DNA from: Synechococcus sp. HK05
GTDB lineage: Bacteria > Cyanobacteriota > Cyanobacteriia > PCC-6307 > Cyanobiaceae
Length of the DNA stretch: 64,000 nucleotides
NCBI RefSeq assembly: GCF_019104765.1
Contig: NZ_JAHRXJ010000012.1
Span: 1-64,000 of the forward strand
Direction of reading: 5' to 3'
Below are positions 1-64,000 of the stretch, piece after piece. Every line of letters begins with the position of its first letter. Position 1 is the first letter of the stretch. Made by a program: the position numbers and the translations under genes. The notes under the pieces were generated by a model that was given only the letters and a program-made list of their open reading frames with translations, was not told where the DNA came from and did no database searches.

Positions 1-21
1 CGGCATGCGCTTGCTGAAAAT

Positions 22-279
22 TCAGGTTCCCGGAAGCTGTAGCCGAGACCTGCATACTTGCGCCACGGCAGCATCCATACGGTCAGCCTGCGTTGCGCCG
101 GGGTATGGCGCTGGAGGCAACTGCTTGAGCTGAAGGATCCCGTAGGCCTCAGAGCCGGTGATGCGGCGATTGCTCCATCGAGCACAGACCTCTTGGACCC
201 GGGTACCACTCAGCCCGATCAACAGAGCCAGACTTCCTGCGAGCACGTGTCGTGAAACTGCAACACCACGATGGTGCAA
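22..279 (-). CDS. Possible small exported protein
   Basis: An 85-residue frame read from a TTG at 279 begins with a basic stretch followed by a hydrophobic segment (HVLAGSLALLIGLSG), which looks like a signal peptide. The mature part has two cysteines and no domain I recognise. It follows two other exported-protein frames on the same strand (574-957 and 318-554), so it may be the last gene of a three-gene cluster. The start is uncertain: a GTG at 246 is also in frame. No function can be assigned, and a chance open frame is possible. Confidence 0.3.
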   Translation of the reverse strand: MHHRGVAVSRHVLAGSLALLIGLSGTRVQEVCARWSNRRITGSEAYGILQLKQLPPAPYPGATQADRMDAAVAQVCRSRLQLPGT

Positions 280-317
280 AAGGCATGGTGGATTGTCAGC
301 CGTTGACGCTGCTCCGT

Positions 318-554
318 TCACTCCCGCTCCACCAGCGGAGCCCATTCAGCCTTGATGCCGATATCCGGCACACCCGATTCCTTATTGGTCTTATCCATCC
401 ACTGGGATCGAATGATCCGATACCCCTTGCGCACGCCGCGCAGTCCCGCCGGTGCCTGAGCCGCGGCACAGGATCGACCTCCATCGCGGCAGGGCGAAGG
501 TTCGAGGCTGCAACCCGATGCCAGGAGCAGCAGCATCAGAAGGAGATGTCTCAC
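318..554 (-). CDS. Putative small lipoprotein
   Basis: Read from a GTG at 554, this 78-residue protein starts VRHLLLMLLLLASGCS, a compact lipoprotein signal with a lipobox-like LASGC; the cysteine would be lipidated and the protein membrane-anchored. The GTG lies 19 bases after the stop of the upstream exported protein at 574-957, which favours it over the ATG at 635 inside that gene. The mature part is short and charged and contains no recognised domain. Co-directional spacing suggests co-transcription with 574-957. Confidence 0.5.
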   Translation of the reverse strand: MRHLLLMLLLLASGCSLEPSPCRDGGRSCAAAQAPAGLRGVRKGYRIIRSQWMDKTNKESGVPDIGIKAEWAPLVERE

Positions 555-573
555 CGGATCGGCGGCGCTGCGC

Positions 574-957
574 TCAGTCCGGATTGAACCAGCTGTGCAC
601 CACACCATCACCTGTTGAACCGGGCGTCGTGACAACGGCCAACTGCTGATGACCGCGCCGGTAGTCGTACCGGCAAAAGCCCATGCCCGTTCCGGAGCAG
701 GCGCTCAGGCTCGCCAGGTTGTTCCCGGCGCGTTCTCGCTCAAACAGCAGCGGCTCCTGCTCTGGCTGCGGTGACCACCCGGCAGCAAGCAAATGGGCAT
801 TCACCACGGTGATCGGTTCATTAACCGCCAACGCAGGAGCTTCGGCGGAGTCGCCACCAGATCGGACAGCTTGCGTGAGAGCTAGTGCGGCCACGGCTGC
901 AGAGAGCCCGAACACAAGGCGCCCCCACCATCGCCTGGAGGCTGTTCCTGACGACAT
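574..957 (-). CDS. Exported hypothetical protein
   Basis: A 127-residue protein starting MSSGTASRRWWGRLVFGLSA, with a basic N-terminus and one hydrophobic segment (about residues 12-26) typical of a signal peptide or membrane anchor. The remainder contains two cysteines (SACSG, GFCRY) and the phrase AAGWSPQPEQEPLL. I do not recognise a family. The ATG at 957 puts the signal at the N-terminus; an upstream ATG at 1050 would add a tail and overlap the primase remnant. It is probably the first gene of a small exported-protein cluster running toward position 22. Confidence 0.55.
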   Translation of the reverse strand: MSSGTASRRWWGRLVFGLSAAVAALALTQAVRSGGDSAEAPALAVNEPITVVNAHLLAAGWSPQPEQEPLLFERERAGNNLASLSACSGTGMGFCRYDYRRGHQQLAVVTTPGSTGDGVVHSWFNPD

Positions 958-1030
958 GGCCGCGTGCTCAACGCATCGACTGGATTCCAGCAACAACAGA
1001 CGAAGGCGAGGGTTGAGGCCCGGGTTGTTT

Positions 1031-1190
1031 TCAGATTGGCTCGAGAGCATCGAGCAACGCCTGCAGTTCCGTCTGCGGATCTCGCTGCAACACCGCGATC
1101 ACATCAGGGCTGGTGGCTTCGGCCTGAGCGATGGCAGCGCTGGAGTTTGACGGGAGCTGCCCGGCGAGCAGCCAGAGCTCGGCATGCAAC
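1031..1190 (-). pseudogene. 3' remnant of a second element primase gene
   Basis: The last 30 or so codons are nearly identical to the end of the intact primase at 6672-8321: both finish SPDVIAVLQRDPQTELQALL and stop after DALEPI. DNA identity is very high over 1031-1140 versus 6676-6785, then weakens and is lost near 1190, where LAGQLPS still aligns with LADQLPG. Everything upstream (zinc finger, TOPRIM) is missing and an IS3-type fragment follows. This marks a degraded second copy of the replication module, or an older element at the same locus. Confidence 0.8.
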
Positions 1191-1235
1191 ACCTTGGTTT
1201 GATCCGGCATACGAAGGCGCCTCTGAATCAACCGT

Positions 1236-1460
1236 TAGCTCCATGCAGCAGGAGCAGCCCCACCACTCCTGCAAGGCGTTGGGGCAACCGTTGGGCTTCT
1301 GCGAAGCGGTTGAACTCCGGGCCGTTGTCCATCCACAGATGAGTGGGCAGTGGGTAGAGCTTGGGCAGCTCGCTCTTGCCTCAACGATGACGTAATCGCT
1401 CGCGCCGACGCGGGAGAGGGCGGCCCAGCTCCTCCTCCTGCCAGAGCTGTTGCACGCCGA
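1236..1460 (-). pseudogene. IS3-family transposase (OrfB-like) remnant
   Basis: On the minus strand two pieces in different frames recall an IS3-type DDE transposase. Near 1455-1390 a frame reads VQQLWQEEELGRPLPRRRER and then hits a stop, like the 'LYREEGL..RR' segment before the catalytic domain. Near 1340-1275 another frame reads LWMDNGPEFNRFAEAQRL, containing the DNGPEF motif around the second catalytic Asp. The core between them and the end are missing. No terminal inverted repeats were found. This is a dead fragment next to the broken primase. Confidence 0.6.
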
Positions 1461-1691
1461 GCTCAGGACGCTTCTCAGGCGGACGTGGTTCTCAGGTCAG
1501 GTCAGTGTTAAGAAGTGTCTGAGAATGTTGGCGGCACCCGGGTTATGTAGCCCAGCGAACGACAACCCTGCGCACTTGGGCTGATGATTCCCTTGTAGCA
1601 ACCGCTACCAAGACGTTCACCCCGCATCCGCGGGGCGCAGTTCGATCCAGGCCATGGAACGGGGACCTGGACTTACCTGTGGATCACAACC

Positions 1692-1793
1692 ATGACCCTC
1701 ACCTATCGCGGCCAGAAGTACCAGCAGAACAAGCAAGCTGCTCCTCTGCAGCACCCTGTTCTTGCCTACCGCGGCGTTTCCTACAAGAAGTGA
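1692..1793 (+). CDS. DUF4278 family small protein
   Basis: A 33-residue protein, MTLTYRGQKYQQNKQ... ending LAYRGVSYKK, with two copies of the YRG-x-x-Y signature typical of the short cyanobacterial DUF4278 proteins, whose function is unknown. The ATG at 1692 is the only sensible start. A rho-independent terminator follows 23 bases after the stop, so it is probably a monocistronic gene. It lies in the gene-poor accessory region. Confidence 0.8.
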   Translation: MTLTYRGQKYQQNKQAAPLQHPVLAYRGVSYKK

Positions 1794-1816
1794 TCACCCT
1801 GATCGAATGATCACAG

Positions 1817-1840
1817 AGCCCCGCCGAGGCGGGGCTTTTT
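1817..1840 (+). terminator. Rho-independent terminator after the DUF4278 gene
   Basis: Stem AGCCCCGCC / GGCGGGGCT with a tight loop, followed by a run of five T (1836-1840). Confidence 0.85.
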
Positions 1841-2022
1841 CATGCCCGTGCTTGGACCCACTCCTGCAGCAGTTGTTGCGGATCCACGCCCTCGAGCAGT
1901 TCATTCGGCACAAGCACCAGCCCGCAGCATCGGCACCTGCGCGATGGCGTAGTCAGGGTCCATCGCACCGGCTGAATGCTGCAGCGCTCCAGATCGCAGA
2001 AGAACACAGAGAAGCCAGCCAT
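1840..2022 (-). CDS. Doubtful 60-residue hypothetical protein
   Basis: Frame starting MAGFSVFFCDLERCSIQPVR with a CRCCG cysteine cluster and an acidic, leucine-rich tail (LLEGVDPQQLLQEWVQ). The composition looks protein-like, and its stop meets the terminator of the facing DUF4278 gene. No family is recognised and the call is weak. Confidence 0.22.
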   Translation of the reverse strand: MAGFSVFFCDLERCSIQPVRWTLTTPSRRCRCCGLVLVPNELLEGVDPQQLLQEWVQARA

Positions 2023-2124
2023 CCAGATCCAAGGGGAAAGAGGGGCCCGCGCTGCGCGCTAGAGCGAATGAGGGGTGAGGCCCTCTGCCGGCTGGATAAA
2101 AAGCACGACTCCTTCATGGCCTAG

Positions 2125-2343
2125 GTGACGACCACAGTGCAAGATGAATTCAGGATTTCAGCACCGTTGGCCGGGTTGCAACCGTTGAGGTTTCGTGAAT
2201 CAAGCAGAGAGCAAGCCATGCATGACAGATTCTTGGGATATACAAAGATTTCCAAAGCAAGTGATGAATATTTGTACTGCAGTAGCGATCCCTACACGGA
2301 TGACGTCGTTAGCGGCCAATGCTTAAGTGCATGGATCGCTTGA
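2125..2343 (+). CDS. Doubtful 72-residue hypothetical protein
   Basis: Open frame from a GTG at 2125; an ATG at 2218 would give about 41 residues (MHDRFLGYTKISKASDEYLY). No recognisable motif and no clear ribosome binding site. Listed because the following genes lie on the same strand. Confidence 0.22.
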   Translation: MTTTVQDEFRISAPLAGLQPLRFRESSREQAMHDRFLGYTKISKASDEYLYCSSDPYTDDVVSGQCLSAWIA

Positions 2344-2386
2344 GTTGGCAAGCGTGGCAATCCCCCAATCTTCAGTTCGTGATGCC

Positions 2387-2626
2387 ATGACTACGCAGTA
2401 TCAGAACCCTCTATTGGCGACAATGGTTCATCATGAGACACCCTATCGCGGGCAATGGACCATTGTGAAAGAAACCAGTCTCCAGTACGTTGCCAGACAT
2501 GAAGTGGAGCAACCTCAGGGCCAACGCAAGCTCGTTGAACACATATCACTGAAGTCACTCGATGAGGCAGAAGCGTTCTCCATTTATCTATGCAGTCATG
2601 GCTGGAGCCGGCAGCGTCAGGCCTGA
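2387..2626 (+). CDS. Small hypothetical protein with G-W signature
   Basis: A 79-residue protein starting MTTQYQNPLLATMVHHETPY, with the core YRGQWTIVKETSLQYVARHE and a C-terminal helix (SLDEAEAFSIYLCSHGW). I do not recognise a family. The central Gly-x-Trp followed by a beta-strand pattern recalls other small proteins in this region (3064-3348, 5095-5307, 5432-5680). It lies directly upstream of the gamma-glutamylcyclotransferase-like gene and may be co-transcribed with it. The ATG at 2387 was preferred over 2327 because the upstream residues look non-coding. Confidence 0.5.
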   Translation: MTTQYQNPLLATMVHHETPYRGQWTIVKETSLQYVARHEVEQPQGQRKLVEHISLKSLDEAEAFSIYLCSHGWSRQRQA

Positions 2627-2631
2627 TCGAC

Positions 2632-2988
2632 GTGGGTAATCATCCAGTTCATCTCCTGTTCTCCTATGGGACGTTGCAACAAGAGCATGTGCAGATCAGC
2701 ACCTTTGGCAGGCCCCTGAACGGTCGCGCAGATGGCATTATCGGCTACATCGTGACAAGCCTGAAAATTACGGATCCTGAAGTCATCCAGATCAGTGGCC
2801 AGGTGAATCACCCCATGATTCGAGCGACGGGTAATGTCCGTCATCGCGTTCCAGGGACTGTGTTCGAACTAACAGATGAGGACTTAAGCAAAGCTGACGC
2901 CTATGAGGTGGAAGCATACGTGCGCGTTCAAGCGCCTTTGGAATCGGGCGGCAGAGCCTGGGTCTACATCGAACGTGAAGACAAATAG
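2632..2988 (+). CDS. Gamma-glutamylcyclotransferase / AIG2-like family protein
   Basis: About 118 residues with the family's N-terminal signature HLLFSYGTLQQ, the conserved Gly-Arg segment (STFGRPLNGRADGIIGY), the central VPGTVFELTDEDLSKADAYE, and a closing beta-strand (RAWVYIE). The acidic residue in the ADAYE segment matches the expected catalytic Glu region. Such enzymes cleave gamma-glutamyl or related amide bonds to form pyroglutamate; the substrate here is unknown. The GTG at 2632 puts the YGTL motif near the N-terminus, as is usual, and avoids overlap with the upstream gene; an ATG at 2590 is the alternative. A moderately unusual gene for an element-flanking region. Confidence 0.75.
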   Translation: MGNHPVHLLFSYGTLQQEHVQISTFGRPLNGRADGIIGYIVTSLKITDPEVIQISGQVNHPMIRATGNVRHRVPGTVFELTDEDLSKADAYEVEAYVRVQAPLESGGRAWVYIEREDK

Positions 2989-3063
2989 GATCCACACGCA
3001 GACCGCGATCCCAACGCAGAGCTTAAATTAACTGGCACGCATTCCATGCCTAGGCAGGCTGGG

Positions 3064-3348
3064 ATGAGTAGCGCACACCCAATGTTTCGACTGGAAGAAT
3101 GTGTCAATGGACAATGGCATTTGGTAGGCCAGAACGTTTATCGAACCCGTTTGCGGGCCATGACAGCCGCTCGAACGCGCACAGCAAGGCACGGAACAAG
3201 CCATCGCGTGCTTGATTTGACCGAGCACGCCGTGGCCGACTACATCGACGCCGGCAGCGTCTCCAAGAGCCATTACCGCTATCTGCGCTGCGGAACACTT
3301 GGCGAGCTCGATCATGAGGCCACCGAGTCAACTGAGCAATGCAACTAA
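3064..3348 (+). CDS. Small hypothetical protein (G-W / R-V-D type)
   Basis: About 94 residues from the ATG at 3064 (ATGs at 3046 and 3082 are also in frame). The core reads MFRLEECVNGQWHLVGQNVY, then an Arg/Ala-rich helix (RLRAMTAARTRTARHG), then SHRVLDLTEHAV. The order beta-strand, G-x-W, R/A-rich helix, R-V-x-D is shared with 5095-5307 and 5432-5680. No known domain name can be given. The composition supports a real gene. Confidence 0.5.
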   Translation: MSSAHPMFRLEECVNGQWHLVGQNVYRTRLRAMTAARTRTARHGTSHRVLDLTEHAVADYIDAGSVSKSHYRYLRCGTLGELDHEATESTEQCN

Positions 3349-4104
3349 CGCTGGAGGGGCGATCTGTCGTGCTACACGCACATGCCAGCTGGCAATCCGC
3401 TCAGCGGCCGACCGGATCAACACCACGGCGCTGGCGTCGGCCTTATGCGAGCGGAATATCCTGGTTAGCGACCCATACGCGCCGCCGCAAGTGTTGCTGC
3501 GGAGCAGATCAAGACGACAAAGAGAATTTCCATACCAGGCAAGACGATGAAACAACAAAGCTCGGCGGTCCATGGCGCAATGACGATGGCCGCCGGGACA
3601 ATTCAATCGAAACCCAGTCATTCAGTGTCTGATGTCGCAATCACTACTGTGCAGTGGTGATCATTGATGCGCGCCGTTGAGTATCAATACCCAAAATCGG
3701 CCACATTGTCCACACTGAACTTACACACGTTATTCATGACCTTCAGAATTCAGTGATTGCTTTTGACCTATGGGATACATCGCTGTCGCAATGACCTGTT
3801 GGCTATCTGCCATCGCAGCCGAACGGCTGACGTCATATCCGACGAAGAACCAGAAAGACACAGATCCACTCGGAGGGTCCTCCCTCGCTGATCAGCGCTG
3901 CCTTTACTGGGATGCACTCAATCGCAACAGCTATTAGCTCTTCGCATTGCTGGCACACGGACAATCTTAACCGTTGAACTCAGAGAAAAGTATCGACAAC
4001 TGCAATTACCACCTGAATCACAGCCTTCGATGGACGAATGGTTCTTCCGGATCATTCAATTACAATCACGCCACGCTCTGGCAGGATTCCAGCTGGTCGA
4101 CGCC
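3349..4104. other. Gene-poor interval
   Basis: This 750-base stretch shows frames on both strands (for example 3328-3621 minus and 3339-3632 plus) whose composition does not look like protein, plus one weak small ORF at 3770-3937. It is AT-richer than the core. No repeats, RNA genes or terminators were seen. It may be decayed sequence and may contain the promoter of the regulator at 4105. Confidence 0.5.
3770..3937 (+). CDS. Possible 55-residue peptide
   Basis: ATG at 3770 opens MGYIAVAMTCWLSAIAAERL, a hydrophobic start, followed by a polar tail and a stop at 3935. No family recognised; it could be a chance frame. Confidence 0.22.
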   Translation: MGYIAVAMTCWLSAIAAERLTSYPTKNQKDTDPLGGSSLADQRCLYWDALNRNSY

Positions 4105-4920
4105 ATGACACCTCCCCAAACGACGTCGATCCGAGTCCTGCTAGTTGATCTTGAAGAACCGATCCATGAGGAACTACCAACCCGACTCATCAAGCTTGGG
4201 TACAGTGTTCTCATCACGAATCGCCTTGCCGACGCATTGCGATTGCTAAGACTGACCGAACCAGATCTGATCATCCTCGATGGCCAGCAATGGCTATGTC
4301 ATCTGATGGCATTGCGGCAGCATTCCAATAAACCCCTCATTCTCCTGAAATCAAACCATGATCTCGCGGAACGAGTAACAGCACTCCAGCTGGGATCTGA
4401 TGACGTTCTGATCAAGCCTTTCAGCGTAAGGGAGCTGGAAGCACGGATCCGAGCTGTGCTCAGGCGGATCCCCAGTAGAGCAAAAGGGGCTGCCCCCCCA
4501 GCGGAACAGCCGCTGCCGCATTCACTCATTCTTGGAGAGTTACATCTCGATCTTGAGCGTCGCCAGGCCTGGCGGGGGCAGCAACGGATCAGACTGACTG
4601 GACTGGAGTGCAAACTGCTCGAAGCGCTCATCTGCAGGGCAGGGGAAACGCTCAGCCGCAGGGAGCTTGTGCAACTCGTGTGGGGGTTTGACTCAGAATT
4701 TGTATCAGTTCGCAGACTTGTAGATTCTGCGGTATCACGCCTGAGAGCCAAGCTTGAGGTTGATCCAGACAACCCTGAGTTAATACTCACCATCCGCGGC
4801 GTGGGCTACATGTTTCGACGGTTACAGCGTCAGCCGGAGGGCGGCCCGCAAGCTGGAGACGATGATGTCATCGACCTCGATGCCTGGCGAGCACGTCAAT
4901 GGGGCCTTCCACCTCCATAG
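4105..4920 (+). CDS. OmpR-family response regulator
   Basis: A 271-residue regulator with an N-terminal receiver (IRVLLVDLEE... with phospho-acceptor Asp59 in LIILD and conserved Lys104 in VLIKPF) and a C-terminal winged-helix DNA-binding domain (LTGLECKLLEALICRAGETL, RRLVDSAVSRLRAKLE, IRGVGYMFR). The pocket has one rather than two acidic residues after the first strand, so phosphorylation chemistry may be altered. The C-terminal tail is acidic. An ATG at 4030 would add 25 residues before the receiver; the later start matches family architecture. No histidine kinase lies nearby, so it is an orphan regulator in an accessory region, and its targets are unknown. Confidence 0.85.
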   Translation: MTPPQTTSIRVLLVDLEEPIHEELPTRLIKLGYSVLITNRLADALRLLRLTEPDLIILDGQQWLCHLMALRQHSNKPLILLKSNHDLAERVTALQLGSDDVLIKPFSVRELEARIRAVLRRIPSRAKGAAPPAEQPLPHSLILGELHLDLERRQAWRGQQRIRLTGLECKLLEALICRAGETLSRRELVQLVWGFDSEFVSVRRLVDSAVSRLRAKLEVDPDNPELILTIRGVGYMFRRLQRQPEGGPQAGDDDVIDLDAWRARQWGLPPP

Positions 4921-5004
4921 GTTGCTGTCGCAGGCGAGCAGGAAATCGACACATGGGCTACCGATCGCACCGAAAATCCAGAATTTTCGTGTGATTCTGA
5001 GCTG

Positions 5005-5103
5005 ATGGAACGCACAGACCTATTGATCGCGGTTTTTGCTTTTGGGGCGGCCGTGTCGACCCTGCTGGCTTGGATGTTTGCATCCCTGCGGCAGTCACCT
5101 TAA
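5005..5103 (+). CDS. 32-residue single-span membrane peptide
   Basis: ATG at 5005 gives MERTDLLIAVFAFGAAVSTL followed by LAWMFASLRQSP: an acidic start, one hydrophobic segment of about 19 residues, and a short basic tail. This is the profile of a small single-pass membrane protein. There is no family match. It is downstream of the OmpR-type regulator on the same strand and its end overlaps by nine bases the end of the opposing frame at 5095-5307. Confidence 0.42.
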   Translation: MERTDLLIAVFAFGAAVSTLLAWMFASLRQSP

Positions 5104-5307
5104 TAGCAGTGATCCACGCTCGGATAGCGTTGTCCGCCGACTCGCAGAGACCAGCGCCATCACTCGCATGCACGAAGGATCAACAATTCTGTAATGGCGT
5201 CCATCAGAGCAAGACCTCAGTTGAGCTTCCTGATAGGCCCAGTACTCCTGTGTGGCATGGCCGATGGGTTTCCATCCATCGGGATAAAGGCTTTCGATGA
5301 CGAACAT
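5095..5307 (-). CDS. Small hypothetical protein (G-W / R-V-D type)
   Basis: A 70-residue protein starting MFVIESLYPDGWKPIGHATQ, then a polar helix with Ala, then GRHYRIVDPSCMRVMALVSA. The plan beta-strand, G-W, helix, R-I-V-D is the same as in 3064-3348 and 5432-5680. The function is unknown. The first half has clear protein-like composition; the last 15 residues are less convincing. Confidence 0.45.
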   Translation of the reverse strand: MFVIESLYPDGWKPIGHATQEYWAYQEAQLRSCSDGRHYRIVDPSCMRVMALVSASRRTTLSERGSLLLR

Positions 5308-5431
5308 GGCAATGGCCTGATCTCATCCCATCGAAAAGGTGATCAGAGATCTGTCACAGAAGTACTAGGTTTCTTTTGGGATCGACCCAGCTATGACATT
5401 AATGAAGGTAGTGATGGCAACAGAATCCAGC

Positions 5432-5680
5432 TTATGTCCATGGTTCAAGACCATAATGCGGACGTCTGGTCACCCTGCTGTTGATTGGACAGCAAAACCC
5501 CAGCTCTGCCGCAAAGGCTGTTTCCAACACCGCTCCACTTTGTGCGGCGACGACTCGATAGTCGTGACCCGATCGCCTGCAGTTCCGCCTGGCTGTTCGC
5601 CGAGCATTCCAGATGGAATGACGCACAACAGTGTCCACCCACAGACCTGTGAACACGTCGCGACGTTGGATGATGATCAT
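5432..5680 (-). CDS. Small hypothetical protein (G-W / R-V-D type)
   Basis: An 82-residue frame starting MIIIQRRDVFTGLWVDTVVR, then an Arg-rich helix (NARRTARRNCRRSG) and HDYRVVAAQSGAVLE. It shares the layout of the two neighbours at 3064-3348 and 5095-5307, including the G-x-W pair and the YRVV segment. Residues after about 58 look less conserved-like. No known family is recognised. Confidence 0.42.
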   Translation of the reverse strand: MIIIQRRDVFTGLWVDTVVRHSIWNARRTARRNCRRSGHDYRVVAAQSGAVLETAFAAELGFCCPINSRVTRRPHYGLEPWT

Positions 5681-5807
5681 GGCTTAAGCATGGGTTTGAT
5701 TCAGTCAGATTCACACCAAACCACCCATTAAGCTCCAAAAGGACTGATCAGCTTTGGGATCAGCCAACCAGGCGACAAACAAGTGCCTGCACCCAGACAA
5801 ACTGTTT

Positions 5808-6017
5808 TCATTGCGACACTGCAGGTGCTATCAGCCATCGAGCTTCTCCACATCCACCCGGAACAAGCTGAAAAGCGCAGAGCAGAAGTGCTAGCAGCTG
5901 GTAGGTGCGCCACTCTCCATGACCGCTGCGCAGCTCAACGCCGATCCGTCTTCTTTGAGTGCTGAACCCAGCGAGCTGACTGCAGCCTCGAAGCAGCACG
6001 ACATCACTGATTGGCAT
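5808..6017 (-). CDS. Doubtful 69-residue hypothetical protein
   Basis: Frame with a plausible core, VELRSGHGEWRTYQLLALLL, followed by VPGGCGEARWLIAP. The composition is protein-like in the second half. No family, and no clear ribosome binding site. Confidence 0.3.
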   Translation of the reverse strand: MPISDVVLLRGCSQLAGFSTQRRRIGVELRSGHGEWRTYQLLALLLCAFQLVPGGCGEARWLIAPAVSQ

Positions 6018-6220
6018 GACTGATTCACACCGGTCGCTGTAGGGGTACGCAAGCTGTATTCCTCCAGCACGGTTAGGTCAGCTCGTTCGACCGGGGCACC
6101 GAACGACTCAACAGCTCATATTTGTGATGATTGCTACGAATACCGCGATTACCCCCAGACGGGGTCTTGCGCTGTGCCTTTGCGATGCAGTCGGATAGAG
6201 ACTGCCATGAGAAGGCATAG

Positions 6221-6469
6221 ATGACCACACCCACCTATACGAGCCCCTTGACGATTGACGAACTGGAGGCCAGCTACCCCACGTATTGCAAGGCGCTGCG
6301 CATCCTGGTCCGTGACGGCGTGAGCGAAAACAAAGCCAGGCGAACGGTCTGCTGGAGTCGGCTCGCCACACTGCATGGGTGCCTACCGCGGCGATACCGA
6401 GATCCCCAACAGCTCTTCTTTCTCCTGAGACGTGAGCAGATCGCCAGCCTGAGCCGCTCCGAGCACTGA
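6221..6469 (+). CDS. DUF3136-like small protein
   Basis: An 82-residue protein starting MTTPTYTSPLTIDELEASYP, then TYCKALRILVRDGVSENKAR, RTVCWSRLATLHGCLPRRYR and DPQQLFFLLRREQ. From memory this pattern (ELEASYP..Y.KALR, TVCW.RL..LH.CLP..Y..P) fits the DUF3136 family of marine picocyanobacteria, of unknown function. It is the last gene before the replication module of the integrated element and faces it convergently. Confidence 0.65.
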   Translation: MTTPTYTSPLTIDELEASYPTYCKALRILVRDGVSENKARRTVCWSRLATLHGCLPRRYRDPQQLFFLLRREQIASLSRSEH

Positions 6470-6671
6470 CCACCGTGGGCCAGACGAATTTGCCTATTCG
6501 GCAGCGTTTGCCTCGATCTGAACTGATCCTGAGGACTGTGCCTGGCGACCTGGAGCACCAGATCGAGCGCCTGCTTCCTAAACCAAAGGTGATGAGCTTT
6601 TGAAAGTTGGCTGAAGCTGCGGGAGCCAGACAGCAGCAAGACAACGAGCCGTCACCACAGCGATCGCGGCT

Positions 6672-8321
6672 TCAGATCGGCTCGAGAGCATCGAGCAGTG
6701 CCTGCAGTTCCGTCTGCGGATCACGCTGCAACACCGCGATGACATCAGGGCTGGTGGCTGCGGCCTGAGCGATGGCTGCGCCAATGGCACCAGGCAACTG
6801 ATCCGCCAGTTGCAATCCCATCGCTGTGATCTCCCCGTCAACGGTGACCAAGGCCAGATTGCTCAGCCACTCCATGGCACCTCGGCAGACGGGGTCCTTG
6901 AACGCGATGCACCGCAGCAGTTCGCGGCACTCCGCTGCATACAGAAAGAGCCGCAGGGCGCGGTGCTCGGCCCGCTGTCGAGCGGTGGATGCGGAGGGCT
7001 CGATGCGCGCAGCGTTGCTCGGGGCGTTGGCCCGGGTTGATGACGGCTTGTCGCCCTGCTCCTGCAGAGCCACGTTCAGCCGCTGCTCCGCCGAGCGGCG
7101 CAATACCCCGTCAGGCAGCTGCTCAATCAGGGCCTGACCGGCCTGCTCCACCGCTTGGAGAGTCTCCAGTGATGGGGAAGCACTGCCTGAGGCCAGCGGA
7201 GCCAGAAGCCGGTCCAGTCGCCACTCCAACCAATGCTGGGCTGAGACGATCAGGCCCTCAACAGCAGTGGGACCCTGGCTGCGAATCAACCCGTCGGCGT
7301 CATGGCCCTCGGGCAACTGCACCACCGAGGCGCTCAACCCACCGTTCACCAGCTGCGGCTGCAACTGTTCAATCAGGCGTTGTGTAGCGGCCTGCCCCGC
7401 GCCATCGCCATCGAGAGCCATCAGCAGGTGCTTCATCCCCTGGCGCCTAAGCAGCTGCAGCTGTAACTCCGAAACGCTCGTGCCCAGGCAGGCCACCGCA
7501 TGGGTGAACCCCGCCTGGTGGAGCTGGATCACATCCAGCGGACCTTCCGCCAACAGAGCGGTGCCCTCCTTACGGATGGTCTCGGCTGCCTGGTCCAAGC
7601 CGAACACCAGCCCGTTGCGCTGAAACAGCAGGTCTCCTGTGCTGTTGCGGTACTTGGGTTCCTGGCTGCCGGTGGCGCGACCGCAGAAGCCCACGGTCTG
7701 GCCTGAGGCGTCGTTGAGCGGAATCGTCAGACGGCCGCCCGCGTACCCCAGCTGCCAGGTGCGAGCGGTCTCGGTGCAGATGCCACGGGAGCGGAGGTAG
7801 TCAGCGCCAGCGCCACCCTGCTCCAGCTGTTGCAAAAGGGCCTGGTGGAACTGCTGGCGCTGCTCCGCGCGCTGAGCCATCAACTGACGGCGCTCGCGCC
7901 ATTCCTGCTCAAAACGCGCCTGCGCCTCGGGGTCGCCTTCCACCACCGTCACCCCGTTGCGCCGGGCCAGCTCCAGCACGGCCTCCTGAAACGACAGGCC
8001 CTGCCTGTCCTGCAGCCAGCCGATGGCATCGGTGCCCTTGTCGCAGACAAAGCAATGCACCCGGTTACGCGTCGGGCTCACAGTCAGTGAGGGGCGGCGA
8101 TCGTCGTGCCAGGGGCAGCGCGTCACAAAATCCCGACCACTCTTCTTGAGTTCGGCGGGCCCAAAGAGATCCGTGATCTGGGCCCGTTCACGCACGCTCT
8201 CCAACACCGCCGGCGTGAGCAGCCCAGCCGGGCGCCCCGAAGGGTGCCCACTGGGTGCACGCCGGCCAACTCCTGCAACCACCCGATGAGGGGCGGCTTT
8301 GCCGCTGCTGTTCATAGGCAC
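6672..8321 (-). CDS. Element-encoded DnaG-type DNA primase
   Basis: A 549-residue protein with a CHC2-type zinc finger (CPWHDDRRPSLTV then HCFVCDKG, about residues 69-96) and a TOPRIM domain (ALLAEGPLDVIQLHQAG and LLMALDGDGAG, about residues 250-310). It would lay down RNA primers for element replication. It is clearly different from a chromosomal DnaG, having a short basic N-terminus and a C-terminal part without a recognised helicase-interaction domain. The start overlaps the helicase stop by ten bases, so the two are translationally linked. A broken copy of its 3' end lies at 1031-1190. Confidence 0.92.
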   Translation of the reverse strand: MPMNSSGKAAPHRVVAGVGRRAPSGHPSGRPAGLLTPAVLESVRERAQITDLFGPAELKKSGRDFVTRCPWHDDRRPSLTVSPTRNRVHCFVCDKGTDAIGWLQDRQGLSFQEAVLELARRNGVTVVEGDPEAQARFEQEWRERRQLMAQRAEQRQQFHQALLQQLEQGGAGADYLRSRGICTETARTWQLGYAGGRLTIPLNDASGQTVGFCGRATGSQEPKYRNSTGDLLFQRNGLVFGLDQAAETIRKEGTALLAEGPLDVIQLHQAGFTHAVACLGTSVSELQLQLLRRQGMKHLLMALDGDGAGQAATQRLIEQLQPQLVNGGLSASVVQLPEGHDADGLIRSQGPTAVEGLIVSAQHWLEWRLDRLLAPLASGSASPSLETLQAVEQAGQALIEQLPDGVLRRSAEQRLNVALQEQGDKPSSTRANAPSNAARIEPSASTARQRAEHRALRLFLYAAECRELLRCIAFKDPVCRGAMEWLSNLALVTVDGEITAMGLQLADQLPGAIGAAIAQAAATSPDVIAVLQRDPQTELQALLDALEPI

Positions 8322-10015
8322 TCCACTCCGGGGTAGAGGTCGCTGCCGATGAACAGGTGCCTGGCTTCATCCGCTTCCAGATAGCAGTGGGCCCGGTCCA
8401 TGCGGATCGTGGTCTTGCTGCAGTCGTCTTCTCCGCTCATCTGGCCGTGGCGGAACTTGCCGTGGTGGATCTCGAGCACACCCGGCTTGGGCTTGCTGAA
8501 TTCATCCAGCTTGGGCCGATCGATCAGCCACACCGCCGAGGCGTAGCGCTCCAGTTCTGAGGTGCCGGCGAGGTGGGAGACATCGGGGCCGGTGGGGTTG
8601 CCGTAGGCGCCGCGGTTCAGCTGCGCCACCACAAAAATGTCGAGTTCACAGCGGCCAGCCAGGGCCTTGATGGCCGTTGCCCTGGCGGCCAGTTCCGCGG
8701 TGGTGTTGCTGCCGTAACCGGGCGTGGGGCCCATGGCGTGGAAGTGATCGAGCACTACTGCAGCCAGTTCGGGGTGAGCGCTCTTGCAGTCCTCCACCAG
8801 CGCTGCCAGTTCCTCCACCGTGGCGGCGAAGTGCGATTGGTAGAGCACCCGGCCCATGCGTTGGCCGTTGGGGGCAATGCTTTCTGCGAACTGAGCAGAG
8901 AGCTGATCGAGATACTCGAAATCGCGGCCCTCGATCACCTCACCGCGGCCCTCCAGTTCATTGGCTGAGTAGCGGGGTGTGAACACCCCGCTGGCGCGGC
9001 GGCAGTAATTGGCCAGTAGCCGTGCACCGATGGCGCGGCGGCTCAATTCACAAGAGAGCACCAACACCGAGGCGCCATTGATGGCCAGGCCCATCGCCGC
9101 CGCAATACCCACGGTGGTTTTGCCCACACCGGACTTAGCCGCCAACACCCAGGTGCTGTCGCCCGTTCCAGGGAGAACGCCGCCACGCATGTCGATGTCC
9201 AGAGAAGGAATCCCTGTGGAGATCGGCTTGGGGCGTTGCTCTGCCGGGAGGGAAGCCAGCGCCAGACACTCGCGCCGGGCATCGGCCTCGCTGCAGACCT
9301 GGAAGCTCTGGCGGTAACGCCCCGCGGTGATCGAGGTGGCGTCATTGAGGAGCTGGCGGCAGCTCTCCAGCTCGTCATCGATGAGGTTGTCGATCTGCTC
9401 ACGCGCCAGGAGCTTGCGCAGCCCTGGATAAAACAGCGCCCGTGCCTTGGCGCTCTGGAACAGCCGGCAAGCGATTTTGAAGTCCAGCTCGGGGTGAATC
9501 AGGCCGTCATCACCCCAGGCGATCACCTCCGAGAGGGCTTCTTCTATCTGCAGCAGCGAGCCGCGGAAACGGCCATCCAGGGCGCGTTGCCGCACGTCCT
9601 CCCGAATCGCGTAGGCATTGAGCACATCGATGTCACGCCGGCCGCGGAACAGCTCGTCGATCTCCAGTGCCAGGGCCCTGAGGCCCGGTTGGGTCCAGAT
9701 CGAGCCCGGCACCATCTCGTCAAACCGCAGCCCAATGGCGCGGCGGAACAGGCCCCAGCGCTCGTGTTGATCGTCGGTTCCCACCAGGACGGCAGCCAGG
9801 AGGTTTTTCTCGTGCTCGGCGAGTGAGTGAGTCGCCGGCACCTCCGGCACCTCGGCCGCCATCAACCCAGCGGCGGTCTCGATAAAAATCCCCTGATCAA
9901 TCATCCGCTGGATCAGCGCTGGATCGAAGCCGCCGGGGATGGTGGGCGTTTGATCCGGCTGATGGGAGTTGTTGTCAGCGGCGCCGGCAGAGGGTGTGGT
10001 GATGGAGTCAGTCAT
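8312..10015 (-). CDS. Element-encoded DnaB-type replicative helicase
   Basis: A 567-residue protein with a RecA/DnaB-fold ATPase in its C-terminal half: Walker A AAKSGVGKTTVGIAAAMGLA, then SVLVLSCELSRRAIGARLLA, a Walker B-like AAVVLDHFHA, and VAQLNRGA. The N-terminal half contains the DnaB-like EKNLLAAVLVG helix. It would unwind the element at its origin together with the primase that overlaps it downstream. The ATG at 10015 was chosen over 10036 because it gives a normal polar N-terminus (MTDSITTPSAG). The gene upstream is the Rep-like protein at 10078. Confidence 0.9.
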   Translation of the reverse strand: MTDSITTPSAGAADNNSHQPDQTPTIPGGFDPALIQRMIDQGIFIETAAGLMAAEVPEVPATHSLAEHEKNLLAAVLVGTDDQHERWGLFRRAIGLRFDEMVPGSIWTQPGLRALALEIDELFRGRRDIDVLNAYAIREDVRQRALDGRFRGSLLQIEEALSEVIAWGDDGLIHPELDFKIACRLFQSAKARALFYPGLRKLLAREQIDNLIDDELESCRQLLNDATSITAGRYRQSFQVCSEADARRECLALASLPAEQRPKPISTGIPSLDIDMRGGVLPGTGDSTWVLAAKSGVGKTTVGIAAAMGLAINGASVLVLSCELSRRAIGARLLANYCRRASGVFTPRYSANELEGRGEVIEGRDFEYLDQLSAQFAESIAPNGQRMGRVLYQSHFAATVEELAALVEDCKSAHPELAAVVLDHFHAMGPTPGYGSNTTAELAARATAIKALAGRCELDIFVVAQLNRGAYGNPTGPDVSHLAGTSELERYASAVWLIDRPKLDEFSKPKPGVLEIHHGKFRHGQMSGEDDCSKTTIRMDRAHCYLEADEARHLFIGSDLYPGVECL

Positions 10016-10077
10016 GGCCTGCTTTGCGAGGAACAAGGCGGGTGGGGTTGCTGTTGCGGAGCACTTGGCCTTTGGGG

Positions 10078-11133
10078 TCAGTGCTGTCTGGGGGGCTGGC
10101 TGAATTGCTCGGCGGCGCTGCCGGGAATGCCTTCTCCCTGGGCCTCAAGCAGCTCTGCCAACCGCTGCTTCTCGCAGCGATCGAGCTTGGCGGCCTCGAT
10201 CCCCCGGCCATGCCAGTGATCGCGGTTCCAAAAGAGCAGCCGGTTGGCTTTGTCCAGATCGCTCTCCTGCATGCCCGGTGCAACCCCTTGGCCCACTCCT
10301 GGAGTGTTCCCACCGTTGCCGCCGTTGAGCCGCCCGGTGTAAGCGCCCCAGGCAAAAATGTGCCAGTGCTCCACACCACGCCCCTCAGACGCGCGATCCA
10401 CCTGGAGCAAGGCACGGGCGCAATCCGCGCCGCTGCGCTCTTGCGGGTATTCGGTGCACCAGAACTCAGGCATCCCCCGCAGCGCCCGGATCAGCGCTTC
10501 CTCAAATGCCTGAGCGCCACCGGCGTGGCGGATCGCTTGCCGCAGGCGACTGGCCAACAGCGTGCCAGTGGGCTTGTAGGCGGGCCAGGTCTCGGGCTTG
10601 TGCTGGTTGTAGGTGGCGGCGAACTGGGCAATCAATGGGCTCTGCAGCGGCGCACGCTTGGGCTCAGCTGAGGGTTCCGACTGCGTCTTTGCGATCACTC
10701 GTGGCTGAACCACGGCGCAGGCTTGCGTCTCGGAAGTGCTCGGAATCTCTGCTGAGGTCACCAGCGACTGCAGAAGCTCCTGGGATGCGCAGTCCTGCTC
10801 ATCAGGCCCGGAGGCTTCGATCTCCGTGGCGGCTGACATCAGCGTCACCGTGGTGCCTTTGGCATCGCTGCAGAAGCGCAGCCAACCGAGGGTTTGCAGA
10901 TCATCCAGATCCGCTTTCAGCAACCGCGGTTGTACGAACCAGGCTGCTCCCAGATCTCTCAGAGTGACGCGCACATCACGGTTGCTGCGGCTGCGCCACT
11001 GCAGGTAGCCGTAGAGCTGAGCGACCCGCAACACCCGCCCTGGCCTGAGCGAACCCTGCCGCGCATTGCTCAGCCTTTGCAGGGCTGCATGGGTCTGACG
11101 GATCGCCTCATTGCGGATGCAGAAGAACTGCAC
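10078..11133 (-). CDS. Putative replication initiator (winged-helix protein)
   Basis: A 351-residue protein. The first 110 residues look like a winged-helix DNA-binding domain (RVAQLYGYLQWRS, VTLRDLGAAWFVQPRLLKADLDDL, LGWLRFCSDAKGTTVTL). A polar linker follows, then a second domain (SPLIAQFAATYNQHKPETWP, SRLRQAIRHAGG, MPEFWCTEY) reminiscent of helicase-loader or replication proteins of phages and plasmids. I infer an origin-binding or loading role from its place as first gene of the primase-helicase operon and from the iteron array directly upstream (11335-11467). No catalytic motif is visible. A GTAGCCTCCC motif lies 35 bases before the start. Confidence 0.65.
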   Translation of the reverse strand: MQFFCIRNEAIRQTHAALQRLSNARQGSLRPGRVLRVAQLYGYLQWRSRSNRDVRVTLRDLGAAWFVQPRLLKADLDDLQTLGWLRFCSDAKGTTVTLMSAATEIEASGPDEQDCASQELLQSLVTSAEIPSTSETQACAVVQPRVIAKTQSEPSAEPKRAPLQSPLIAQFAATYNQHKPETWPAYKPTGTLLASRLRQAIRHAGGAQAFEEALIRALRGMPEFWCTEYPQERSGADCARALLQVDRASEGRGVEHWHIFAWGAYTGRLNGGNGGNTPGVGQGVAPGMQESDLDKANRLLFWNRDHWHGRGIEAAKLDRCEKQRLAELLEAQGEGIPGSAAEQFSQPPRQH

Positions 11134-11161
11134 GGTGTGATCAGGAGGACCAGCCCCTGAC

Positions 11162-11187
11162 GAGCTGCGGGAGGCTACTGGCGGTGC
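11162..11187 (-). promoter_or_regulatory. GTAGCCTCCC motif upstream of rep-like gene
   Basis: On the minus strand the core GTAGCCTCCC occupies 11178-11169, preceded by CACCGCCA. The same core with the same left context occurs on the plus strand at 14206, 14739 and 18627, each time just upstream of an element gene. It could be a promoter element or an operator. Confidence 0.55.
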
Positions 11188-11269
11188 TCGTGAGGTCCTG
11201 TCAACTCAGACCAACGCCCTGCTCAAGGCCGCTCATCTGCCTGATTCCTCCTTCCCCCCAAAGCCGGCT

Positions 11270-11467
11270 GTTGGCTTGCTTGTTTGTCTTTGTTTTTTGG
11301 ATTGATTCTCTAAAACCTTTCAGAGATATAGATGTGCCGCACGGGGTGCATCACCCCTGAGGCACCGGGTGCAGCAGTGACTGAGGCACGGGATGCAGCA
11401 CAGACCTCAATCAACAAAACCTGGCCGTGAGGCATGGGATGTAGCAGCTGAGGCATTGGGTGCCTCA
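11270..11467. other. Putative replication origin with iterons and AT-rich patch
   Basis: Five direct repeats of about 19 bases, consensus TGAGGCAYBGGRTGYAGCA, begin at 11335, 11358, 11382, 11428 and 11449. Starts are 23, 24, 46 (twice 23) and 21 bases apart, about two helical turns. Directly left is an unusually T-rich stretch (about 11272-11330, including TTTGTTTTTTGG) that could be an unwinding element. The array sits between the divergent Rep-like gene and the sigma-factor gene. Repeat phasing plus the AT patch is the classic plasmid or phage iteron origin layout, though an operator array for Rep or sigma control is also possible. Confidence 0.7.
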
Positions 11468-11525
11468 CGCGCGCCACCGCCATAACCCACATCGCACAAG
11501 CGGCGCAAGGGTGAAACCACGGGGA

Positions 11526-12485
11526 ATGCTCCCGGCAGTTGCGCCCATTCCCATGCCTCCTCGTCATGCACCCGTTGCCTCCACCGTCCACACCTGGCTG
11601 AACACCAGCGCTGCCCATCGCCCCTTATGCGAGCGCACGGTGATGGAACTCTCCCGCCGGATTCAGCGCTGGCAACAACATCCCGATGGCCCGGCCCATG
11701 CACCCAAGCCCGTGCGCCGCAGTGCCCTACGGGCTCGTGAGCAGCTGGTGCGCCACAACCTCGGCCTGGTGGCCCACACCTGGAGCCGCCATCGCTGCAG
11801 CCTCCCCGCCCATGACGACACCACGGCCGATGCCCTGCAGGAAGCCGCACTGAATCTGGTGCGGGCAGCAGAGAAGTTCGATCCCACCAAGGGTTACCGC
11901 TTCTCCACCTACGCGACGTTCTGGGTGCGGCGCGGTCTTGCCGAGTTCGAGCAGCGGTTCAAGCGCGCCATTCGCTTCCCCGCAGAGAAGGCAGCGGTGG
12001 TGATCAAGGCGCTGCGGCTCAGCCAGGACCACCTGGCCAACACCGGAGATGAACCCACCCTGGAGTGGCTGGCCGCCCAACTCACGTTTGATGGCAAGCC
12101 GCTGCCTGCGGGGAAGTTGGCGGAGTTCATTCAGCAGTGGGATGCCACACGCACTGGTTCGCTGGAGGCCAGCGATGACGGCAGTGAGGAGAACGCCGGC
12201 AGCTCCCGTCTGGATCTGGCGTCACAGCGCCAGGCCGCCGAGCAGGAGCAGCTGGAGGCGGGCGATCCACATCACTCGGCCCTACCGCACTTAATGGCCT
12301 GCCTGGAGGAGCAGGAGCAGCAGATCATCCGAAACCGCTATCTCCGCCGTCCGCCCCTGAGCCCCTGCCAGCTGCGCAAAGCCATGGGCGGTATGGAGCC
12401 AGAGCGACTCAAGGAGTTGGAGGAGCAGGCCCTCACCAAACTCCGCACCGCCGCCGAGCAGCGCAAGAACGAGTTCGACGCCTAG
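11526..12485 (+). CDS. Element-encoded sigma-70 family factor
   Basis: About 319 residues. A region 2-like block reads DALQEAALNLVRAAEKFDPT, KGYRFSTYATFWVRRGLAEF, then a region 3-like part (AIRFPAEKAAVVIKALRL). At the C-terminus a region 4-like helix-turn-helix follows LEEQEQQIIRNRYL and ends ELEEQALTKLR. This is a complete alternative sigma factor, most like cyanobacterial group 2/3 proteins in region 2 but divergent. The start is uncertain: ATGs at 11460, 11526 and 11553 are in frame, and the first lies inside the last iteron. It could direct RNA polymerase to element promoters such as the GTAGCCTCCC sites. Confidence 0.82.
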   Translation: MLPAVAPIPMPPRHAPVASTVHTWLNTSAAHRPLCERTVMELSRRIQRWQQHPDGPAHAPKPVRRSALRAREQLVRHNLGLVAHTWSRHRCSLPAHDDTTADALQEAALNLVRAAEKFDPTKGYRFSTYATFWVRRGLAEFEQRFKRAIRFPAEKAAVVIKALRLSQDHLANTGDEPTLEWLAAQLTFDGKPLPAGKLAEFIQQWDATRTGSLEASDDGSEENAGSSRLDLASQRQAAEQEQLEAGDPHHSALPHLMACLEEQEQQIIRNRYLRRPPLSPCQLRKAMGGMEPERLKELEEQALTKLRTAAEQRKNEFDA

Positions 12486-12509
12486 TTCATCTCCAGGGGC
12501 CAGCCCCCA

Positions 12510-12547
12510 ACACAACGCCCAGGGGCAACTACCTATGGGCGTTGGTT
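12510..12547. promoter_or_regulatory. Inverted repeat between sigma and LuxR-type genes
   Basis: Perfect arms AACGCCCA (12514-12521) and TGGGCGTT (12536-12543), with partial pairing extending outward. It could be the operator of the downstream regulator or a weak terminator of the sigma gene, as the right side is T-rich. Confidence 0.35.
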
Positions 12548-12604
12548 GTTCTGTGGTGCAAGTCGCGGTTGTGTTGCTACACCAGGGTGATCGACCTGGG
12601 GGTG

Positions 12605-13399
12605 ATGCAACCCGAGGAGTTCCGCAGCCAGATCCACACGCTGCAGCAAGCGATTGAGACCCTGCTCGATGGCTGGACCCTGGTGGTCTGCTCCAACCAC
12701 CAGCGGTTGCTTGACACCGCGGCCTTGCTGTTGCCAGCCCTGCAGTTCACCGCCTCTTCCACAGCGGAGTGTCTGGCACTTCCGTTACCCAGCGAGGGCA
12801 AGTTGCTGGTGATCTGCGATGACGACGGCGCTGATTGTGGGGCCGTGGAGTTGATCAGCCAGATGCGCGAGCGCCATGGCGCCGGGCGCTGCTGCTTCCT
12901 TCTTTGCCTGGACGCAGGCATCGCCGCCTCACGCCTGGTGCACCTCTGGCGCCTACGGCCCGATGGCCTCAGTTGCCGGGAACGCTGCGGGAGCGGGCGG
13001 CTCTTGCAGTGCGTGGCCGTGCTCCTACGCAACGGCCGCTACGAAGACCCCGCCCTCTCCGATCGTCTGCGGCAGTTGTTTGCCGATGTCACCCCCGCCA
13101 GCGAAGGTATCGGGCTGACCCTCAAAGAAGAGCGCATCGTGCGGATGGTGGCGGGCGGCCGAAGCAGCCGCGAGATCGGCTCACAACTGGTGATGCGGGC
13201 TGATTCGGTGCGCAAGGTGTTCTGCGAGCTGTACAAAAAAACAGGCGCCACTGGCCGGGGCGCCTTGATGATCTGGGGTCTGGAGCACGGGGTGCTCAAG
13301 CAGCAAGATCTCGCCTGCCAGCTGCGCCCACCACGGCGGAAAGCGCAGGCCGCCGCGGCAGGTGGCAGCAAGCGCCGGAGCCGAGCAACACATCGCTGA
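12605..13399 (+). CDS. LuxR/FixJ-type HTH regulator with degenerate receiver-like domain
   Basis: About 264 residues from the ATG at 12605. The N-terminal 150 residues resemble a receiver fold (LVVCSNHQRLLDTAALLLPA, KLLVICDDDGADCGAVELIS, CCFLLCLDAGIAAS). The C-terminus is a LuxR-type helix-turn-helix: LTLKEERIVRMVAGGRSSRE, IGSQLVMRADSVRKVFCELY and KKTGATGRGALMIWGLEHG. A basic Ala/Arg tail follows. It follows the sigma factor and probably regulates element genes. Its last 104 bases overlap antisense with the gene at 13296-13751, which could allow mutual interference. Confidence 0.75.
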   Translation: MQPEEFRSQIHTLQQAIETLLDGWTLVVCSNHQRLLDTAALLLPALQFTASSTAECLALPLPSEGKLLVICDDDGADCGAVELISQMRERHGAGRCCFLLCLDAGIAASRLVHLWRLRPDGLSCRERCGSGRLLQCVAVLLRNGRYEDPALSDRLRQLFADVTPASEGIGLTLKEERIVRMVAGGRSSREIGSQLVMRADSVRKVFCELYKKTGATGRGALMIWGLEHGVLKQQDLACQLRPPRRKAQAAAAGGSKRRSRATHR

Positions 13400-13751
13400 G
13401 CCGATCAGCGGCCAGAAGTGCATCGAGCTCAATGATCTGCACCGCCTCGCGCTGACGGGGAAGCCAACCGGCGAGCAGGCCGCGATCACCAAGGGGCAGC
13501 GGCTGGGGCAGCTCGAGCCGTTGGCCGAGGAACGGCAACCAGCGCTCGAGGCCATCGCTCTCGCGCCAGGGCTCAAAGCTGGCCACCTCCACCAGCTGCT
13601 TGAGTGTGGTTTCGCCATAGCTGAGGGAGGTGAGATACATCACGTCCTTGCGTTGCTCGGCCTCAAGCGGCAGGGGCATCCAGAAGCCGCGATCAGCGGC
13701 GTTCTCGAGGGCATCGCGGTGGTGGTGGGTGAGCAGAACCTTGGTGGTCAT
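13296..13751 (-). CDS. Hypothetical protein of the element
   Basis: A 151-residue protein starting MTTKVLLTHHHRDALENAAD, RGFWMPLPLEAEQRKDVMYL and TSLSYGETTLKQLVEVASFE, then PWRESDGLERWLPFLGQRLE. The first half reads like a conserved soluble domain but I cannot name it. The C-terminal residues overlap the LuxR-type gene on the other strand, so codon choice there is constrained. It is the only minus-strand gene between 11.1 and 17.5 kb, and the palindrome array at 13805-13862 lies just upstream, making it a likely regulated gene, possibly accessory to mobilisation or defence. Confidence 0.65.
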   Translation of the reverse strand: MTTKVLLTHHHRDALENAADRGFWMPLPLEAEQRKDVMYLTSLSYGETTLKQLVEVASFEPWRESDGLERWLPFLGQRLELPQPLPLGDRGLLAGWLPRQREAVQIIELDALLAADRLSDVLLGSGACCHLPRRPALSAVVGAAGRRDLAA

Positions 13752-13804
13752 GGCAGCGAGGAATCACTGCACCGGTTCTGGCTTTGAGGCCCCGGTTGCC
13801 ACCG

Positions 13805-13862
13805 CCCACAGCTGTGGGCTCACCTGACCCACAGCTGTGGGGTCAGCGCGTCACAGATGTGG
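13805..13862. promoter_or_regulatory. Palindromic operator array CCCACAGCTGTGGG
   Basis: Two perfect 14-base palindromes, CCCACAGCTGTGGG, at 13805-13818 and 13828-13841, and a third degenerate copy (CACAGATGTGGG, 13852-13863). Centres are 22-23 bases apart, so dimers would bind the same DNA face. The array is 54 bases upstream of the start at 13751 (minus strand). A binding protein of the element, such as the LuxR-type regulator, is a candidate. Confidence 0.6.
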
Positions 13863-14015
13863 GATGAGTGTGGGCATTCAGTTGGCGACATCAAGTCGCG
13901 ATGGGGGATTTCACGGAACGGGGTGTGGCTCAAGCGGGCCATTCCCTCAGCCTTTCTTCCAGGGCGCAACCCCACAACACAGCCCCAACTCCACCGAAAG
14001 GGGCCCTGCTCCCCA

Positions 14016-14030
14016 TCGGAACCCTTGGGG
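14016..14030 (+). promoter_or_regulatory. TCGGAACCCTT motif, copy 1
   Basis: TCGGAACCCTTGGGG. Similar sequences lie at 14696 and 18211, each in a non-coding stretch upstream of plus-strand element genes. Role unknown. Confidence 0.35.
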
Positions 14031-14200
14031 AGTTGCACGCGCTGAATGTCGTTGATCTCTCGGGGAGCCGCCTTTGGCGGCGTGTTGGCTCTGGTGGTGC
14101 AGGCGTGTGGGCCGACACCGCTCGGGGCAGTGGTGCGAGGGGCGTTTGTTGTGCCGGCTTATGCCACCAGATCAATGGCGGTCACTGGGATCCAGGGAAC

Positions 14201-14224
14201 CGCCGGTAGCCTCCCGCACCTGCA
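14201..14224 (+). promoter_or_regulatory. GTAGCCTCCC motif upstream of sigma-like gene
   Basis: Core GTAGCCTCCC at 14206-14215, followed by GCACCTGCA. The copy at 14739-14748 matches it over more than 20 bases. Confidence 0.55.
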
Positions 14225-14233
14225 CAACCCTGC

Positions 14234-14674
14234 ATGCCAAAACGCTGTCTGCGCCGGCCGATGACCAGCGCCCAGCGGGCGTTTGCCTGTGAACACCTGG
14301 GCCTTGCCCATCAACAGGCGCACCGCTTTGCCCGCCGCTGGTCGATGGCCGTTGATGACCTGCTCGGCCCGGCCTACGAGGGCCTGTGCAAAGGCGCCGT
14401 TGGCTTTGATCCAGCGCTGGGCCATCGCCCCTCCAGCTATCTCGTCCCGAAGGTCAAAGGCGAGTTGCTGCACTATCTGCGCGATACAGGTTTTTCGCTG
14501 CGCATCAGCCACCGCCTGCGGGAGCTGTGGATCAAAGCCCGCCGATATGTGGCCCAAGGCCTCAGCGATCAACAGATTGCGGCAGCGCTGGATGTACCGC
14601 TGGAGCGCTGGCTGGATTGCCGCCGTGCCTGCGGACAACGGCCCGTGCCGCTGCATGAACTCCAGCGCGATTGA
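14234..14674 (+). CDS. Short sigma-70-like protein (regions 2-3 only)
   Basis: 146 residues from the ATG at 14234 (or 137 from 14261). The segments QQAHRFARRWSMAVDDLLGP, AYEGLCKGAVGFDPALGHRP, SSYLVPKVKGELLHYLRDTG and ISHRLRELW match region 2 and the start of region 3 of SigB/SigF-type sigma factors (GL..A...FD, F/PSSY, GE..HYLRD). A helix-turn-helix-like GLSDQQIAAALDVPLERWLD follows, but no full region 4. It may be a compact element-specific sigma factor, a co-factor, or an anti-host decoy. It is the second sigma-like gene in this element. Confidence 0.7.
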   Translation: MPKRCLRRPMTSAQRAFACEHLGLAHQQAHRFARRWSMAVDDLLGPAYEGLCKGAVGFDPALGHRPSSYLVPKVKGELLHYLRDTGFSLRISHRLRELWIKARRYVAQGLSDQQIAAALDVPLERWLDCRRACGQRPVPLHELQRD

Positions 14675-14695
14675 GCACAGACGTTGATGTCCACG

Positions 14696-14711
14696 TCGGA
14701 ACCCTTTGGGG
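14696..14711 (+). promoter_or_regulatory. TCGGAACCCTT motif, copy 2
   Basis: TCGGAACCCTTTGGGG, 28 bases upstream of the GTAGCCTCCC core before the phosphoesterase gene. Confidence 0.4.
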
Positions 14712-14732
14712 TCCGCTCAGGTTTTTCAAGCA

Positions 14733-14756
14733 CCACCAGTAGCCTCCCGCACCTGC
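14733..14756 (+). promoter_or_regulatory. GTAGCCTCCC motif upstream of phosphoesterase
   Basis: Core at 14739-14748, flanked by CACCA on the left and GCACCTGCA on the right; 16 bases separate the core from the ATG at 14765. Confidence 0.55.
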
Positions 14757-14764
14757 ATCTCTTT

Positions 14765-15937
14765 ATGGGTTCAGCCAAACACCGCCAACAACCACCCCGT
14801 CATCTCCCCGGCCGGGGGCCAACACCGGCCATCAGCAATGATCAAGACCGCGAACTCCTGCAGTTCAACGTGCGTCTGGCCAAAGCCCGCCAGGCACAGG
14901 CCGACACCAACCGGATCGAACGCAAGGCCTTCCGCGAGCACGCCCGCGTGGAGAACGCCGTGGCTGCTTACTCCCGTGAGCTGTGCTCCTTGCTCGATGA
15001 GCGGGGGTTCACCCAGGGCGTGACGCTCTCCCGCATCCCGGAGGGCGGTGAGTCCGTGTTGATCGTGCAGCTCAGTGATCTGCACTTCAATGAGCGCGTT
15101 GAACTCCCCTCCAACCGCTACGACTTCACCGTGGCAGCTCAACGGTTGCGGAAGCTCGCCCAGCGGGTGAAGCAACTGGGGCAGAGCTACGGCGCCCGCA
15201 AGGTGGTGGTGGCCTGTCTGGGGGATTTCCTCAACAGTGATCGCCGCCTCGATGAACTGCTCAGCAACAGCACCAACCGCTCCAAAGCCACGCTTCTGGC
15301 GGCGGACATCCTGCGAGCGTTTCTGCTCGATCTGCGCGAGCAGTTTGAGGTTGAGGTGTACGGCATCACCGGCAATGAAAGCCGCGTGAACAAAGAGCTC
15401 GGCTGGAGTGATGAGCTGGCCACCGACAGCTACGACTTGATGATCTACGAGATCCTCAAGCGCGGTTTTGCCGGCACCGATGGCATCGCCTTCTGCGGCT
15501 TCCGGGCCAATGAACTGCTCTTTGAGGTGATGGGCCGAACGTTCCTGTGCCTGCACGGCCACCAGATCGGCGCGAACGTTCAGAAGTCCGTGCAGGAAAT
15601 CGCCGGCAAGTACGCCGCCCAGGGGATCACGGTCGACTACACGCTGTTCGGCCACCTGCACGCCAGCGCCATCGGCGACTACCACGCCCGCAATGCCTCG
15701 CTGGTGGGCAGCAATGCGTACTCCGAGGCGGGCCTGAACTTCTGCAGCAAGGCCGCTCAGAACGTCCACATCGTGACCGGTGCGAAAGGCACGGGCGCCA
15801 TTGATGGCATGAAGGTCGACCTGCAGGACGTGAGCGGAACCGAGCCCTATCCCTTTGCCGCCGAATGGGAGGCCTACTGCCCTAAGAGCGAACGCAAACT
15901 CCACACCCCTTCTGTCGTCTATCAGGTTGTTGTCTGA
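14765..15937 (+). CDS. Calcineurin-type metallophosphoesterase of the element
   Basis: A 390-residue protein. After a charged helical N-terminus (about residues 30-75) come the metal-binding motifs of the family: LSDLHFNE, VACLGDFLNSDR, GITGNES, CLHGHQIG and LFGHLH. The usual GNH(E/D) is GNES here, so the catalytic His is replaced; the other metal ligands are present. Similar enzymes occur in phages, where substrates are mostly unknown (DNA, cyclic or other nucleotides). The ATG at 14765 directly follows the conserved motif at 14733-14756; an upstream ATG at 14684 would place that motif inside the gene. It overlaps the next gene by one base. Confidence 0.85.
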   Translation: MGSAKHRQQPPRHLPGRGPTPAISNDQDRELLQFNVRLAKARQAQADTNRIERKAFREHARVENAVAAYSRELCSLLDERGFTQGVTLSRIPEGGESVLIVQLSDLHFNERVELPSNRYDFTVAAQRLRKLAQRVKQLGQSYGARKVVVACLGDFLNSDRRLDELLSNSTNRSKATLLAADILRAFLLDLREQFEVEVYGITGNESRVNKELGWSDELATDSYDLMIYEILKRGFAGTDGIAFCGFRANELLFEVMGRTFLCLHGHQIGANVQKSVQEIAGKYAAQGITVDYTLFGHLHASAIGDYHARNASLVGSNAYSEAGLNFCSKAAQNVHIVTGAKGTGAIDGMKVDLQDVSGTEPYPFAAEWEAYCPKSERKLHTPSVVYQVVV

Positions 15938-16311
15938 TGTCTGTCTCCACTCCCGCCTGCGCCTGCAGCGCCACCAGCCAGGCCGCTGAGCTCCAAACCG
16001 CCCTGCTCCAGGCGATCACCGGCCTCACCCAACTGGTGAGTCAGCTGGCCAACCAGTTCCCAGCCACAAGCACCTCAGTCCAGGCCGCTGAGCCCTGGAT
16101 GGAAGAAGCCCCCAGCCGGTGCAGCAGTAAGCCAGCCCCGTGCTGCCCGGTCAACCTCTCCCCCCTCTGGGATGAGCTCTCCGTCGTGGAACTCCGCTCC
16201 CTCCTGCGCAGCTACCCCATCGATCGCACTTCCCTGCCCGCCGCAATCGAACGCCTGCGCCGCTCCGAACTCATCGAAGCCCTCAACCAGATCCAAGCGC
16301 TCGGCGCCTAA
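15937..16311 (+). CDS. Hypothetical protein with SAP-like C-terminus
   Basis: 124 residues starting MSVSTPACACSATSQAAELQ. The first half is Ala/Thr/Gln-rich with a helical segment (LLQAITGLTQLVSQLANQF). The C-terminus (ELSVVELRSLLRSYPID... RRSELIEALNQI) resembles a SAP or Rho-N-type small helical DNA/RNA-binding fold. The TGATG overlap with the phosphoesterase shows translational coupling, so the two may act together. Confidence 0.6.
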   Translation: MSVSTPACACSATSQAAELQTALLQAITGLTQLVSQLANQFPATSTSVQAAEPWMEEAPSRCSSKPAPCCPVNLSPLWDELSVVELRSLLRSYPIDRTSLPAAIERLRRSELIEALNQIQALGA

Positions 16312-16377
16312 CCGCCAGGCACCGAGGGCGCCCTTGCGATTCAGATCCCACCCACTACACACACAACCCATACGCGT

Positions 16378-16854
16378 ATGACCACAACCCTCTCCAACAC
16401 AAACCCCACCGCCCTCGGCGAACCCACCCCCGGATCCCCGGAAGCGCTGCTGCTCCTGGCGAATGCCGGAGTTCTCCCAGCCAGCGCAGGTACAGAGGAT
16501 CCGCGGTTCACCGCTGATGCCATCACCACCTGCGTCTCCCGCCTCCTTGAGGTGAAGCAACAGCAGGAGCTCCTCGCCAATGAGCTGAAGGAACTGAACG
16601 AACAGCTGCGCCTGGCTCACCTACGCGGTGATCTGCTCACCCTCCTGCCTTCCGGCAAAGACGGGAATGGTTATCAGATCACTCCAGACCTCGTGCTCAA
16701 CCGCCGCCCTGGCCGCAAGCAGTGGAGCTATTCGATCGACTGCAAAGAGATCGAATGCCAACTCAAGGCGCGCCAGAGCTACGAGCAGCAGAGCGGCGTC
16801 GCCAGCTACAGCGTGGGTGCGGCGTTCTGGGAGGTGCGGGCCGGCAAAGGCTGA
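16378..16854 (+). CDS. Hypothetical protein with central coiled coil
   Basis: 158 residues. The N-terminus is low in order (Thr/Pro-rich). Residues 50-85 form a likely coiled coil (SRLLEVKQQQELLANELKEL, NEQLRLAHLRGDLL), followed by a compact C-terminal part with YSIDCKEIECQLKARQSYEQ. No family recognised. It is the last gene before a terminator at 16884, so it probably ends the transcription unit beginning at the phosphoesterase. Confidence 0.6.
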   Translation: MTTTLSNTNPTALGEPTPGSPEALLLLANAGVLPASAGTEDPRFTADAITTCVSRLLEVKQQQELLANELKELNEQLRLAHLRGDLLTLLPSGKDGNGYQITPDLVLNRRPGRKQWSYSIDCKEIECQLKARQSYEQQSGVASYSVGAAFWEVRAGKG

Positions 16855-16883
16855 CGCGCCACAACACGGATCACGCGATCAAG

Positions 16884-16911
16884 AGCCCTGGGTTACGGCC
16901 CGGGGCTTTTT
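16884..16911 (+). terminator. Rho-independent terminator
   Basis: Stem AGCCCTGGG / CCCGGGGCT with a six-base loop and a T-run at 16907-16911, 30 bases after the stop of the coiled-coil protein. Confidence 0.8.
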
Positions 16912-16982
16912 GCTGTGAACCGTCGCCGCACCTCCTCGCCACAGCCAACCGTCGCTACGACAGAGGCAGCGGAAAACGTGTC

Positions 16983-17144
16983 ATGGGGCTCCTCTACGAA
17001 CTGATCGTCGACACAGAAGCCGGCACCAGCACCTTTCAGATCGAAGCCAACAGCAAAGAGGAGGCGCTGGAAAACGGCCAAGAGCTCTACCCCGGCTGCC
17101 GTTTGGCCTTGGTGAACCCCGAGCCGGGTGAGCAGAACGGCTGA
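16983..17144 (+). CDS. Small hypothetical protein
   Basis: 53 residues, MGLLYELIVDTEAGTSTFQI then EANSKEEALENGQELYPGCR and LALVNPEPG. Two beta-strands around a helix and a Cys near the end; composition typical of small phage-type acidic proteins. No family recognised. It is isolated between two terminators. Confidence 0.5.
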   Translation: MGLLYELIVDTEAGTSTFQIEANSKEEALENGQELYPGCRLALVNPEPGEQNG

Positions 17145-17165
17145 GCCCAACTAGGCGCGCACACC

Positions 17166-17191
17166 AAAAACCCCCGGGCAGAGCCCGAGGG
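17166..17191 (-). terminator. Rho-independent terminator, minus strand
   Basis: Read on the minus strand: stem CCCTCGGGC / GCCCGGGGG with loop TCT and five T (17170-17166). It would stop transcripts from the minus-strand genes at 17570-18164. Confidence 0.7.
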
Positions 17192-17569
17192 TCAAGGCGT
17201 AATCAACATTCCAATGGCAATGGTCGATCGAAGCTGCTGGCGTTGGCACCTGGGGCCGAACGTTCCAGGTGTGAGCGATTGGTTCTCCTGGGGCACCTGT
17301 GGCGGTGCATGCGGAGTGTCGACGGTTCAGACGTCCTTATCCAGTGTCCGAACTGACGACCTGCCCACGGTTGGGTGAAGACTGTTGGAGCAGGGGCCTG
17401 CAGTCAGCGGTGCTTCTACTGGTGCTGAGGCGGAGTGTCAGCCATCGGTGGCTCCTCCCTTGGTTGGTGCCTGCAGCATCGCCACTCCACAAGGGCTTGG
17501 GCAATCGGGATTTACACGCATTGCCTCGCGCGCCAAGGACGACGAGATTGGTTGGTTTGGCGCGGCCTC
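17192..17569. other. Interval without a convincing gene
   Basis: Open frames on both strands here have Ser/Arg/Pro-biased composition and no motif. It is probably the 3' untranslated part of the minus-strand operon, or decayed sequence. Confidence 0.4.
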
Positions 17570-17920
17570 TCAGCGCAGAAACACCATCCGCGGAGGTTGT
17601 GGCGGCTGCCATTGCGGCGCACATGGTGTCCAACCCTCTGAGCAGCGTTGGCGCCACAGCTCCAGGGCTTGCTCACGGCTGAGCCGTTGACGCCGCTTGA
17701 GCAACGGCGCTTGCTGATCGGCGAGCCATTCCCCACTGGTGATCTCCAGCTCCTGCTGCCAGCGGTCCCAGATCACCGGCTTGAAGTGCAACACCCGCCG
17801 GCCGTCGCTCAGCCAGCCATCGGCCGGACAGGCCGGGACCTTGGTCTCTTGCTTGGCAACGTGCAACGCCTCAGCCTCAGCCCACCTCCGGTGCCCAGCC
17901 CCGTTGGAGGGCCATGTCAT
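17570..17920 (-). CDS. DUF1651 family protein
   Basis: 116 residues. The signature GWLSDGRRVLHFKPVIWDRW, TSGEWLADQQAPLLKRRQRL and SREQALELWRQRCSEGW followed by APQW fits the DUF1651 family of picocyanobacteria, of unknown function and often present in several copies in variable regions. The N-terminal 30 residues are extra, and a downstream start is possible. Its start overlaps the end of the gene at 17877-18164 by 44 bases. Confidence 0.7.
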   Translation of the reverse strand: MTWPSNGAGHRRWAEAEALHVAKQETKVPACPADGWLSDGRRVLHFKPVIWDRWQQELEITSGEWLADQQAPLLKRRQRLSREQALELWRQRCSEGWTPCAPQWQPPQPPRMVFLR

Positions 17921-18164
17921 CGGTCCAGCCCTGGCAGCGGCGAATCAGGTGCTCGCCCTGGGCAATCAAGCCCTGGTGCAGCTGACAGGTGAGCACGGGG
18001 ATACATTCCGGCCCAGCGTGATGGCGAAACCAGTGGCAGGTCATGCAGACCTTGCGGCTGCGGCTGGGGCGCAGCACCCCCTCATCGAGATAGGGCCAGG
18101 CCTCGCAGTCACCCTGCGCCACAGGCGCCACTGACTGGCCTGCCCTGGATCGAGACAGCGCCAT
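17877..18164 (-). CDS. Cys-rich hypothetical protein
   Basis: 95 residues from the ATG at 18164 (ATG at 18185 also possible). It contains C-E, KVCMTCHWFRHHAGPECIPV and LTCQLHQGLI, with several Cys and His spaced like a zinc-binding fold, then a C-terminal ending RRCQGWTDDMALQRG. This fits small metal-binding proteins of phages and satellites. It is divergent from the gene at 18294. Confidence 0.6.
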   Translation of the reverse strand: MALSRSRAGQSVAPVAQGDCEAWPYLDEGVLRPSRSRKVCMTCHWFRHHAGPECIPVLTCQLHQGLIAQGEHLIRRCQGWTDDMALQRGWAPEVG

Positions 18165-18210
18165 CACACTCCTCCATGCGTACACCAGTACTAGCAGCGA
18201 TGGGGCGATG

Positions 18211-18226
18211 TCGGAACCCTTCAGGG
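18211..18226 (+). promoter_or_regulatory. TCGGAACCCTT motif, copy 3
   Basis: TCGGAACCCTTCAGGG in the divergent promoter region between 18164 (minus) and 18294 (plus). Confidence 0.35.
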
Positions 18227-18293
18227 CCTCACGCGATTCCTTTTGCTCGCCTTCTTCCGTTTCTGTTTGCCCTTTCTGCCCTCCCTGCTGCCG

Positions 18294-18608
18294 ATGGTCA
18301 GCTGGCTCAGACCCACTGCAGCCTCAGGGCCTTCCGCGGCCCTGACCTCTCGAACCACCGGGCTCCCTACCTACCAGCAGGACCACGCCCTGGCCGCCTT
18401 TGAGCAGGGCGACTGGCTGGCTGAACTGGAGCTACTCCAACTCGCCAATGCCCTGCAGCGCACCGCCATCAGCCGCGGCGGCTACGACGGCCGCTCCTTT
18501 GATCTGATGTTCGCCATTGCCGACGTGCTCGAGGCCGATCACGGCTGGAGCTTTGAGCAATCCGACGCCTGGCTCGAGCGCATGGGGCTCTGGGAGGAGG
18601 AGTTCTGA
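18294..18608 (+). CDS. Hypothetical protein
   Basis: 104 residues from the ATG at 18294 (18243 would add a Phe/Leu-rich start). After a Ser/Thr/Ala-rich N-terminus the protein is helical: DHALAAFEQGDWLAELELLQ, LANALQRTAISRGGYDGRSF, MFAIADVLEADHGWSFEQSD and AWLERMGLWEEEF. No family recognised. Its composition supports a real soluble protein. Confidence 0.55.
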   Translation: MVSWLRPTAASGPSAALTSRTTGLPTYQQDHALAAFEQGDWLAELELLQLANALQRTAISRGGYDGRSFDLMFAIADVLEADHGWSFEQSDAWLERMGLWEEEF

Positions 18609-18620
18609 TTCCGCAGAACG

Positions 18621-18638
18621 CCGCCGGTAGCCTCCCCT
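18621..18638 (+). promoter_or_regulatory. GTAGCCTCCC motif upstream of excisionase-like genes
   Basis: Core at 18627-18636, preceded by CCGCCG; it diverges to the right (CTGCTGCC instead of GCACCTGC). 42 bases before the ATG at 18679. Confidence 0.5.
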
Positions 18639-18678
18639 GCTGCCGGCTCTGGCCGCAGCGTTCTTTGCATCGCTGCCC

Positions 18679-18876
18679 ATGAGCGACACCCTCTGGCTCA
18701 CTACCGCCGAGCTCTGCGCTCACCTGGCGATCAGCCGTTCCACGCTGTTCGCCATCCGTCGCGCAGGGCTCCTGAAAGACGGGCGCCATCTGGTGGCCAA
18801 GAACCCCACGAGCGCCCGCTCCCACCTCCTGTGGCACCGGCAGCGTTGTGAGCTCGCCCTCGGGAGGATCAGCTGA
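18679..18876 (+). CDS. Excisionase-like (AlpA/MerR-type) HTH protein 1
   Basis: 65 residues: LWLTTAELCAHLAISRSTLF, AIRRAGLLKDGRHLVAKNPT and a basic end. The order 'helix-turn-helix then wing' with L-T-x-x-E-x-C...SR-S-T-L is typical of AlpA-type regulators and recombination directionality factors. Placed next to the integrase, it is a good candidate for excision control. It overlaps the next, paralogous gene by one base. Confidence 0.72.
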   Translation: MSDTLWLTTAELCAHLAISRSTLFAIRRAGLLKDGRHLVAKNPTSARSHLLWHRQRCELALGRIS

Positions 18877-19085
18877 TGAGCTCCAAGAACAGCTCGAACG
18901 GCGATTGGCTCACGACCACGGAGCTCTGCCACTCCCTCGCCATCAGCCGCTCCAAGCTCTGCCGCTTGCAGCAGCGCAAGGTGTTCCGTCAGGGCATCCA
19001 CTGGGTGCGTAAGAACCCTGCCGCTCCCCGCTCCGATCAGCTCTGGTCGCTGGCAGCCTGCCGCTCTCTGCTCCACAAGCCATAA
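18876..19085 (+). CDS. Excisionase-like (AlpA/MerR-type) HTH protein 2
   Basis: 69 residues: DWLTTTELCHSLAISRSKLC, RLQQRKVFRQGIHWVRKNPA then SDQLWSLAACRSLL. It aligns with the protein at 18679-18876 along nearly its whole length (LTT.ELC..LAISRS.L, G.H.V.KNP), showing a tandem duplication. The pair may bind as a heterodimer or at different arm sites of the att region. A terminator follows within ten bases of the stop. Confidence 0.72.
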   Translation: MSSKNSSNGDWLTTTELCHSLAISRSKLCRLQQRKVFRQGIHWVRKNPAAPRSDQLWSLAACRSLLHKP

Positions 19086-19092
19086 CCACAAG

Positions 19093-19117
19093 AAAGGGGG
19101 CTATCGGCCCCCTTTTT
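19093..19117. terminator. Bidirectional terminator between excisionase and integrase genes
   Basis: Stem AAAGGGGGC / GCCCCCTTT (19093-19115) followed by T on the plus strand and preceded by A-rich sequence, so it can serve both convergent genes. Confidence 0.8.
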
Positions 19118-19140
19118 GATAGATCTGTGCAGAGCCTGAA

Positions 19141-20505
19141 TCAAGCCGCTTGCTGATCCCCGAGCATCCGACGCGCCACCGACGCCTTGGTCTGCTCGCC
19201 GGTGATCTCACTTAAATACGTGCGGCGGTGCACCTCAGGGCTGTGGCCCATCACCGCCGCCACGTCCGCGTAGTTCCAGGTCGTTGTCTCCCGGGCGCGA
19301 ATCGCATAGGCGTGGCGCAGGTCATAGGGCACGCAGCGCTCCTTGCGTTTCTGCGCTTTCTTCTTGCCCTGGGCCGGCACTGTGTCCACCCAGGCGTAGA
19401 GCTTGGTTTTCAGCTCAAATTCCGCCTTGGCATCAGAGCTGCGCAGCTTGTGGCAGCACACCGCACCCAGCCGTTCGTTGTTATCGCAGCGCTTCACTAG
19501 ATCGCGTTCAGGATCAAACGGCTGGCCGTCTTCATTGACGAACTTGGGCACGTAGCGGCGGCGCAGTTCCTCGAGTCGTTGTTCTCCGTTCTCTCCACCC
19601 AGCTGATAGCGCTCAACCCACTCCGCCGGGAGCGGCAGGGCCACCCGGAAGCCCGTTTTGGTCACCTTGATATGGCGGGCGGCCACACCGATGCTCACCA
19701 TCCCCTGCGCATCAGGAAGTTCGGCGATGTGCCACACCTCGTGGGGCCTGAGTCCGTAGGTGGCCACCATCGCGAACACCCAGCCCCAGAGCGGGTCTTC
19801 CTCCACCACCTGATCCAGCCACTCCTGAATCGCTGTAGTGCTCGGGATGCGGCGTCTGGATTCACCGGCAGCCACCAGGGCTCCCTTCTTGCGGTTCACC
19901 ATTCCCTTGAGCTCCTCGCTGAGGCTCTCCGGTGCAATCGCTCCGTAGCCAGCGCGGCGCAATAGCGACACCACCTCGCGCTTCTGGCGGAAGCCCTGGC
20001 GGTGCGTTGCCATCGGGATCAGCGGTGCTGTTGGGTCCTCCAGCCGCGCCTTGAGGCTCTCGCTGCTGTGCAGAGCAAACCTCCGCACGTCTGCCTCAGT
20101 AGCCGCACGGTCCGCCGGCAGCAAGCAGAAATAGCCCTTGCCCTTGAACGGACCCACCAGGTTCATGTTCACCCCCTGGCCCCGTTGAAACGCCACTACC
20201 GCGGCGCAGATCTCAGGCCAGCAGGGGGCGTTCGAATCGGAGCTCACGAGGTCTTGTTGACCGTCGGGCAACACGGCGGGCTTCCCGCTGCGGGTGGCCT
20301 CGATCAACAGGTCCTGCAGGCTCTCGATCGCCTCAGGGTCTGCTGCGGCATAGCCCTTCACCGTGTGCTCGCGGGTCGTGCCGCCCTTGCCCAGCTGGTA
20401 CACCGTGATCCAGGGGCTTCGCCGGTGCTCTCTCAGCCGGTAGCGGGCGCCGAAGGCGCGCAGCACCGCATTGCAGCGCTGCATGGGGCTCTGAATCGTG
20501 GCCAT
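19141..20505 (-). CDS. int: Tyrosine recombinase (integrase)
   Basis: 454 residues from the ATG at 20505; an ATG at 20619 would extend through the inverted repeats and is less likely. The C-terminal catalytic domain shows ATYGLRPHEVW (first Arg), VPYDLRHAYAIRA (HxxR-like segment), and VMGHSPEVHRRTYLSEITGE with the second His and the nucleophile Tyr. The N-terminal 200 residues would bind arm sites and the core. Location next to tRNA-Lys, pointing away from it, is that of site-specific integrases using a tRNA 3' end as attachment site. It should both insert and, with the HTH proteins, excise the element. Confidence 0.9.
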   Translation of the reverse strand: MATIQSPMQRCNAVLRAFGARYRLREHRRSPWITVYQLGKGGTTREHTVKGYAAADPEAIESLQDLLIEATRSGKPAVLPDGQQDLVSSDSNAPCWPEICAAVVAFQRGQGVNMNLVGPFKGKGYFCLLPADRAATEADVRRFALHSSESLKARLEDPTAPLIPMATHRQGFRQKREVVSLLRRAGYGAIAPESLSEELKGMVNRKKGALVAAGESRRRIPSTTAIQEWLDQVVEEDPLWGWVFAMVATYGLRPHEVWHIAELPDAQGMVSIGVAARHIKVTKTGFRVALPLPAEWVERYQLGGENGEQRLEELRRRYVPKFVNEDGQPFDPERDLVKRCDNNERLGAVCCHKLRSSDAKAEFELKTKLYAWVDTVPAQGKKKAQKRKERCVPYDLRHAYAIRARETTTWNYADVAAVMGHSPEVHRRTYLSEITGEQTKASVARRMLGDQQAA

Positions 20506-20556
20506 GGGAAACGCATCTCTGTCGTGAGTGTTCCCACTGATCAGGCTCCAGAACCC

Positions 20557-20612
20557 CCACTTCGTCTCACCTGATGAGACGAAGTGGATTCCTTGGGACA
20601 AGTCCCAAGGAA
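20557..20612. repeat. Two adjacent perfect inverted repeats upstream of the integrase
   Basis: First: CCACTTCGTCTCA (20557-20569), loop CCTGA, TGAGACGAAGTGG (20575-20587). Second: TTCCTTGGGAC (20589-20599), two-base centre, GTCCCAAGGAA (20602-20612). They lie between the integrase start and tRNA-Lys. They are candidate integrase or excisionase arm sites, operators of int, or hairpins of a single-strand origin or transfer site. Confidence 0.75.
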
Positions 20613-20739
20613 ATGACACAACTACGGTTTTCGGCGAATCAACCCGGACTCATTTCGCCCGGAGTGGAGTGCCTTCAGAAGCCCTGAAACCCCTTGCGCC
20701 GCAGGGTCAAACCCTTGCAGTCCAAACGATCTCAAGAAA

Positions 20740-20811
20740 TGGGTCGTCTGAGATTCGAACTCAGGACCAATCGGTTAAAAGCCGAGTGCTCTACCGCTGA
20801 GCTAACGACCC
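20740..20811 (-). tRNA. trnK: tRNA-Lys (UUU)
   Basis: Minus-strand cloverleaf with acceptor pairs GGGTCGT / ACGACCC, D-arm TAGCTCAGCGGTAGAGCA, anticodon loop CTTTTAA (anticodon UUU), and T-arm GGTTCGAATC-type sequence (GAGTTCGAATCTC). The 3' end at 20740 faces the integrase, so the element is attached at the tRNA 3' side. No second copy of the 3' end was found to the left in this window. Confidence 0.95.
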
Positions 20812-20937
20812 GCCCGGAGCTGGAGAACCAGGTTCGGGGGTGGCCCTTTCGGGCACCACGTGAACGTATCACCCGGAGGGTCCGCCCTCCAACCGCGCCG
20901 AGAATGGTGGGCCGAAGCTGCCTCGTGCCTGCCTGCC

Positions 20938-21462
20938 ATGCCTGATCAGCCCTGGCCTCAGCCCACGGTGCATCCCGATGCGTGGGTGGCCGACTCGGCC
21001 GTGCTGATCGGCGATGTGCGCCTGGCCGCTGGGGCCAGCCTCTGGCCTACCGCCGTGGCCCGCGGCGACGTGTGCGCGATCACGATTGGCGAGGGCAGCA
21101 ACGTGCAAGACGGGGCCGTGCTGCATGGCGACCCCGGCCAACCAGTCACGATCGGCGCCGACGTGACCATCGGCCATCGGGCCGTTGTGCATGGCGCCAC
21201 CCTGGATGACGGCTGCCTGATCGGCATCGGCGCCATCGTGCTCAACGGCGTCACCGTGGGGGCTGGTGCATTGGTGGCAGCCGGATCGGTGGTGACCAAA
21301 AACGTGCCAGCCCGGGCTCTGGTGATGGGTGCACCGGCCCAGGTGAAGCGGGAACTGAGCGAGGAGCAGGCAGCGGAGCAGCGCGATCACGCCCGCCGCT
21401 ACCGGCAACTGGCCATGGCCCATGCGGGCCGCTCCAGCGATCCCGGCTTTTCGGCGGCCTGA
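20938..21462 (+). CDS. Gamma-carbonic-anhydrase-like hexapeptide-repeat protein
   Basis: 174 residues built of left-handed beta-helix repeats: [69 protein letters not shown] and [20 protein letters not shown]. The Q-D-x-x-x-x-H...H...H spacing ([17 protein letters not shown]) gives the three metal-binding His of gamma-class enzymes. The ATG at 20938 precedes the first strand. Likely a trimeric CcmM/CaiE/YrdA-type protein; carbonic anhydrase activity is not certain. It is the first core gene beyond the tRNA. Confidence 0.88.
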
Positions 21463-21555
21463 ATTGCTGCGAATTCAGTCAACTGCCTGGTGCTGCGCTC
21501 GGGGGCCTTGGGATGGTCCGTAAGATCAGCACACGCTCCTACGTAACGCCCAGTC

Positions 21556-21678
21556 ATGGACGCCCGGCTCCTGCTCGTTGTGACCCCGATCGCGCTGGCC
21601 GCTGGCTGGGCCGTGTTCAACATCGGCCGCGCTGCCGTGGGCCAGCTGCAAATGATGCTCAAGCGTGCCAACGGCTGA
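21556..21678 (+). CDS. psbY: Photosystem II protein Y
   Basis: 40 residues, MDARLLLVVTPIALAAGWAV followed by FNIGRAAVGQLQMMLKRANG. The single transmembrane span and the motif AGWAVFNIGRAA are characteristic of PsbY, a small photosystem II subunit associated with cytochrome b559 in the thylakoid membrane. The gene stands alone with its own terminator downstream. Confidence 0.88.
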   Translation: MDARLLLVVTPIALAAGWAVFNIGRAAVGQLQMMLKRANG

Positions 21679-21725
21679 TCGCCGACAACGCGTTCGCCGG
21701 CCTGTTCACCACCGGCGCACTGCAG

Positions 21726-21750
21726 AGCCCCCGCACTCGCGGGGGCTTTT
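21726..21750 (+). terminator. Rho-independent terminator after psbY
   Basis: Stem AGCCCCCGC / GCGGGGGCT around ACTC, then four T. Confidence 0.8.
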
Positions 21751-21782
21751 GCATGATCAGCCCATCCAGCTGAAGCCGCCTC

Positions 21783-22565
21783 TCATTGGCCGAAGGCCAC
21801 CTGGCAGGCCGCATTGAGCAATTGGGCTTCGTCGGCGTTCTGCGGGGGATAACCGTTGAGCGTGCCCGAGCGGCAATCGGCGCGGAAGGTGAGGGTGTTC
21901 GAGCCGTCGTCGGCCTGGAACGTCACCAGATCACCCGACACCTGAACAGAGCTGTAGTAGAGGGAGTAATCCGAGTCTGGCACCACGATGTAGGTGGTCT
22001 GGTTGCTCACGGCACTGTCCACCAGGCTGTCGATCACCGCGAAGGTGGCCAGGCTGCCCAGGCCCCAGGCAGCGGCCCGGCCCGGCCACCAGCCCCAGTT
22101 GTTCCAGGTGGAGCCGCCATACCAGCCGTAGCGCCAGGGACGATTCACGCTCCAGTTGGTGTTCACCCAGTTGGGGCGGTTGCGGTCCCAGGTGTTGATC
22201 GCTTGGCGTCGGGTGCGATTGCGGTCATTCACCCGATCGCTGCGATTGCTCTGGCGCAGATCGGTGCGATCGGTTCGGTTCCCCTGCCGCGTGTCAACGC
22301 GCCCACTGCGGTCCGCGGCTCTGGAGTCCAGGCGCAGGCTGCTGCGATTGCTACCGCCACTGAACGAGGCAAACCCGGTGCGGGCACCACTGCCACCGCG
22401 GGAGGCACCGCGACCACCACCGCCACGTCCGCCACCGCCGCGCCCGCCGCCCCCACGAGCGATCTCCACCGCCGCCGGGATCTCCACCGCGGCGAGCAGC
22501 TCCAGCGGCTGCAGCAACAACGCCAACCCCAAACCAAGGGCAACACCACGCATCCGAATCGTCAT
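21783..22565 (-). CDS. Exported Gly/Arg- and Trp-rich protein
   Basis: 260 residues from the ATG at 22565, which overlaps the upstream stop (ATGA). It has a signal peptide (RGVALGLGLALLLQPLELLA), a low-complexity GGGGRGGGGR block (about residues 39-60), an Arg/Asn/Asp-rich middle (RSDRVNDRNRTRRQ), a Trp/Asn-rich stretch (WNNWGWWPG), and a C-terminal folded part with two cysteines. It resembles cyanobacterial periplasmic or cell-surface proteins, but no function is known. It is probably co-transcribed with 22562-23071. Confidence 0.75.
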   Translation of the reverse strand: MTIRMRGVALGLGLALLLQPLELLAAVEIPAAVEIARGGGGRGGGGRGGGGRGASRGGSGARTGFASFSGGSNRSSLRLDSRAADRSGRVDTRQGNRTDRTDLRQSNRSDRVNDRNRTRRQAINTWDRNRPNWVNTNWSVNRPWRYGWYGGSTWNNWGWWPGRAAAWGLGSLATFAVIDSLVDSAVSNQTTYIVVPDSDYSLYYSSVQVSGDLVTFQADDGSNTLTFRADCRSGTLNGYPPQNADEAQLLNAACQVAFGQ

Positions 22566-23071
22566 CGTCCAATGGCCTCCAACAGGCGACGGCAACCGTT
22601 GTCAAAGCAGGCGACATCCACCCGGCCGCCCTCACCGAAGGCCAGCCCCACGGTTTCGCGGCCCTCAAAGGCCGGCCCCTGCGCCTCCGCCTTCACATCC
22701 GCCAGGAAGGTGGGATTCACCACACAGAAGGCGCGGTTGTTGAAGCAGAGCTCGTTGGTGCTGAAGTTGATCCAGGCATTGCGCACGCTGGTCCAGGGGG
22801 CACCGGCCGACTTGCGCCCTTCAATGCGCACGTAGGGATCATCCAGGATCCGGTAGCTGATCGTGCGGGCCCCCAACTGATGGCGGTATTCCGTGGTTTC
22901 ACCCACCTCCACCGCCTCCACCTGGCAGGGCTGCGGTTTGCCTTGACCGAGGCTGCAGGTGGTGTCGAGGCTGTAGAGGCGCTCCGTTTGCGCCTGCGCC
23001 GCACACCAGCCCAACCCGCTGCAGGCGAGCCCTGCACCCACCCACAAGAGCAACCATCGCTTCATCGCCAC
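22562..23071 (-). CDS. Exported hypothetical protein
   Basis: 169 residues with a clear signal peptide (MKRWLLLWVGAGLACSGLGW, cleavage after AQA). The mature part has six cysteines, suggesting disulphides (TTCSLG, QPCQVE, ELCFNN, AFCVVN, ACFDNGC). No family recognised. It forms an operon with the Gly/Arg-rich exported protein by a four-base overlap, so both likely act in the periplasm or at the surface. Confidence 0.75.
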   Translation of the reverse strand: MAMKRWLLLWVGAGLACSGLGWCAAQAQTERLYSLDTTCSLGQGKPQPCQVEAVEVGETTEYRHQLGARTISYRILDDPYVRIEGRKSAGAPWTSVRNAWINFSTNELCFNNRAFCVVNPTFLADVKAEAQGPAFEGRETVGLAFGEGGRVDVACFDNGCRRLLEAIGR

Positions 23072-23171
23072 CCACGGGATCTGATTCCCGAAACCTGACC
23101 AGCGGCGAAGCCCGCGTCAAGTTGACGCGCATGCAGCCCATGGTCACGGTGAGCGCATCCGCACGCACACC

Positions 23172-23621
23172 TTGGCTGCCAAGGACACAATCAAAACCGT
23201 TGCCCGGAGCAACCGCCGCTTCAGCCGCGAACTGCGCCGCTGGAACAACTACCTCGCCGATGGCGACTGGCGGCCCAGCTACCACAGCATGAGCTACGTC
23301 GACAACGACGACATCATCAACGCCGGGGGTGACAACACCTTCCGCGACGCCCGTAACTACCGGCTCGACTTCGACGTTCTCACCAACGGGCAACTCAGCG
23401 CCACACGAACCTTCAACAAAGACGGCACCACCTACACCCAGGAGTACATCGGCATGGTGGACCCCTGGGCCAAGGAATTCCTGATGTGGAGCGTGGATGG
23501 CACCGATCAGATGCTAGGCACCATCACCCCGGAAGAGGACGCCTTCACGATCCTCTTGGCCGGGCCGGGTCACATCTGGGATCGGGTGTATGCCACGGTG
23601 AACTTCGTGGATGTGAGCTGA
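23172..23621 (+). CDS. Hypothetical protein
   Basis: 149 residues read from a TTG at 23172; no ATG is in frame near. Content: RFSRELRRWNNYLADGDWRP, SYVDNDDIINAGGDNTFRDA, RLDFDVLTNGQLSATRTFNK and EFLMWSVDGTDQMLGTITPE. It looks like a beta-rich soluble protein (lipocalin-like alternation), but I cannot assign a family. It lies ten bases before trmFO and may be in the same transcript. Confidence 0.6.
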   Translation: MAAKDTIKTVARSNRRFSRELRRWNNYLADGDWRPSYHSMSYVDNDDIINAGGDNTFRDARNYRLDFDVLTNGQLSATRTFNKDGTTYTQEYIGMVDPWAKEFLMWSVDGTDQMLGTITPEEDAFTILLAGPGHIWDRVYATVNFVDVS

Positions 23622-23630
23622 ACAGGCGCG

Positions 23631-25025
23631 ATGCAGGCCGGAACGAGCAACGGCAACCCTCCGGTGTTGGTGATCGGTGCTGGCCTGGCTGGCACGGAGG
23701 CCGCCTGGCAGATCGCCAGCGCGGGCGTGCCCGTGCGCCTGGTGGAGATGCGCCCGATCCGCCGCTCCCCGGCCCACCACAGCAGCGAATTCGCCGAGCT
23801 GGTGTGCAGCAACAGCTTCGGGGCGCTGAGCAGCGACCGCGCCGCTGGTCTGCTCCAAGAGGAACTGCGCCGCCTCGGCTCCTTGGTGATCCGCACCGCC
23901 GATGCGCACGCCGTGCCCGCCGGTGGCGCCCTGGCGGTAGACCGCGGCCGCTACAGCGCCGCCCTCACCGAAGCGCTGGAGCAGCACCCACTGGTGACGG
24001 TGGAGCGCCGCGAGCACACCGAACTGCCGGGCCTCGGCGAGATCGCCGTGCTCGCCACCGGCCCGCTCACCAGCGAACCGCTGGCCGAGCAGCTGCGCGC
24101 CTTCACCGGCCGGGCCGACTGCCACTTCTTTGATGCCGCCAGCCCGATCGTGGAGGGCGAGAGCATTGATCTGAGCGTGGCCTTCCGCGCCTCCCGCTAC
24201 GACAAGGGCGACGCCGATTACATCAACTGCCCGATGGACAAGGAGCAGTTCCTCGCCTTTCGCGAGGCGCTGCTGGCCGCCGAGCAGGCCGAACTCAAGG
24301 ATTTCGAGAAGGAGAACGCCACCTTCTTCGAGGGCTGCCTGCCGATCGAAGAACTCGCCCGCCGCGGTGAGGACACGATGCGCTACGGCCCGCTCAAGCC
24401 GATCGGCCTGTGGGACCCCCGCTGGGGTGATGTCAACGACCGCGACGTGCGCCGCGCCAAGCGCGCCTACGCCGTGGTGCAGCTGCGCCAGGAAGACAAG
24501 GACGGCCGCCTCTGGAACCTGGTGGGCTTCCAGACCAACCTCAAGTGGGGCGAGCAGAAACGGGTGCTGCGCATGATTCCGGGCCTGGAGAACGCCGAGT
24601 TCGTGCGCTTCGGGGTGATGCACCGCAACACCTTCTTGGAGGCACCGCAACTGCTCGATCCCACCCTGCAGTTCCGCCAACGCCCCTCGTTGCTGGCCGC
24701 TGGGCAGATCACCGGAACCGAGGGCTATGCGGCGGCGGTGGCCGGTGGCTGGTTGGCTGGCACCAACGCCGCCCGCCTGGCCCGCGGCCTTGAGCCGCTG
24801 CAGCTGCCCGCCACGTCGATGATCGGCGCTCTCACCCACTTCATCGCCGAAGCCCCGAGCGAGAAGTTCCAGCCGATGCCCCCCAACTTCGGCCTGCTAC
24901 CCGAACTTCCCGAGCGCATCCGCGACAAGCGCCGCCGCTATGGGGCCTATCGCGACCGGGCCCTAGAGGATCTGGCGCCGTTCACGGCAAACCCAGTACG
25001 GCCCGAAGCGCTCGTTCCAGCCTGA
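23631..25025 (+). CDS. trmFO: tRNA (uracil-54-C5)-methyltransferase, folate/FAD-dependent
   Basis: 464 residues with the GidA-like FAD-binding start [20 protein letters not shown] and the TrmFO hallmarks [40 protein letters not shown] and later [11 protein letters not shown]-type and [20 protein letters not shown] segments. It methylates U54 in the T-loop of tRNAs with methylene-tetrahydrofolate. Length fits the family. The ATG at 23631 is eight bases after the previous stop. Confidence 0.95.
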
Positions 25026-25062
25026 GCAACGGTGCTAGCACCGAGATAACAGCAGAGGCTGC

Positions 25063-26001
25063 ATGCCCACCGCCCCAGCCGGCGCCCGCCGGATCGAGCG
25101 CCGTTCGTTGCAGATCGGTGTAGCTGCGAGCCTGTTGATGGCGGCGATGGGCATCAGCGTCTACGCCCTCTCAGGCTCCGAGGCGCTCCTGCTCGACGGG
25201 CTCTATTCCGGTGTGATGGCGGCCTCGAGCTTCATTGCCGCCCGCATCGGCGCCAATGTGGTGCGCCCCCCGGATCGCGCCTACCCCTACGGCTACGACG
25301 GTCAGGAGGCGCTGTATGTGCTGTTCCGCTCGCTGGTGCTGATCGGCATCCTCAGCGTGGCGGTGGTGACGGCGGGCACCACGATCGTGAATCACCTGGC
25401 CGGCCACGCCGTGGCGGCGGTGCACCTGAAACCCGTGGCGGCCTACGCCGGCTTGATGGTGGTGCTCTGCCTCGCCCTGGCCTGGCGCCATGAGCACGAC
25501 TGGCAGCGCAGCGGCCGCTGCAGTGAACTGCTGCGCACCGAAGCCCGGGCCGCCCGCATCGATGGCTTGATCAGCGGCGTGGCGGGCGCAGCCCTGCTGG
25601 GGGCACCGTTGCTGGAGCCCACCCCACTGCGGCCCCTGGTGCCCGTGGCGGATTCGGTGCTCGTGTTGTTGCTGGCGGTGGTGGTGCTGCCGGAGCCCCT
25701 GCAACAGTTTTGGCGTGCCCTGCTGCAGAGCGCCGGGGCTGCCTGTGAACCTGCGTTGATCGAGCGCACGCGGCTGGCGGTGCAGGAGCTGCTCAGCGGC
25801 ATGTCGGCTTGGCTGCTCGATCTCACCGTGATGAAGGTGGGGCGCACCACCTTTGTGGTGGCCTATCTCAACCCCGCTATGCCGGTGGATGGTGCCTGGC
25901 TCGATCGGCTGCGGGAACGCATCGACCAGCGCTGCGCTGAACTGCTGGGCCCGGTGCGCACCGAGGTGATCCTCACGGGGCAGGCGCCGTTTTCCGCGTA
26001 A
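25063..26001 (+). CDS. Cation diffusion facilitator-type transporter
   Basis: 312 residues with about six membrane spans. The first helices carry the CDF-like metal-site segment ALLLDGLYSGVMAASSFIAA and the fifth RAARIDGLISGVAGA; the usual HxxxD/DxxxD pairs are reduced to single Asp residues with Ser. A cytoplasmic C-terminal domain ends the protein (LLDLTVMKVGRTTFVVAYLN). Metal specificity cannot be read; the divergent motifs leave activity open. Confidence 0.75.
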   Translation: MPTAPAGARRIERRSLQIGVAASLLMAAMGISVYALSGSEALLLDGLYSGVMAASSFIAARIGANVVRPPDRAYPYGYDGQEALYVLFRSLVLIGILSVAVVTAGTTIVNHLAGHAVAAVHLKPVAAYAGLMVVLCLALAWRHEHDWQRSGRCSELLRTEARAARIDGLISGVAGAALLGAPLLEPTPLRPLVPVADSVLVLLLAVVVLPEPLQQFWRALLQSAGAACEPALIERTRLAVQELLSGMSAWLLDLTVMKVGRTTFVVAYLNPAMPVDGAWLDRLRERIDQRCAELLGPVRTEVILTGQAPFSA

Positions 26002-26033
26002 CATGTAACAGACACCAGACCTCGGCGACCTCG

Positions 26034-26282
26034 ATGGTTCAGCCACCGTCCCCCCCTGAAAACCGCGACCCAGGGCCGAGTAAGGCGCGGCTGCGCGTTG
26101 CCGCCCATCGCCAAAGGCTGCGCAACCAGGGCATGCGGCCGGTGCAGATCTGGATTCCCGACACGCGCTCAGAATTTTTTGCAGCAGCGGCTCATCAGCA
26201 GTCGCTTTCCGCCAGCCGCAGTGCGCTTGCCAATCAAGATCAAGCCTTCATCGACAGCGTGAACCAGCTGGACGAGCTGTGA
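26034..26282 (+). CDS. mazE: Antitoxin, MazE/DUF3018-like
   Basis: 82 residues: ARLRVAAHRQRLRNQGMRPV followed by QIWIPDTRSEFFAAAAHQQS. The R.R..LR.QGMRPVQIWIPDTR motif is typical of the DUF3018 antitoxins that precede MazF-type toxins. It overlaps the toxin start by four bases, the usual arrangement for coupled antitoxin-toxin pairs. It should neutralise the toxin and repress its own promoter. Confidence 0.8.
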   Translation: MVQPPSPPENRDPGPSKARLRVAAHRQRLRNQGMRPVQIWIPDTRSEFFAAAAHQQSLSASRSALANQDQAFIDSVNQLDEL

Positions 26283-26611
26283 AACGGGGCGAGATCTGGA
26301 CGGTGGCAGGCGGCGGTGACGTGACCGGCAAGCCGAGACCGGCAGTGATCCTGCAGCACGACGCTTTCGACGGGACGGATTCCGTGACCATCTGCGCCTT
26401 CACCACTGATCCCACAGACCTGCCCTTGTTTCGAGTCCTGGTGCAACCGTCTCCCACCAACGGCCTCACGGCCGCCAGCCGATTGATGGTCGACAAGATC
26501 ACCACGGTGTCGCGGCGGCGGCTTGGGCAGTGCATCGGCGTACTGCAACGCAGCGATCTGCAACGGCTCAATCAGAGCGCCATCGTGTTTCTGGGCCTGG
26601 CCGGCTCCTAG
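26279..26611 (+). CDS. mazF: MazF-type endoribonuclease toxin
   Basis: 110 residues from a GTG at 26279. Typical MazF/PemK fold: MKRGEIWTVAGGGDVTGKPR, PAVILQHDAFDGTDSVTICA, then the core NGLTAASRLMVDKITTVSRR and a final helix. The conserved Arg in KPRPAVIL and the Ser in AASRLMVDKI are present. It would cut mRNA at short sequences when the antitoxin is lost. It is located in the core beyond the tRNA, between the CDF gene and crtH. Confidence 0.85.
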   Translation: MKRGEIWTVAGGGDVTGKPRPAVILQHDAFDGTDSVTICAFTTDPTDLPLFRVLVQPSPTNGLTAASRLMVDKITTVSRRRLGQCIGVLQRSDLQRLNQSAIVFLGLAGS

Positions 26612-26639
26612 GGTCGCCCCATTCGAACAGCTCTCCCCG

Positions 26640-28211
26640 GTGACGACACCCCCTGCCCCCACCTGGGATGTGATCGTGATCGGCTCGGGCATCGGCGGCC
26701 TGGTCACCGCCTCGCAGTTGGCCGCCAAGGGCGCAAAAACGCTGGTGCTGGAGCGCTACCTGATCCCGGGGGGCTCGGGAGGGAGCTTTCGGCGCGAGGG
26801 CTACACCTTTGATGTGGGGGCCTCGATGATCTTCGGCTTCGGTGAGAAGGGCCATACCAACCTGCTAACCCGCGCCCTGGCTGATGTGGGCCAGCACTGC
26901 GACACGGTGCCCGATCCGGCCCAGCTCGAATACCACTTGCCCGGTGGTCTCAACGTGGCGGTGGACCGCGACTACGAGGCCTTCATCGCCCGGCTCTCTG
27001 CGCTGTTCCCCCACGAAGCCAAGGGAATCCGCGCGTTTTATGACACCTGCTGGCAGGTGTTCAACTGCCTCGATGCGATGCCACTGCTCTCGCTCGAGGA
27101 TCCGGCCTATTTGGCCAAGGTGTTCTTCCGCGCACCCTGGGCTTGCCTCGGGCTGGCGCGCTGGCTGCCGTTCAACGTGGGCGATGTAGCCCGCAAGCAC
27201 ATCCGCGATGAACAGCTGCTCAAGCTGATCGACATGGAATGCTTCTGCTGGAGCGTGATGCCCGCCGATCTCACCCCGATGATCAATGCGGGGATGGTGT
27301 TCTCCGATCGCCATGCCGGCGGCATCAACTACCCCAAGGGAGGCGTTGGGGTGATCGCCGAGAAGCTGGTGGCCGGTTTGGAGAGCCATGGCGGCGCCAT
27401 CCGCTACAGGGCTCGCGTCACAAAGGTGCTGATCGAGAACGGCCAGGCCGTGGGCGTGCGGCTGGCCGATGGCGAAGAGATCCGCGCCCGCCGCGTGGTG
27501 AGCAACGCCACCCGCTGGGACACGTTTGAAACCGAGCAGGAAAGCGCAGACGTGCAGCGCCCAAGAAACGCCGCCCTGGTGGACGCTGCCCACACCCCCA
27601 AGGCCGAAACCACCTGGCGCCGCCGCTACAAACCCTCGCCCTCCTTCCTCTCCTTGCACCTCGGCGTGGATGCAGCCGTGATCCCCGAAGGCTTCCACTG
27701 CCACCACCTGCTGCTCGAAGACTGGGCCGAGATGGAAAGCGAGCAGGGGGTGATCTTCGTGTCGATCCCCACGCTGCTCGATCCCTCCCTGGCACCGGAG
27801 GGCCGGCACATCGTGCACACCTTCACTCCCAGCGATATCCAGGCCTGGAAGGATCTCAGCCCCGCCGCCTACAAAACCAAGAAAGCAGCTGACGCAGCCA
27901 GCCTGGTGCAACGCCTTGAGGCGATTTTGCCGGGCCTAGGCAATGCAATTCACCATCAAGAGATCGGCACCCCCCGCACCCACCGCCGCTTCCTCGGCCG
28001 GATGGGCGGCAGCTACGGCCCGATCCCAGCCCTGCGGCTGCCGGGGCTCCTACCGATGCCCTTCAACCGCACCGGCCTGCAAAACCTTTACTGCGTGGGC
28101 GATTCCTGCTTCCCAGGCCAGGGCCTCAACGCCGTGGCCTTCAGCGGCTTCGCCTGCGCCCACCGCATTGGCGCTGATCTGGGGCTCAACCCCTGGGCGT
28201 TGCCGGCCTAA
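26640..28211 (+). CDS. crtH: Carotenoid cis-trans isomerase
   Basis: 523 residues from a GTG at 26640, starting VTTPPAPTWD then the FAD-binding VIVIGSGIGGLVTASQLAAK, the ERYLIPGGSGGSFRREGYTF segment and YTFDVGASMIFGFGE. Mid-protein INYPKGGVGVIAEKLVAGLE and the C-terminal NLYCVGDSCFPGQGLNAVAF are hallmarks of CrtISO/CrtH, which converts poly-cis-lycopene to all-trans-lycopene. A clear difference from phytoene desaturase is the GGSGGSF segment. Position after the mazEF pair appears incidental. Confidence 0.92.
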   Translation: MTTPPAPTWDVIVIGSGIGGLVTASQLAAKGAKTLVLERYLIPGGSGGSFRREGYTFDVGASMIFGFGEKGHTNLLTRALADVGQHCDTVPDPAQLEYHLPGGLNVAVDRDYEAFIARLSALFPHEAKGIRAFYDTCWQVFNCLDAMPLLSLEDPAYLAKVFFRAPWACLGLARWLPFNVGDVARKHIRDEQLLKLIDMECFCWSVMPADLTPMINAGMVFSDRHAGGINYPKGGVGVIAEKLVAGLESHGGAIRYRARVTKVLIENGQAVGVRLADGEEIRARRVVSNATRWDTFETEQESADVQRPRNAALVDAAHTPKAETTWRRRYKPSPSFLSLHLGVDAAVIPEGFHCHHLLLEDWAEMESEQGVIFVSIPTLLDPSLAPEGRHIVHTFTPSDIQAWKDLSPAAYKTKKAADAASLVQRLEAILPGLGNAIHHQEIGTPRTHRRFLGRMGGSYGPIPALRLPGLLPMPFNRTGLQNLYCVGDSCFPGQGLNAVAFSGFACAHRIGADLGLNPWALPA

Positions 28212-28328
28212 GCAGAGCAACACAAGTCCGGCTCGAGCGCTTCGAGCGGGAACACTTGTCTAGCTCAACCCCACATCCCTCCACAGGCGATTCCTCGAAC
28301 TCGTAGCTGCTGAGCTCACCGCAATCGC

Positions 28329-29819
28329 TCAGCGGTGAGAGGCAGTCGACATCAGAACCAACGCCGTCTGCGGTTGAAGCACAGCGGGCAGTGCCCCGCC
28401 CGCCAACTCTGGGGGCCACAGAACGGCCCCGGTTGAAGAAGCCAGCGGTAACGGCAGCGTGCGGCTGCGGTTCACCACCAGCTCCACCGATGACGCGCCG
28501 CCCGCATCACGGCGCCATAGACGTAATCCCTGCTCTACATAGGGGCCTGGCAGCCGCTCAACCTTCAGCTCAGCACCACGCAGGGCCGGTTGCTCACGGC
28601 GCAGCTGAGCTAACGAAGCAATGAACCCCCGCAGATCCTGCGGCCAATCACCTGGATCCCCCCAGGGAAAGGCCTCCCGGCAGGCCGGCTCAGCCCCACC
28701 GCTCAATCCAGCTTCCGTGCCGTAGTACACGCACGGCACCCCAGGCAGGCAGAACAGCAACACCAGCGCCATCTTCAACGCATCCACATCGCCCTGGAGC
28801 ATGTGCAGCGCCCGGGGCACATCGTGGCTATCGAGCAGATTGAGCTGGGCTTGATTCGCCTCCGGCCGGTACCAGCTGAGCGTTTCCAACAGCACCTCCC
28901 GATAGCGCTCTCCGCTGATGCAGCCGTATGGAATCGACTCGCGGGCATGGCCCTCCTGCAACCGTCCATCGGCCACCCAGCCCAACGTGCTCCAGGCGAT
29001 GCGGTAGTTCATCACCCCATCGAAATGCGCACCGCCTAGCCACTCGCGCGCATCCCCCCAGATCTCTCCCACGATCCAGGCCTCGGGGTTCACAGCCCGC
29101 ACCCGCCGCCTGAAATCCAGCCAGAACGGCGGCTCCACCTCATCAGGCACATCCAGCCGCCAGCCATCAATGCCGCGCTGTAGCCAGTGCTCACCCACTG
29201 CAAGTAAGTGCTCCTTTACCTGTGGGTTGGCGTGGTTGAACTTCGGCAGCGCCGGATCACACCACCAGCTGTGATAGCCGCAGGCCTCACCAGCGGCCGG
29301 ATACGCCTTCAACGGCCAGCGCTCGGTGATGAACCAATCGGCATACGGCGAGGCGGCACCGTTCTCCAGCAGATGGTGAAACGCCCAGAAGCCACGGCCA
29401 CAGTGGTTGAACACACCATCGAGAATCAGCCGCATCCCACGGCTCTTCAGCTCCACCACCAGGGCATCGAAGGCGGCATCACCACCCAGCAAGGGATCCA
29501 CCTGGAAGTAGTCGTAAGCGTGATAGCGGTGATTCGCCGCGGAACTGAAGATGGGGTTGAGGTACAGGCAGGTGATGCCGAGCTCCTGCAGATGATCGAG
29601 CCCCTCGATCACGCCGTAAAGATCACCCCCTTGAAACCCCACCCCATCAGGCGATGTGCCCCAGGGCTGCAGGGCCAGCCCCTGTTGCGCAGGCACGCGG
29701 CCGCTGCGGCGGAAGCGATCCGGAAAGATCTGGCACACCACCACATCCGCCACCCAGGCGGGCGGATCAGCCAGGCCCCCGCGGACATCCGTACTCACAC
29801 CAGCCCCATGCCTCTCCAT
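28329..29819 (-). CDS. GH13 alpha-amylase-family glycosidase
   Basis: 496 residues from the ATG at 29819. GH13 signatures in order: YLNPIFSSAANHRYHAYDYF (region with sugar-binding Tyr/His), ILDGVFNHCG (region I), GWRLDVPDEV with the nucleophile Asp (region II), WIVGEIWGDA with the acid Glu (region III) and NLLDSHDVPR with the transition-state Asp (region IV). The Asn-rich start (VVCQIFPDRF) and VPDEV suggest a neopullulanase/maltodextrin-glucosidase subgroup. It probably acts on glycogen or maltodextrins in the cytoplasm, as there is no signal peptide. Confidence 0.9.
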   Translation of the reverse strand: MERHGAGVSTDVRGGLADPPAWVADVVVCQIFPDRFRRSGRVPAQQGLALQPWGTSPDGVGFQGGDLYGVIEGLDHLQELGITCLYLNPIFSSAANHRYHAYDYFQVDPLLGGDAAFDALVVELKSRGMRLILDGVFNHCGRGFWAFHHLLENGAASPYADWFITERWPLKAYPAAGEACGYHSWWCDPALPKFNHANPQVKEHLLAVGEHWLQRGIDGWRLDVPDEVEPPFWLDFRRRVRAVNPEAWIVGEIWGDAREWLGGAHFDGVMNYRIAWSTLGWVADGRLQEGHARESIPYGCISGERYREVLLETLSWYRPEANQAQLNLLDSHDVPRALHMLQGDVDALKMALVLLFCLPGVPCVYYGTEAGLSGGAEPACREAFPWGDPGDWPQDLRGFIASLAQLRREQPALRGAELKVERLPGPYVEQGLRLWRRDAGGASSVELVVNRSRTLPLPLASSTGAVLWPPELAGGALPAVLQPQTALVLMSTASHR

Positions 29820-29848
29820 AAGGTGGCTCAACTTGCCTCCAGAGCTCC

Positions 29849-30145
29849 ATGGCCGCCCCCACACCTGGCGATGCCAACCTCAGCTCCGTTGAACTGGCGC
29901 GCTATCTCGAGCAGCGCGGCGAATTGGGCAAGCCCTGGATGCTGCAGCTGCTGCGCCTCACCAAGCTGAAGGAGGCACGGGCCTCCATGGATCCGCAGGA
30001 TTACATGGAGAAGCTGCAGGAAGCCCACGCGGATCTGATGCGGCTGGGCGAGTTCTGGAAAGGCAGAGAGCACGAGGTGTTCAGTGGCCGCTACCAGCCC
30101 TCCGAGCTGATCGAACCCCTGCCCGGCTCGCCAGAGGATCGATGA
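29849..30145 (+). CDS. Conserved-type hypothetical protein
   Basis: 98 residues, helical and charged: NLSSVELARYLEQRGELGKP, WMLQLLRLTKLKEARASMDP, QDYMEKLQEAHADLMRLGEF, then WKGREHEVF. The pattern reads like a cyanobacteria-only family but I cannot name it. The start is 30 bases from the divergent amylase start, and it overlaps the next gene by four bases (ATGA). Confidence 0.6.
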   Translation: MAAPTPGDANLSSVELARYLEQRGELGKPWMLQLLRLTKLKEARASMDPQDYMEKLQEAHADLMRLGEFWKGREHEVFSGRYQPSELIEPLPGSPEDR

Positions 30146-30663
30146 GCCTCCAGCGCTACCCGATGGCACCGCTGATCCGCTTCACGCTGATCAGCCTCTA
30201 TCTGGCGCTGGTGTTGCCCCTGCCGCTGCTCGCACCACCGGAGCTGGTGGTCTGGCTGTGGGCCGCTCTGCCCCTGGGGCTGGCGCTGATCCTGGCCTTG
30301 GTAAGCGAGCAGGTGGAACTCAGCGACACCGGCATCCGCGTGGGCCATCCTGCCTGGTGCTCCTGGCTGCTGCGCCGCGGGTGGCAACTGAACTGGGAGC
30401 AAATCACCGGCCTCACCCCCGTAACCACAAGCCAGGGCGGCCGCGTGTTTTACGTGCGCACAGCAGACGGATCGGCCTACCTGCTCCCCCAGCGGGTGCA
30501 AGCCTTCGAAGACTTCCTGAGCCGCTTCAGCCAGGCAAGTGGTCTGAGCACAAGCTCCATCGGCCGGATCAGCCCACCGTGGACGTATCAGCTCCTCGCT
30601 GTCTTGTGCGCTCTAGGCCTCGCAGCCGAAGCCTTGGTTGGGCTGATGACGCTGCAGCGCTGA
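30142..30663 (+). CDS. Membrane protein with PH-like domain
   Basis: 173 residues with two N-terminal transmembrane spans (about residues 12-55), a soluble domain (VELSDTGIRVGHPAWCSW, NWEQITGLTPVTTSQGGRVF, YVRTADGSAYLLPQRVQAFE) that looks like a bacterial PH-type beta-barrel, and a last span near the C-terminus. Translationally coupled to the preceding small protein. Function unknown. Confidence 0.6.
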   Translation: MSLQRYPMAPLIRFTLISLYLALVLPLPLLAPPELVVWLWAALPLGLALILALVSEQVELSDTGIRVGHPAWCSWLLRRGWQLNWEQITGLTPVTTSQGGRVFYVRTADGSAYLLPQRVQAFEDFLSRFSQASGLSTSSIGRISPPWTYQLLAVLCALGLAAEALVGLMTLQR

Positions 30664-31446
30664 TCAAGGCAGCGCTGGTAGGGCAGCCCGGCTGGCGTCG
30701 GACGCGACTGACTCCGCCGGAATCGTATCCAAACTGAAGCGATACCCCTGCTGCCGCACCGTTTCGATCCCACCGCCCTCACCCAGGCCCGCCTGCTCGA
30801 GCTTGCGGCGCAAGGTGAGCACCTGCGTATCCACAGAGCGAGGCCCACCACTGAACGGTGGCCAGGCCATGCGCAGCAGCTCGCTGCGGTTGCGCACCAC
30901 CCCGGGCGGCATCAACAACGCACAGAGCAGGGCAAATTCCCGGGGGCTCAGCTCCACGGGCTGATCCCTCAGCGTCACCTGACGCAGCAGCAGATGCACT
31001 TCCAACGGTCCTACGCACACCCGCTCCTGCAGGCCGCTGCGGCTGCGGCGCAGCAGCGAACGGCTACGGGCCGCGAGTTCCTCCAGGCCGAAGGGCTTGC
31101 GCAGCACCTCATCGGCGCCAGCATCGAGCAGCGACACCACAGGCTCGGAGCCCGAGCGCGCCGTGAGCACCATCACCGGGCAGCGCAGCTGGGCCGCCAG
31201 CTTCAAGGCTGTGGTTTCTTCGAGCAGCTCGGCGGCCACCAACAGGTCCGGGGTGAGCTCCTCGCAGAGCGCCACGGCTTCCGAGGCTGTTGCCACCGCC
31301 GCGGCCAGATAGCCGTCCTGGCGGAGGCGCTGGGCCAACACGGTGCGCAGGGTGGGGTGGGGATCCACCACCAACACGCGTTTCAGGGTTGGTTCGGCCC
31401 CAGGGGGTGTGGAGCCGGCAGCGGAGGAATCCACCTGGTTCTCCAT
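30664..31446 (-). CDS. Atypical OmpR-family response regulator without receiver Asp
   Basis: 260 residues. The receiver domain starts KRVLVVDPHPTLRTVLAQRL; where the phospho-acceptor Asp should be, the sequence is PDLLVAAELL, giving Ala72. The conserved Lys survives in VLRKPFG. The C-terminal winged helix is complete (VELSPREFALLCALLMPPGV, SVDTQVLTLRRKLEQAGLGE, IETVRQQGYRFSLD). It therefore probably acts without phosphorylation, like other pseudo-receivers of cyanobacteria (for example NblR-like regulators). The last bases meet the stop of the convergent gene at 30663. Confidence 0.88.
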   Translation of the reverse strand: MENQVDSSAAGSTPPGAEPTLKRVLVVDPHPTLRTVLAQRLRQDGYLAAAVATASEAVALCEELTPDLLVAAELLEETTALKLAAQLRCPVMVLTARSGSEPVVSLLDAGADEVLRKPFGLEELAARSRSLLRRSRSGLQERVCVGPLEVHLLLRQVTLRDQPVELSPREFALLCALLMPPGVVRNRSELLRMAWPPFSGGPRSVDTQVLTLRRKLEQAGLGEGGGIETVRQQGYRFSLDTIPAESVASDASRAALPALP

Positions 31447-31527
31447 GATTCTGCCTACGCTATCCCTGTTTTCCTGGCCAGAGTGGTATCAGGCGATGCC
31501 TTGCCAGCTGTCCCAACCGGTCCGCTC

Positions 31528-31794
31528 ATGACCGCCCTGCAACACCCCGACGCGATCCGCCACTTCCAATCCCTCTGTGATGCCTGCCAGTCACTGGCGA
31601 GCCGCTATCACAGCCCGGCTGAGCTGCGCCTCTACGCCGACGGCTACCTGCACGCCCTGCGCAAAACGGCGGTGCTCGATGCCCTCACCCAGCGGCGCCT
31701 GGAGGAGCTGGTGGATCGCTGGATCATGGATCCCTCCAGCTTCATCGGCCCCGGCGATGACATGAGCACCTTGTACGAAACGGGCCGGAACTGA
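31528..31794 (+). CDS. DUF6761-like small cyanobacterial protein
   Basis: 88 residues from the ATG at 31528: DAIRHFQSLCDACQSLASRY, AELRLYADGYLHALRKTAVL, DALTQRRLEELVDRWIMDPS. From memory this fits the DUF6761 family (RLYxDGYLAALRxxNVL...RLEE), of unknown function. Convergent with grxD. Confidence 0.65.
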   Translation: MTALQHPDAIRHFQSLCDACQSLASRYHSPAELRLYADGYLHALRKTAVLDALTQRRLEELVDRWIMDPSSFIGPGDDMSTLYETGRN

Positions 31795-31809
31795 TCCGGC
31801 CCCGCAGGC

Positions 31810-32130
31810 TCAGGCCAGGGCCACGGCCAGCTTTTCGCGCAGCTCGCCGGAGTTGTACATCTCGATCAGGATGTCGGAGCCGCCGATGAACTCGCCGTTC
31901 ACGTACACCTGGGGAATGGTGGGCCAGTCAGAGAACTCCTTGATGCCCTGACGGATCTCCATATCGGAGAGCACGTCAAAGGTTTCGAAGGCCACCCCCA
32001 GGGAGTTGAGAATCTGTACCACGTTGTTGCTAAAGCCGCACTGGGGCATCAACTTGCTGCCCTTCATGAACACGAACACCGGGCTGCTGCCCACCAGTTG
32101 TTCGATGCGTTGCTGGGTGGAGGCGTCCAT
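31810..32130 (-). CDS. grxD: Monothiol glutaredoxin
   Basis: 106 residues with the Grx4/GrxD hallmark KLMPQCGFSNNVVQILNSLG: a single active-site Cys in CGFS. Also WPTIPQVYVNGEFIGGSDIL with the glutathione-binding TVP-like and GG-D elements. Monothiol glutaredoxins carry and transfer [2Fe-2S] clusters, usually with BolA partners. It sits four bases downstream of bolA, which supports that partnership. Confidence 0.95.
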   Translation of the reverse strand: MDASTQQRIEQLVGSSPVFVFMKGSKLMPQCGFSNNVVQILNSLGVAFETFDVLSDMEIRQGIKEFSDWPTIPQVYVNGEFIGGSDILIEMYNSGELREKLAVALA

Positions 32131-32133
32131 GGA

Positions 32134-32370
32134 TCAGGCGGTGGGGGTGGAGGTCTGCAGGGCCAGGGCGTGAATGGCCTCGCTGGCCAGCTCGCTGCGC
32201 AGGGCGCCGTACACGAGCTGGTGCTGCTTCACGCGGCTCAGGCCGTCGAAAGCGGTGGAGACCACCGTCACCTGCAGGTGATCGCCGCCGCCGGTGAGGT
32301 CTTCCACCTCAACACGGGCATCGGGCAGCGCCTGGGTGATGGCAGCTCGCACCTGGTCGGGATGGACCAT
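32134..32370 (-). CDS. bolA: BolA family protein
   Basis: 78 residues: [40 protein letters not shown] and [15 protein letters not shown]. The invariant His of [10 protein letters not shown] and the GD-x-x-Q-V core fit BolA. It likely binds an Fe-S cluster jointly with the monothiol glutaredoxin encoded immediately downstream. Confidence 0.92.
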
Positions 32371-32419
32371 GAACTGGAGAGTCGCGAAGCGGGCTAGCGA
32401 GCGAATGTAGGCGCCGCCC

Positions 32420-32947
32420 TCACTGGGCTGCCGGGGTGGCGCTCACTGCGTTGTATGGGGTGGCCACAAAGCCCAGCTCCAGCAGGCTCTGATAAGCCTT
32501 CTGGCCCTGGGGGCTGGTGGGCGACATGCGCTGCACCACGCGCACCAGCAGGGGCACCGCCACCTGGGGCTGGTTCATGCGGCGCAGCAACGCTGCCAGG
32601 CGCAGCTCGATGTTGGCTTGCAGTTCGGTGGCTTCCCGGCCCTTCTGATCCATCTCGCGGGGGATGCGCGCATCGAGGCCGCGGAAGGCACCGGAGAGAC
32701 CCCGGTAGGCGCTCACCAGATAACTGGCCGCTTCCAAGGCTTGGTCGTAATCGCTCTTGGCTTCATTGAGCTTGCCGGCGGCGGCAGCGGCGTCGCCCTG
32801 GGCCACCTTGGCCTGCACCGAAGCCAGATTGAGGCCGGAGCTGGCGGAGGCCAACACCTTCTCGGGCTCCTGCTGGGCCACAGCCGGCAGAGAGGGGGTC
32901 ATCAACGCCAGGGCGCTGAGGGCAAGAGCGGCGATCGGCCGGCGCAC
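32420..32947 (-). CDS. Exported helical repeat protein
   Basis: 175 residues with a signal peptide ([20 protein letters not shown], cleavage near AQQ). The mature part is helical: [40 protein letters not shown], then [20 protein letters not shown]. It resembles TPR-type helical pairs and may be a periplasmic assembly or scaffold protein. No specific family. Confidence 0.65.
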
Positions 32948-32956
32948 GGCAACAAG

Positions 32957-33697
32957 TCAGACGTTGGAAAACTCTACGGGCGTTGCAAAGCCGCCCTCGG
33001 CGGCGCTGCGGCCCACCGCTTCGAGGGCCTGACGCTCCGCCGCGGCCATCGCCTCCGCCAGTTGCGCACTGAAGCGCCGCGCCGCCTCACGGCCGTGGCC
33101 TTCCACATGCAGCGGCGCCCCGAAGGCCAGCGCCGCCCGGTCCCCGAAGCGGGGAATCGCGCGGCCGTAGGCGATGCCAATCGGCAGCACCGGCACCCGC
33201 AAGCCATGGGCCGAGGCCAGCAATGCCAGGCGCGCCAGCCCCTGCATCAGCCGGATCGGGCCGGGTTCGCGCATGATCCGCCCCTCCGGAAACACGACCA
33301 GCTGCTGGCCGGCCTCGAGCAGATCCACGGCAAAGCGCAGGCTGGCGGTTTGCGGTTTGAGCTGATTCACCGGGAAGCAGCCCAGGCGATGCAAAAACCA
33401 GCCCTGCAGCCCCTTCATCTCATCGAGGGTCACCATGAAGCGGCAGTCGCGGCCGCTCACGCGCCTGCCGGCGGCGTAGGGGAGCATCAAGGCATCCCAG
33501 CGGGCCCGGTGGGTGGGGGCCATCAGCACCGGGCCGTGGTGGGGCAAATGCTCGGTGCCGAGCACCGTGAGCGAACGGAAAAAGCCCTTGAGGGCCACGT
33601 CTTGCGTGAGCAGCATCGCCAGGGGCGACAGCCAGGGGCTGATGCCGTTGCACAGGCTCTGCTCGCGCTTGCTCAGCTGACTCGATGCCGTGGCCAC
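32957..33697 (-). CDS. plsC: 1-acyl-glycerol-3-phosphate acyltransferase
   Basis: 246 residues with the acyltransferase motifs [10 protein letters not shown] (HX4D), GCFPVNQ (motif II-like, Phe-Pro-Val), [14 protein letters not shown] (FPEG) and VLPIGIAYG (motif IV). It makes phosphatidic acid in phospholipid synthesis at the membrane. A hydrophobic N-terminal segment ([12 protein letters not shown]) may anchor it. It is divergent from pdxJ with a 128-base gap. Confidence 0.88.
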
Positions 33698-33824
33698 CGT
33701 TCTGCGGCCGGAACGGCCATCTCCAAAGGGTCAACGTAGTGGTGGTGGTGCTCTGGCGCAGCACCGGGCAGGCACTTCCCCCTGCGGCCGAATCCATAAG
33801 ATCCGGGCAACCGCCTCCGATGCC

Positions 33825-34574
33825 ATGGCCAGCCTTGGCGTGAACATCGATCACATCGCCAACGTGCGCCAGGCCCGCCGCACCGTGGAGCCCGATCCGG
33901 TGAGCTACGCGCTGCTGGCGGAACTGGGCGGCGCCGATGGCATCACCGTGCACCTGCGCGAAGACCGCCGCCACATCCAAGACCGCGACGTGGAGCTGCT
34001 GCGGCAGACCGTGCGCAGCCGCCTCAACCTCGAAATGGCCGCCACCGCCGAAATGGAGGCGATCGCCCTGCGCATCCGGCCCGACATGGTGACCCTGGTG
34101 CCGGAGAAGCGCGAAGAAGTCACCACCGAGGGCGGCCTGGATGTGGCCGGCCAGCTCGAACCGCTCAAAGGCCTGGTGGGCCGCCTGCAGGACGCCGGCA
34201 TCGGCGTGAGCCTGTTCGTGGATGCCGAAACCACTCAGCTCGAGGCCTGCCGCGCCACCGGTGCCCGCTGGGTGGAGCTGCACACCGGCACCTACGCCGA
34301 AGCCACTTGGCAGCAGCAACCCCTGGAGCTGGCCCGTCTCACCGAGGGCACGTTCATCGCCCGCAGCCTCGGCCTGCGGGTGAATGCCGGCCATGGCCTC
34401 ACGTATCAGAACGTGGAGCCGGTGGCGGCGATCGAGGGGATGGAGGAGCTCAACATCGGCCACACGATCGTGGCCCGCGCCCTGGCGGTGGGGCTGGAGG
34501 AGGCGGTGCGGCAGATGAAGGCGTTAGTTCAGAATCCCCGCCGGGAACCCCTGTTCGGCAGCACCAGTTCATGA
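33825..34574 (+). CDS. pdxJ: Pyridoxine 5'-phosphate synthase
   Basis: 249 residues with the PdxJ core: [85 protein letters not shown], and [15 protein letters not shown]. It condenses 1-deoxyxylulose 5-phosphate and aminoacetone phosphate in vitamin B6 synthesis. Start by family alignment. It overlaps ycf54 by four bases (ATGA). Confidence 0.95.
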
Positions 34575-34891
34575 CCCAGTACCACTTCGTGGCCGCCAGC
34601 GAGACCTTCCTCACCGTGGAGGAGCCCCTCGATGAGGTGCTGCGCGAGCGGGTGCGCAACTACGGCGAACAGGGCAAGGAGATCGATTTCTGGCTGGTGA
34701 AGCGCCCCGCCTTCCTGAGCGCCCCCGAGCTCAAGGCGATTGCCGATCAGGTGCCCCAGCCCGCCGCGGCTGTGGTGTCCACCGACGCGAAGTTCATCGA
34801 GTTCATGAAGCTGCGCCTGGAGTTCGTGGCCAAGGGCAGCTTTGAAGCCCCCAGCGCCTCCATCCCCGACGCCCTGGCCAGCGCGGCCTGA
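34571..34891 (+). CDS. ycf54: Mg-protoporphyrin ester cyclase complex protein Ycf54
   Basis: 106 residues: [80 protein letters not shown]. This is the Ycf54/DUF2488 signature, a factor needed with CycI/AcsF for isocyclic ring formation of chlorophyll. It is coupled to pdxJ by ATGA. It is thylakoid-associated. Confidence 0.93.
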
Positions 34892-34903
34892 GGCCTTGAA
34901 GCC

Positions 34904-35257
34904 TCAGAACAGCCCCAGAAACTTCTTGCGCGGTTGCGCGCCATCGGTCGCCGCCACAGGGCGGCCCTGATCGCCGTCCTGCTGGTAGCGGGGTTTGGCA
35001 TCACCGATGGTGAGCAGCGCTTCTTTGTTCTTCCACCAGATCCAGTCGCGGATCGGTGGGGTGCGGGTCAGTTCGGCGCGGGTGAGGCCAAGACCGAGCT
35101 TGCGGGAGGCATCCAGCAGCACCTCCACCATCTGATCGCCATTGCTGCAGTTGGCCAGGGCTTCATTGGTGCGTTTGGCGCCATCGAGCGCTTTCACCAG
35201 GATCGAAACCCGTTGCCCCACCGAGAGCGTGCGCGGATCAACGGGCTGGCTATCCAT
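34904..35257 (-). CDS. Hypothetical protein
   Basis: 117 residues. The core SVGQRVSILVKALDGAKRTN, EALANCSNGDQMVEVLLDAS, RKLGLGLTRAELTRTPPIRD is helical, with WIWWKNKEALLTIG following. It faintly recalls Nif11-like helices (VLLDASRKLGLGLTRAEL), but there is no double-Gly leader end. The C-terminus is basic and Gln-rich. Convergent with ycf54. Confidence 0.6.
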   Translation of the reverse strand: MDSQPVDPRTLSVGQRVSILVKALDGAKRTNEALANCSNGDQMVEVLLDASRKLGLGLTRAELTRTPPIRDWIWWKNKEALLTIGDAKPRYQQDGDQGRPVAATDGAQPRKKFLGLF

Positions 35258-35349
35258 CGGCGCTGGTGTGGTTGCGCGCAGGTTAACGGCGGTGCAGGGA
35301 TGACAGATCCACCACCAACGAGCAAGACTGGATCCAACGCGCCGTCGGT

Positions 35350-36027
35350 ATGACGTCCCCCCAGCGCCGCCCCCATCACTGGGTGATCGGTGACGTTCAT
35401 GGCTGCGCCGATGCGCTGGAGCAGTTGCTCTTGAAGCTTCCTGCGGGAGATCGGCTGATCTTCTGCGGTGATGCGATCAACCGCGGCCCGGGCATCGCCG
35501 CCAGCATGGAGCGCATCTGGAGCCTGGTGGAATCAGGCCGTGCCGTGTGGCTGCGGGGCAACCACGAACAAGACCTGATCAACGGTCTGCAGAGCGGCAA
35601 CTGGCAGGCCGAGCGCCGCCTCGCCGGCTGCGACACCTACCGCCAGCTGGGCGATAGCCGCTGCCGCCAATGGCTCGAGCGGCTGCAGCACCTGCCTCTG
35701 GCCTATTGGGGCGAAGGCTGGGTGGCCACCCATGCCGGCTTTGATCCGAGCACCTGGCAGCCCGACCTGCGGGTGCGTCTCGATTTCTGGCAGAACTACG
35801 ACGGCCGCTTCGGTGATGTGGTGATCGGCCACACCCCCGGCCCCCATGTGCGCCGGCTGCACCACATCGTGATGGTCGACACCGGCGCCTGCTACGGCGG
35901 CGACCTCAGCGCCTACTGCCCTGAAACCCAGGCTGTGCTCTCGGTGCCCGGCCTGCGGGCCGAACAGGCCAGCCCCCTGCCGGGCTTCCGCGCCCGCTCC
36001 CCCGAGCCGGCCGCCGCCCTGGGCTGA
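35350..36027 (+). CDS. Serine/threonine-phosphatase-like metallophosphoesterase
   Basis: 225 residues with intact motifs of the PPP/ApaH-type fold: HWVIGDVHGCADALEQLLLK, IFCGDAINRGPG, VWLRGNHEQDLI, WVATHAGFDP and VVIGHTPGPH. All metal ligands are present (D-x-H, GD, GNHE, H, GH-T). It may act on phosphoproteins or diadenosine tetraphosphate. It lies three bases before recC and might be co-transcribed. Confidence 0.88.
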   Translation: MTSPQRRPHHWVIGDVHGCADALEQLLLKLPAGDRLIFCGDAINRGPGIAASMERIWSLVESGRAVWLRGNHEQDLINGLQSGNWQAERRLAGCDTYRQLGDSRCRQWLERLQHLPLAYWGEGWVATHAGFDPSTWQPDLRVRLDFWQNYDGRFGDVVIGHTPGPHVRRLHHIVMVDTGACYGGDLSAYCPETQAVLSVPGLRAEQASPLPGFRARSPEPAAALG

Positions 36028-36030
36028 GCC

Positions 36031-39000
36031 TTGCTCACGCTCTACCGCAGCAATCGCGCTGAACTGCTGGCCCAGGTGTTGGCCGCCCAGCTGCAGCTCG
36101 AGCCGCCCGGCCCGCTCGAGCAGGTGCAGGTGGTGGTGAACACCTGGCCCACCAGCCGCTGGCTGGGGGAGCAGATCGCCACGGGCCTCAGCGCCGGTAT
36201 CGCCGCCAACCTGCGCTTCCCCTTTCCCACCAGCCAGCTGCGCCAACTGGTGGATCACTGGCTCGGCGGCACCCCCGCCACAGGCCCCGATCCCTGGCGC
36301 GCCCAAAACCTGGTGTGGCCCCTGCTCGAGCTGTTGCCAGAGCTGCTGGAGCACCCAGAAGCAGCCCCCCTGCAGCGCTGGCTGCAGCAGCGCCAAGGCC
36401 ACAGCCAACTGCGCCAGCTGGATCGCCCCCTCTGGCAGCTGGCCCGCGCCATCGCCGATGCCATCGACGACTACGGCCTCTACCGCCCCGCCATGCTCGA
36501 GGCCTGGCTGCAGGGCCAGGCAGTGGATGGCCGCGGCCAAGCGCTGGGGCCGGCGCTGCTCTGGCAGCCGCTGTTGGTGCAGCGCCTGGCGGCAGCCCTG
36601 CCCGGGGAAGCCTTCGGCCTGCGGGCCCTGGCCCTGATCCGCCGGCTGCAGCAGGGCTGGCGGCCTGAATCCACCAGCCCCCAACCCCTGCGCCTGTTTG
36701 GCCTGAGCAGCCTGGCGCCGGTGCAGGTGGAGCTGCTCCAGGCGATCTCGGCCTGCCAGGCGGTGGAGCTCTACCTGCTCACCCCTTGCCGCGACCTGTG
36801 GCAGCGGCGCGACGCCGCCGGCAGCCGTGATCCGCTCAGCAGTGATTGGCTTCTGGAGGTGCCGGGCCTGGAGGCACGCTTCGGGCGGCTCGGGGCGGAA
36901 TTTCAACAGCTGCTCGAAGGGAGCGGCGAGAACCAGCTGGGCCCATGGCGCGAAGGGGATCTGTTTTTTGCACCGGCGGCGGTGGCGATCGACCAGGGCC
37001 GCCCCCCCACGCTGCTGGAGCAACTGCAGGAACGGCTGGCCAGCGGCAGTGCCGATGGGGAAGCCGGCGCCACGCTCCAGGCCCACCCCGGCGACAGCTC
37101 CCTGGAGTTCCACGCCTGCCCGGGCCGGTTGCGCCAGCTGCAGGTGCTGCGCGATCGGTTGTTGCAGCTGCTGGCCGCCGATCCCAGCCTCGAACCACGC
37201 GACATCCTGGTGATGACCCCCCAGGTGGAGGCCTTCGCGCCGCTGGTGGGCGCCGTGTTCGGCGACAGCGGCGCTACCGGCGTGCCCCTGCCCTGGCGCC
37301 TCACCGACCGCAGCCAACAAAGCGAGGCGGGCATCAGCCAGGGCTTGCTCGAGTTGCTGCAACTCGGCGGGGAACGCTTCACCGCCTCGGCCCTGGAGCG
37401 CTTGCTCGCCTGCACGCCGCTGCTCAGGGCCCAGGGGCTTGAGGGGGATGACGCCGCGGCCATCAGCCGGGTGCTGCAGGAGGCCGGCTTCCGCTGGGGG
37501 CTCGACGCCCGCGATCGCGGTGGCGATGGCACCCACAGCCTCGAATGGGCCCTCGATCGCCTGGTGCTCGGCCTGGTGCTGCCCCAGCGGCCCGGCCTGG
37601 CCCCAGGCGCGTGCGCCCCTCTGGCGATGGAGGGCAGCCTCGAGCAACAGGAGCGCTGGATCGGCCTGCTGCGCGCCCTACTGGAGCAACTGCGCTGGCT
37701 GGCCACACCGCGCACACCGACGCAGTGGATCGAGGGGCTGCGGCCGCTGCTGCACACCCTGTTTGGCGATGGCGGCGAGCGGGCCTGGGAGCTGCAGAGC
37801 CTCCACGCGGTGCTGGCCGATTGGAAGACGGTGGCCAGCACCAGCGCCCTGGAGCTGGCGGCGCCGGTGGTGGCAGAGCTGCTCGGCGAACGGCTGAGCG
37901 AGGGCAGCGGCCGCTTCGGCCACCGCTCTGGCGCCCTCACCATCAGCGCCCTGGAGCCGATGCGCGCCATTCCCCACAAGGTGGTGGTGCTGATGGGCCT
38001 CGATGCCGGCGCCTTCCCCCGCCAGCGCCAGCGCCCCGGCTTCCACCTGCTCGAGCAACAGCGCCAGCTGGGCGACCCCAACAGCGGCGATCAAGACCGC
38101 TACGTGCTGCTCGAGAGCCTGCTCTCGGCGCGGCAGCACCTGGTGGTGAGCTGGAGCAACCGCGATGAACGCACCGGCGAAGCCCTGGAGGCCTCCACCC
38201 CGGTGCGGCAATGGCTGGAGTGGCTCAGCCGCGAGCTGCCGCAGCTGCCCCTGCGGGTGCACTGCGCCAACCCCCTGGAGCGCGCCAATTTCCTGGCGGC
38301 CGAACCCTGGCCGCCCGCCAGCTGCGACCGCCGCCTGCTGCAGGCCCGCCAACAGCTCGAGCAGGGCCGCACCGCAGCGCCCCAGCGGGGGCTGGCCTTC
38401 AGCGCCATGCCGCCGCCAGCGGCAGAGCCCCCCGCCACCGCCGAGCAGGCCTGGAGCGATCTGCGCGCCTGGGTGGAGCAGCCGCAACGCCGCTGGCTCG
38501 AGGGGCTGGGCCTGCGGCCCCGGGAGTTCGATCACCCCGTGCTCGATCGCGATGCCCTCGAACTGGGCGAACGGGAGCGGGCGGCGCTGCTGCGCCAACA
38601 GCTCGATCCCCTGCCTGAGGAGCTGCCCGACTGGCCGCACTTGGAGCGGGGCACGGGCCTGCTGCCCCCCCAGGCCGCCGGTGCCCTGGAGGTGGAGCAG
38701 CTGGAGCAGCGCTGGCTGGCCTTGCGCAGCTGCTTGGAGGGGCTCGGCGAGGCGCAGCAGCGCCCGGCCCATTGGCAGGGGCTCACGGGCGCGCTCACCT
38801 GGCGCGGCCGCCAGCTGGTGTTGGTGCATAGCGCTAAGCCGCGCACCCCGCAGCGCCTGGTGCTCTGGCTGGAGCTGCTGCTCGCCTGTGCAGCCGGCCA
38901 AGCCCCGAGCGGCGCCGCCCTGGTGGGCCGTGATGGCCACCGCTTCCGGGTGCTGGAGCGCCTCGAAGCCCTGCCTGCGGCGGAGGCAGCGCAGGAGCTC

Positions 39001-39288
39001 GAGCAACTGCGCCAGTGGCACCACACCCACCGCGAGCGCTGCTGGCCCCTTCCCCCCGACACCGGCTGGGCCTACGCCGCGGCCAGCGAGCAGCGCCGCT
39101 GGAGCGCAGCCCTGGGGGCCTGGGAAGGCAACGCCCTGCTGCGGGGTGAGCGGCAGGATCCGGTGCAGGCGGTGTGTTTCGGCGCCGATCTCCCCCTGGA
39201 GCAGCTGCTCACCCCCGAGCTTCAGGCCCTGGCGATGCAGCTGCATGGGCCCCTGTTGCAACGGCGCCAGGAGGAGAAGAAGCGATGA
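36031..39288 (+). CDS. recC: Exodeoxyribonuclease V gamma subunit (RecC)
   Basis: 1085 residues from a TTG at 36031 (LLTLYRSNRAELLAQVLAAQ). RecC landmarks: NTWPTSRWLGEQIATGLSAG, IAANLRFPFPTSQLRQLVDH near the N-terminus, LRLFGLSSLAPVQVELLQAI, DILVMTPQVEAFAPLVGAVF, and RAIPHKVVVLMGLDAGAFPR later. It is the helicase-like, Chi-recognising subunit of the RecBCD double-strand-break enzyme. The composition is very rich in Leu/Gln/Ala. The length fits. It overlaps recB by four bases. Confidence 0.93.
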   Translation: MLTLYRSNRAELLAQVLAAQLQLEPPGPLEQVQVVVNTWPTSRWLGEQIATGLSAGIAANLRFPFPTSQLRQLVDHWLGGTPATGPDPWRAQNLVWPLLELLPELLEHPEAAPLQRWLQQRQGHSQLRQLDRPLWQLARAIADAIDDYGLYRPAMLEAWLQGQAVDGRGQALGPALLWQPLLVQRLAAALPGEAFGLRALALIRRLQQGWRPESTSPQPLRLFGLSSLAPVQVELLQAISACQAVELYLLTPCRDLWQRRDAAGSRDPLSSDWLLEVPGLEARFGRLGAEFQQLLEGSGENQLGPWREGDLFFAPAAVAIDQGRPPTLLEQLQERLASGSADGEAGATLQAHPGDSSLEFHACPGRLRQLQVLRDRLLQLLAADPSLEPRDILVMTPQVEAFAPLVGAVFGDSGATGVPLPWRLTDRSQQSEAGISQGLLELLQLGGERFTASALERLLACTPLLRAQGLEGDDAAAISRVLQEAGFRWGLDARDRGGDGTHSLEWALDRLVLGLVLPQRPGLAPGACAPLAMEGSLEQQERWIGLLRALLEQLRWLATPRTPTQWIEGLRPLLHTLFGDGGERAWELQSLHAVLADWKTVASTSALELAAPVVAELLGERLSEGSGRFGHRSGALTISALEPMRAIPHKVVVLMGLDAGAFPRQRQRPGFHLLEQQRQLGDPNSGDQDRYVLLESLLSARQHLVVSWSNRDERTGEALEASTPVRQWLEWLSRELPQLPLRVHCANPLERANFLAAEPWPPASCDRRLLQARQQLEQGRTAAPQRGLAFSAMPPPAAEPPATAEQAWSDLRAWVEQPQRRWLEGLGLRPREFDHPVLDRDALELGERERAALLRQQLDPLPEELPDWPHLERGTGLLPPQAAGALEVEQLEQRWLALRSCLEGLGEAQQRPAHWQGLTGALTWRGRQLVLVHSAKPRTPQRLVLWLELLLACAAGQAPSGAALVGRDGHRFRVLERLEALPAAEAAQELEQLRQWHHTHRERCWPLPPDTGWAYAAASEQRRWSAALGAWEGNALLRGERQDPVQAVCFGADLPLEQLLTPELQALAMQLHGPLLQRRQEEKKR

Positions 39289-42200
39289 GCCTCCGCCGCT
39301 TCGATGCCAATGCCATGCCCCTGGGGGCGGGCATCCGCCTGCTGGAGGCCAGTGCGGGCACGGGCAAAACCTTCGCCCTGGCCCACCTGGTGTTGCGCCT
39401 GCTCAGTGAGGGCAGCGCGCCGCTGGCGGTGGAGCAACTGCTGGTGGTCACCTTCACCGATGCGGCGGCGGCGGAACTGCGCGATCGCATCGCCCGCCGC
39501 CTGCAGGAAGCCCTGCAATTGCTGGAGCCCGGCAGCACTGCTACCCCGGGCGATGGGCCGCTGGCGGCCTGGCTTGAGGCCCTCGGCCCCACTCCACCAG
39601 CGCTGCTGCGTGGTCGCCTGCTCCTGGCCCTCGAGCAGCTCGATCGCGCCGATATCACCACCATCCACGGCTTCTGCCGCCGCACGCTGCAGCGCCAAGC
39701 CCTCGAAGCCGGCCTGGGGCCCGCGGTGAGCCTCGAGAGCGAAGGCCGCGAACGCCGCGCCGAGCTGGTGCACGACTACTGGAGCCGCCAGGTGCTGCCC
39801 CTGCCGCCAGGGTTGTTGGCGGGCCTGCGCCAGAAGCAGGTGAGCCCCGAGCAGCTCACAGGGCTGCTGGGCAGCCTCGATGGCGATCCAGCCCTGGAGC
39901 TCGATCCGCTGCCGCCGCCCCTGGCGGCCGATGCCCCGCTGGCCCCCCAGCTGGAGGCCCTCTGGCCGCAGCGCTGGCAGCGCTTCCAGGAGGAGTGGCA
40001 CGCGCGCAGTGAGCTGCTGGAAACGGATCTGGCCGCCGCGGCCAGCGAGCTCAACAGCCTGGGGCTGCCCTACAAACCCTTCCGGCTCAAGGCCAAACCC
40101 GACAAGCTCCAGCGGGTGCAGGCCTGGCTCGATGGCCTGCCAGGCACCCCGAGCTATCAGGAGGTGCTCAGCCAGAGCGATCTGCTCGGCTACTTCCACC
40201 CCGGCAGCTTCTGCAAGGTGGCGGCGGTGGCCCATGGCGAGGGGGTGTCGCTGCCGCAGCGGCCATTGCTCGAGGCGATCGCCGCGCTGGTGGATGGGCC
40301 GGCGGAGCTGGCGCTGCTGCACTTCGCCCATTGGGGCCGCGCCGAACTGCAGCGCCGGCGGGAGCGCAGCGGCCAGATGGGGTTCGGCCAGCTGCTCGAA
40401 GCCCTCGATCCGGGGCCCGAGGCCAACGCCGATTCGCCGTTGCTGGAGGCCGTAGCCCAGCGCTACCGCGCCGCCTTGATCGATGAATTCCAAGACACCG
40501 ATCCGATCCAGTGGCGGATCCTGCAGCGCGCCTTCACCGGGCCCAGCTCCCGCCACCTGCTGGTGATGGTGGGCGATCCCAAGCAGGCGATCTACCGCTT
40601 CCGCGGCGGCGAACTGGCCACCTACCGCCAGGCCGCCGCCAGCGCGGGCGAGCGCTACGGCCTGATCGAAAATCGCCGCTCCAGCGCCGCCCTGGTGGAG
40701 AGGCTGAATGCGCTCATGCGGCCAGGGTTGGTGCGCTCCAACCTCGAGGTGCCCGCAGTGGAGGCCCAGGCCAACAAAGGCGAGCTGCTCCTCAGTCCGG
40801 AGGAAGCGCCGCTGCAGCTGTTGCCGGTGGAGCCATCCCAGCTCGAGAGCCGCGTCGCGGCCCTGTGCCAGGCCGTGCTCGAGCGGCGGCTGATCTTGCG
40901 CCAGGGCACCAGTGAACGGGTGTTGGCGCCCGGTGATCTCTGCCTGCTGGTGGGGCGCCACAGCCAGGCCGAAAGCCTGCGGGCCGCGTTGGAGCAGCGG
41001 CAACTGCCCAGCCGGCTGGTGAGCCGCGGCGACGTGTTTGAAACCGTGGGGGCCACGGCACTGCAGCGCCTGCTCGATGCCCTCGCCAGCCCCGGCGACC
41101 CCGGCCGCCAACGCCTGCTGGCGGCCTCGCCACTCCTGGGCTGGTCGGCCGAGGAGCTGCAGAGCCGCCCGCCGGAGCACTGGGATCAGCTGGCGGCGGA
41201 TCTGAGCCAATGGGCGCAGCAGCTGCCGCGGCTCGGCCTCACCGGTGTGCTCGCTGAGCTGCTCGCCGCCGACGGCCTGGCGCAGCTGTCGCTGCGGGGC
41301 CGAGCGCTCGCGGATCTGCAGCAGGCGGCTGAATTGGTGCAGGAGCAGATGCACAGCCAGGGGCTGGGGGCGGTGGCGGCGGCCGATTGGCTGCGCAACC
41401 TGCGCCTGCAGGAGGAGCGCGATTCCCCCGATGCCCATCTCTGCCGCAGCGATGCCGCCCAATCCGCCATCGCCGTGGTGACCGTGCACCGCAGCAAAGG
41501 GCTCGAATACCCGGTGGTGATCTGCCCCTATCTCTGGAAGGCCCCAGCGCCGGCGAAGGCCGGTGGCCAACGGCTCGGGCGGCGCTGGCTACCGCCCGAT
41601 GGCCCAGCGCCGCGGCTGGATCTCCACCTCAATCCCTATTGGGGGCCCGGCCGCGCCGCCGCCCGCCAAGACCACCAGGACCAGTTGCAGGAGGCGGAAC
41701 GGCTCGCCTACGTGGCCTGCACCCGCGCCCAACACCTGCTGGTGCTCGCCTGGCCCGGCGCCGATCACGCCGAAGCCGGCAACCCGCTCAGCCCCTGGCT
41801 GGAGCAACCGGAGCCGGCCGATCTGCACCCGATCGATCCCGCCGAGCTACCGCCGCCGGAGCGGCCCTGGCAGCCCGATCCCGAGCAGGGCGAGCTGGAG
41901 CTGGGCCCCACCCCGAACCGCAGCCTCGATAGCCGCTGGGGCCGGGCCAGCTATTCCGCCTGGGCCCATGCCGGCGCCGCCCTACCCCCCCAAGCGCAAG
42001 ACGAGGGCCGCGACAGCGACGCCCTGAGCCCCAGCGACGACAGCGATGGGGCCGCCACGCCGCCAGCTGCCAGCGCCCACTGGCCAGCCCTGGGCCCTCT
42101 CGCCCAGTTCCCCCGCGGCGCCGGTCCCGGCGATGCCCTGCACCGCATGCTCGAGCAACTCGATTTCGGCGCGCTGGCCTGCAACCCGGAAGCCAGTCGC

Positions 42201-42905
42201 CCCTTGCTGGTCCAGGAGCTGGAGCGCGCCGGCCTCGAGCCAGAGCTGATCGATCCGCTGCTGGCAGGGCTGGTGCAGCTGGTGCAAAGCCCCCTGGGCG
42301 GAGCCCTGGGGGCCTGCCGGCTGATGGATCTGACGAGCGGCAGCTGGCTGAGCGAACTCAACTTCGATCTCCCCCTCGCCCACGACAACCCGGCGCAGCT
42401 GGTGCGCAGCAGCGGCCTCGCGGCCGCCTTTGAGCAGCACCCGGGCGGCGCCTTCGGGGCTGACTACGGCCGCCAGCTGCGCAGCTTGCAGGTGGCCAGC
42501 CGCGGCTTCCTCACCGGGTCGATCGATCTGGTGTTCCAGTGGCAGGAGCGCTGGTGGGTGGCCGACTGGAAGAGCAACTGGCTGGGCCGCAAAGGCAGCC
42601 AGCGCCAAGTGCTGGCCTGCGGCCCGGCCGACTACAGCCAGGCCGCTATGGCGGAGCTAATGGCCCGCAGCCACTACCCCCTCCAGGCGCACCTCTATCT
42701 GGTGGCACTGCACCGCTACCTGAGCTGGCGGCTGCCGGGCTACGACCCCTCAGCCCATCTGGGTGGCTACGCCTACGTGTTCCTGCGGGGTGTGCCGGGG
42801 CCGATGGCCGATCCCGAAGCGGGCGTTCCCGGCGTGGTGGTGGACACCCCACCCCTGGAGCGTCTGATCGCCCTCGACGCCCTGCTGCGGGAGGGCCAGC
42901 CATGA
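39285..42905 (+). CDS. recB: Exodeoxyribonuclease V beta subunit (RecB)
   Basis: 1206 residues from the ATG at 39285. Helicase motif I LLEASAGTGKTFALAHLVLR, VVTFTDAAAAELRDRIARRL (Ia), ALIDEFQDTDPIQWRILQRA (II), VGDPKQAIYRFRGGELATYR (III), VVTVHRSKGLEYPVVICPYL (V) and LAYVACTRAQHLLVLAW (VI). The C-terminal nuclease domain shows the active-site FLTGSIDLVFQ and WWVADWKSNWLG. It is a 3'-5' helicase and nuclease for repair of double-strand breaks and degradation of foreign linear DNA. It overlaps recC and recD by ATGA. Confidence 0.95.
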   Translation: MSLRRFDANAMPLGAGIRLLEASAGTGKTFALAHLVLRLLSEGSAPLAVEQLLVVTFTDAAAAELRDRIARRLQEALQLLEPGSTATPGDGPLAAWLEALGPTPPALLRGRLLLALEQLDRADITTIHGFCRRTLQRQALEAGLGPAVSLESEGRERRAELVHDYWSRQVLPLPPGLLAGLRQKQVSPEQLTGLLGSLDGDPALELDPLPPPLAADAPLAPQLEALWPQRWQRFQEEWHARSELLETDLAAAASELNSLGLPYKPFRLKAKPDKLQRVQAWLDGLPGTPSYQEVLSQSDLLGYFHPGSFCKVAAVAHGEGVSLPQRPLLEAIAALVDGPAELALLHFAHWGRAELQRRRERSGQMGFGQLLEALDPGPEANADSPLLEAVAQRYRAALIDEFQDTDPIQWRILQRAFTGPSSRHLLVMVGDPKQAIYRFRGGELATYRQAAASAGERYGLIENRRSSAALVERLNALMRPGLVRSNLEVPAVEAQANKGELLLSPEEAPLQLLPVEPSQLESRVAALCQAVLERRLILRQGTSERVLAPGDLCLLVGRHSQAESLRAALEQRQLPSRLVSRGDVFETVGATALQRLLDALASPGDPGRQRLLAASPLLGWSAEELQSRPPEHWDQLAADLSQWAQQLPRLGLTGVLAELLAADGLAQLSLRGRALADLQQAAELVQEQMHSQGLGAVAAADWLRNLRLQEERDSPDAHLCRSDAAQSAIAVVTVHRSKGLEYPVVICPYLWKAPAPAKAGGQRLGRRWLPPDGPAPRLDLHLNPYWGPGRAAARQDHQDQLQEAERLAYVACTRAQHLLVLAWPGADHAEAGNPLSPWLEQPEPADLHPIDPAELPPPERPWQPDPEQGELELGPTPNRSLDSRWGRASYSAWAHAGAALPPQAQDEGRDSDALSPSDDSDGAATPPAASAHWPALGPLAQFPRGAGPGDALHRMLEQLDFGALACNPEASRPLLVQELERAGLEPELIDPLLAGLVQLVQSPLGGALGACRLMDLTSGSWLSELNFDLPLAHDNPAQLVRSSGLAAAFEQHPGGAFGADYGRQLRSLQVASRGFLTGSIDLVFQWQERWWVADWKSNWLGRKGSQRQVLACGPADYSQAAMAELMARSHYPLQAHLYLVALHRYLSWRLPGYDPSAHLGGYAYVFLRGVPGPMADPEAGVPGVVVDTPPLERLIALDALLREGQP

Positions 42906-44470
42906 GCAGCCTGGCCGCCGCCCTGCAGGACACCCTGCTGCGCCGCCTCCCCCCGGCAGCGGGGGTGGATCCGCGCCTGCTGCAACCGCTGATCGCCGCG
43001 TTGTTCGAGGCCCTGGAGCAGGGCGAGCTCGGCCTGGATCTACGCCACCACAGCGTGGAGGAGGCCGCCCTGGAGGCCCTGACCGCCAGCGGCTGGCTGA
43101 ACGGACCCGAGGCGCTGTTGGTGCGCGATGGCCCCTGGCTGCGCTGGCGCCGCTGGCACGAGCAACTCCAGCACTGCTTAAGCGATCTGATCGCCCGCGC
43201 CAACACGCCCCTCAGCCAGGCCCCAAGCCCAAGCGCCCGTCAAGCCGCCCAAGCCGCCGCGGCCCAAGCCGGGCTCGACGCGCAACAACAGGCCGCCGTG
43301 GTGGCCCTGCTCGAGCGCCAGCTGGTGCTGCTGCTCGGGGGCCCGGGCACGGGCAAAACCTCCACGGTGGCGCGGATGCTTGAGGCCGCCCTGGCACGGG
43401 AGCCGCAGCTGCGGGTGCAACTGGCGGCCCCCACCGGCAAAGCCGCCGCCCGCCTGAGCGCAGCCCTCACCGGCGCGCAGCCGCTGCCCTGCTCCACCCT
43501 GCACCGGCTGCTCGAGGCCCGCGGCAGCAACCGCTTCGCCCGCAACGCACGCCATCCGCTGGAGCTCGATCTGCTGGTGGTGGATGAGCTCTCGATGGTG
43601 GATCTGCCGTTGATGGCCGCCCTGCTCGAGGCCCTGCCCGAGCGGGCGCGGGTGCTGCTGGTGGGCGATGCAGGGCAGTTGCCGCCGGTGGGCACCGGCG
43701 CGGTGCTCGAGGAGCTCTGTCGCCCCCACTGCCGCGAGCAGCTCGGCGGCGCGGTGGTTGAGCTCACCACCACTTACCGCAACAACGGCGCCATCGCCGA
43801 GCTGGCTGCTGCCCTGCGCCAGCTACAGCCGACTGCTACAGGTCCACTCGAGGCCCTGCGCCCGCAGCTCGAGCAGCTGCCCGCCGAGGCCAACCTCACC
43901 TGGCTGGAAGCCCCCCTGCCCCAACTACCGGCAGCGGTGCTCCAGCCCCTGAGAGAGCAGCAACAGCAGCTGCGCCAGCGGTGCCAAACGCTGCGTTGGC
44001 AGGGGGAGCAGCTGCACCCCAGCGATGGGGCGGCCCTGCTCGAGGCACTGGAGGAGCGCATCGCCTTGAGCCCGCTGCGGCAGGGGGCCTGGGGGGTGGA
44101 GGCCCTGCATCGGGCCCTGCTCGGTCCAGCGGCGGCAGCGCCGCTGGAGCGCTGGCCCCTCGGCACACCGGTGCTCAACCGGCTCAACCGCCCGGAACAG
44201 GAGCTCGCCAATGGCGACATTGGCGTGCTTGTGGAGCGCGACGGCCAGCGGCTGGTGTGGATGAGCAGCGGCCGGCTGCTCCATCCGGCCCGGCTGGCGG
44301 GGGCGGAGCCAGCCCTGGCCCTCACGGTGCACAAGGCCCAAGGCAGCCAATACGGCGAGGTGTTGCTGCTACTGCCCCCCAGCCGCCACAGCGATCCGCG
44401 ACTGCTGTACACCGGGCTCACCCGGGCCCGGAGGCGGGTGCTGCTGGTCACACCGGCGTCACCCGCCTAG
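42902..44470 (+). CDS. recD: Exodeoxyribonuclease V alpha subunit (RecD)
   Basis: 522 residues from the ATG at 42902, which overlaps the recB stop. Motif I LLGGPGTGKTSTVARMLEAA, VQLAAPTGKAAARLSAALTG, DLLVVDELSMVDLPLMAALL, VLLVGDAGQLPPVGTGAVLE and the C-terminal ALTVHKAQGSQYGEVLLLLP and LYTGLTRARRRVLLV. It is the 5'-3' helicase subunit of RecBCD. The gene order recC-recB-recD with tight overlaps implies stoichiometric co-translation. Confidence 0.94.
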   Translation: MSSLAAALQDTLLRRLPPAAGVDPRLLQPLIAALFEALEQGELGLDLRHHSVEEAALEALTASGWLNGPEALLVRDGPWLRWRRWHEQLQHCLSDLIARANTPLSQAPSPSARQAAQAAAAQAGLDAQQQAAVVALLERQLVLLLGGPGTGKTSTVARMLEAALAREPQLRVQLAAPTGKAAARLSAALTGAQPLPCSTLHRLLEARGSNRFARNARHPLELDLLVVDELSMVDLPLMAALLEALPERARVLLVGDAGQLPPVGTGAVLEELCRPHCREQLGGAVVELTTTYRNNGAIAELAAALRQLQPTATGPLEALRPQLEQLPAEANLTWLEAPLPQLPAAVLQPLREQQQQLRQRCQTLRWQGEQLHPSDGAALLEALEERIALSPLRQGAWGVEALHRALLGPAAAAPLERWPLGTPVLNRLNRPEQELANGDIGVLVERDGQRLVWMSSGRLLHPARLAGAEPALALTVHKAQGSQYGEVLLLLPPSRHSDPRLLYTGLTRARRRVLLVTPASPA

Positions 44471-44480
44471 CGTCAGCGCC

Positions 44481-44852
44481 ATGACCAACGTGGTGGCACG
44501 CCCCTGGGGCTGGTTTGAACCGCTGGGGGGCGGCGAGGGCTACCTGGTGAAACGCCTCTGCATCCGCGCCGGCCAGCGCATCAGCTTGCAGCGCCACCAC
44601 CACCGCAGCGAGCACTGGGTGGTGGTGGCGGGCAGCGGCACCCTGCTCTGCGAGCAACACAGCGTGCAGGCGCAACCCGGCACCACCCTCTTGATCCCCT
44701 GCGGCGCGGTGCACCGCGCCAGCGCCGGCGAGCAGGATCTCCTGATCGTGGAAGTGCAGCGCGGTGAGCTGCTCAGCGAAGACGACATCGAACGCTTCGC
44801 CGATGACTACCAACGCCCCACAAGGAGCGCTTCAGGCCAAGTGTTAGATTGA
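44481..44852 (+). CDS. Cupin protein, mannose-6-phosphate isomerase type II-like
   Basis: 123 residues: RPWGWFEPLGGGEGYLVKRL, RAGQRISLQRHHHRSEHWVV, VAGSGTLLCEQHSVQAQPGT and LLIPCGAVHRASAGEQDLLI. It has the PWG-W/Y start, the H-x-H...E...H metal site and the C-terminal acid stretch of the stand-alone sugar-phosphate isomerase cupin domains. It probably binds a metal and isomerises mannose-6-phosphate. It lies 10 bases from recD. Confidence 0.8.
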   Translation: MTNVVARPWGWFEPLGGGEGYLVKRLCIRAGQRISLQRHHHRSEHWVVVAGSGTLLCEQHSVQAQPGTTLLIPCGAVHRASAGEQDLLIVEVQRGELLSEDDIERFADDYQRPTRSASGQVLD

Positions 44853-44914
44853 TTGAGAGACCCTTTGTGTAAGGGCAAGGCAGTTATTCGAAGCGATACC
44901 GCTTCATTACCAGG

Positions 44915-46882
44915 GTGTCTGCCGGCCTGTCGACGAAGGACATTTCAGGCCCAGCCATTCAGAACGTGACCCAGAACCTTTGCGAGAGCCTCGACAGCTC
45001 TGTGGATCAACGCGTCCAGGAAACATCCATCCAAACCCAATCCACCAATTCGGCTGAACCCAGCAGCCCTGAAGCCACCAACGCAGCCCAGGTGGCCGTT
45101 GATCTGAGCGCCCTCGATCTCGCCAGCAACGCCGCCGCCGAAGGCGAGGCCCCGCTGGAGCTCAGCACCACTGTGATCCCCGCCAAACCCACGGGGTTCG
45201 CCAGCTTCGGCTTCGCGCCTGAGCTGCTCGATGCCCTCACCGCCATCGGCTACGAGGAGCCCTCGCCGATTCAGAAGGCGGCCATCCCCGAGCTGCTGCT
45301 CGGCCGCGACCTGGTGGGCCAGGCCCAAACCGGCACCGGCAAAACGGCTGCCTTCGCCCTGCCGATGCTCGCGGCTCTCGACGGCCAGCAGCGCACCCCC
45401 CAGGTGCTGGTGCTCACCCCCACCCGCGAGCTGGCGATCCAGGTGGCCGACGCGTTCAAGAGCTATGCGGCCAACATGCCGCACCTGCGCGTGCTGCCCC
45501 TCTACGGCGGCTCCGATTTCCGCGATCAGATCGTGCGCCTCAAGCGCGGCGTGCAGATCGTGGTGGGCACCCCCGGCCGCGTGATGGATCACATGCGCCA
45601 GGGCACCCTCGATCTCTCAGGCCTGCGCAGCCTGGTGCTCGATGAAGCCGACGAGATGCTGCGCATGGGCTTCATCGACGACGTGGAGTGGGTGCTCGAG
45701 CAGCTGCCCAGCCAGCGCCAGGTGGTGCTCTTCTCCGCCACAATGCCGCCTGAGATCCGGCGCATCTCGCACAAATACCTCAACGATCCCGCTGAGGTCA
45801 CGATCAAAACGAAGGGCGCCGATTCCAGTCGGATTCGCCAGCGCTTCATCACCGTCAACGGTCCTCAGAAGCTCGAAGCCCTCACCCGGGTGCTCGAGTC
45901 GGAAACCAAGGAGGGGGTGATCATCTTTGCCCGCACCAAGGCGATCACCGTCACCGTGGCGGAGGCCCTAGAGGCCAAGGGCTACGACGTGGCCGTGCTC
46001 AACGGCGATGTGGCCCAGAGCCAACGGGAACGCACAATCGAGCGCCTCAAAAACGGCACCGTGGATGTGCTGGTGGCCACCGATGTGGCCGCCCGCGGCC
46101 TCGATGTGGATCGCATCACCTTGGTGGTGAACTACGACATCCCCTTCGATTCCGAGGCCTACGTGCACCGGGTCGGACGCACGGGCCGCGCCGGCCGCAG
46201 CGGCGACGCGATTCTGTTCGTCACCCCGCGGGAGCGGCGCTTCCTCGGCGGCCTTGAGCGGGCGGTGGGCCGGCCGATCGAGCCGATGCAGATTCCCAGC
46301 AACGCCACCATCAACCAGAGCCGCTTGGATCGCCTGCGCCAGCGCCTCTGCGACGGCCTCACCACCGAAGGCCGTGAGGAAGAGCGCGCTCTCCTCTCGG
46401 AGATCGTGCAACGGGTGGCCCAGGAAAGCGGCGCCAGCCCGGAGCAACTCGCCCTCGCAGCCCTGCAGCTGGTGGTGGGTCCCCAGCCGCTGCTGGTGCA
46501 AGGCGATGAAAGCTGGATTCGCCAGGCCGGCGGGCGTGACGGCGGTCGCGATGGCGGGCGTGATGGTCGCCGCGATGGGCGCCGTGACGACCGGCCCGGC
46601 GCCAGCCGCCGCGGCCCCCGCGAACAGTCCGGCCCGCCGGAATCGGGCATGGAGCGCTTCCGCATCGAGGTGGGCTGGCGCGATCGCGTCAAGCCCGGGA
46701 ACATCGTGGGCGCGATTGCCAATGAAGCCGGCCTCAACGGCCGCAGCATTGGCCGCATCCAGATCTTCGATGCCCACAGTCTGGTGGACCTGCCTCAAGG
46801 CATGCCCGAGGACGTGTTCCAGGGTCTGCGGCGCCTCAAGGTGATGAACCGCGAACTGCAGATCAGCCGCTCCCGCGACTGA
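44915..46882 (+). CDS. deaD: DEAD-box ATP-dependent RNA helicase
   Basis: 655 residues if read from the GTG at 44915. After a low-complexity N-terminus come GFAPELLDALTAIGYEEPSP (Q motif), QAQTGTGKTAAFALPMLAAL (I), LVLTPTRELAIQVAD (Ia), VLDEADEMLRMGFIDDVEWV (II), VVLFSATMPPEIRRI (III), and HRVGRTGRAGRSGDAI (VI). A GGRDGGRDGRRDGRRD linker and a C-terminal DbpA-type RNA-binding domain (RFRIEVGWRDRVKPGNIVGA) end it. This matches cyanobacterial DeaD/CrhR-type helicases used in ribosome assembly and cold response. Start uncertain; an internal GTG at 44965 is also possible. Confidence 0.92.
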   Translation: MSAGLSTKDISGPAIQNVTQNLCESLDSSVDQRVQETSIQTQSTNSAEPSSPEATNAAQVAVDLSALDLASNAAAEGEAPLELSTTVIPAKPTGFASFGFAPELLDALTAIGYEEPSPIQKAAIPELLLGRDLVGQAQTGTGKTAAFALPMLAALDGQQRTPQVLVLTPTRELAIQVADAFKSYAANMPHLRVLPLYGGSDFRDQIVRLKRGVQIVVGTPGRVMDHMRQGTLDLSGLRSLVLDEADEMLRMGFIDDVEWVLEQLPSQRQVVLFSATMPPEIRRISHKYLNDPAEVTIKTKGADSSRIRQRFITVNGPQKLEALTRVLESETKEGVIIFARTKAITVTVAEALEAKGYDVAVLNGDVAQSQRERTIERLKNGTVDVLVATDVAARGLDVDRITLVVNYDIPFDSEAYVHRVGRTGRAGRSGDAILFVTPRERRFLGGLERAVGRPIEPMQIPSNATINQSRLDRLRQRLCDGLTTEGREEERALLSEIVQRVAQESGASPEQLALAALQLVVGPQPLLVQGDESWIRQAGGRDGGRDGGRDGRRDGRRDDRPGASRRGPREQSGPPESGMERFRIEVGWRDRVKPGNIVGAIANEAGLNGRSIGRIQIFDAHSLVDLPQGMPEDVFQGLRRLKVMNRELQISRSRD

Positions 46883-46905
46883 TCTGGTTTCAGCTAAAGC
46901 GGGGC

Positions 46906-47118
46906 TCAGGCACACAGGCCAGTGAGCCCCTCGGTGGACAACTCAGACGAGAGCAACGTCAGCTGCTCCACACTGAGCCGCTCCACCGCTACCACCAGGC
47001 TGGGCTGCACGCTCTCGCATTCGCTGGCCACCAGGCTCTGCAGGAGATCAAAGCGATCCTGGGGAGCCAGCTCACCGTCTTCGCTCCAGGCCAGACTCCA
47101 GGGCACGGGTGCCGTCAT
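46906..47118 (-). CDS. Small hypothetical protein
   Basis: 70 residues, acidic: APVPWSLAWSEDGELAPQDR, FDLLQSLVASECESVQPSLV and VAVERLSVEQLTLLSSEL. Helical, with no family recognised. It is convergent with the RNA helicase gene and divergent from the RRM gene. Confidence 0.5.
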   Translation of the reverse strand: MTAPVPWSLAWSEDGELAPQDRFDLLQSLVASECESVQPSLVVAVERLSVEQLTLLSSELSTEGLTGLCA

Positions 47119-47357
47119 GGGAGGCGCTCGCTACGAGTGTGGATTTACTGACATTCGGACAATAGTTCGGGATCGTGGCGTTTCTTCCGCTTCCCTTCGG
47201 GGTTGCTTCAAGCCTCTTCACGCAGCGCAGCACCCTTGCCGCAAGCGCCAAGCTGCCCGACGGTGCCGCTGTAGTGTGACTGAGATTCAAAGGCTTACTG
47301 GCTCCATCCGGAACCGCGCAGCACCCACGGATCAGTTTTCAGGTTCCGCAACAAGGA

Positions 47358-47786
47358 ATGACCATTTACATCGGCAACCTCTCGTTCCAGGCCGAACAAG
47401 AGGATTTGCTTGACCTCTTCAGCCAGTACGGCGAAGTGGCCAAGTGCAGCCTTCCCCTCGACCGTGAAACCGGCCGTAAGCGCGGTTTCGCCTTCGTGGA
47501 GATGGCCACCGACGCCGACGAGCAGAAGGCCATTGACGACCTCCAGAACGTGGAGTGGATGGGTCGCATGATCCGTGTCAACAAGGCCACCCCCCGCCAG
47601 GGCGGCGGTGGTGGTGGCGGCGGCTACGGCGGTGGCGGTGGCGGCGGTGGTCGCGGCGGCTATGGCGGTGGCGGCGGCAACCGTGGCGGCGGCTACGGCG
47701 GCGGCGGTGACCGTGGTGGTTACGGCGGTGGCGGCGGCTACGGCGGCGGTGGCGGTTACGACGGCGGCGGCGGCAACCGCTGGTGA
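47358..47786 (+). CDS. Gly-rich RRM RNA-binding protein
   Basis: 142 residues. N-terminal RRM with RNP2 IYIGNLSF and RNP1 RKRGFAFVEM, then a C-terminal half made of GGG-Y/R repeats (residues about 80-140). This is the cyanobacterial Rbp type, typically cold-induced and single-stranded-RNA binding. The ATG is preceded directly by AAGGA. The long (about 240 bases) leader from 47119 likely contains its promoter and cold-responsive elements. Related in role to the neighbouring DEAD-box helicase. Confidence 0.93.
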   Translation: MTIYIGNLSFQAEQEDLLDLFSQYGEVAKCSLPLDRETGRKRGFAFVEMATDADEQKAIDDLQNVEWMGRMIRVNKATPRQGGGGGGGGYGGGGGGGGRGGYGGGGGNRGGGYGGGGDRGGYGGGGGYGGGGGYDGGGGNRW

Positions 47787-47817
47787 TCCAGCCCCTCTGA
47801 GCGCCCGCTCAACAGAA

Positions 47818-47858
47818 AGCCCTGGGTTCCGGTCATCAGGCCGGCCCAGGGCTTTTTT
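47818..47858 (+). terminator. Rho-independent terminator after the RRM gene
   Basis: Perfect arms AGCCCTGGG / CCCAGGGCT (47818-47826 and 47845-47853) and six T. Confidence 0.88.
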
Positions 47859-47902
47859 GCTGGCCCTCGATGCGGATGCCATCGAGGGCTGATCAACAGC
47901 AA

Positions 47903-48103
47903 TCAAGCGATCGCTTCGGACTCCTCGAGTTCGACCAGATCGTGCAGCTGATCGCGCTGCCATTCGCGGCAACGCACCTCGGTCACGGGATGGGTGGGTT
48001 GCAGTTCGCCTTCACGGGGCTCCGGCAAGGCGTTGCGCAGGCTGCGGCGGCGCAGCTTCGCCGTCCAACGATGGAAGCGATGAAAGTCTCGGGTCCGTGT
48101 CAT
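47903..48103 (-). CDS. Small basic hypothetical protein
   Basis: 66 residues from the ATG at 48103: MTRTRDFHRFHRWTAKLRRR, SLRNALPEPREGELQPTHPV then RCREWQRDQLHDLVELEE. Basic first half, acidic end; nucleic-acid binding is possible. An ATG at 48157 is in frame but less likely. No family named. Confidence 0.5.
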   Translation of the reverse strand: MTRTRDFHRFHRWTAKLRRRSLRNALPEPREGELQPTHPVTEVRCREWQRDQLHDLVELEESEAIA

Positions 48104-48175
48104 GAACACCTCCTGGTGGTGACACCACAGGTCTAACGCCGGGCGCAACCCTTGCACTGTTCATCGGCAACAGCT

Positions 48176-49075
48176 TCACAAGGAGCCGTTGGCCTGGGCC
48201 TGGAGCACCGCGTCGTACTGATCGAAGCCCACCAGCTCCCGCAGCTCGGCGAACTCCAGCATCCGCTGCGGGGTGCGGCCGGCCGCCAGATCCGCCAGGG
48301 CCTCTTGCATCGCGGCGGCCGCGCAGGAGAGCAGGGTGAGCGGATAGGCCGCCAGCCGGAAGCCCATCTCCGCCAACTGCGCCGGCGGCAGCAGCGGTGT
48401 GAAGCCCCCCTCGAGCATGTTGGCCATGCGCCAGCCAGGCACCTCGGCGCAGAAGCGCCGCAGTTCCGCCTCCGAGCGCGGCGCCTCCAGAAACAACACC
48501 TCAGCGCCCAGCTCAGCGAACGCCCGCAAACGCCACAGGGCCTCCTCCAGCGCCGCCTCGTCGCCATGGCTCGCCGCCAGGGCCGAGCGGGCATCGGTGC
48601 GCGCCACGATCACCAAGTCGGCACCTTCCGCGCGGGCCGCCACCGCCGCGCGGATCCGGCCCAGTGCCTCCTCGCGGCTCACCACCTCCTTCACACCGGT
48701 GTGGCCGCAACGCTTCGGGGCCAGCTGGTCTTCCAGCATGATCCCGGCGAACCCAGCCCGGGCGAATTGGTGCATGGTGCGCTGCACGTTGGCCGCGTTG
48801 CCGTGGCCGGTGTCGCCATCACCGATCACGGGGATGCGCACCGCACTGCAGATCGAGCGCCCCTGATCGAGCATCTCCGACACGGTGAGCAAGCCCGTAT
48901 CGGGCAACGCCGCCCGCGCCGCGGCCACCGAGAAACCACTCATGAAGGTGAGCGGAAAGCCAGCGCGCTCCACCAACCGCGCCGAGAGGGCATCGAAGCA
49001 GCAGGGCATCACCTGGCACGCGTCAGCCGCCAACAGGGTGCGCAGCTGGGCGGCGGGGCTGGTGAACGGTTGCAT
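48176..49075 (-). CDS. Isocitrate lyase / phosphoenolpyruvate mutase family protein
   Basis: 299 residues from the ATG at 49075. PEP-mutase/ICL superfamily: CQVMPCCFDALSARLVERAG, FPLTFMSGFSVAAARAALPD, IPVIGDGDTGHGN, GIMLEDQLAPKRCGHTGVKE with the catalytic KRCGH, and IVARTDARSALA. The family includes methylisocitrate lyase, carboxyphosphonoenolpyruvate mutase and oxaloacetate decarboxylases; the exact substrate cannot be read. It overlaps none of its neighbours and is divergent from the ABC transporter. Confidence 0.85.
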   Translation of the reverse strand: MQPFTSPAAQLRTLLAADACQVMPCCFDALSARLVERAGFPLTFMSGFSVAAARAALPDTGLLTVSEMLDQGRSICSAVRIPVIGDGDTGHGNAANVQRTMHQFARAGFAGIMLEDQLAPKRCGHTGVKEVVSREEALGRIRAAVAARAEGADLVIVARTDARSALAASHGDEAALEEALWRLRAFAELGAEVLFLEAPRSEAELRRFCAEVPGWRMANMLEGGFTPLLPPAQLAEMGFRLAAYPLTLLSCAAAAMQEALADLAAGRTPQRMLEFAELRELVGFDQYDAVLQAQANGSL

Positions 49076-49140
49076 CAGACCCCTGGCGCCATCGCTTGAG
49101 CGTTGCACAGCTCATCGTGCGCCTGGCCTTGAATGCAGCC

Positions 49141-50931
<1,791 letters not shown>

Positions 50932-51026
50932 TCGCCCGGGGGCACGCCCACCAACCAGCCCAGAAACTGACCGCGGCCTAGGCAGCGGTTAAGGGATGGT
51001 CAAGAGACGTGAAATAAGTTGTGAGG

Positions 51027-51947
51027 ATGAAGAGTGATGGCCTGAAAAGCATCGGCATGCGCCCCCGCGATGATCGGGGCCCGATCCTGATGGCCATTGC
51101 CGTGGGCCTGGGTGGCGGCTTGCTGCTGGCGGCGCCGCTCACCCAGTTGCTGGATGGCCCGCCCGCCGGCAGCAACCACGAGGTGGTGAATCCGTTCAGC
51201 CGCTGGGCCGGCATGGGCGACAAGGAGGTGGTGATCCTCGGCACCGATGTGGGCGGTGGCAACACCGATGTGATGTACACGCTGCGGGTGGAGAACGGCG
51301 TCACCAAGCTCACTCAGGTGCCGCGCGACACCTTCATCGATTCGGCCCGCTTTGGCCCGCTCAAGGCCAATGCCCTCTATGCCTTCGGCGGCCCCGACGC
51401 GGTGAAGCAGGAGCTCTCCAAGCACCTGGGCCGGCCGGTGCAGCACCACATCCTGGTGAACCTCTCGGTGATCCGCCGCCTCGGCGACGCCCTCGGCGGC
51501 CTCGAGGTGGATGTGCCCAAGCGGATGTATTACACCGACAAAACCCAGGGCCTCTACATCGATCTTCAGCCCGGCCGCCAGGTGCTGCGCGGCCGCGACA
51601 TTGAAGGTTTCCTGCGCTTCCGCCACGACGAACTGGGCGACATCGGCCGCCTCGATCGCCAGAAGCTCTTGCTCAAGGCCCTGTTTGATCAGCTCACCAA
51701 GCCGGAAAACCTGGTGCGCATGCCCGCCCTGCTGGCCGCCGCCGGCAAAGATATGAAAACCGATCTGGGCCCGATGGAAATCGGCGGCCTGATGACCGCC
51801 ATGGGCGGCACCCGCCTCGATGCGGAACGCCTGGGTGGGCGCCCCTTCATGCGCGATGGCATCAGCTACTGGGAAGCGGAATGGCCCGCGCCCAGCTCAG
51901 GCGCCGCAAGCACCAGCCAGAGCGAGCGCTACGGCTCGGTGTTCTGA
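51027..51947 (+). CDS. LytR-CpsA-Psr family protein
   Basis: 306 residues with an N-terminal transmembrane segment (GPILMAIAVGLGGGLLLAAP) and an extracellular LCP domain: VVILGTDVGGGNTDVMYTLR, TQVPRDTFIDSARFGPLKAN, LYAFGGPDAVKQELSKHLGR, and GFLRFRHDELGDIGRLDRQK. The paired Asp/Arg positions match LCP enzymes that attach polyprenyl-linked glycans to the wall. The ATG at 51027 is preferred over GTG 51021. Confidence 0.88.
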   Translation: MKSDGLKSIGMRPRDDRGPILMAIAVGLGGGLLLAAPLTQLLDGPPAGSNHEVVNPFSRWAGMGDKEVVILGTDVGGGNTDVMYTLRVENGVTKLTQVPRDTFIDSARFGPLKANALYAFGGPDAVKQELSKHLGRPVQHHILVNLSVIRRLGDALGGLEVDVPKRMYYTDKTQGLYIDLQPGRQVLRGRDIEGFLRFRHDELGDIGRLDRQKLLLKALFDQLTKPENLVRMPALLAAAGKDMKTDLGPMEIGGLMTAMGGTRLDAERLGGRPFMRDGISYWEAEWPAPSSGAASTSQSERYGSVF

Positions 51948-52165
51948 TCGGGAGCCGGCTCGCCCGCCAACGGCTCAGCCCGGTAGGCCGCCGGCACGGC
52001 CACCAGAAACAGCCACCACCACAGCAGCACGGCCAAGCCCAGCGGCGCCGTGATCCACCAGATCCGCAGCCACCACCAGCTGCCGCCCACCACCACCACA
52101 CCGGTGAGCAGGATCGACCAGGGCTGGCACCACCAGGGTTTGTGGCACCAAATGTTGTCAGCCAT
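51929..52165 (-). CDS. DUF6737-like small membrane protein
   Basis: 78 residues from the ATG at 52165: MADNIWCHKPWWCQPWSILL then TGVVVVGGSWWWLRIWWI and two hydrophobic segments. The KPWWCQPWSILLTG motif fits the DUF6737 family of cyanobacterial membrane proteins. Its start overlaps the MgtC-like gene by eight bases. Confidence 0.7.
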   Translation of the reverse strand: MADNIWCHKPWWCQPWSILLTGVVVVGGSWWWLRIWWITAPLGLAVLLWWWLFLVAVPAAYRAEPLAGEPAPDQNTEP

Positions 52166-52610
52166 GGGTTTGACCGGAGCGGGAGAGCACAAGCAAAGCG
52201 AGCAGCAACGCCACCAGCGCCATCAACGGGCTGGCCGCAGCCACCGTGACCCCCAGGGCGGCGGTGAACCAGATCGAGGCGGCACTGGTGAGGCCATGCA
52301 CCTGCGGGGTGGGGTCGTCGTGGCCATTGCCGCGGCGGTCCACCAGGATTTCGCCCGCCCCCAGGAACCCCACGCCGGTGGCCACCCCCTGAATCACCCG
52401 GCTACGGGCCTCGAGATCCGGCCCCGCCGCCAGCACCAGCAAACAGGCGCTCAACCCCACGAGCACATGCATGCGCAGGCGGCTGGGCTGGGGATGGCGA
52501 AAATGCTGAGCACGGTTCACCCCCACCGCCATACCGCAGAGCACGGCCAGCCCCAGGCGCAGCAACACCTCGAGATCAGGGGAGAGGGCCGGCATCCCGG
52601 TGTTCGGCAT
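52158..52610 (-). CDS. MgtC/SapB family membrane protein
   Basis: 150 residues from the ATG at 52610. SPDLEVLLRLGLAVLCGMAV, GVNRAQHFRHPQPSRLRMHV, LVGLSACLLVLAAGPDLEAR, RVIQGVATGVGFLGAGEILV, VHGLTSAASIWFTAALGVTV. The four to five spans and the conserved Arg, GVGFLGAG and LTSAASIW segments fit the MgtC family, linked to Mg homeostasis and membrane potential. Divergent from the FUSC gene cluster. Confidence 0.85.
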   Translation of the reverse strand: MPNTGMPALSPDLEVLLRLGLAVLCGMAVGVNRAQHFRHPQPSRLRMHVLVGLSACLLVLAAGPDLEARSRVIQGVATGVGFLGAGEILVDRRGNGHDDPTPQVHGLTSAASIWFTAALGVTVAAASPLMALVALLLALLVLSRSGQTHG

Positions 52611-52694
52611 CACGGTGATCAGCGCCCCGACGCAAGCCACGCACAAACGGAATCTGGGCCATAAGCTCCAAGCCAGCGCCGGCAGCCGCAACAC

Positions 52695-53666
52695 GTGTCG
52701 AATGAGCTGCTGCGCAACAGCTTCAAGTTGGCGGTGGCGGTGTTCATCACAGCCACTATTGCGGTCTGGACGGAACGCATTGAGTTTGTCTGGTATCCCG
52801 TCTTAGCGGCCATCATCGTTGTGGATGACAACGATGATCAGACGATCAGCGCCGCATCAGCCCGGATCCTCGGCACGGTGGCGGGCGGGCTGATCACCTT
52901 CATCGTGCACACAATCCTCTCCGGCTGGATGGGGGTGTTGGTGTCGCTTCTGTTGATGATTCCGATCCTGCAGGCGCTGGGCTGGCAGAGCGCCCTGGGC
53001 ACCGCAAGCATGACGAGCATCATGTTTTTGATGATCCCCAGCCACGTGGCGCTCAATTGGAACTACGTGTTCAATCGAGCCCTCGACACGGTGGTGGGAT
53101 GCGTGGTGGCGATCCTGGTGGGATTGCTGTTCTGGCCGCGCAACAGCTACCACGAACTCACGGCCGCCGACGCGCGGCTGCGCAGCAGCCTGCAACGCCA
53201 ACTGCGGCACTACAGCGCCTGGCTGCTTGAGCAGGCGGAGCGTCCCCTCCCCCTCAACCCGGCGCCCCTCACCGGTGATCTGCTGCGCATGGAGCAGCTG
53301 GTGAGCCGCGAACGCAGCGGCCCCCGCCACCAGATCCTGCGCCGCAGCCAATGGGATCAGCGGCTGCGGCTCTGGCAACTCACCCATTCCCACTGGCTGA
53401 GCTGGGAGCGGCTGATGCACTCCCTGCCTGAGCGCCCGCTCCAGCAGGCAGACCTGATCCGTGGCGCCGTGTTGGGCCTCGGAGAGCAGCTTGAGGCCCG
53501 GCCCCAGCCCACACCGCAACGCAATGCCCGGGCCTGGCAACAGCTGGCCGCGCGTGAACAGCTGCCCTTGCTGCCCCTGCTCGCCCTAGCGGAGGAGCTG
53601 CGCCCCCTGCATGCCTGCCTCGGGGGGCTCAACCGGCTCGCCCCCAAGCCAACGGCGCGGCCATGA
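52695..53666 (+). CDS. FUSC/aromatic-acid-exporter-type half protein 1a
   Basis: 323 residues from a GTG at 52695. About six N-terminal spans: ELLRNSFKLAVAVFITATIA, FVWYPVLAAIIVVDDNDDQT, ARILGTVAGGLITFIVHTIL, FNRALDTVVGCVVAILVGLL; then a helical soluble C-terminal domain. It matches one half of FUSC/AaeB-type exporters (full proteins have about 650-700 residues and two such membrane halves). Overlaps the second half gene by four bases. Confidence 0.82.
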   Translation: MSNELLRNSFKLAVAVFITATIAVWTERIEFVWYPVLAAIIVVDDNDDQTISAASARILGTVAGGLITFIVHTILSGWMGVLVSLLLMIPILQALGWQSALGTASMTSIMFLMIPSHVALNWNYVFNRALDTVVGCVVAILVGLLFWPRNSYHELTAADARLRSSLQRQLRHYSAWLLEQAERPLPLNPAPLTGDLLRMEQLVSRERSGPRHQILRRSQWDQRLRLWQLTHSHWLSWERLMHSLPERPLQQADLIRGAVLGLGEQLEARPQPTPQRNARAWQQLAAREQLPLLPLLALAEELRPLHACLGGLNRLAPKPTARP

Positions 53667-54721
53667 TCAACCGCAACGCCCTGCGCACGGCCCTCACCGC
53701 TGGTCTGGGCAATGGCTTCGCCAGCATCACCGGCCTGCCCGACGATCAATACGTCGCCCTGGCGGTGCTGTCGGTGTCGAGCGGCACCTACGGCGCCTCA
53801 ATCGAACTGGGCCGCCAGCGCCTGCTCGGCACCGTGCTCGGCTCGCTGCTGCTGTTGATCGGCTTTGAGTGTCTGCACACCCTGCCCCTCGCCATTGGAC
53901 TAGCGATCACCCTCGGCTGCCTGCGGCTGCTGGGCGGCCTCTTGGGCTTGAAGGTGGGCTACAAGGTGGGCGGGATGATCGTGGTGATGGGCTGGCTGGT
54001 GCACGAGGGCAGCCTCGCCAGCTGGATTCCACTGCGCTTCTTCTGGACTGCCCTCGGCGTGGTGCTCACGGTGCTCAGCCTGCGGCTGTTCTGGCCGGCG
54101 CGGGGGCTGGCGCAATGCCTCGGGCGCTACGCCGATCTCCTGGAGCAGTTGCAGCACACCTTTATGGCGCTGGCTCAGCGGCTGGAGGCCCAGCCCGCGG
54201 CCGGCGCCCCCACCCCGTCAGCCCCGGGCGCCACCTTTCGGCAGCTACGCCTCACGCTCCAGAGCGCCCGCAGCCAACGGCCGGCACTCCTGCAGGAGCT
54301 GGGCAACCAGCCCGAACGCCACCCGGCGGTGTTGCTGGTCACGAGCCTCGATGCCGCCGCCTCACGCCTCGTGACCATGGTGGGTGGCATGGAGCGGGCG
54401 GTGCCATCCCGGCGCGACCCCCAACTGGTGGCCCGGCTGCACCAAGCCGAAGCCGAACTGCTGCTGCAGATGGCGGTTCAGGTGGGGCGCTGGAGCCAGC
54501 AACTGCGCAGCAGCCGCGGCCTGCCCACGCCGCCGCCCGAGGAGCTCGAGCTGCCCCGCAGCTGGCTGGAGCTTGGCGCCGAACTGAACGATCCGGTGGC
54601 CAATTCCGCTTCTCTCGAGCGCTTGGAGCGCATCGCCACCCGGCTGGTGCTCTGTCGCCAGGCGGAGCAGGCCATCCGCGATGGAGAACACAGCTGGCAG
54701 GCGATCATGGCGCGGAGGTGA
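53663..54721 (+). CDS. FUSC/aromatic-acid-exporter-type half protein 1b
   Basis: 352 residues: NALRTALTAGLGNGFASITG, LAVLSVSSGTYGASIELGRQ, RLLGTVLGSLLLLIGFECLH, VGYKVGGMIVVMGWLVHEGS, then a helical cytoplasmic part. It is the second half-size FUSC protein, overlapping 52695-53666. Together they should make one two-domain exporter as a heterodimer. Related to 58424-59467 (VGNYGNTLELGRQRLIGTTI). Confidence 0.82.
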   Translation: MINRNALRTALTAGLGNGFASITGLPDDQYVALAVLSVSSGTYGASIELGRQRLLGTVLGSLLLLIGFECLHTLPLAIGLAITLGCLRLLGGLLGLKVGYKVGGMIVVMGWLVHEGSLASWIPLRFFWTALGVVLTVLSLRLFWPARGLAQCLGRYADLLEQLQHTFMALAQRLEAQPAAGAPTPSAPGATFRQLRLTLQSARSQRPALLQELGNQPERHPAVLLVTSLDAAASRLVTMVGGMERAVPSRRDPQLVARLHQAEAELLLQMAVQVGRWSQQLRSSRGLPTPPPEELELPRSWLELGAELNDPVANSASLERLERIATRLVLCRQAEQAIRDGEHSWQAIMARR

Positions 54722-54728
54722 TCCAGCC

Positions 54729-55565
54729 ATGACCGTTGTTCGCGCGCTCCTTCAGCAGCGCCACAACTACTACCGCTGGTTGCTGATCGTGGAGGTAATC
54801 GCCTTGATCAGCCTGCGGCCGCTGGAACACGCGCCGCAGCTGGTGAGCGTGGTGTATTTGATGATCGGCGGCGTGCCGGTGGTGATGGATTCGCCCCTGC
54901 TGCCGCACAACCGGCTCACCCCCCAGCTGCGCACGGCGGTGATTCCCCAGAAGGAGCACCACCACCTGCAACGGGTGATCAGACGGCGCCGTTGGTTGCA
55001 ATACGGCTGGTTCTGCGCCGCCGGAGTGGAACTGATCTGGCAGCTCTCGTTGTTGTTGCTTCCGCCCCTGGCGGTGCAATTGAGCGTGCTGCACATGCTG
55101 GTATGGCTGGCCCTGTTGCTCTATGAGCTCTGGGCGCTGATGAGTGCCCTGGCGGAGGAGCCGGTGTTCAGCGGCGACCTGGTGATGGGTGCCGCAGGGG
55201 GCTATTTGTTGATCGGCTTCACCGGCGGAATTGTGCTCAATTCCCTGTTGGTGCTCGATCCGGCGGCCTTTTCCGTCGCCGGCTCCCCCCATGGCGACCT
55301 GCCCACCGCGATGGCCTACGCGCCGCACGTGCTTGGGGCAGCTTTCGGGAGCCTCACCACCCTGGGCAGTGCGGTGCTCAACGACGAGAGCCTCACCAGT
55401 GTGAGCGCCAGTGTGGGCATCACGATCGTGGGGCAGCTCTACGTGGCGATCTTGATCGCGGGCGTGTTGGGAAAGCCACGCCAGATCGCCATCGTGCGCA
55501 AGGCGGCACATCAGGGCCATCGCCGATCGGCTCCGTCCCCCAGACTGCGGCGCAAGAGCCGCTGA
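54729..55565 (+). CDS. Channel-like membrane protein (Ion_trans_2-type, no GYGD filter)
   Basis: 278 residues with about six spans. The C-terminal part, HVLGAAFGSLTTLGSAVLND then VGITIVGQLYVAILIAGVLG, resembles the pore helix plus last span of two-span K channels (usual form FVTLTTVGYGD...GQLY.A.L.A.LVG). Here the filter is TTLGSAV, so GYGD is absent and potassium selectivity is unlikely. It may be a modified channel or a structural partner of the surrounding exporter genes. The ATG at 54729 follows the FUSC stop by seven bases. Confidence 0.6.
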   Translation: MTVVRALLQQRHNYYRWLLIVEVIALISLRPLEHAPQLVSVVYLMIGGVPVVMDSPLLPHNRLTPQLRTAVIPQKEHHHLQRVIRRRRWLQYGWFCAAGVELIWQLSLLLLPPLAVQLSVLHMLVWLALLLYELWALMSALAEEPVFSGDLVMGAAGGYLLIGFTGGIVLNSLLVLDPAAFSVAGSPHGDLPTAMAYAPHVLGAAFGSLTTLGSAVLNDESLTSVSASVGITIVGQLYVAILIAGVLGKPRQIAIVRKAAHQGHRRSAPSPRLRRKSR

Positions 55566-55587
55566 TCGGCACCACCTCAGCAGCACC

Positions 55588-57411
55588 GTGGCCCTGCGAC
55601 AGCGCGCTCTCCTCTCCCTCAGCCTGCTCTGCTGCAGCCCAGCCCTCGCGGCCCCGCAGCCGGTGAGCCCGGTTTCCACGGCCGTGCCCGCCCCGATGAT
55701 CGGCGGCTCCACCGAACTGCTCGAGCGCAGTTGGCAGAAGCTCGATGCGGAGCTGCGCGCCCTCGACCAACTGCTGCCGGCGGAGCCCGAACCGCCGGTG
55801 CGCGATGTGCTCACCACGCCGGAGCTGCCGGCCAACTTGATGCGGGCCAACCAACCGGCCCAGGGGTCGTTGCAGCCGGAGCAGGCCAACCCGGCTCCAC
55901 CCCTCGACCTCCCCACACCCCAGCAGCTGGAGACCGGCGGCATCGCCAGCCTCAGCCTGGAGCAGGCCCTGGCGGTGGCCTTTGCCGGCAGCGCCAGCTT
56001 GCAGGCCCAACGCGAACAGGTGGCCGCCGCCCTGGCCACATTCCAGGCAGCCATGGGCACCTACTGGCCCACCATCAGCGCCTTCGCCGCCGGCGGCTAC
56101 GAGCGGGCCCGCAGCACAGAAACCTCGCTCGCCCCGAACGACAACCTCAACTTCGGCCCGCTGTTCGACGCCGGTGGCTTGCTCACGCCCACCAATCCCA
56201 GCTCCACCGCACCGCAGCAGGGCACCGTCACCGGCGGGCCGTTCTATGTGCCCGAAGGCGGCTCTGTGAGAGCCACCTCAGGCAGCAGCAGCGTTGAGGG
56301 AGGCCTGCAGCTCAACTACGCCCTGCTCGATTTCGCCCGCACCCCAAAGGTGCAGGCGGCCCGCGCCAGCCTCGAGCAACAGCGCAACACCTACGCCAAT
56401 CAGCTGCGCACACTGCAACTGCAGGTGAGCGAGGCCTACTACCAGCTGCAGCAACAGGAACAGCTGGTGCGCGTTTACGACGCCAACGTGCGCAACGACC
56501 TGGTGATCCTCCAGGACAGCCTGGATCTCAAGCAGGCCGGCCTGGTGCCACGGCTGGATGTGCTGCGGCGCCGCGCCATCCAGGCCTCCGACGAAGAAAC
56601 CTTGATCCAGGCCATGGCCGACCGCGCCGTGGCCCGCCGCCGGCTGGCGGTGCTGCTCAACCTGCCGCCGCAGGTCACCCCCAGCGCCAGCGATCCGATC
56701 GTGGTGCAGCCCCGCTGGCCCTTGGATCTCGAAGCCAGCCTCCTGGCCGCCTACCGCGGCAACCCCGAACTGGAAGCGATCCTCGCCACCCGCCAGGCCC
56801 TGGCCCAACAAAAGCAGGCCACCGCCGCCGGCTTGCTGCCGAAGCTCTCGCTGTTTGCCAACGCCGGCGGCAGCAGCAATCTCTCCAGCCTCGGCAACTT
56901 CGAACTCGGCGGCGGCGGCTGTTGCGGCTCCACGGCCCTGCCGCTCACCTCCACCAATGGCTGGGATTGGTCGGTGGGGCTCACCATGACCTGGCTCCTC
57001 TTCGACGCCGGCACCACCGCCGGCCAGGCCCGCGCCTTCGCCAAACGGGAAGCCGCTGCGGCCCAGCAATACGCCGCCACCCGCAACGACATCCGCCTGC
57101 AGCTGGAGCAGGCCTTCTTTAACCACGAAGCCAGCCTGGCCAAACTCAGCTCCGCCCGCCGCGGTGTGGCCGCCGCCCTCGAGGCCTTCCGCGATGTACG
57201 CCTGCGCTACCTCACCGGCCTCTCGAGCGAACTGGATGTGTCGATCACCCAAGACCGCCTGATCAACAGCCTGGTGCAACGCCTCAACGCCACGGTGGGG
57301 GTGAATGTCACCTATGCGCAGTTGCTGCGGCAACTGCTACCGATGCCGCGCGATCCCAACCAGCCGATCACGCCGCAACTGCAACTGCAGCTGTCGAGCA
57401 ACACCCCCTGA
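55588..57411 (+). CDS. TolC-type outer-membrane efflux protein
   Basis: 607 residues from a GTG at 55588. A signal peptide (LLSLSLLCCSPALA), a proline-rich N-terminal part, then the TolC repeats: SLSLEQALAVAFAGSASLQA, VSEAYYQLQQQEQLVRVYDA, QAGLVPRLDVLRRRAIQASD, and a second repeat ending QLEQAFFNHEASLAKLSSAR, RYLTGLSSELDVSITQDRLI. It should form the outer-membrane duct for the FUSC exporters on both sides. Confidence 0.9.
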   Translation: MALRQRALLSLSLLCCSPALAAPQPVSPVSTAVPAPMIGGSTELLERSWQKLDAELRALDQLLPAEPEPPVRDVLTTPELPANLMRANQPAQGSLQPEQANPAPPLDLPTPQQLETGGIASLSLEQALAVAFAGSASLQAQREQVAAALATFQAAMGTYWPTISAFAAGGYERARSTETSLAPNDNLNFGPLFDAGGLLTPTNPSSTAPQQGTVTGGPFYVPEGGSVRATSGSSSVEGGLQLNYALLDFARTPKVQAARASLEQQRNTYANQLRTLQLQVSEAYYQLQQQEQLVRVYDANVRNDLVILQDSLDLKQAGLVPRLDVLRRRAIQASDEETLIQAMADRAVARRRLAVLLNLPPQVTPSASDPIVVQPRWPLDLEASLLAAYRGNPELEAILATRQALAQQKQATAAGLLPKLSLFANAGGSSNLSSLGNFELGGGGCCGSTALPLTSTNGWDWSVGLTMTWLLFDAGTTAGQARAFAKREAAAAQQYAATRNDIRLQLEQAFFNHEASLAKLSSARRGVAAALEAFRDVRLRYLTGLSSELDVSITQDRLINSLVQRLNATVGVNVTYAQLLRQLLPMPRDPNQPITPQLQLQLSSNTP

Positions 57412-57413
57412 GC

Positions 57414-58427
57414 TTGGCTGCCGCTTTGCCCGCTCTCAACCCGCTCTGGCGCAACAGCCTGCGCACCTGGCTGGCGGCCAGCCTCACCATCGGAATCATG
57501 CTGTGGTCGGGTCGCAGCAACGTGATGATGCTCGGCCTGTTGATGGCTGTGCTGTTCATCAACGACAACGACCTCACACCCGTGCGCAATATTGGCCAAC
57601 TGGTGGGCGGGGCCCTGATCGGCATCCTCACGGCTGTGGTGCTGCATCAGTTCTCGAGCGGCTGGCTGGTGACCGCCATCGGGTTGCTGATCACCGGCTG
57701 CCTGGTGCGCGGGCTCGGCCTGGTGAAAGGCGTGAGCATGGGCTACATGGGTTGCTGGGCCCTGGAGGTGATTGGCTACGGCAAGCATTTCAACTGGGCT
57801 CTGATCTTTGATCTGGCCTTCACCGTGGTGGTGGGCATCGCTATGGCGCAGATCGCCACTTGGACCTTCTGGCCGCGCCGCCCGCTGCAACAGCTCCCGG
57901 CCCTGGAGCGCGGGCTCTGCCAACAGCTCCGTGAGCAGATCGAACGCATGGAGCAATGGCTCGAGCACGGCGGCCCCCCGCCCGCTGCGCTGCGCTCCCA
58001 AACCCTGCTGCCGCAGATCCTGCAGCTGCAACAACTGCGCGATCAGCGCCGGAACACCCCAACGCCCCAACACGTGCAGCTCCTGAGCTCTCGCTGGGCC
58101 CAAACCGGAAGCCTGTGGCGCCAGCTGCTCCGCCAATGGCTTCTGCTCGAGCCCCTGCTCCTTGAACTCACACCACCCCTGGAGGCCAGCAGCCTGCTAC
58201 GCCAAAGCCTGAACAGCCTGGATCTGCAGTTGCAACCGCAGACCGCCACCACCCCGCAGGCCGAGCAGCCCTCGCCTCAGGCCTGGCTGGAGGAGGCCCG
58301 GCGCTCCACTATCTCGCCGCCGATGATCCTCGCCATCGCCCAACAACTGCAGCAACTGCATCAACTGCTGCACAGCCGCGGCCTCGTGCGCCACGCGATC
58401 GAAGCGCGGCGGATCAGCGCGCCATGA
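57414..58427 (+). CDS. FUSC/aromatic-acid-exporter-type half protein 2a
   Basis: 337 residues from a TTG at 57414, two bases after the tolC-type stop. Spans: NSLRTWLAASLTIGIMLWSG, MMLGLLMAVLFINDNDLTPV, RNIGQLVGGALIGILTAVVL, NWALIFDLAFTVVVGIAMAQ, then a Leu/Gln-rich soluble part. The INDNDL segment parallels VDDNDDQ in 52695-53666, supporting homology between 1a and 2a. Confidence 0.8.
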   Translation: MAAALPALNPLWRNSLRTWLAASLTIGIMLWSGRSNVMMLGLLMAVLFINDNDLTPVRNIGQLVGGALIGILTAVVLHQFSSGWLVTAIGLLITGCLVRGLGLVKGVSMGYMGCWALEVIGYGKHFNWALIFDLAFTVVVGIAMAQIATWTFWPRRPLQQLPALERGLCQQLREQIERMEQWLEHGGPPPAALRSQTLLPQILQLQQLRDQRRNTPTPQHVQLLSSRWAQTGSLWRQLLRQWLLLEPLLLELTPPLEASSLLRQSLNSLDLQLQPQTATTPQAEQPSPQAWLEEARRSTISPPMILAIAQQLQQLHQLLHSRGLVRHAIEARRISAP

Positions 58428-59467
58428 GCAGCCCCGCCCTGCGCGACAACCTGCGCCTGGCTCTCACCGTGGCGGTGGTGAACGGCTTCGCCACCCTCAC
58501 CGGATTGGCCTTTGCGATGTATGCCTCGCTGGCAGTGCTCAGCGTCACCGTGGGCAACTACGGCAACACGCTCGAGCTAGGGCGCCAGCGCCTGATCGGC
58601 ACCACGATCGGAGCGATTGTGGTGTTCTACGGCTACAGGGCCTGGGGGCATCTGCCTGTGCTGGTTGCTCTGCCCCTGGCACTGCTGCTGGCGCGCGTGA
58701 TCGCCGGCTCGCTGCGGCTCACCGTGGGCTACTCCGTGTGCTGCTTTGTGGTGATCATGGGTTGGCTGACCCATGAACAACAGCTCGACAGCTGGATTCC
58801 GCTGCGCCTGTTCTGGACGGCTTTCGGCATCATCATGGCCTTGCTCAGCCTGCGCCTGTTCTGGCCCTCACGGGCCCGGATCGCGCAACGCCAAGGGCTT
58901 TTGCAACTGCTGGTGGATCTGGGGCAGACGCTGCACGACTACCTCCAAAACACGGCGGAGGCCGAACGGCGCAGAGCCCTCACGCACCGCCTACGTGAGC
59001 TACGCAACAGCCTGCTGAGCCTGCGGGATCAACGCGTCAACGCCCTACGAGAACTCGGCCCCCTGGCCACGCAACACCCGGTGGCCCAGCTCTGGGAGCT
59101 GCTCGATCAGGCCTGCGAAGCCCTCATCCTTGAGCTCGATGAACTGCGGCGCGTGCAAGCTCCCGCTTGGCAGACCTGGGGGCTCAAGCCCCAACACGAA
59201 GCCGCGATGACGTACAGCCGTGCCGTTGCCGATCGCTTGCTCCGCTGGCAAGAGGTGCTGCGCAGCTCCCTGACGCTGCAGCCACCCCCACAAGAGCCAC
59301 GGCCCACCCTGTCGCTGCGAAGTCTGCGTTCGGCCCAAGCGGATCAGGCCTACGCCCAACTCACCCCAGAACAGCTGCAGTGTGTAGCCAGCCGCCTGGT
59401 GGTGCTCAACCGAATCAGCCACACCCTGGATACCACCGAACGTCGCTGGCAGGCCTTGCTGCAGTGA
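58424..59467 (+). CDS. FUSC/aromatic-acid-exporter-type half protein 2b
   Basis: 347 residues: DNLRLALTVAVVNGFATLTG, LAVLSVTVGNYGNTLELGRQ, RLIGTTIGAIVVFYGYRAWG, VGYSVCCFVVIMGWLTHEQQ, LFWTAFGIIMALLSLRLFWP. It aligns along its length with 53663-54721, showing a duplicated pair. Overlaps 2a by four bases. Last gene of the plus-strand operon. Confidence 0.82.
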   Translation: MSSPALRDNLRLALTVAVVNGFATLTGLAFAMYASLAVLSVTVGNYGNTLELGRQRLIGTTIGAIVVFYGYRAWGHLPVLVALPLALLLARVIAGSLRLTVGYSVCCFVVIMGWLTHEQQLDSWIPLRLFWTAFGIIMALLSLRLFWPSRARIAQRQGLLQLLVDLGQTLHDYLQNTAEAERRRALTHRLRELRNSLLSLRDQRVNALRELGPLATQHPVAQLWELLDQACEALILELDELRRVQAPAWQTWGLKPQHEAAMTYSRAVADRLLRWQEVLRSSLTLQPPPQEPRPTLSLRSLRSAQADQAYAQLTPEQLQCVASRLVVLNRISHTLDTTERRWQALLQ

Positions 59468-59471
59468 GGCC

Positions 59472-59663
59472 TCAGGCGTTGGGCCGCGACGACCACCAGC
59501 GCTCGATCCGATAGAGCAACACCACCACCAGCACCACCAGCCAGAACCACAGCTCCGGCGGGTTGGCGTTGAACAGGATCAGCAGCAACACCACCTCACT
59601 CACCAGCCAAGGCAGCTCCTGGCGCAGCAGCTGATTGCGGATGGGGGGCAAACGAGGGGTCAT
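59472..59663 (-). CDS. Small two-span membrane protein
   Basis: 63 residues from the ATG at 59663: TPRLPPIRNQLLRQELPWLV, SEVVLLLILFNANPPELWFW, LVVLVVVLLYRIERWW. Two adjacent hydrophobic segments with a basic start. It overlaps the HlyD-type gene stop by four bases and likely cooperates with it. An ATG at 59783 inside that gene is less plausible. Confidence 0.55.
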   Translation of the reverse strand: MTPRLPPIRNQLLRQELPWLVSEVVLLLILFNANPPELWFWLVVLVVVLLYRIERWWSSRPNA

Positions 59664-61000
59664 TGGAGGGTGTCGGGCTGGCGCAGGAATGGCAGGTTCC
59701 AGCGCAGGTCGATCCAGGGGGTGCGGTAGCCGCCGGTGAGCGAACGCAGGCCGGGGATCACGTAGGTGATCGGCGATCGCCACTCCACATAGGCGTGAGT
59801 GGAGATTGTGAGGCCTTCACGGATTGGGAACACGCCGCTGCCCCCGGAGAGGGTCCAGCGGTAGCCATCCACGCTGCTTGGATCATGCTCCAGCTCAATT
59901 TCACTGCGCATCACCGGGCCGTTCTTGGTGAGCTCCTTGGCGAGCTGAGGGTTGCCAATGGTGGTGGAGATGTCGTCCTCCGTGGCGGGGAGCGTAAGCA
60001 CCTGGTTCACCTTGCCCACAATCCCGCCGAACCGGCCCCGCTGCTTCCACAGCGGCACCACCTCCACCGGCAGGCCCAGGGGCAGGCGGCGGGCATCGGC
60101 CGGCGGGAAGTAGGCGACAGCCTTCAAGGGCCGGTCTTTGGCGTTGGGCTGTTCGGGGCGCCCGATCGTGCCCAGCCGCTGGCCGGTGCTCACCGTCTGG
60201 CCAGGGATCACCTGCAGATCGAGCACGGTGCCATCGCGTTCGGCATGCACCTTGCCGTCGTAGGCGATCTTGGCTTCCGTTACTTCGATCTCACGCTTGA
60301 GATCGTCGATCTGATAACGGCGCTGCAGGGCCTGGGTCTCGATGTTGAGCTTCACCTGCTGGTAGCTCGTCACCACGTTGCGCTCGTTGATCTTCACGTC
60401 ATCGAGATTCACGCTGGTACTGGTGAGGCCCTGCTCGGCCGACACCACGGCAGAGGAAAGCGGCGCCACCACCTCTCGCTTCGCCAACCATTCCAGGTTG
60501 CGCAACTTGCTCGAATACGTCGACTGCAGCTCGCCGTAGCGGCGCCGATCGTCGCTGTACTTCGCCAGTGCGGTGTCGAGGGCGCGCTTCTCGGTGAGCA
60601 AACGCAGCGCGTCGCGGTAGTCGAGCTTCTCGTTGTGGCGCTCAAGCTGGCGCAGGTTGCCGCGTTGCTGCTCCAGCTGCCGCTCGAGCACCGGCAGATA
60701 GAGCTGCATCAACACCTGGCCCTTCTTCACCTTCTGCCCCACCCGCACGTACACCTCGCGCACCTGCCCGCCGGAGCGGGCATTGAGGATGCCGGCGTTT
60801 TCCGGATAAATGAGCACCCCGGTGCCCTTCACTTCCGTGGGCACCGGCCAGACCAAGGCCCACAGCACCACCGAACCGGTCACCCCTGCCAGGCAAACAC
60901 CCACCTGGTTGTGGTCGCTCAGCCCCTGCCAACGCTCACGCAGCTGCTGAGCACGCCGGCGGTACCAAGGCGCGTCGGCAGTGGGGGAGGCCTGTGTCAT
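59660..61000 (-). CDS. HlyD-type membrane fusion protein
   Basis: 446 residues from the ATG at 61000. One span (VCLAGVTGSVVLWALVWPVP), the first biotinyl-lipoyl half GVLIYPENAGILNARSGGQV, REVYVRVGQKVKKGQVLMQL, two long coiled-coil arms (residues about 110-250), the returning HAERDGTVLDLQVIPGQTVS, and a C-terminal beta-barrel. It would link an inner-membrane exporter with a TolC-type duct. It is convergent with the FUSC/TolC operon and coupled to the small membrane protein. Confidence 0.88.
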   Translation of the reverse strand: MTQASPTADAPWYRRRAQQLRERWQGLSDHNQVGVCLAGVTGSVVLWALVWPVPTEVKGTGVLIYPENAGILNARSGGQVREVYVRVGQKVKKGQVLMQLYLPVLERQLEQQRGNLRQLERHNEKLDYRDALRLLTEKRALDTALAKYSDDRRRYGELQSTYSSKLRNLEWLAKREVVAPLSSAVVSAEQGLTSTSVNLDDVKINERNVVTSYQQVKLNIETQALQRRYQIDDLKREIEVTEAKIAYDGKVHAERDGTVLDLQVIPGQTVSTGQRLGTIGRPEQPNAKDRPLKAVAYFPPADARRLPLGLPVEVVPLWKQRGRFGGIVGKVNQVLTLPATEDDISTTIGNPQLAKELTKNGPVMRSEIELEHDPSSVDGYRWTLSGGSGVFPIREGLTISTHAYVEWRSPITYVIPGLRSLTGGYRTPWIDLRWNLPFLRQPDTLQ

Positions 61001-61019
61001 GGCCGCCAGCTTGCAGGAA

Positions 61020-62117
61020 TCAGTTGCCGCTGTCAGCCCCCTTCGGCCACACTCCCAGCTGTTGCAGCCGGCGCTCCGCGTCCTGAGCCCCCTGGCTGTC
61101 TTGCACCACACACCGGGCGAGCAACGGAGCTAACACCGGCACCTGGGCAAAGGCCCCGCTGAAACTGGTGAACAGCCACAGCCCTGGAGCGCCGTCGACG
61201 GCGCCCGCCAAGGGGGCCCCATTGCTACTGAAGGCCACCGCCGCCTGGTGCAGCCCAGCCACCTCAGCGTTGGCCTGCACCATCAACACCGCACGCTCCG
61301 CCAACGCCTGGCGCAACTGCTGCTCACACCACGGCGCCGGCGGCGGCCCGGCGGCGGCACCTGAGGGCGCGATCCAGGTGTGCTGCCCAAGCAAAGCGCC
61401 GCGGCCCCAGGGCACAAGGCCCGGATCCACCACCCAGGCAGGCTCCTCCAACCCAGCCGCACGACGCTCCAAAGCCAGCCGCGCAAACCCCTGGGGCAAC
61501 CAGGCCGCCGGCACACCCAGCGCCGCTGGGAAGGCCTGCAGTTCAAGCACCGCCGCCCAACTGCTGCGGAAGCTCTGCGGCAAGGCCGGCCAAAGGCGGC
61601 GGCAGCCGGCCCCCGCCGCCAACACCAGCTGATCGGCCTTGCGGCAGCGGCCATCGCTCAGCTGCAGCCGCCAACCACCCGCTTCTGGCGCGATGGCCTG
61701 CACCCTGGCGGCACACCGCTCCACCCCGGCCTTCGCCAGCGCCGCCGGCAAGCGCTCGCTGAGCACAGCGGTATCCACCTGAGCCACAGGCAGCACCCCC
61801 AAGCGGGCCAGAGCACTCAGACCACGGTTCGGCCCCTGCAAGCGCAGGGCGCAGCGCCGCCAACCGAGGGGGCCGTGGCGCCGCTGCAACTGACGCCAGC
61901 AGCGCGAAGCCCCCGCCGCCAAGCGGGCCAGGGGTGTGGCAGCCAGGGGCCAGCCGGGGATCACGCCGTAGCTGATCGCCGTGGCGGAGGCGGTGCCATC
62001 GGCCGGAACCGCATCGATCAGGCAAACCGCGGCCCCGAGCTGGCGCAGCTCCAGGGCCAGCAGTGCACCCGCCAGTCCCCCGCCCACAATCACCACGCCG
62101 GCGGGGGCGCCTGCCAT
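61020..62117 (-). CDS. FAD-dependent oxidoreductase (DAO-like)
   Basis: 365 residues from the ATG at 62117, overlapping the psbP stop. FAD-binding AGVVIVGGGLAGALLALELR, QLGAAVCLIDAV, and a C-terminal PGLWLFTSFSGAFAQVPVLA segment resembling the second FAD contact. It belongs to the glycine/D-amino-acid oxidase-like superfamily; the substrate is unknown. Coupled to psbP by TGATG. Confidence 0.82.
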   Translation of the reverse strand: MAGAPAGVVIVGGGLAGALLALELRQLGAAVCLIDAVPADGTASATAISYGVIPGWPLAATPLARLAAGASRCWRQLQRRHGPLGWRRCALRLQGPNRGLSALARLGVLPVAQVDTAVLSERLPAALAKAGVERCAARVQAIAPEAGGWRLQLSDGRCRKADQLVLAAGAGCRRLWPALPQSFRSSWAAVLELQAFPAALGVPAAWLPQGFARLALERRAAGLEEPAWVVDPGLVPWGRGALLGQHTWIAPSGAAAGPPPAPWCEQQLRQALAERAVLMVQANAEVAGLHQAAVAFSSNGAPLAGAVDGAPGLWLFTSFSGAFAQVPVLAPLLARCVVQDSQGAQDAERRLQQLGVWPKGADSGN

Positions 62118-62716
62118 CAGATGCGCAGGGTGAAGGAGCTGATCACCTGGTGGAACAGGCCCTCCACACGGGGCCAACGGGCCTCATTGGTGCTGGCAGC
62201 AAAGGTGTAGAGGCGGCCGCGGTCCACCACCACCGTGGCCAGCTCGTGGCGATCGCGATCGCTCAGGTGCACGGCGTATTCGAGGTCGTAGAAGGTGCGG
62301 CCACCGTCTTCGCGCTCGGAGGCCTCCACCAGCTCGGCCTCGCGGCCGCTGCCTTCGGGGGCGATCACCACGCGGCGCAGCTTCTCGCCCACGGCCACAG
62401 CACTGCCGAGATTTTCGAGGCTGTTGGTGCTGTTCACATCCGACACCACCAGGCTCAGGGTTTCATCGGCATTGATGAGGTCGTGGAACACCACCTGCGG
62501 GCCATCGGTCACCTGCACCCGTGTCCAGCCGGTGGGATAGAGGAAGGCGTAGCGCCCATCTGGGCTTTGGTAGGAATTCAGGCCAGCGGCGGCGGCACTG
62601 CAGGCGCTGAGCACCACCGCCAGCAGCACGGCCAACAGGGCAGTGAGCGGGGCCCGGCGGGAGTGCGCGGAGAACGGCGAGGGCAGCATGCGGCTGGGCT
62701 GGCGAGCGACCCGCAT
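62117..62716 (-). CDS. psbP: Photosystem II assembly protein PsbP (CyanoP)
   Basis: 199 residues with a lipoprotein signal ([20 protein letters not shown], lipobox LSAC). The mature part begins [20 protein letters not shown], the PsbP hallmark, followed by [20 protein letters not shown] and [20 protein letters not shown]. CyanoP is a thylakoid lumenal lipoprotein aiding photosystem II assembly. An ATG at 62689 could replace 62716. Confidence 0.9.
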
Positions 62717-62772
62717 TCTGGCCCGCTGGCCCGGCCACCCCGCCTAGATTCCCCCCAGCTACCGGCAGCGCC

Positions 62773-63372
<600 letters not shown>

Positions 63373-63376
63373 CCCC

Positions 63377-64000
63377 ATGAGTCGCTACAGCGCTACCCCA
63401 CCCAAAGAACGGTTACCGGGGTGGATCCGCTCGCCGATCGGCAATGCCAGTGCCTTGGAGGCAGTGCAAACGGTGGTGAAGCAACAGCGGCTCCACACCA
63501 TCTGCGAAGAGGGCCGCTGCCCCAATCGCGGCGAGTGCTACGCCGCCGGCACCGCCACCTTCCTGCTGGGGGGCCCGATCTGCACCCGCAGCTGCGCCTT
63601 CTGCCAGGTGGAAAAGGGCCAGGCTCCTGCTCCTTTTGATACGGATGAAGCCGAACGGGTGGCGGAGGCCGTTGAGGCCATGGGGCTGCGCTACGTGGTG
63701 CTCACCGCCGTCGCCCGCGACGACCTGGCCGACCACGGTGCTTGCCTGTTCACGAACGCCATGGCAGCCATCCGCCGGCGCAATCCTCTGATTGCCATCG
63801 AGGTGCTCACACCCGACTTCTGGGGTGGGTACCGCAACGAAGCCGAGGCAATCGCCGCCCAACGCCAACGGCTAGCCGCCGTGCTTGAGGCAGGGCCTGT
63901 GTGCTTCAACCACAACCTCGAAACCGTGGAGCGATTGCAGGGCGAAGTGCGCCGCGGCGCCACCTACAGCCGCTCCCTAGGGCTGCTGGCCGCCGCCAGG
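63377..64000 (+). CDS. lipA: Lipoyl synthase (3' end outside window)
   Basis: First 208 residues. Radical SAM enzyme: [20 protein letters not shown] (auxiliary cluster Cys, CX4CX5C), [20 protein letters not shown] (CxxxCxxC radical SAM cluster), and [40 protein letters not shown]. It inserts two sulphurs into the octanoyl group of lipoyl proteins. Starts five bases after the recR stop. The gene is open at the window end. Confidence 0.95.

Follow-up and report, generated by a model that had tools for sequence, protein, structure and literature searches.

The stretch analysed (the window) comprises 64,000 nucleotides of Synechococcus sp. HK05 DNA. A tRNA-Lys(TTT) gene and an integrase frame lie on its minus strand, with two perfect inverted repeats, IR1 and IR2, between them, separated by a single base (Table 1). 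Counted in the int/tRNA orientation with the anticodon-loop base T33 of the tRNA as position 0, IR2 is centred on 180, the start of IR1 follows at 193 and the ATG of int at 275; IR1 lies 51 nt upstream of the ATG.

Table 1. Features of the tRNA-Lys(TTT) attachment region and associated genes (window coordinates unless a locus is named)
Feature	Position	Strand	Description
Small helix-turn-helix protein A ("XisA", our label)	18679..18876	+	candidate excision factor
Small protein B ("XisB", our label)	18876..19085	+	paralogue of A; candidate excision factor
Tyrosine integrase (int)	19141..20505 (including stop codon; ATG at 20505)	-	454 aa; assigned from frame, relatives and fold match
Integrase N-domain	20290..20505	-	coding part for residues 1-72; putative arm-binding domain
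IR1	20557..20587	.	perfect repeat, arms 20557-20569/20575-20587 (13 nt, 5 nt between); GTCTCA half-site pair; putative site of small winged-helix-like proteins or int operator
IR2	20589..20612	.	perfect repeat, arms 20589-20599/20602-20612 (11 nt, 2 nt between); TTCCTTGGGAC and GTCCCAAGGAA face to face, a putative pair of integrase arm-type sites on the proximal side
Approximate stretch exchanged, window versus G008B	20250..20610	-	most of IR2, IR1, int leader, N-domain
tRNA-Lys(TTT)	20740..20811	-	ARAGORN; regenerated at the element's int end
Attachment core	20740..20780	-	T33 to tRNA 3' end; recurs as half tRNA at distal ends
Genes ending ...DDAV.QGLSILAGLALG.S	L097 18543-18956; L102 18985-19353; L166 915-1349; L070 1694-2179; L004 5337-5543		

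Matches to the core pattern were located at window 20752-20780 and on contig C5 of the same genome. A 221-base query on the region, searched against its own genome, matched itself, IR1 on the opposite strand and one place on C5, consisting of the tRNA 3' part and flank, and nothing else. A primase, a DnaB-like helicase, a sigma factor and a recombination exonuclease are encoded at 6672-15937. The element looks phage-derived because of these replication and recombination genes and because its DnaB and exonuclease are related to those of cyanophages PSS2, S-CBS2 and S-CRES. The protein encoded at 4030-4920 matches PHROG 731 and, partially, the PADLOC model PD-T4-6 (E 6.5e-6). ARAGORN also called a tRNA-SeC at 28334-28411; this call overlaps a 511-codon reading frame on the same strand and is possibly false.

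The original prediction described two tandem perfect inverted repeats with arms of 13 and 11 bases, one base apart, and its coordinates proved exact: positions 20450-20850 hold these two and no others. Arms of at least 11 bases arose in none of 3000 dinucleotide shuffles of 20506-20739 (234 bases, loop at most 8), the longest shuffled arm being 10. Across the whole 64 kb, three perfect repeats have arms of at least 11 and a loop of at most 8, the third being at 52812. With up to one mismatch allowed, TTGTCCCAAG was found nowhere in the window outside IR2; CTTCGTCTCA was found in both IR1 arms and in one further copy with one mismatch. No terminator (a G+C-rich stem followed by a T run) was detected in 20400-20850, and no promoter was detected near IR1 or IR2 by a sigma-70 consensus scan, the sole scan made. 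A terminator or promoter reading of the repeats was rejected, there being no such site by consensus scan. A GGGAAC.CTC box precedes the int ATG by ∼30 nt in near-branch relatives (window 20506-20556).

Pfam and PHROG gave no match for the window integrase itself; of 26 relatives, 5 and 1 matched PHROG integrase families, which the window protein did not. A sequence-profile search of the PDB returned one weak, irrelevant match, and a search of IMG/VR returned 7 stretches that fitted a pattern, of which 0 were confirmed. The integrase was modelled with AlphaFold from 26 sequences (pLDDT 79); with 14 sequences the C-terminal half was poor (pLDDT 66). Foldseek gave 9 PDB matches at E ≤ 0.001, including Tn1549 Int, XerA, lambda Int and Cre, at low TM-scores (0.22-0.33), and VIA-align gave a Z of 14.0 for XerA and 11.5 for lambda Int. 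The body is thus predicted by the model to have a tyrosine-recombinase fold. The N-domain was modelled as a helix (7-17), three strands (22-26, 32-38, 44-53) and a second helix (57-73), an order that may correspond to the arm-binding fold; the VIA-align rows cover mostly residues 93-454 and hardly the N-domain.

The nearest integrase genes were in Vulcanococcus and Synechococcus records and in genomes of the same genus and family, 32 of 400 family genomes having an integrase at E ≤ 1e-40. Regions starting at the tRNA-Lys 3' part numbered 39, of which 38 were from the 32 genomes and one from contig CANCJV. The CANCJV region is identical to that of G360 and the two are therefore probably one record counted twice. 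Fifteen regions lay beyond half tRNAs; the 6 with an inverted repeat were counted among the 39 and the 9 without were left out. The relatives are not independent and include several near duplicates. Left out of the integrase alignment (A2) were sequences with stops, a frameshift or truncation (G360, G007, G005, G085, G091, G022), fragments (in G423, G448, G284, G390) and near duplicates (G014B, G014A). G082 and G390b were placed in a class of their own by our choice, and the TGTCA[AC] pattern for G074 and G106 was set post hoc, after inspection of the sequences.

An IR2 equivalent was counted if perfect, with arms of at least 6 and a loop of at most 8. By this definition an equivalent is present in 35 of the 39 regions and takes one of two registers relative to T33, centred 178.5-181.5 nt away in 24 regions and 167.5-169.5 nt away in 11; the registers are about one helical turn apart. 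The sequence at this fixed place varies, with about nine to ten half-site classes (TTGGGAC, TTGGCA, TTTGGGGG, TTTGGGAC, TGTCAC, TGTCAG, GAGGAAC, TTGAAAC, TGTACC). G008B, G014B, G007 and G284 carry a third half-site copy, as do the TTGAAAC class and, G016 apart, the TTTGGGGG class. No IR2-type inverted repeat was found in four of the 39 regions: G091, with its integrase in two frames, G448, which is degenerate, and the pair G247 and G232, whose proximal sites are two direct copies, CTGTTCC-N5-CTGTTCC. According to the original prediction, arms eroded without compensation in relatives that have active elements would speak against function. This objection does not hold for IR2, where both arms were found replaced together; it applies in part to IR1, where the outer arms are partly eroded and ∼5-6 bp per half-site are kept.

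Distal ends were marked by half-tRNA copies, 8 in the first genome set and 7 in the second. All 15 carry a direct pair of one half-site class with a period of 11-12 bp, the first site 69-72 nt before T33, and pairs of any other tested class were not found at these ends; the G238 end has, besides its pair, single matches to two other classes. The distal half-site equals the integrase-side half-site in 12 of 14 comparable cases, the distal end of G091 standing outside these as it has no proximal array. The agreement is 7/7 where both ends are on the same contig (G014A, G008A, G016, G074, G284, G199, G238; int to half tRNA ∼18-114 kb). By arithmetic, random dealing of half-sites would give 7/7 with a chance of 3!/7!, or ∼0.001, counting the near duplicates G014A and G008A separately. 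Cross-contig ends match the integrase side in G000 (the window's genome), G006, G106, G345 and G439; those of G257 and G390 mismatch the integrases found in those genomes. In G000 the half tRNA on C5 is accompanied by two direct copies of the IR2 half-site. This end presumably belongs to the window's element; it is on a separate contig and the match is therefore not proof of a single element. Together with the attP of cyanophage PSS2 (below), these counts argue that the core is flanked on either side by sites sharing one sequence, the window's far side being on C5.

Predictions were written before the second genome set was read, and 5 of the 7 testable ones were right (G284, G199, G238, G345, G439); those for G257 and G390 were wrong, and six further named genomes offered no distal end to score. 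Distal pairs predicted for G085, G055 and G082 were not found, nor was a half tRNA found there. In the stretches read, the closest relative, G024, showed no distal end, and neither did the TTGGCA elements carried by G014B, G008B and G007. Searching 15 whole genomes for direct pairs of CTTGGGAC gave three places, all at half tRNAs (reversed control, 1 match). A search for TTTGGGRS pairs gave 8 matches, 3 distal, 3 proximal and 2 elsewhere (control, 1). The 9 CTTGGCA matches were 3 proximal arrays (G014, G008, G007) and 6 elsewhere that were not inspected; the control gave 6 and this search therefore shows no enrichment by itself. For GAGGAAC the reversed-pattern control matched more often than the pattern, and its matches in G085 and G016 were rejected as distal pairs, being located elsewhere in those genomes. 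A small gene with a characteristic ending (Table 1, last row) adjoins the distal arm pair in several elements.

The half-site was found to follow the integrase N-domain. The window and G008B integrases are 97% identical in the body and 38% identical over residues 1-72, and their half-sites are TTGGGAC and TTGGCA; G006 and G016 are 92% identical in the body and 39% in the N-domain, with TTGGGAC and TTTGGGGG. The N-domain of G284, from another genus, is 92% identical to that of G008B and has the same half-site. Among 11 near-branch integrases, the 11 pairs of the same class have mean identities of 73% (N-domain) and 86% (body), and the 44 pairs of different classes 45% and 85%. The gap between same-class and different-class pairs was reached by 1 of 5000 label shuffles for the N-domain and by 848 of 5000 for the body. 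The nearest neighbour was of the same half-site class in 24/24 cases by N-domain and 15/24 by body, the test scoring 24 of 26 integrases (G020, without an assigned class, and G199, the sole member of its own, were left unscored). In DNA, the window and G008B are 36-52% identical from inside IR2 to about codon 85. Over the rest of int, in 50-base steps, they are 72-98% identical, all but one step being at least 82%, and the four steps before the exchanged stretch, back into the tRNA, are 68-96% identical. The comparison supports exchange of the N-domain together with its half-site between relatives.

Half-site and N-domain might, very tentatively, form an exchangeable address cassette of ∼360 bp, a proposal that we hold to be doubtful. 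If it were true, many elements could share one tRNA-Lys crossover site and be unmoved by each other's integrase. Tandem elements or remnants are stacked in the same tRNA-Lys, beyond the half tRNA, at L166, L054, L056, L162, L163, L160, L059, L053 and L070, and at L002 (540-1170) two small genes resembling, by eye, a VapB/VapC toxin-antitoxin pair lie beside a tRNA-Lys element remnant. A neighbouring array or remnant was readable at 9 of the 15 distal ends. The half-site of the neighbouring array differs from the distal one in 5/5 intact cases (G014, G008, G284, G390, G439); of four broken neighbours, those of G000 and G006, read by resemblance, look like another class and those of G345 and G016 like the same class. 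Address compatibility would predict this pattern; five junctions, including two near duplicates, do not suffice to show it, since random class draws would usually differ too.

Near IR1 the relatives share a short motif: of the 60-base stretches that follow the IR2 equivalent, 25/35 contain GAGAC or GTCTC (mononucleotide shuffles: mean 4.0, maximum 12), 16/35 at least twice, and it is the commonest pentamer there; it is absent from 10/35. GTCTC faces GAGAC at 12 bp in the window, G024, G022, G006 and G235, and two GTCTC are in direct orientation at 12 bp in G014B, G008B, G007 and G284. Conservation does not extend to the outer portions of the 13-base arms of the window, where some relatives still pair in part. 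No regular IR1-like pair was seen, by eye, at distal ends. The IR1 half-site outlasts exchange of the N-domain and IR2, and something else should therefore read it.

The candidates are the two small proteins. Protein A has an HTH_17 match that falls short of the curated cut-off (E 6.5e-4) and is conserved beside int in relatives; protein B is 49% identical to A over 51 residues, with a weak HTH_29 match (E 0.078). By regular-expression scan, two tandem paralogous small genes adjoin int in near-branch relatives, and in the far branch one small gene was found in 8 regions and none or weak matches in the others. The small helix-turn-helix gene near int expected of an RDF system is thus present, as two paralogues. 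In G008A, G005 and G016 (the TTTGGGGG class) the second gene has LRRW in place of the LCR, LWR or LGR found elsewhere, and the GTCTC/GAGAC pair is single or missing, which hints at a tie between the two; G439b, with LGR yet no pair, is a counter-case. From these sequences there is about an even chance that IR1 comprises excision-factor sites bound by the small winged-helix-like proteins.

A role of IR1 confined to int expression, as a repressor operator or a leader hairpin and without involvement in excision, is possible, with the odds somewhat against it. Its short distance from the int ATG suits such a role, inverted half-sites about one turn apart fit a dimeric repressor, and the outer arms still partly pair in some relatives. 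The set distance from the IR2 array and the lack of a recognisable promoter in the sigma-70 scan speak against it, and the direct orientation in four relatives is ill-suited to a hairpin. A protein other than the integrase could in turn read IR2, and the tie to the N-domain would then be hitch-hiking; this is conceivable because IR2 and the N-domain coding part are adjacent, so that one exchange moves both, and the exchanged stretch is continuous from one through the other. We consider it improbable, as it leaves unexplained the recurrence of the half-site at 18 to 114 kb from int in the seven cases with both ends on one contig, and the G008B N-domain and half-site recur jointly in another genus. 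Structural hairpins (a terminator, an RNA structure, or single-strand DNA for replication or transfer, the last offered by the original prediction) are highly improbable: perfect arms could fold on one strand, but half-sites are direct at 15/15 distal ends, in the proximal sites of G247 and G232 and in the IR1 of G014B, G008B, G007 and G284, no terminator-like site was found in 20400-20850, and the position is fixed relative to the crossover base.

IR2 very probably represents integrase arm-type sites. Recombinase binding, also put forward in the original prediction, is well supported for IR2 by the same half-site at the distal end, the fixed offsets and the change of half-site with N-domain; excisionase binding or int regulation, likewise suggested there, is plausible for IR1. 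We give a probability of roughly 0.8 to the overall reading that IR2 is an integrase arm array and IR1 a small-protein site in the attachment region of a mobile element in tRNA-Lys(TTT). IR2 would be the int-side array, with two integrase N-domains occupying its half-sites face to face, and further protomers would occupy the direct copies of this half-site at the distal end. The remainder of the integrase would act on the tRNA core at the anticodon loop, and arm and core binding would jointly build the recombination complex, a step adopted from lambda-type systems. The two half-sites of IR1, set about one helical turn apart, would most likely be bound by the small winged-helix-like proteins, which would steer the reaction towards excision. 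Both arrays are just upstream of the int start and could therefore also regulate or time int. The pairing of ends by half-site, the fixed geometry and the following of N-domain by half-site are supported by comparison; we infer actual binding, the binder of IR1, int regulation and the activity of this copy of the element.

Arm sites are usually located system by system through footprinting. The nearly fixed geometry found here (sites ∼70 nt from T33 distally and at 168 or 180 nt towards int) would allow them to be read from sequence, with their N-domains, in an integrase group without a Pfam match. The natural domain exchanges, with 97% identical bodies and 38% identical N-domains, provide material for testing how arm-binding domains read DNA, and also whether elements can stack in a single tRNA gene by having differing addresses. 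In the open-access literature searched, which gave thin returns, no account was found of these picocyanobacterial sites or of whole-domain exchange together with the site.

That arm-type sites are read by the integrase N-terminal domain is established, and the integrases of lambda, Tn916 and L5, in the part of the source available, likewise combine an N-terminal domain with a recombinase body and have short repeated sites on both sides of a core (PMC8138268), here a tRNA core. Unlike in those systems, the proximal pair here is mostly palindromic, the distal pair is direct, the offsets are nearly fixed and the integrase is without a Pfam match. The attP of Cluster K mycobacteriophages is described, in the sections seen, as having predicted arm-type sites, some oppositely oriented, with arm-site changes paired with N-terminal substitutions, and Pixie and Tweety are said to have a common tRNA-Lys attB and different arm sites (PMC3203893). 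A few substitutions are involved in that case, whereas here the whole N-domain and half-site are replaced, with several classes within one integrase group. With RdfS-type directionality factors a winged-helix protein binds attP upstream of int, beside an arm-type site, and the available text reports no consensus motif (PMC11963761); here, by contrast, two tandem paralogues lie beside int and the GTCTCA half-site recurs, binding being a prediction.

Phage records with a related integrase were limited to three entries of cyanophage PSS2 (GQ334450.1), at 27.6% identity. In this free phage genome a perfect palindrome, AGTGACACCGGTGTCACT, is centred 182 nt from T33, as in the window group, and distal sites are at -72 (AGTGACA) and -59 (AGTTACA). 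As in the window, int is followed by a small convergent helix-turn-helix-like gene, resembling the window's two, and the PSS2 DnaB is 34% identical to the window's. PSS2 differs in that its core, judged by eye, is like a 3' half tRNA with a CAT anticodon (ARAGORN calls no tRNA at this place), the sequence of the palindrome is another and the second distal site is at 13 bp. The PSS2 layout links the integrase group to a cultured phage.
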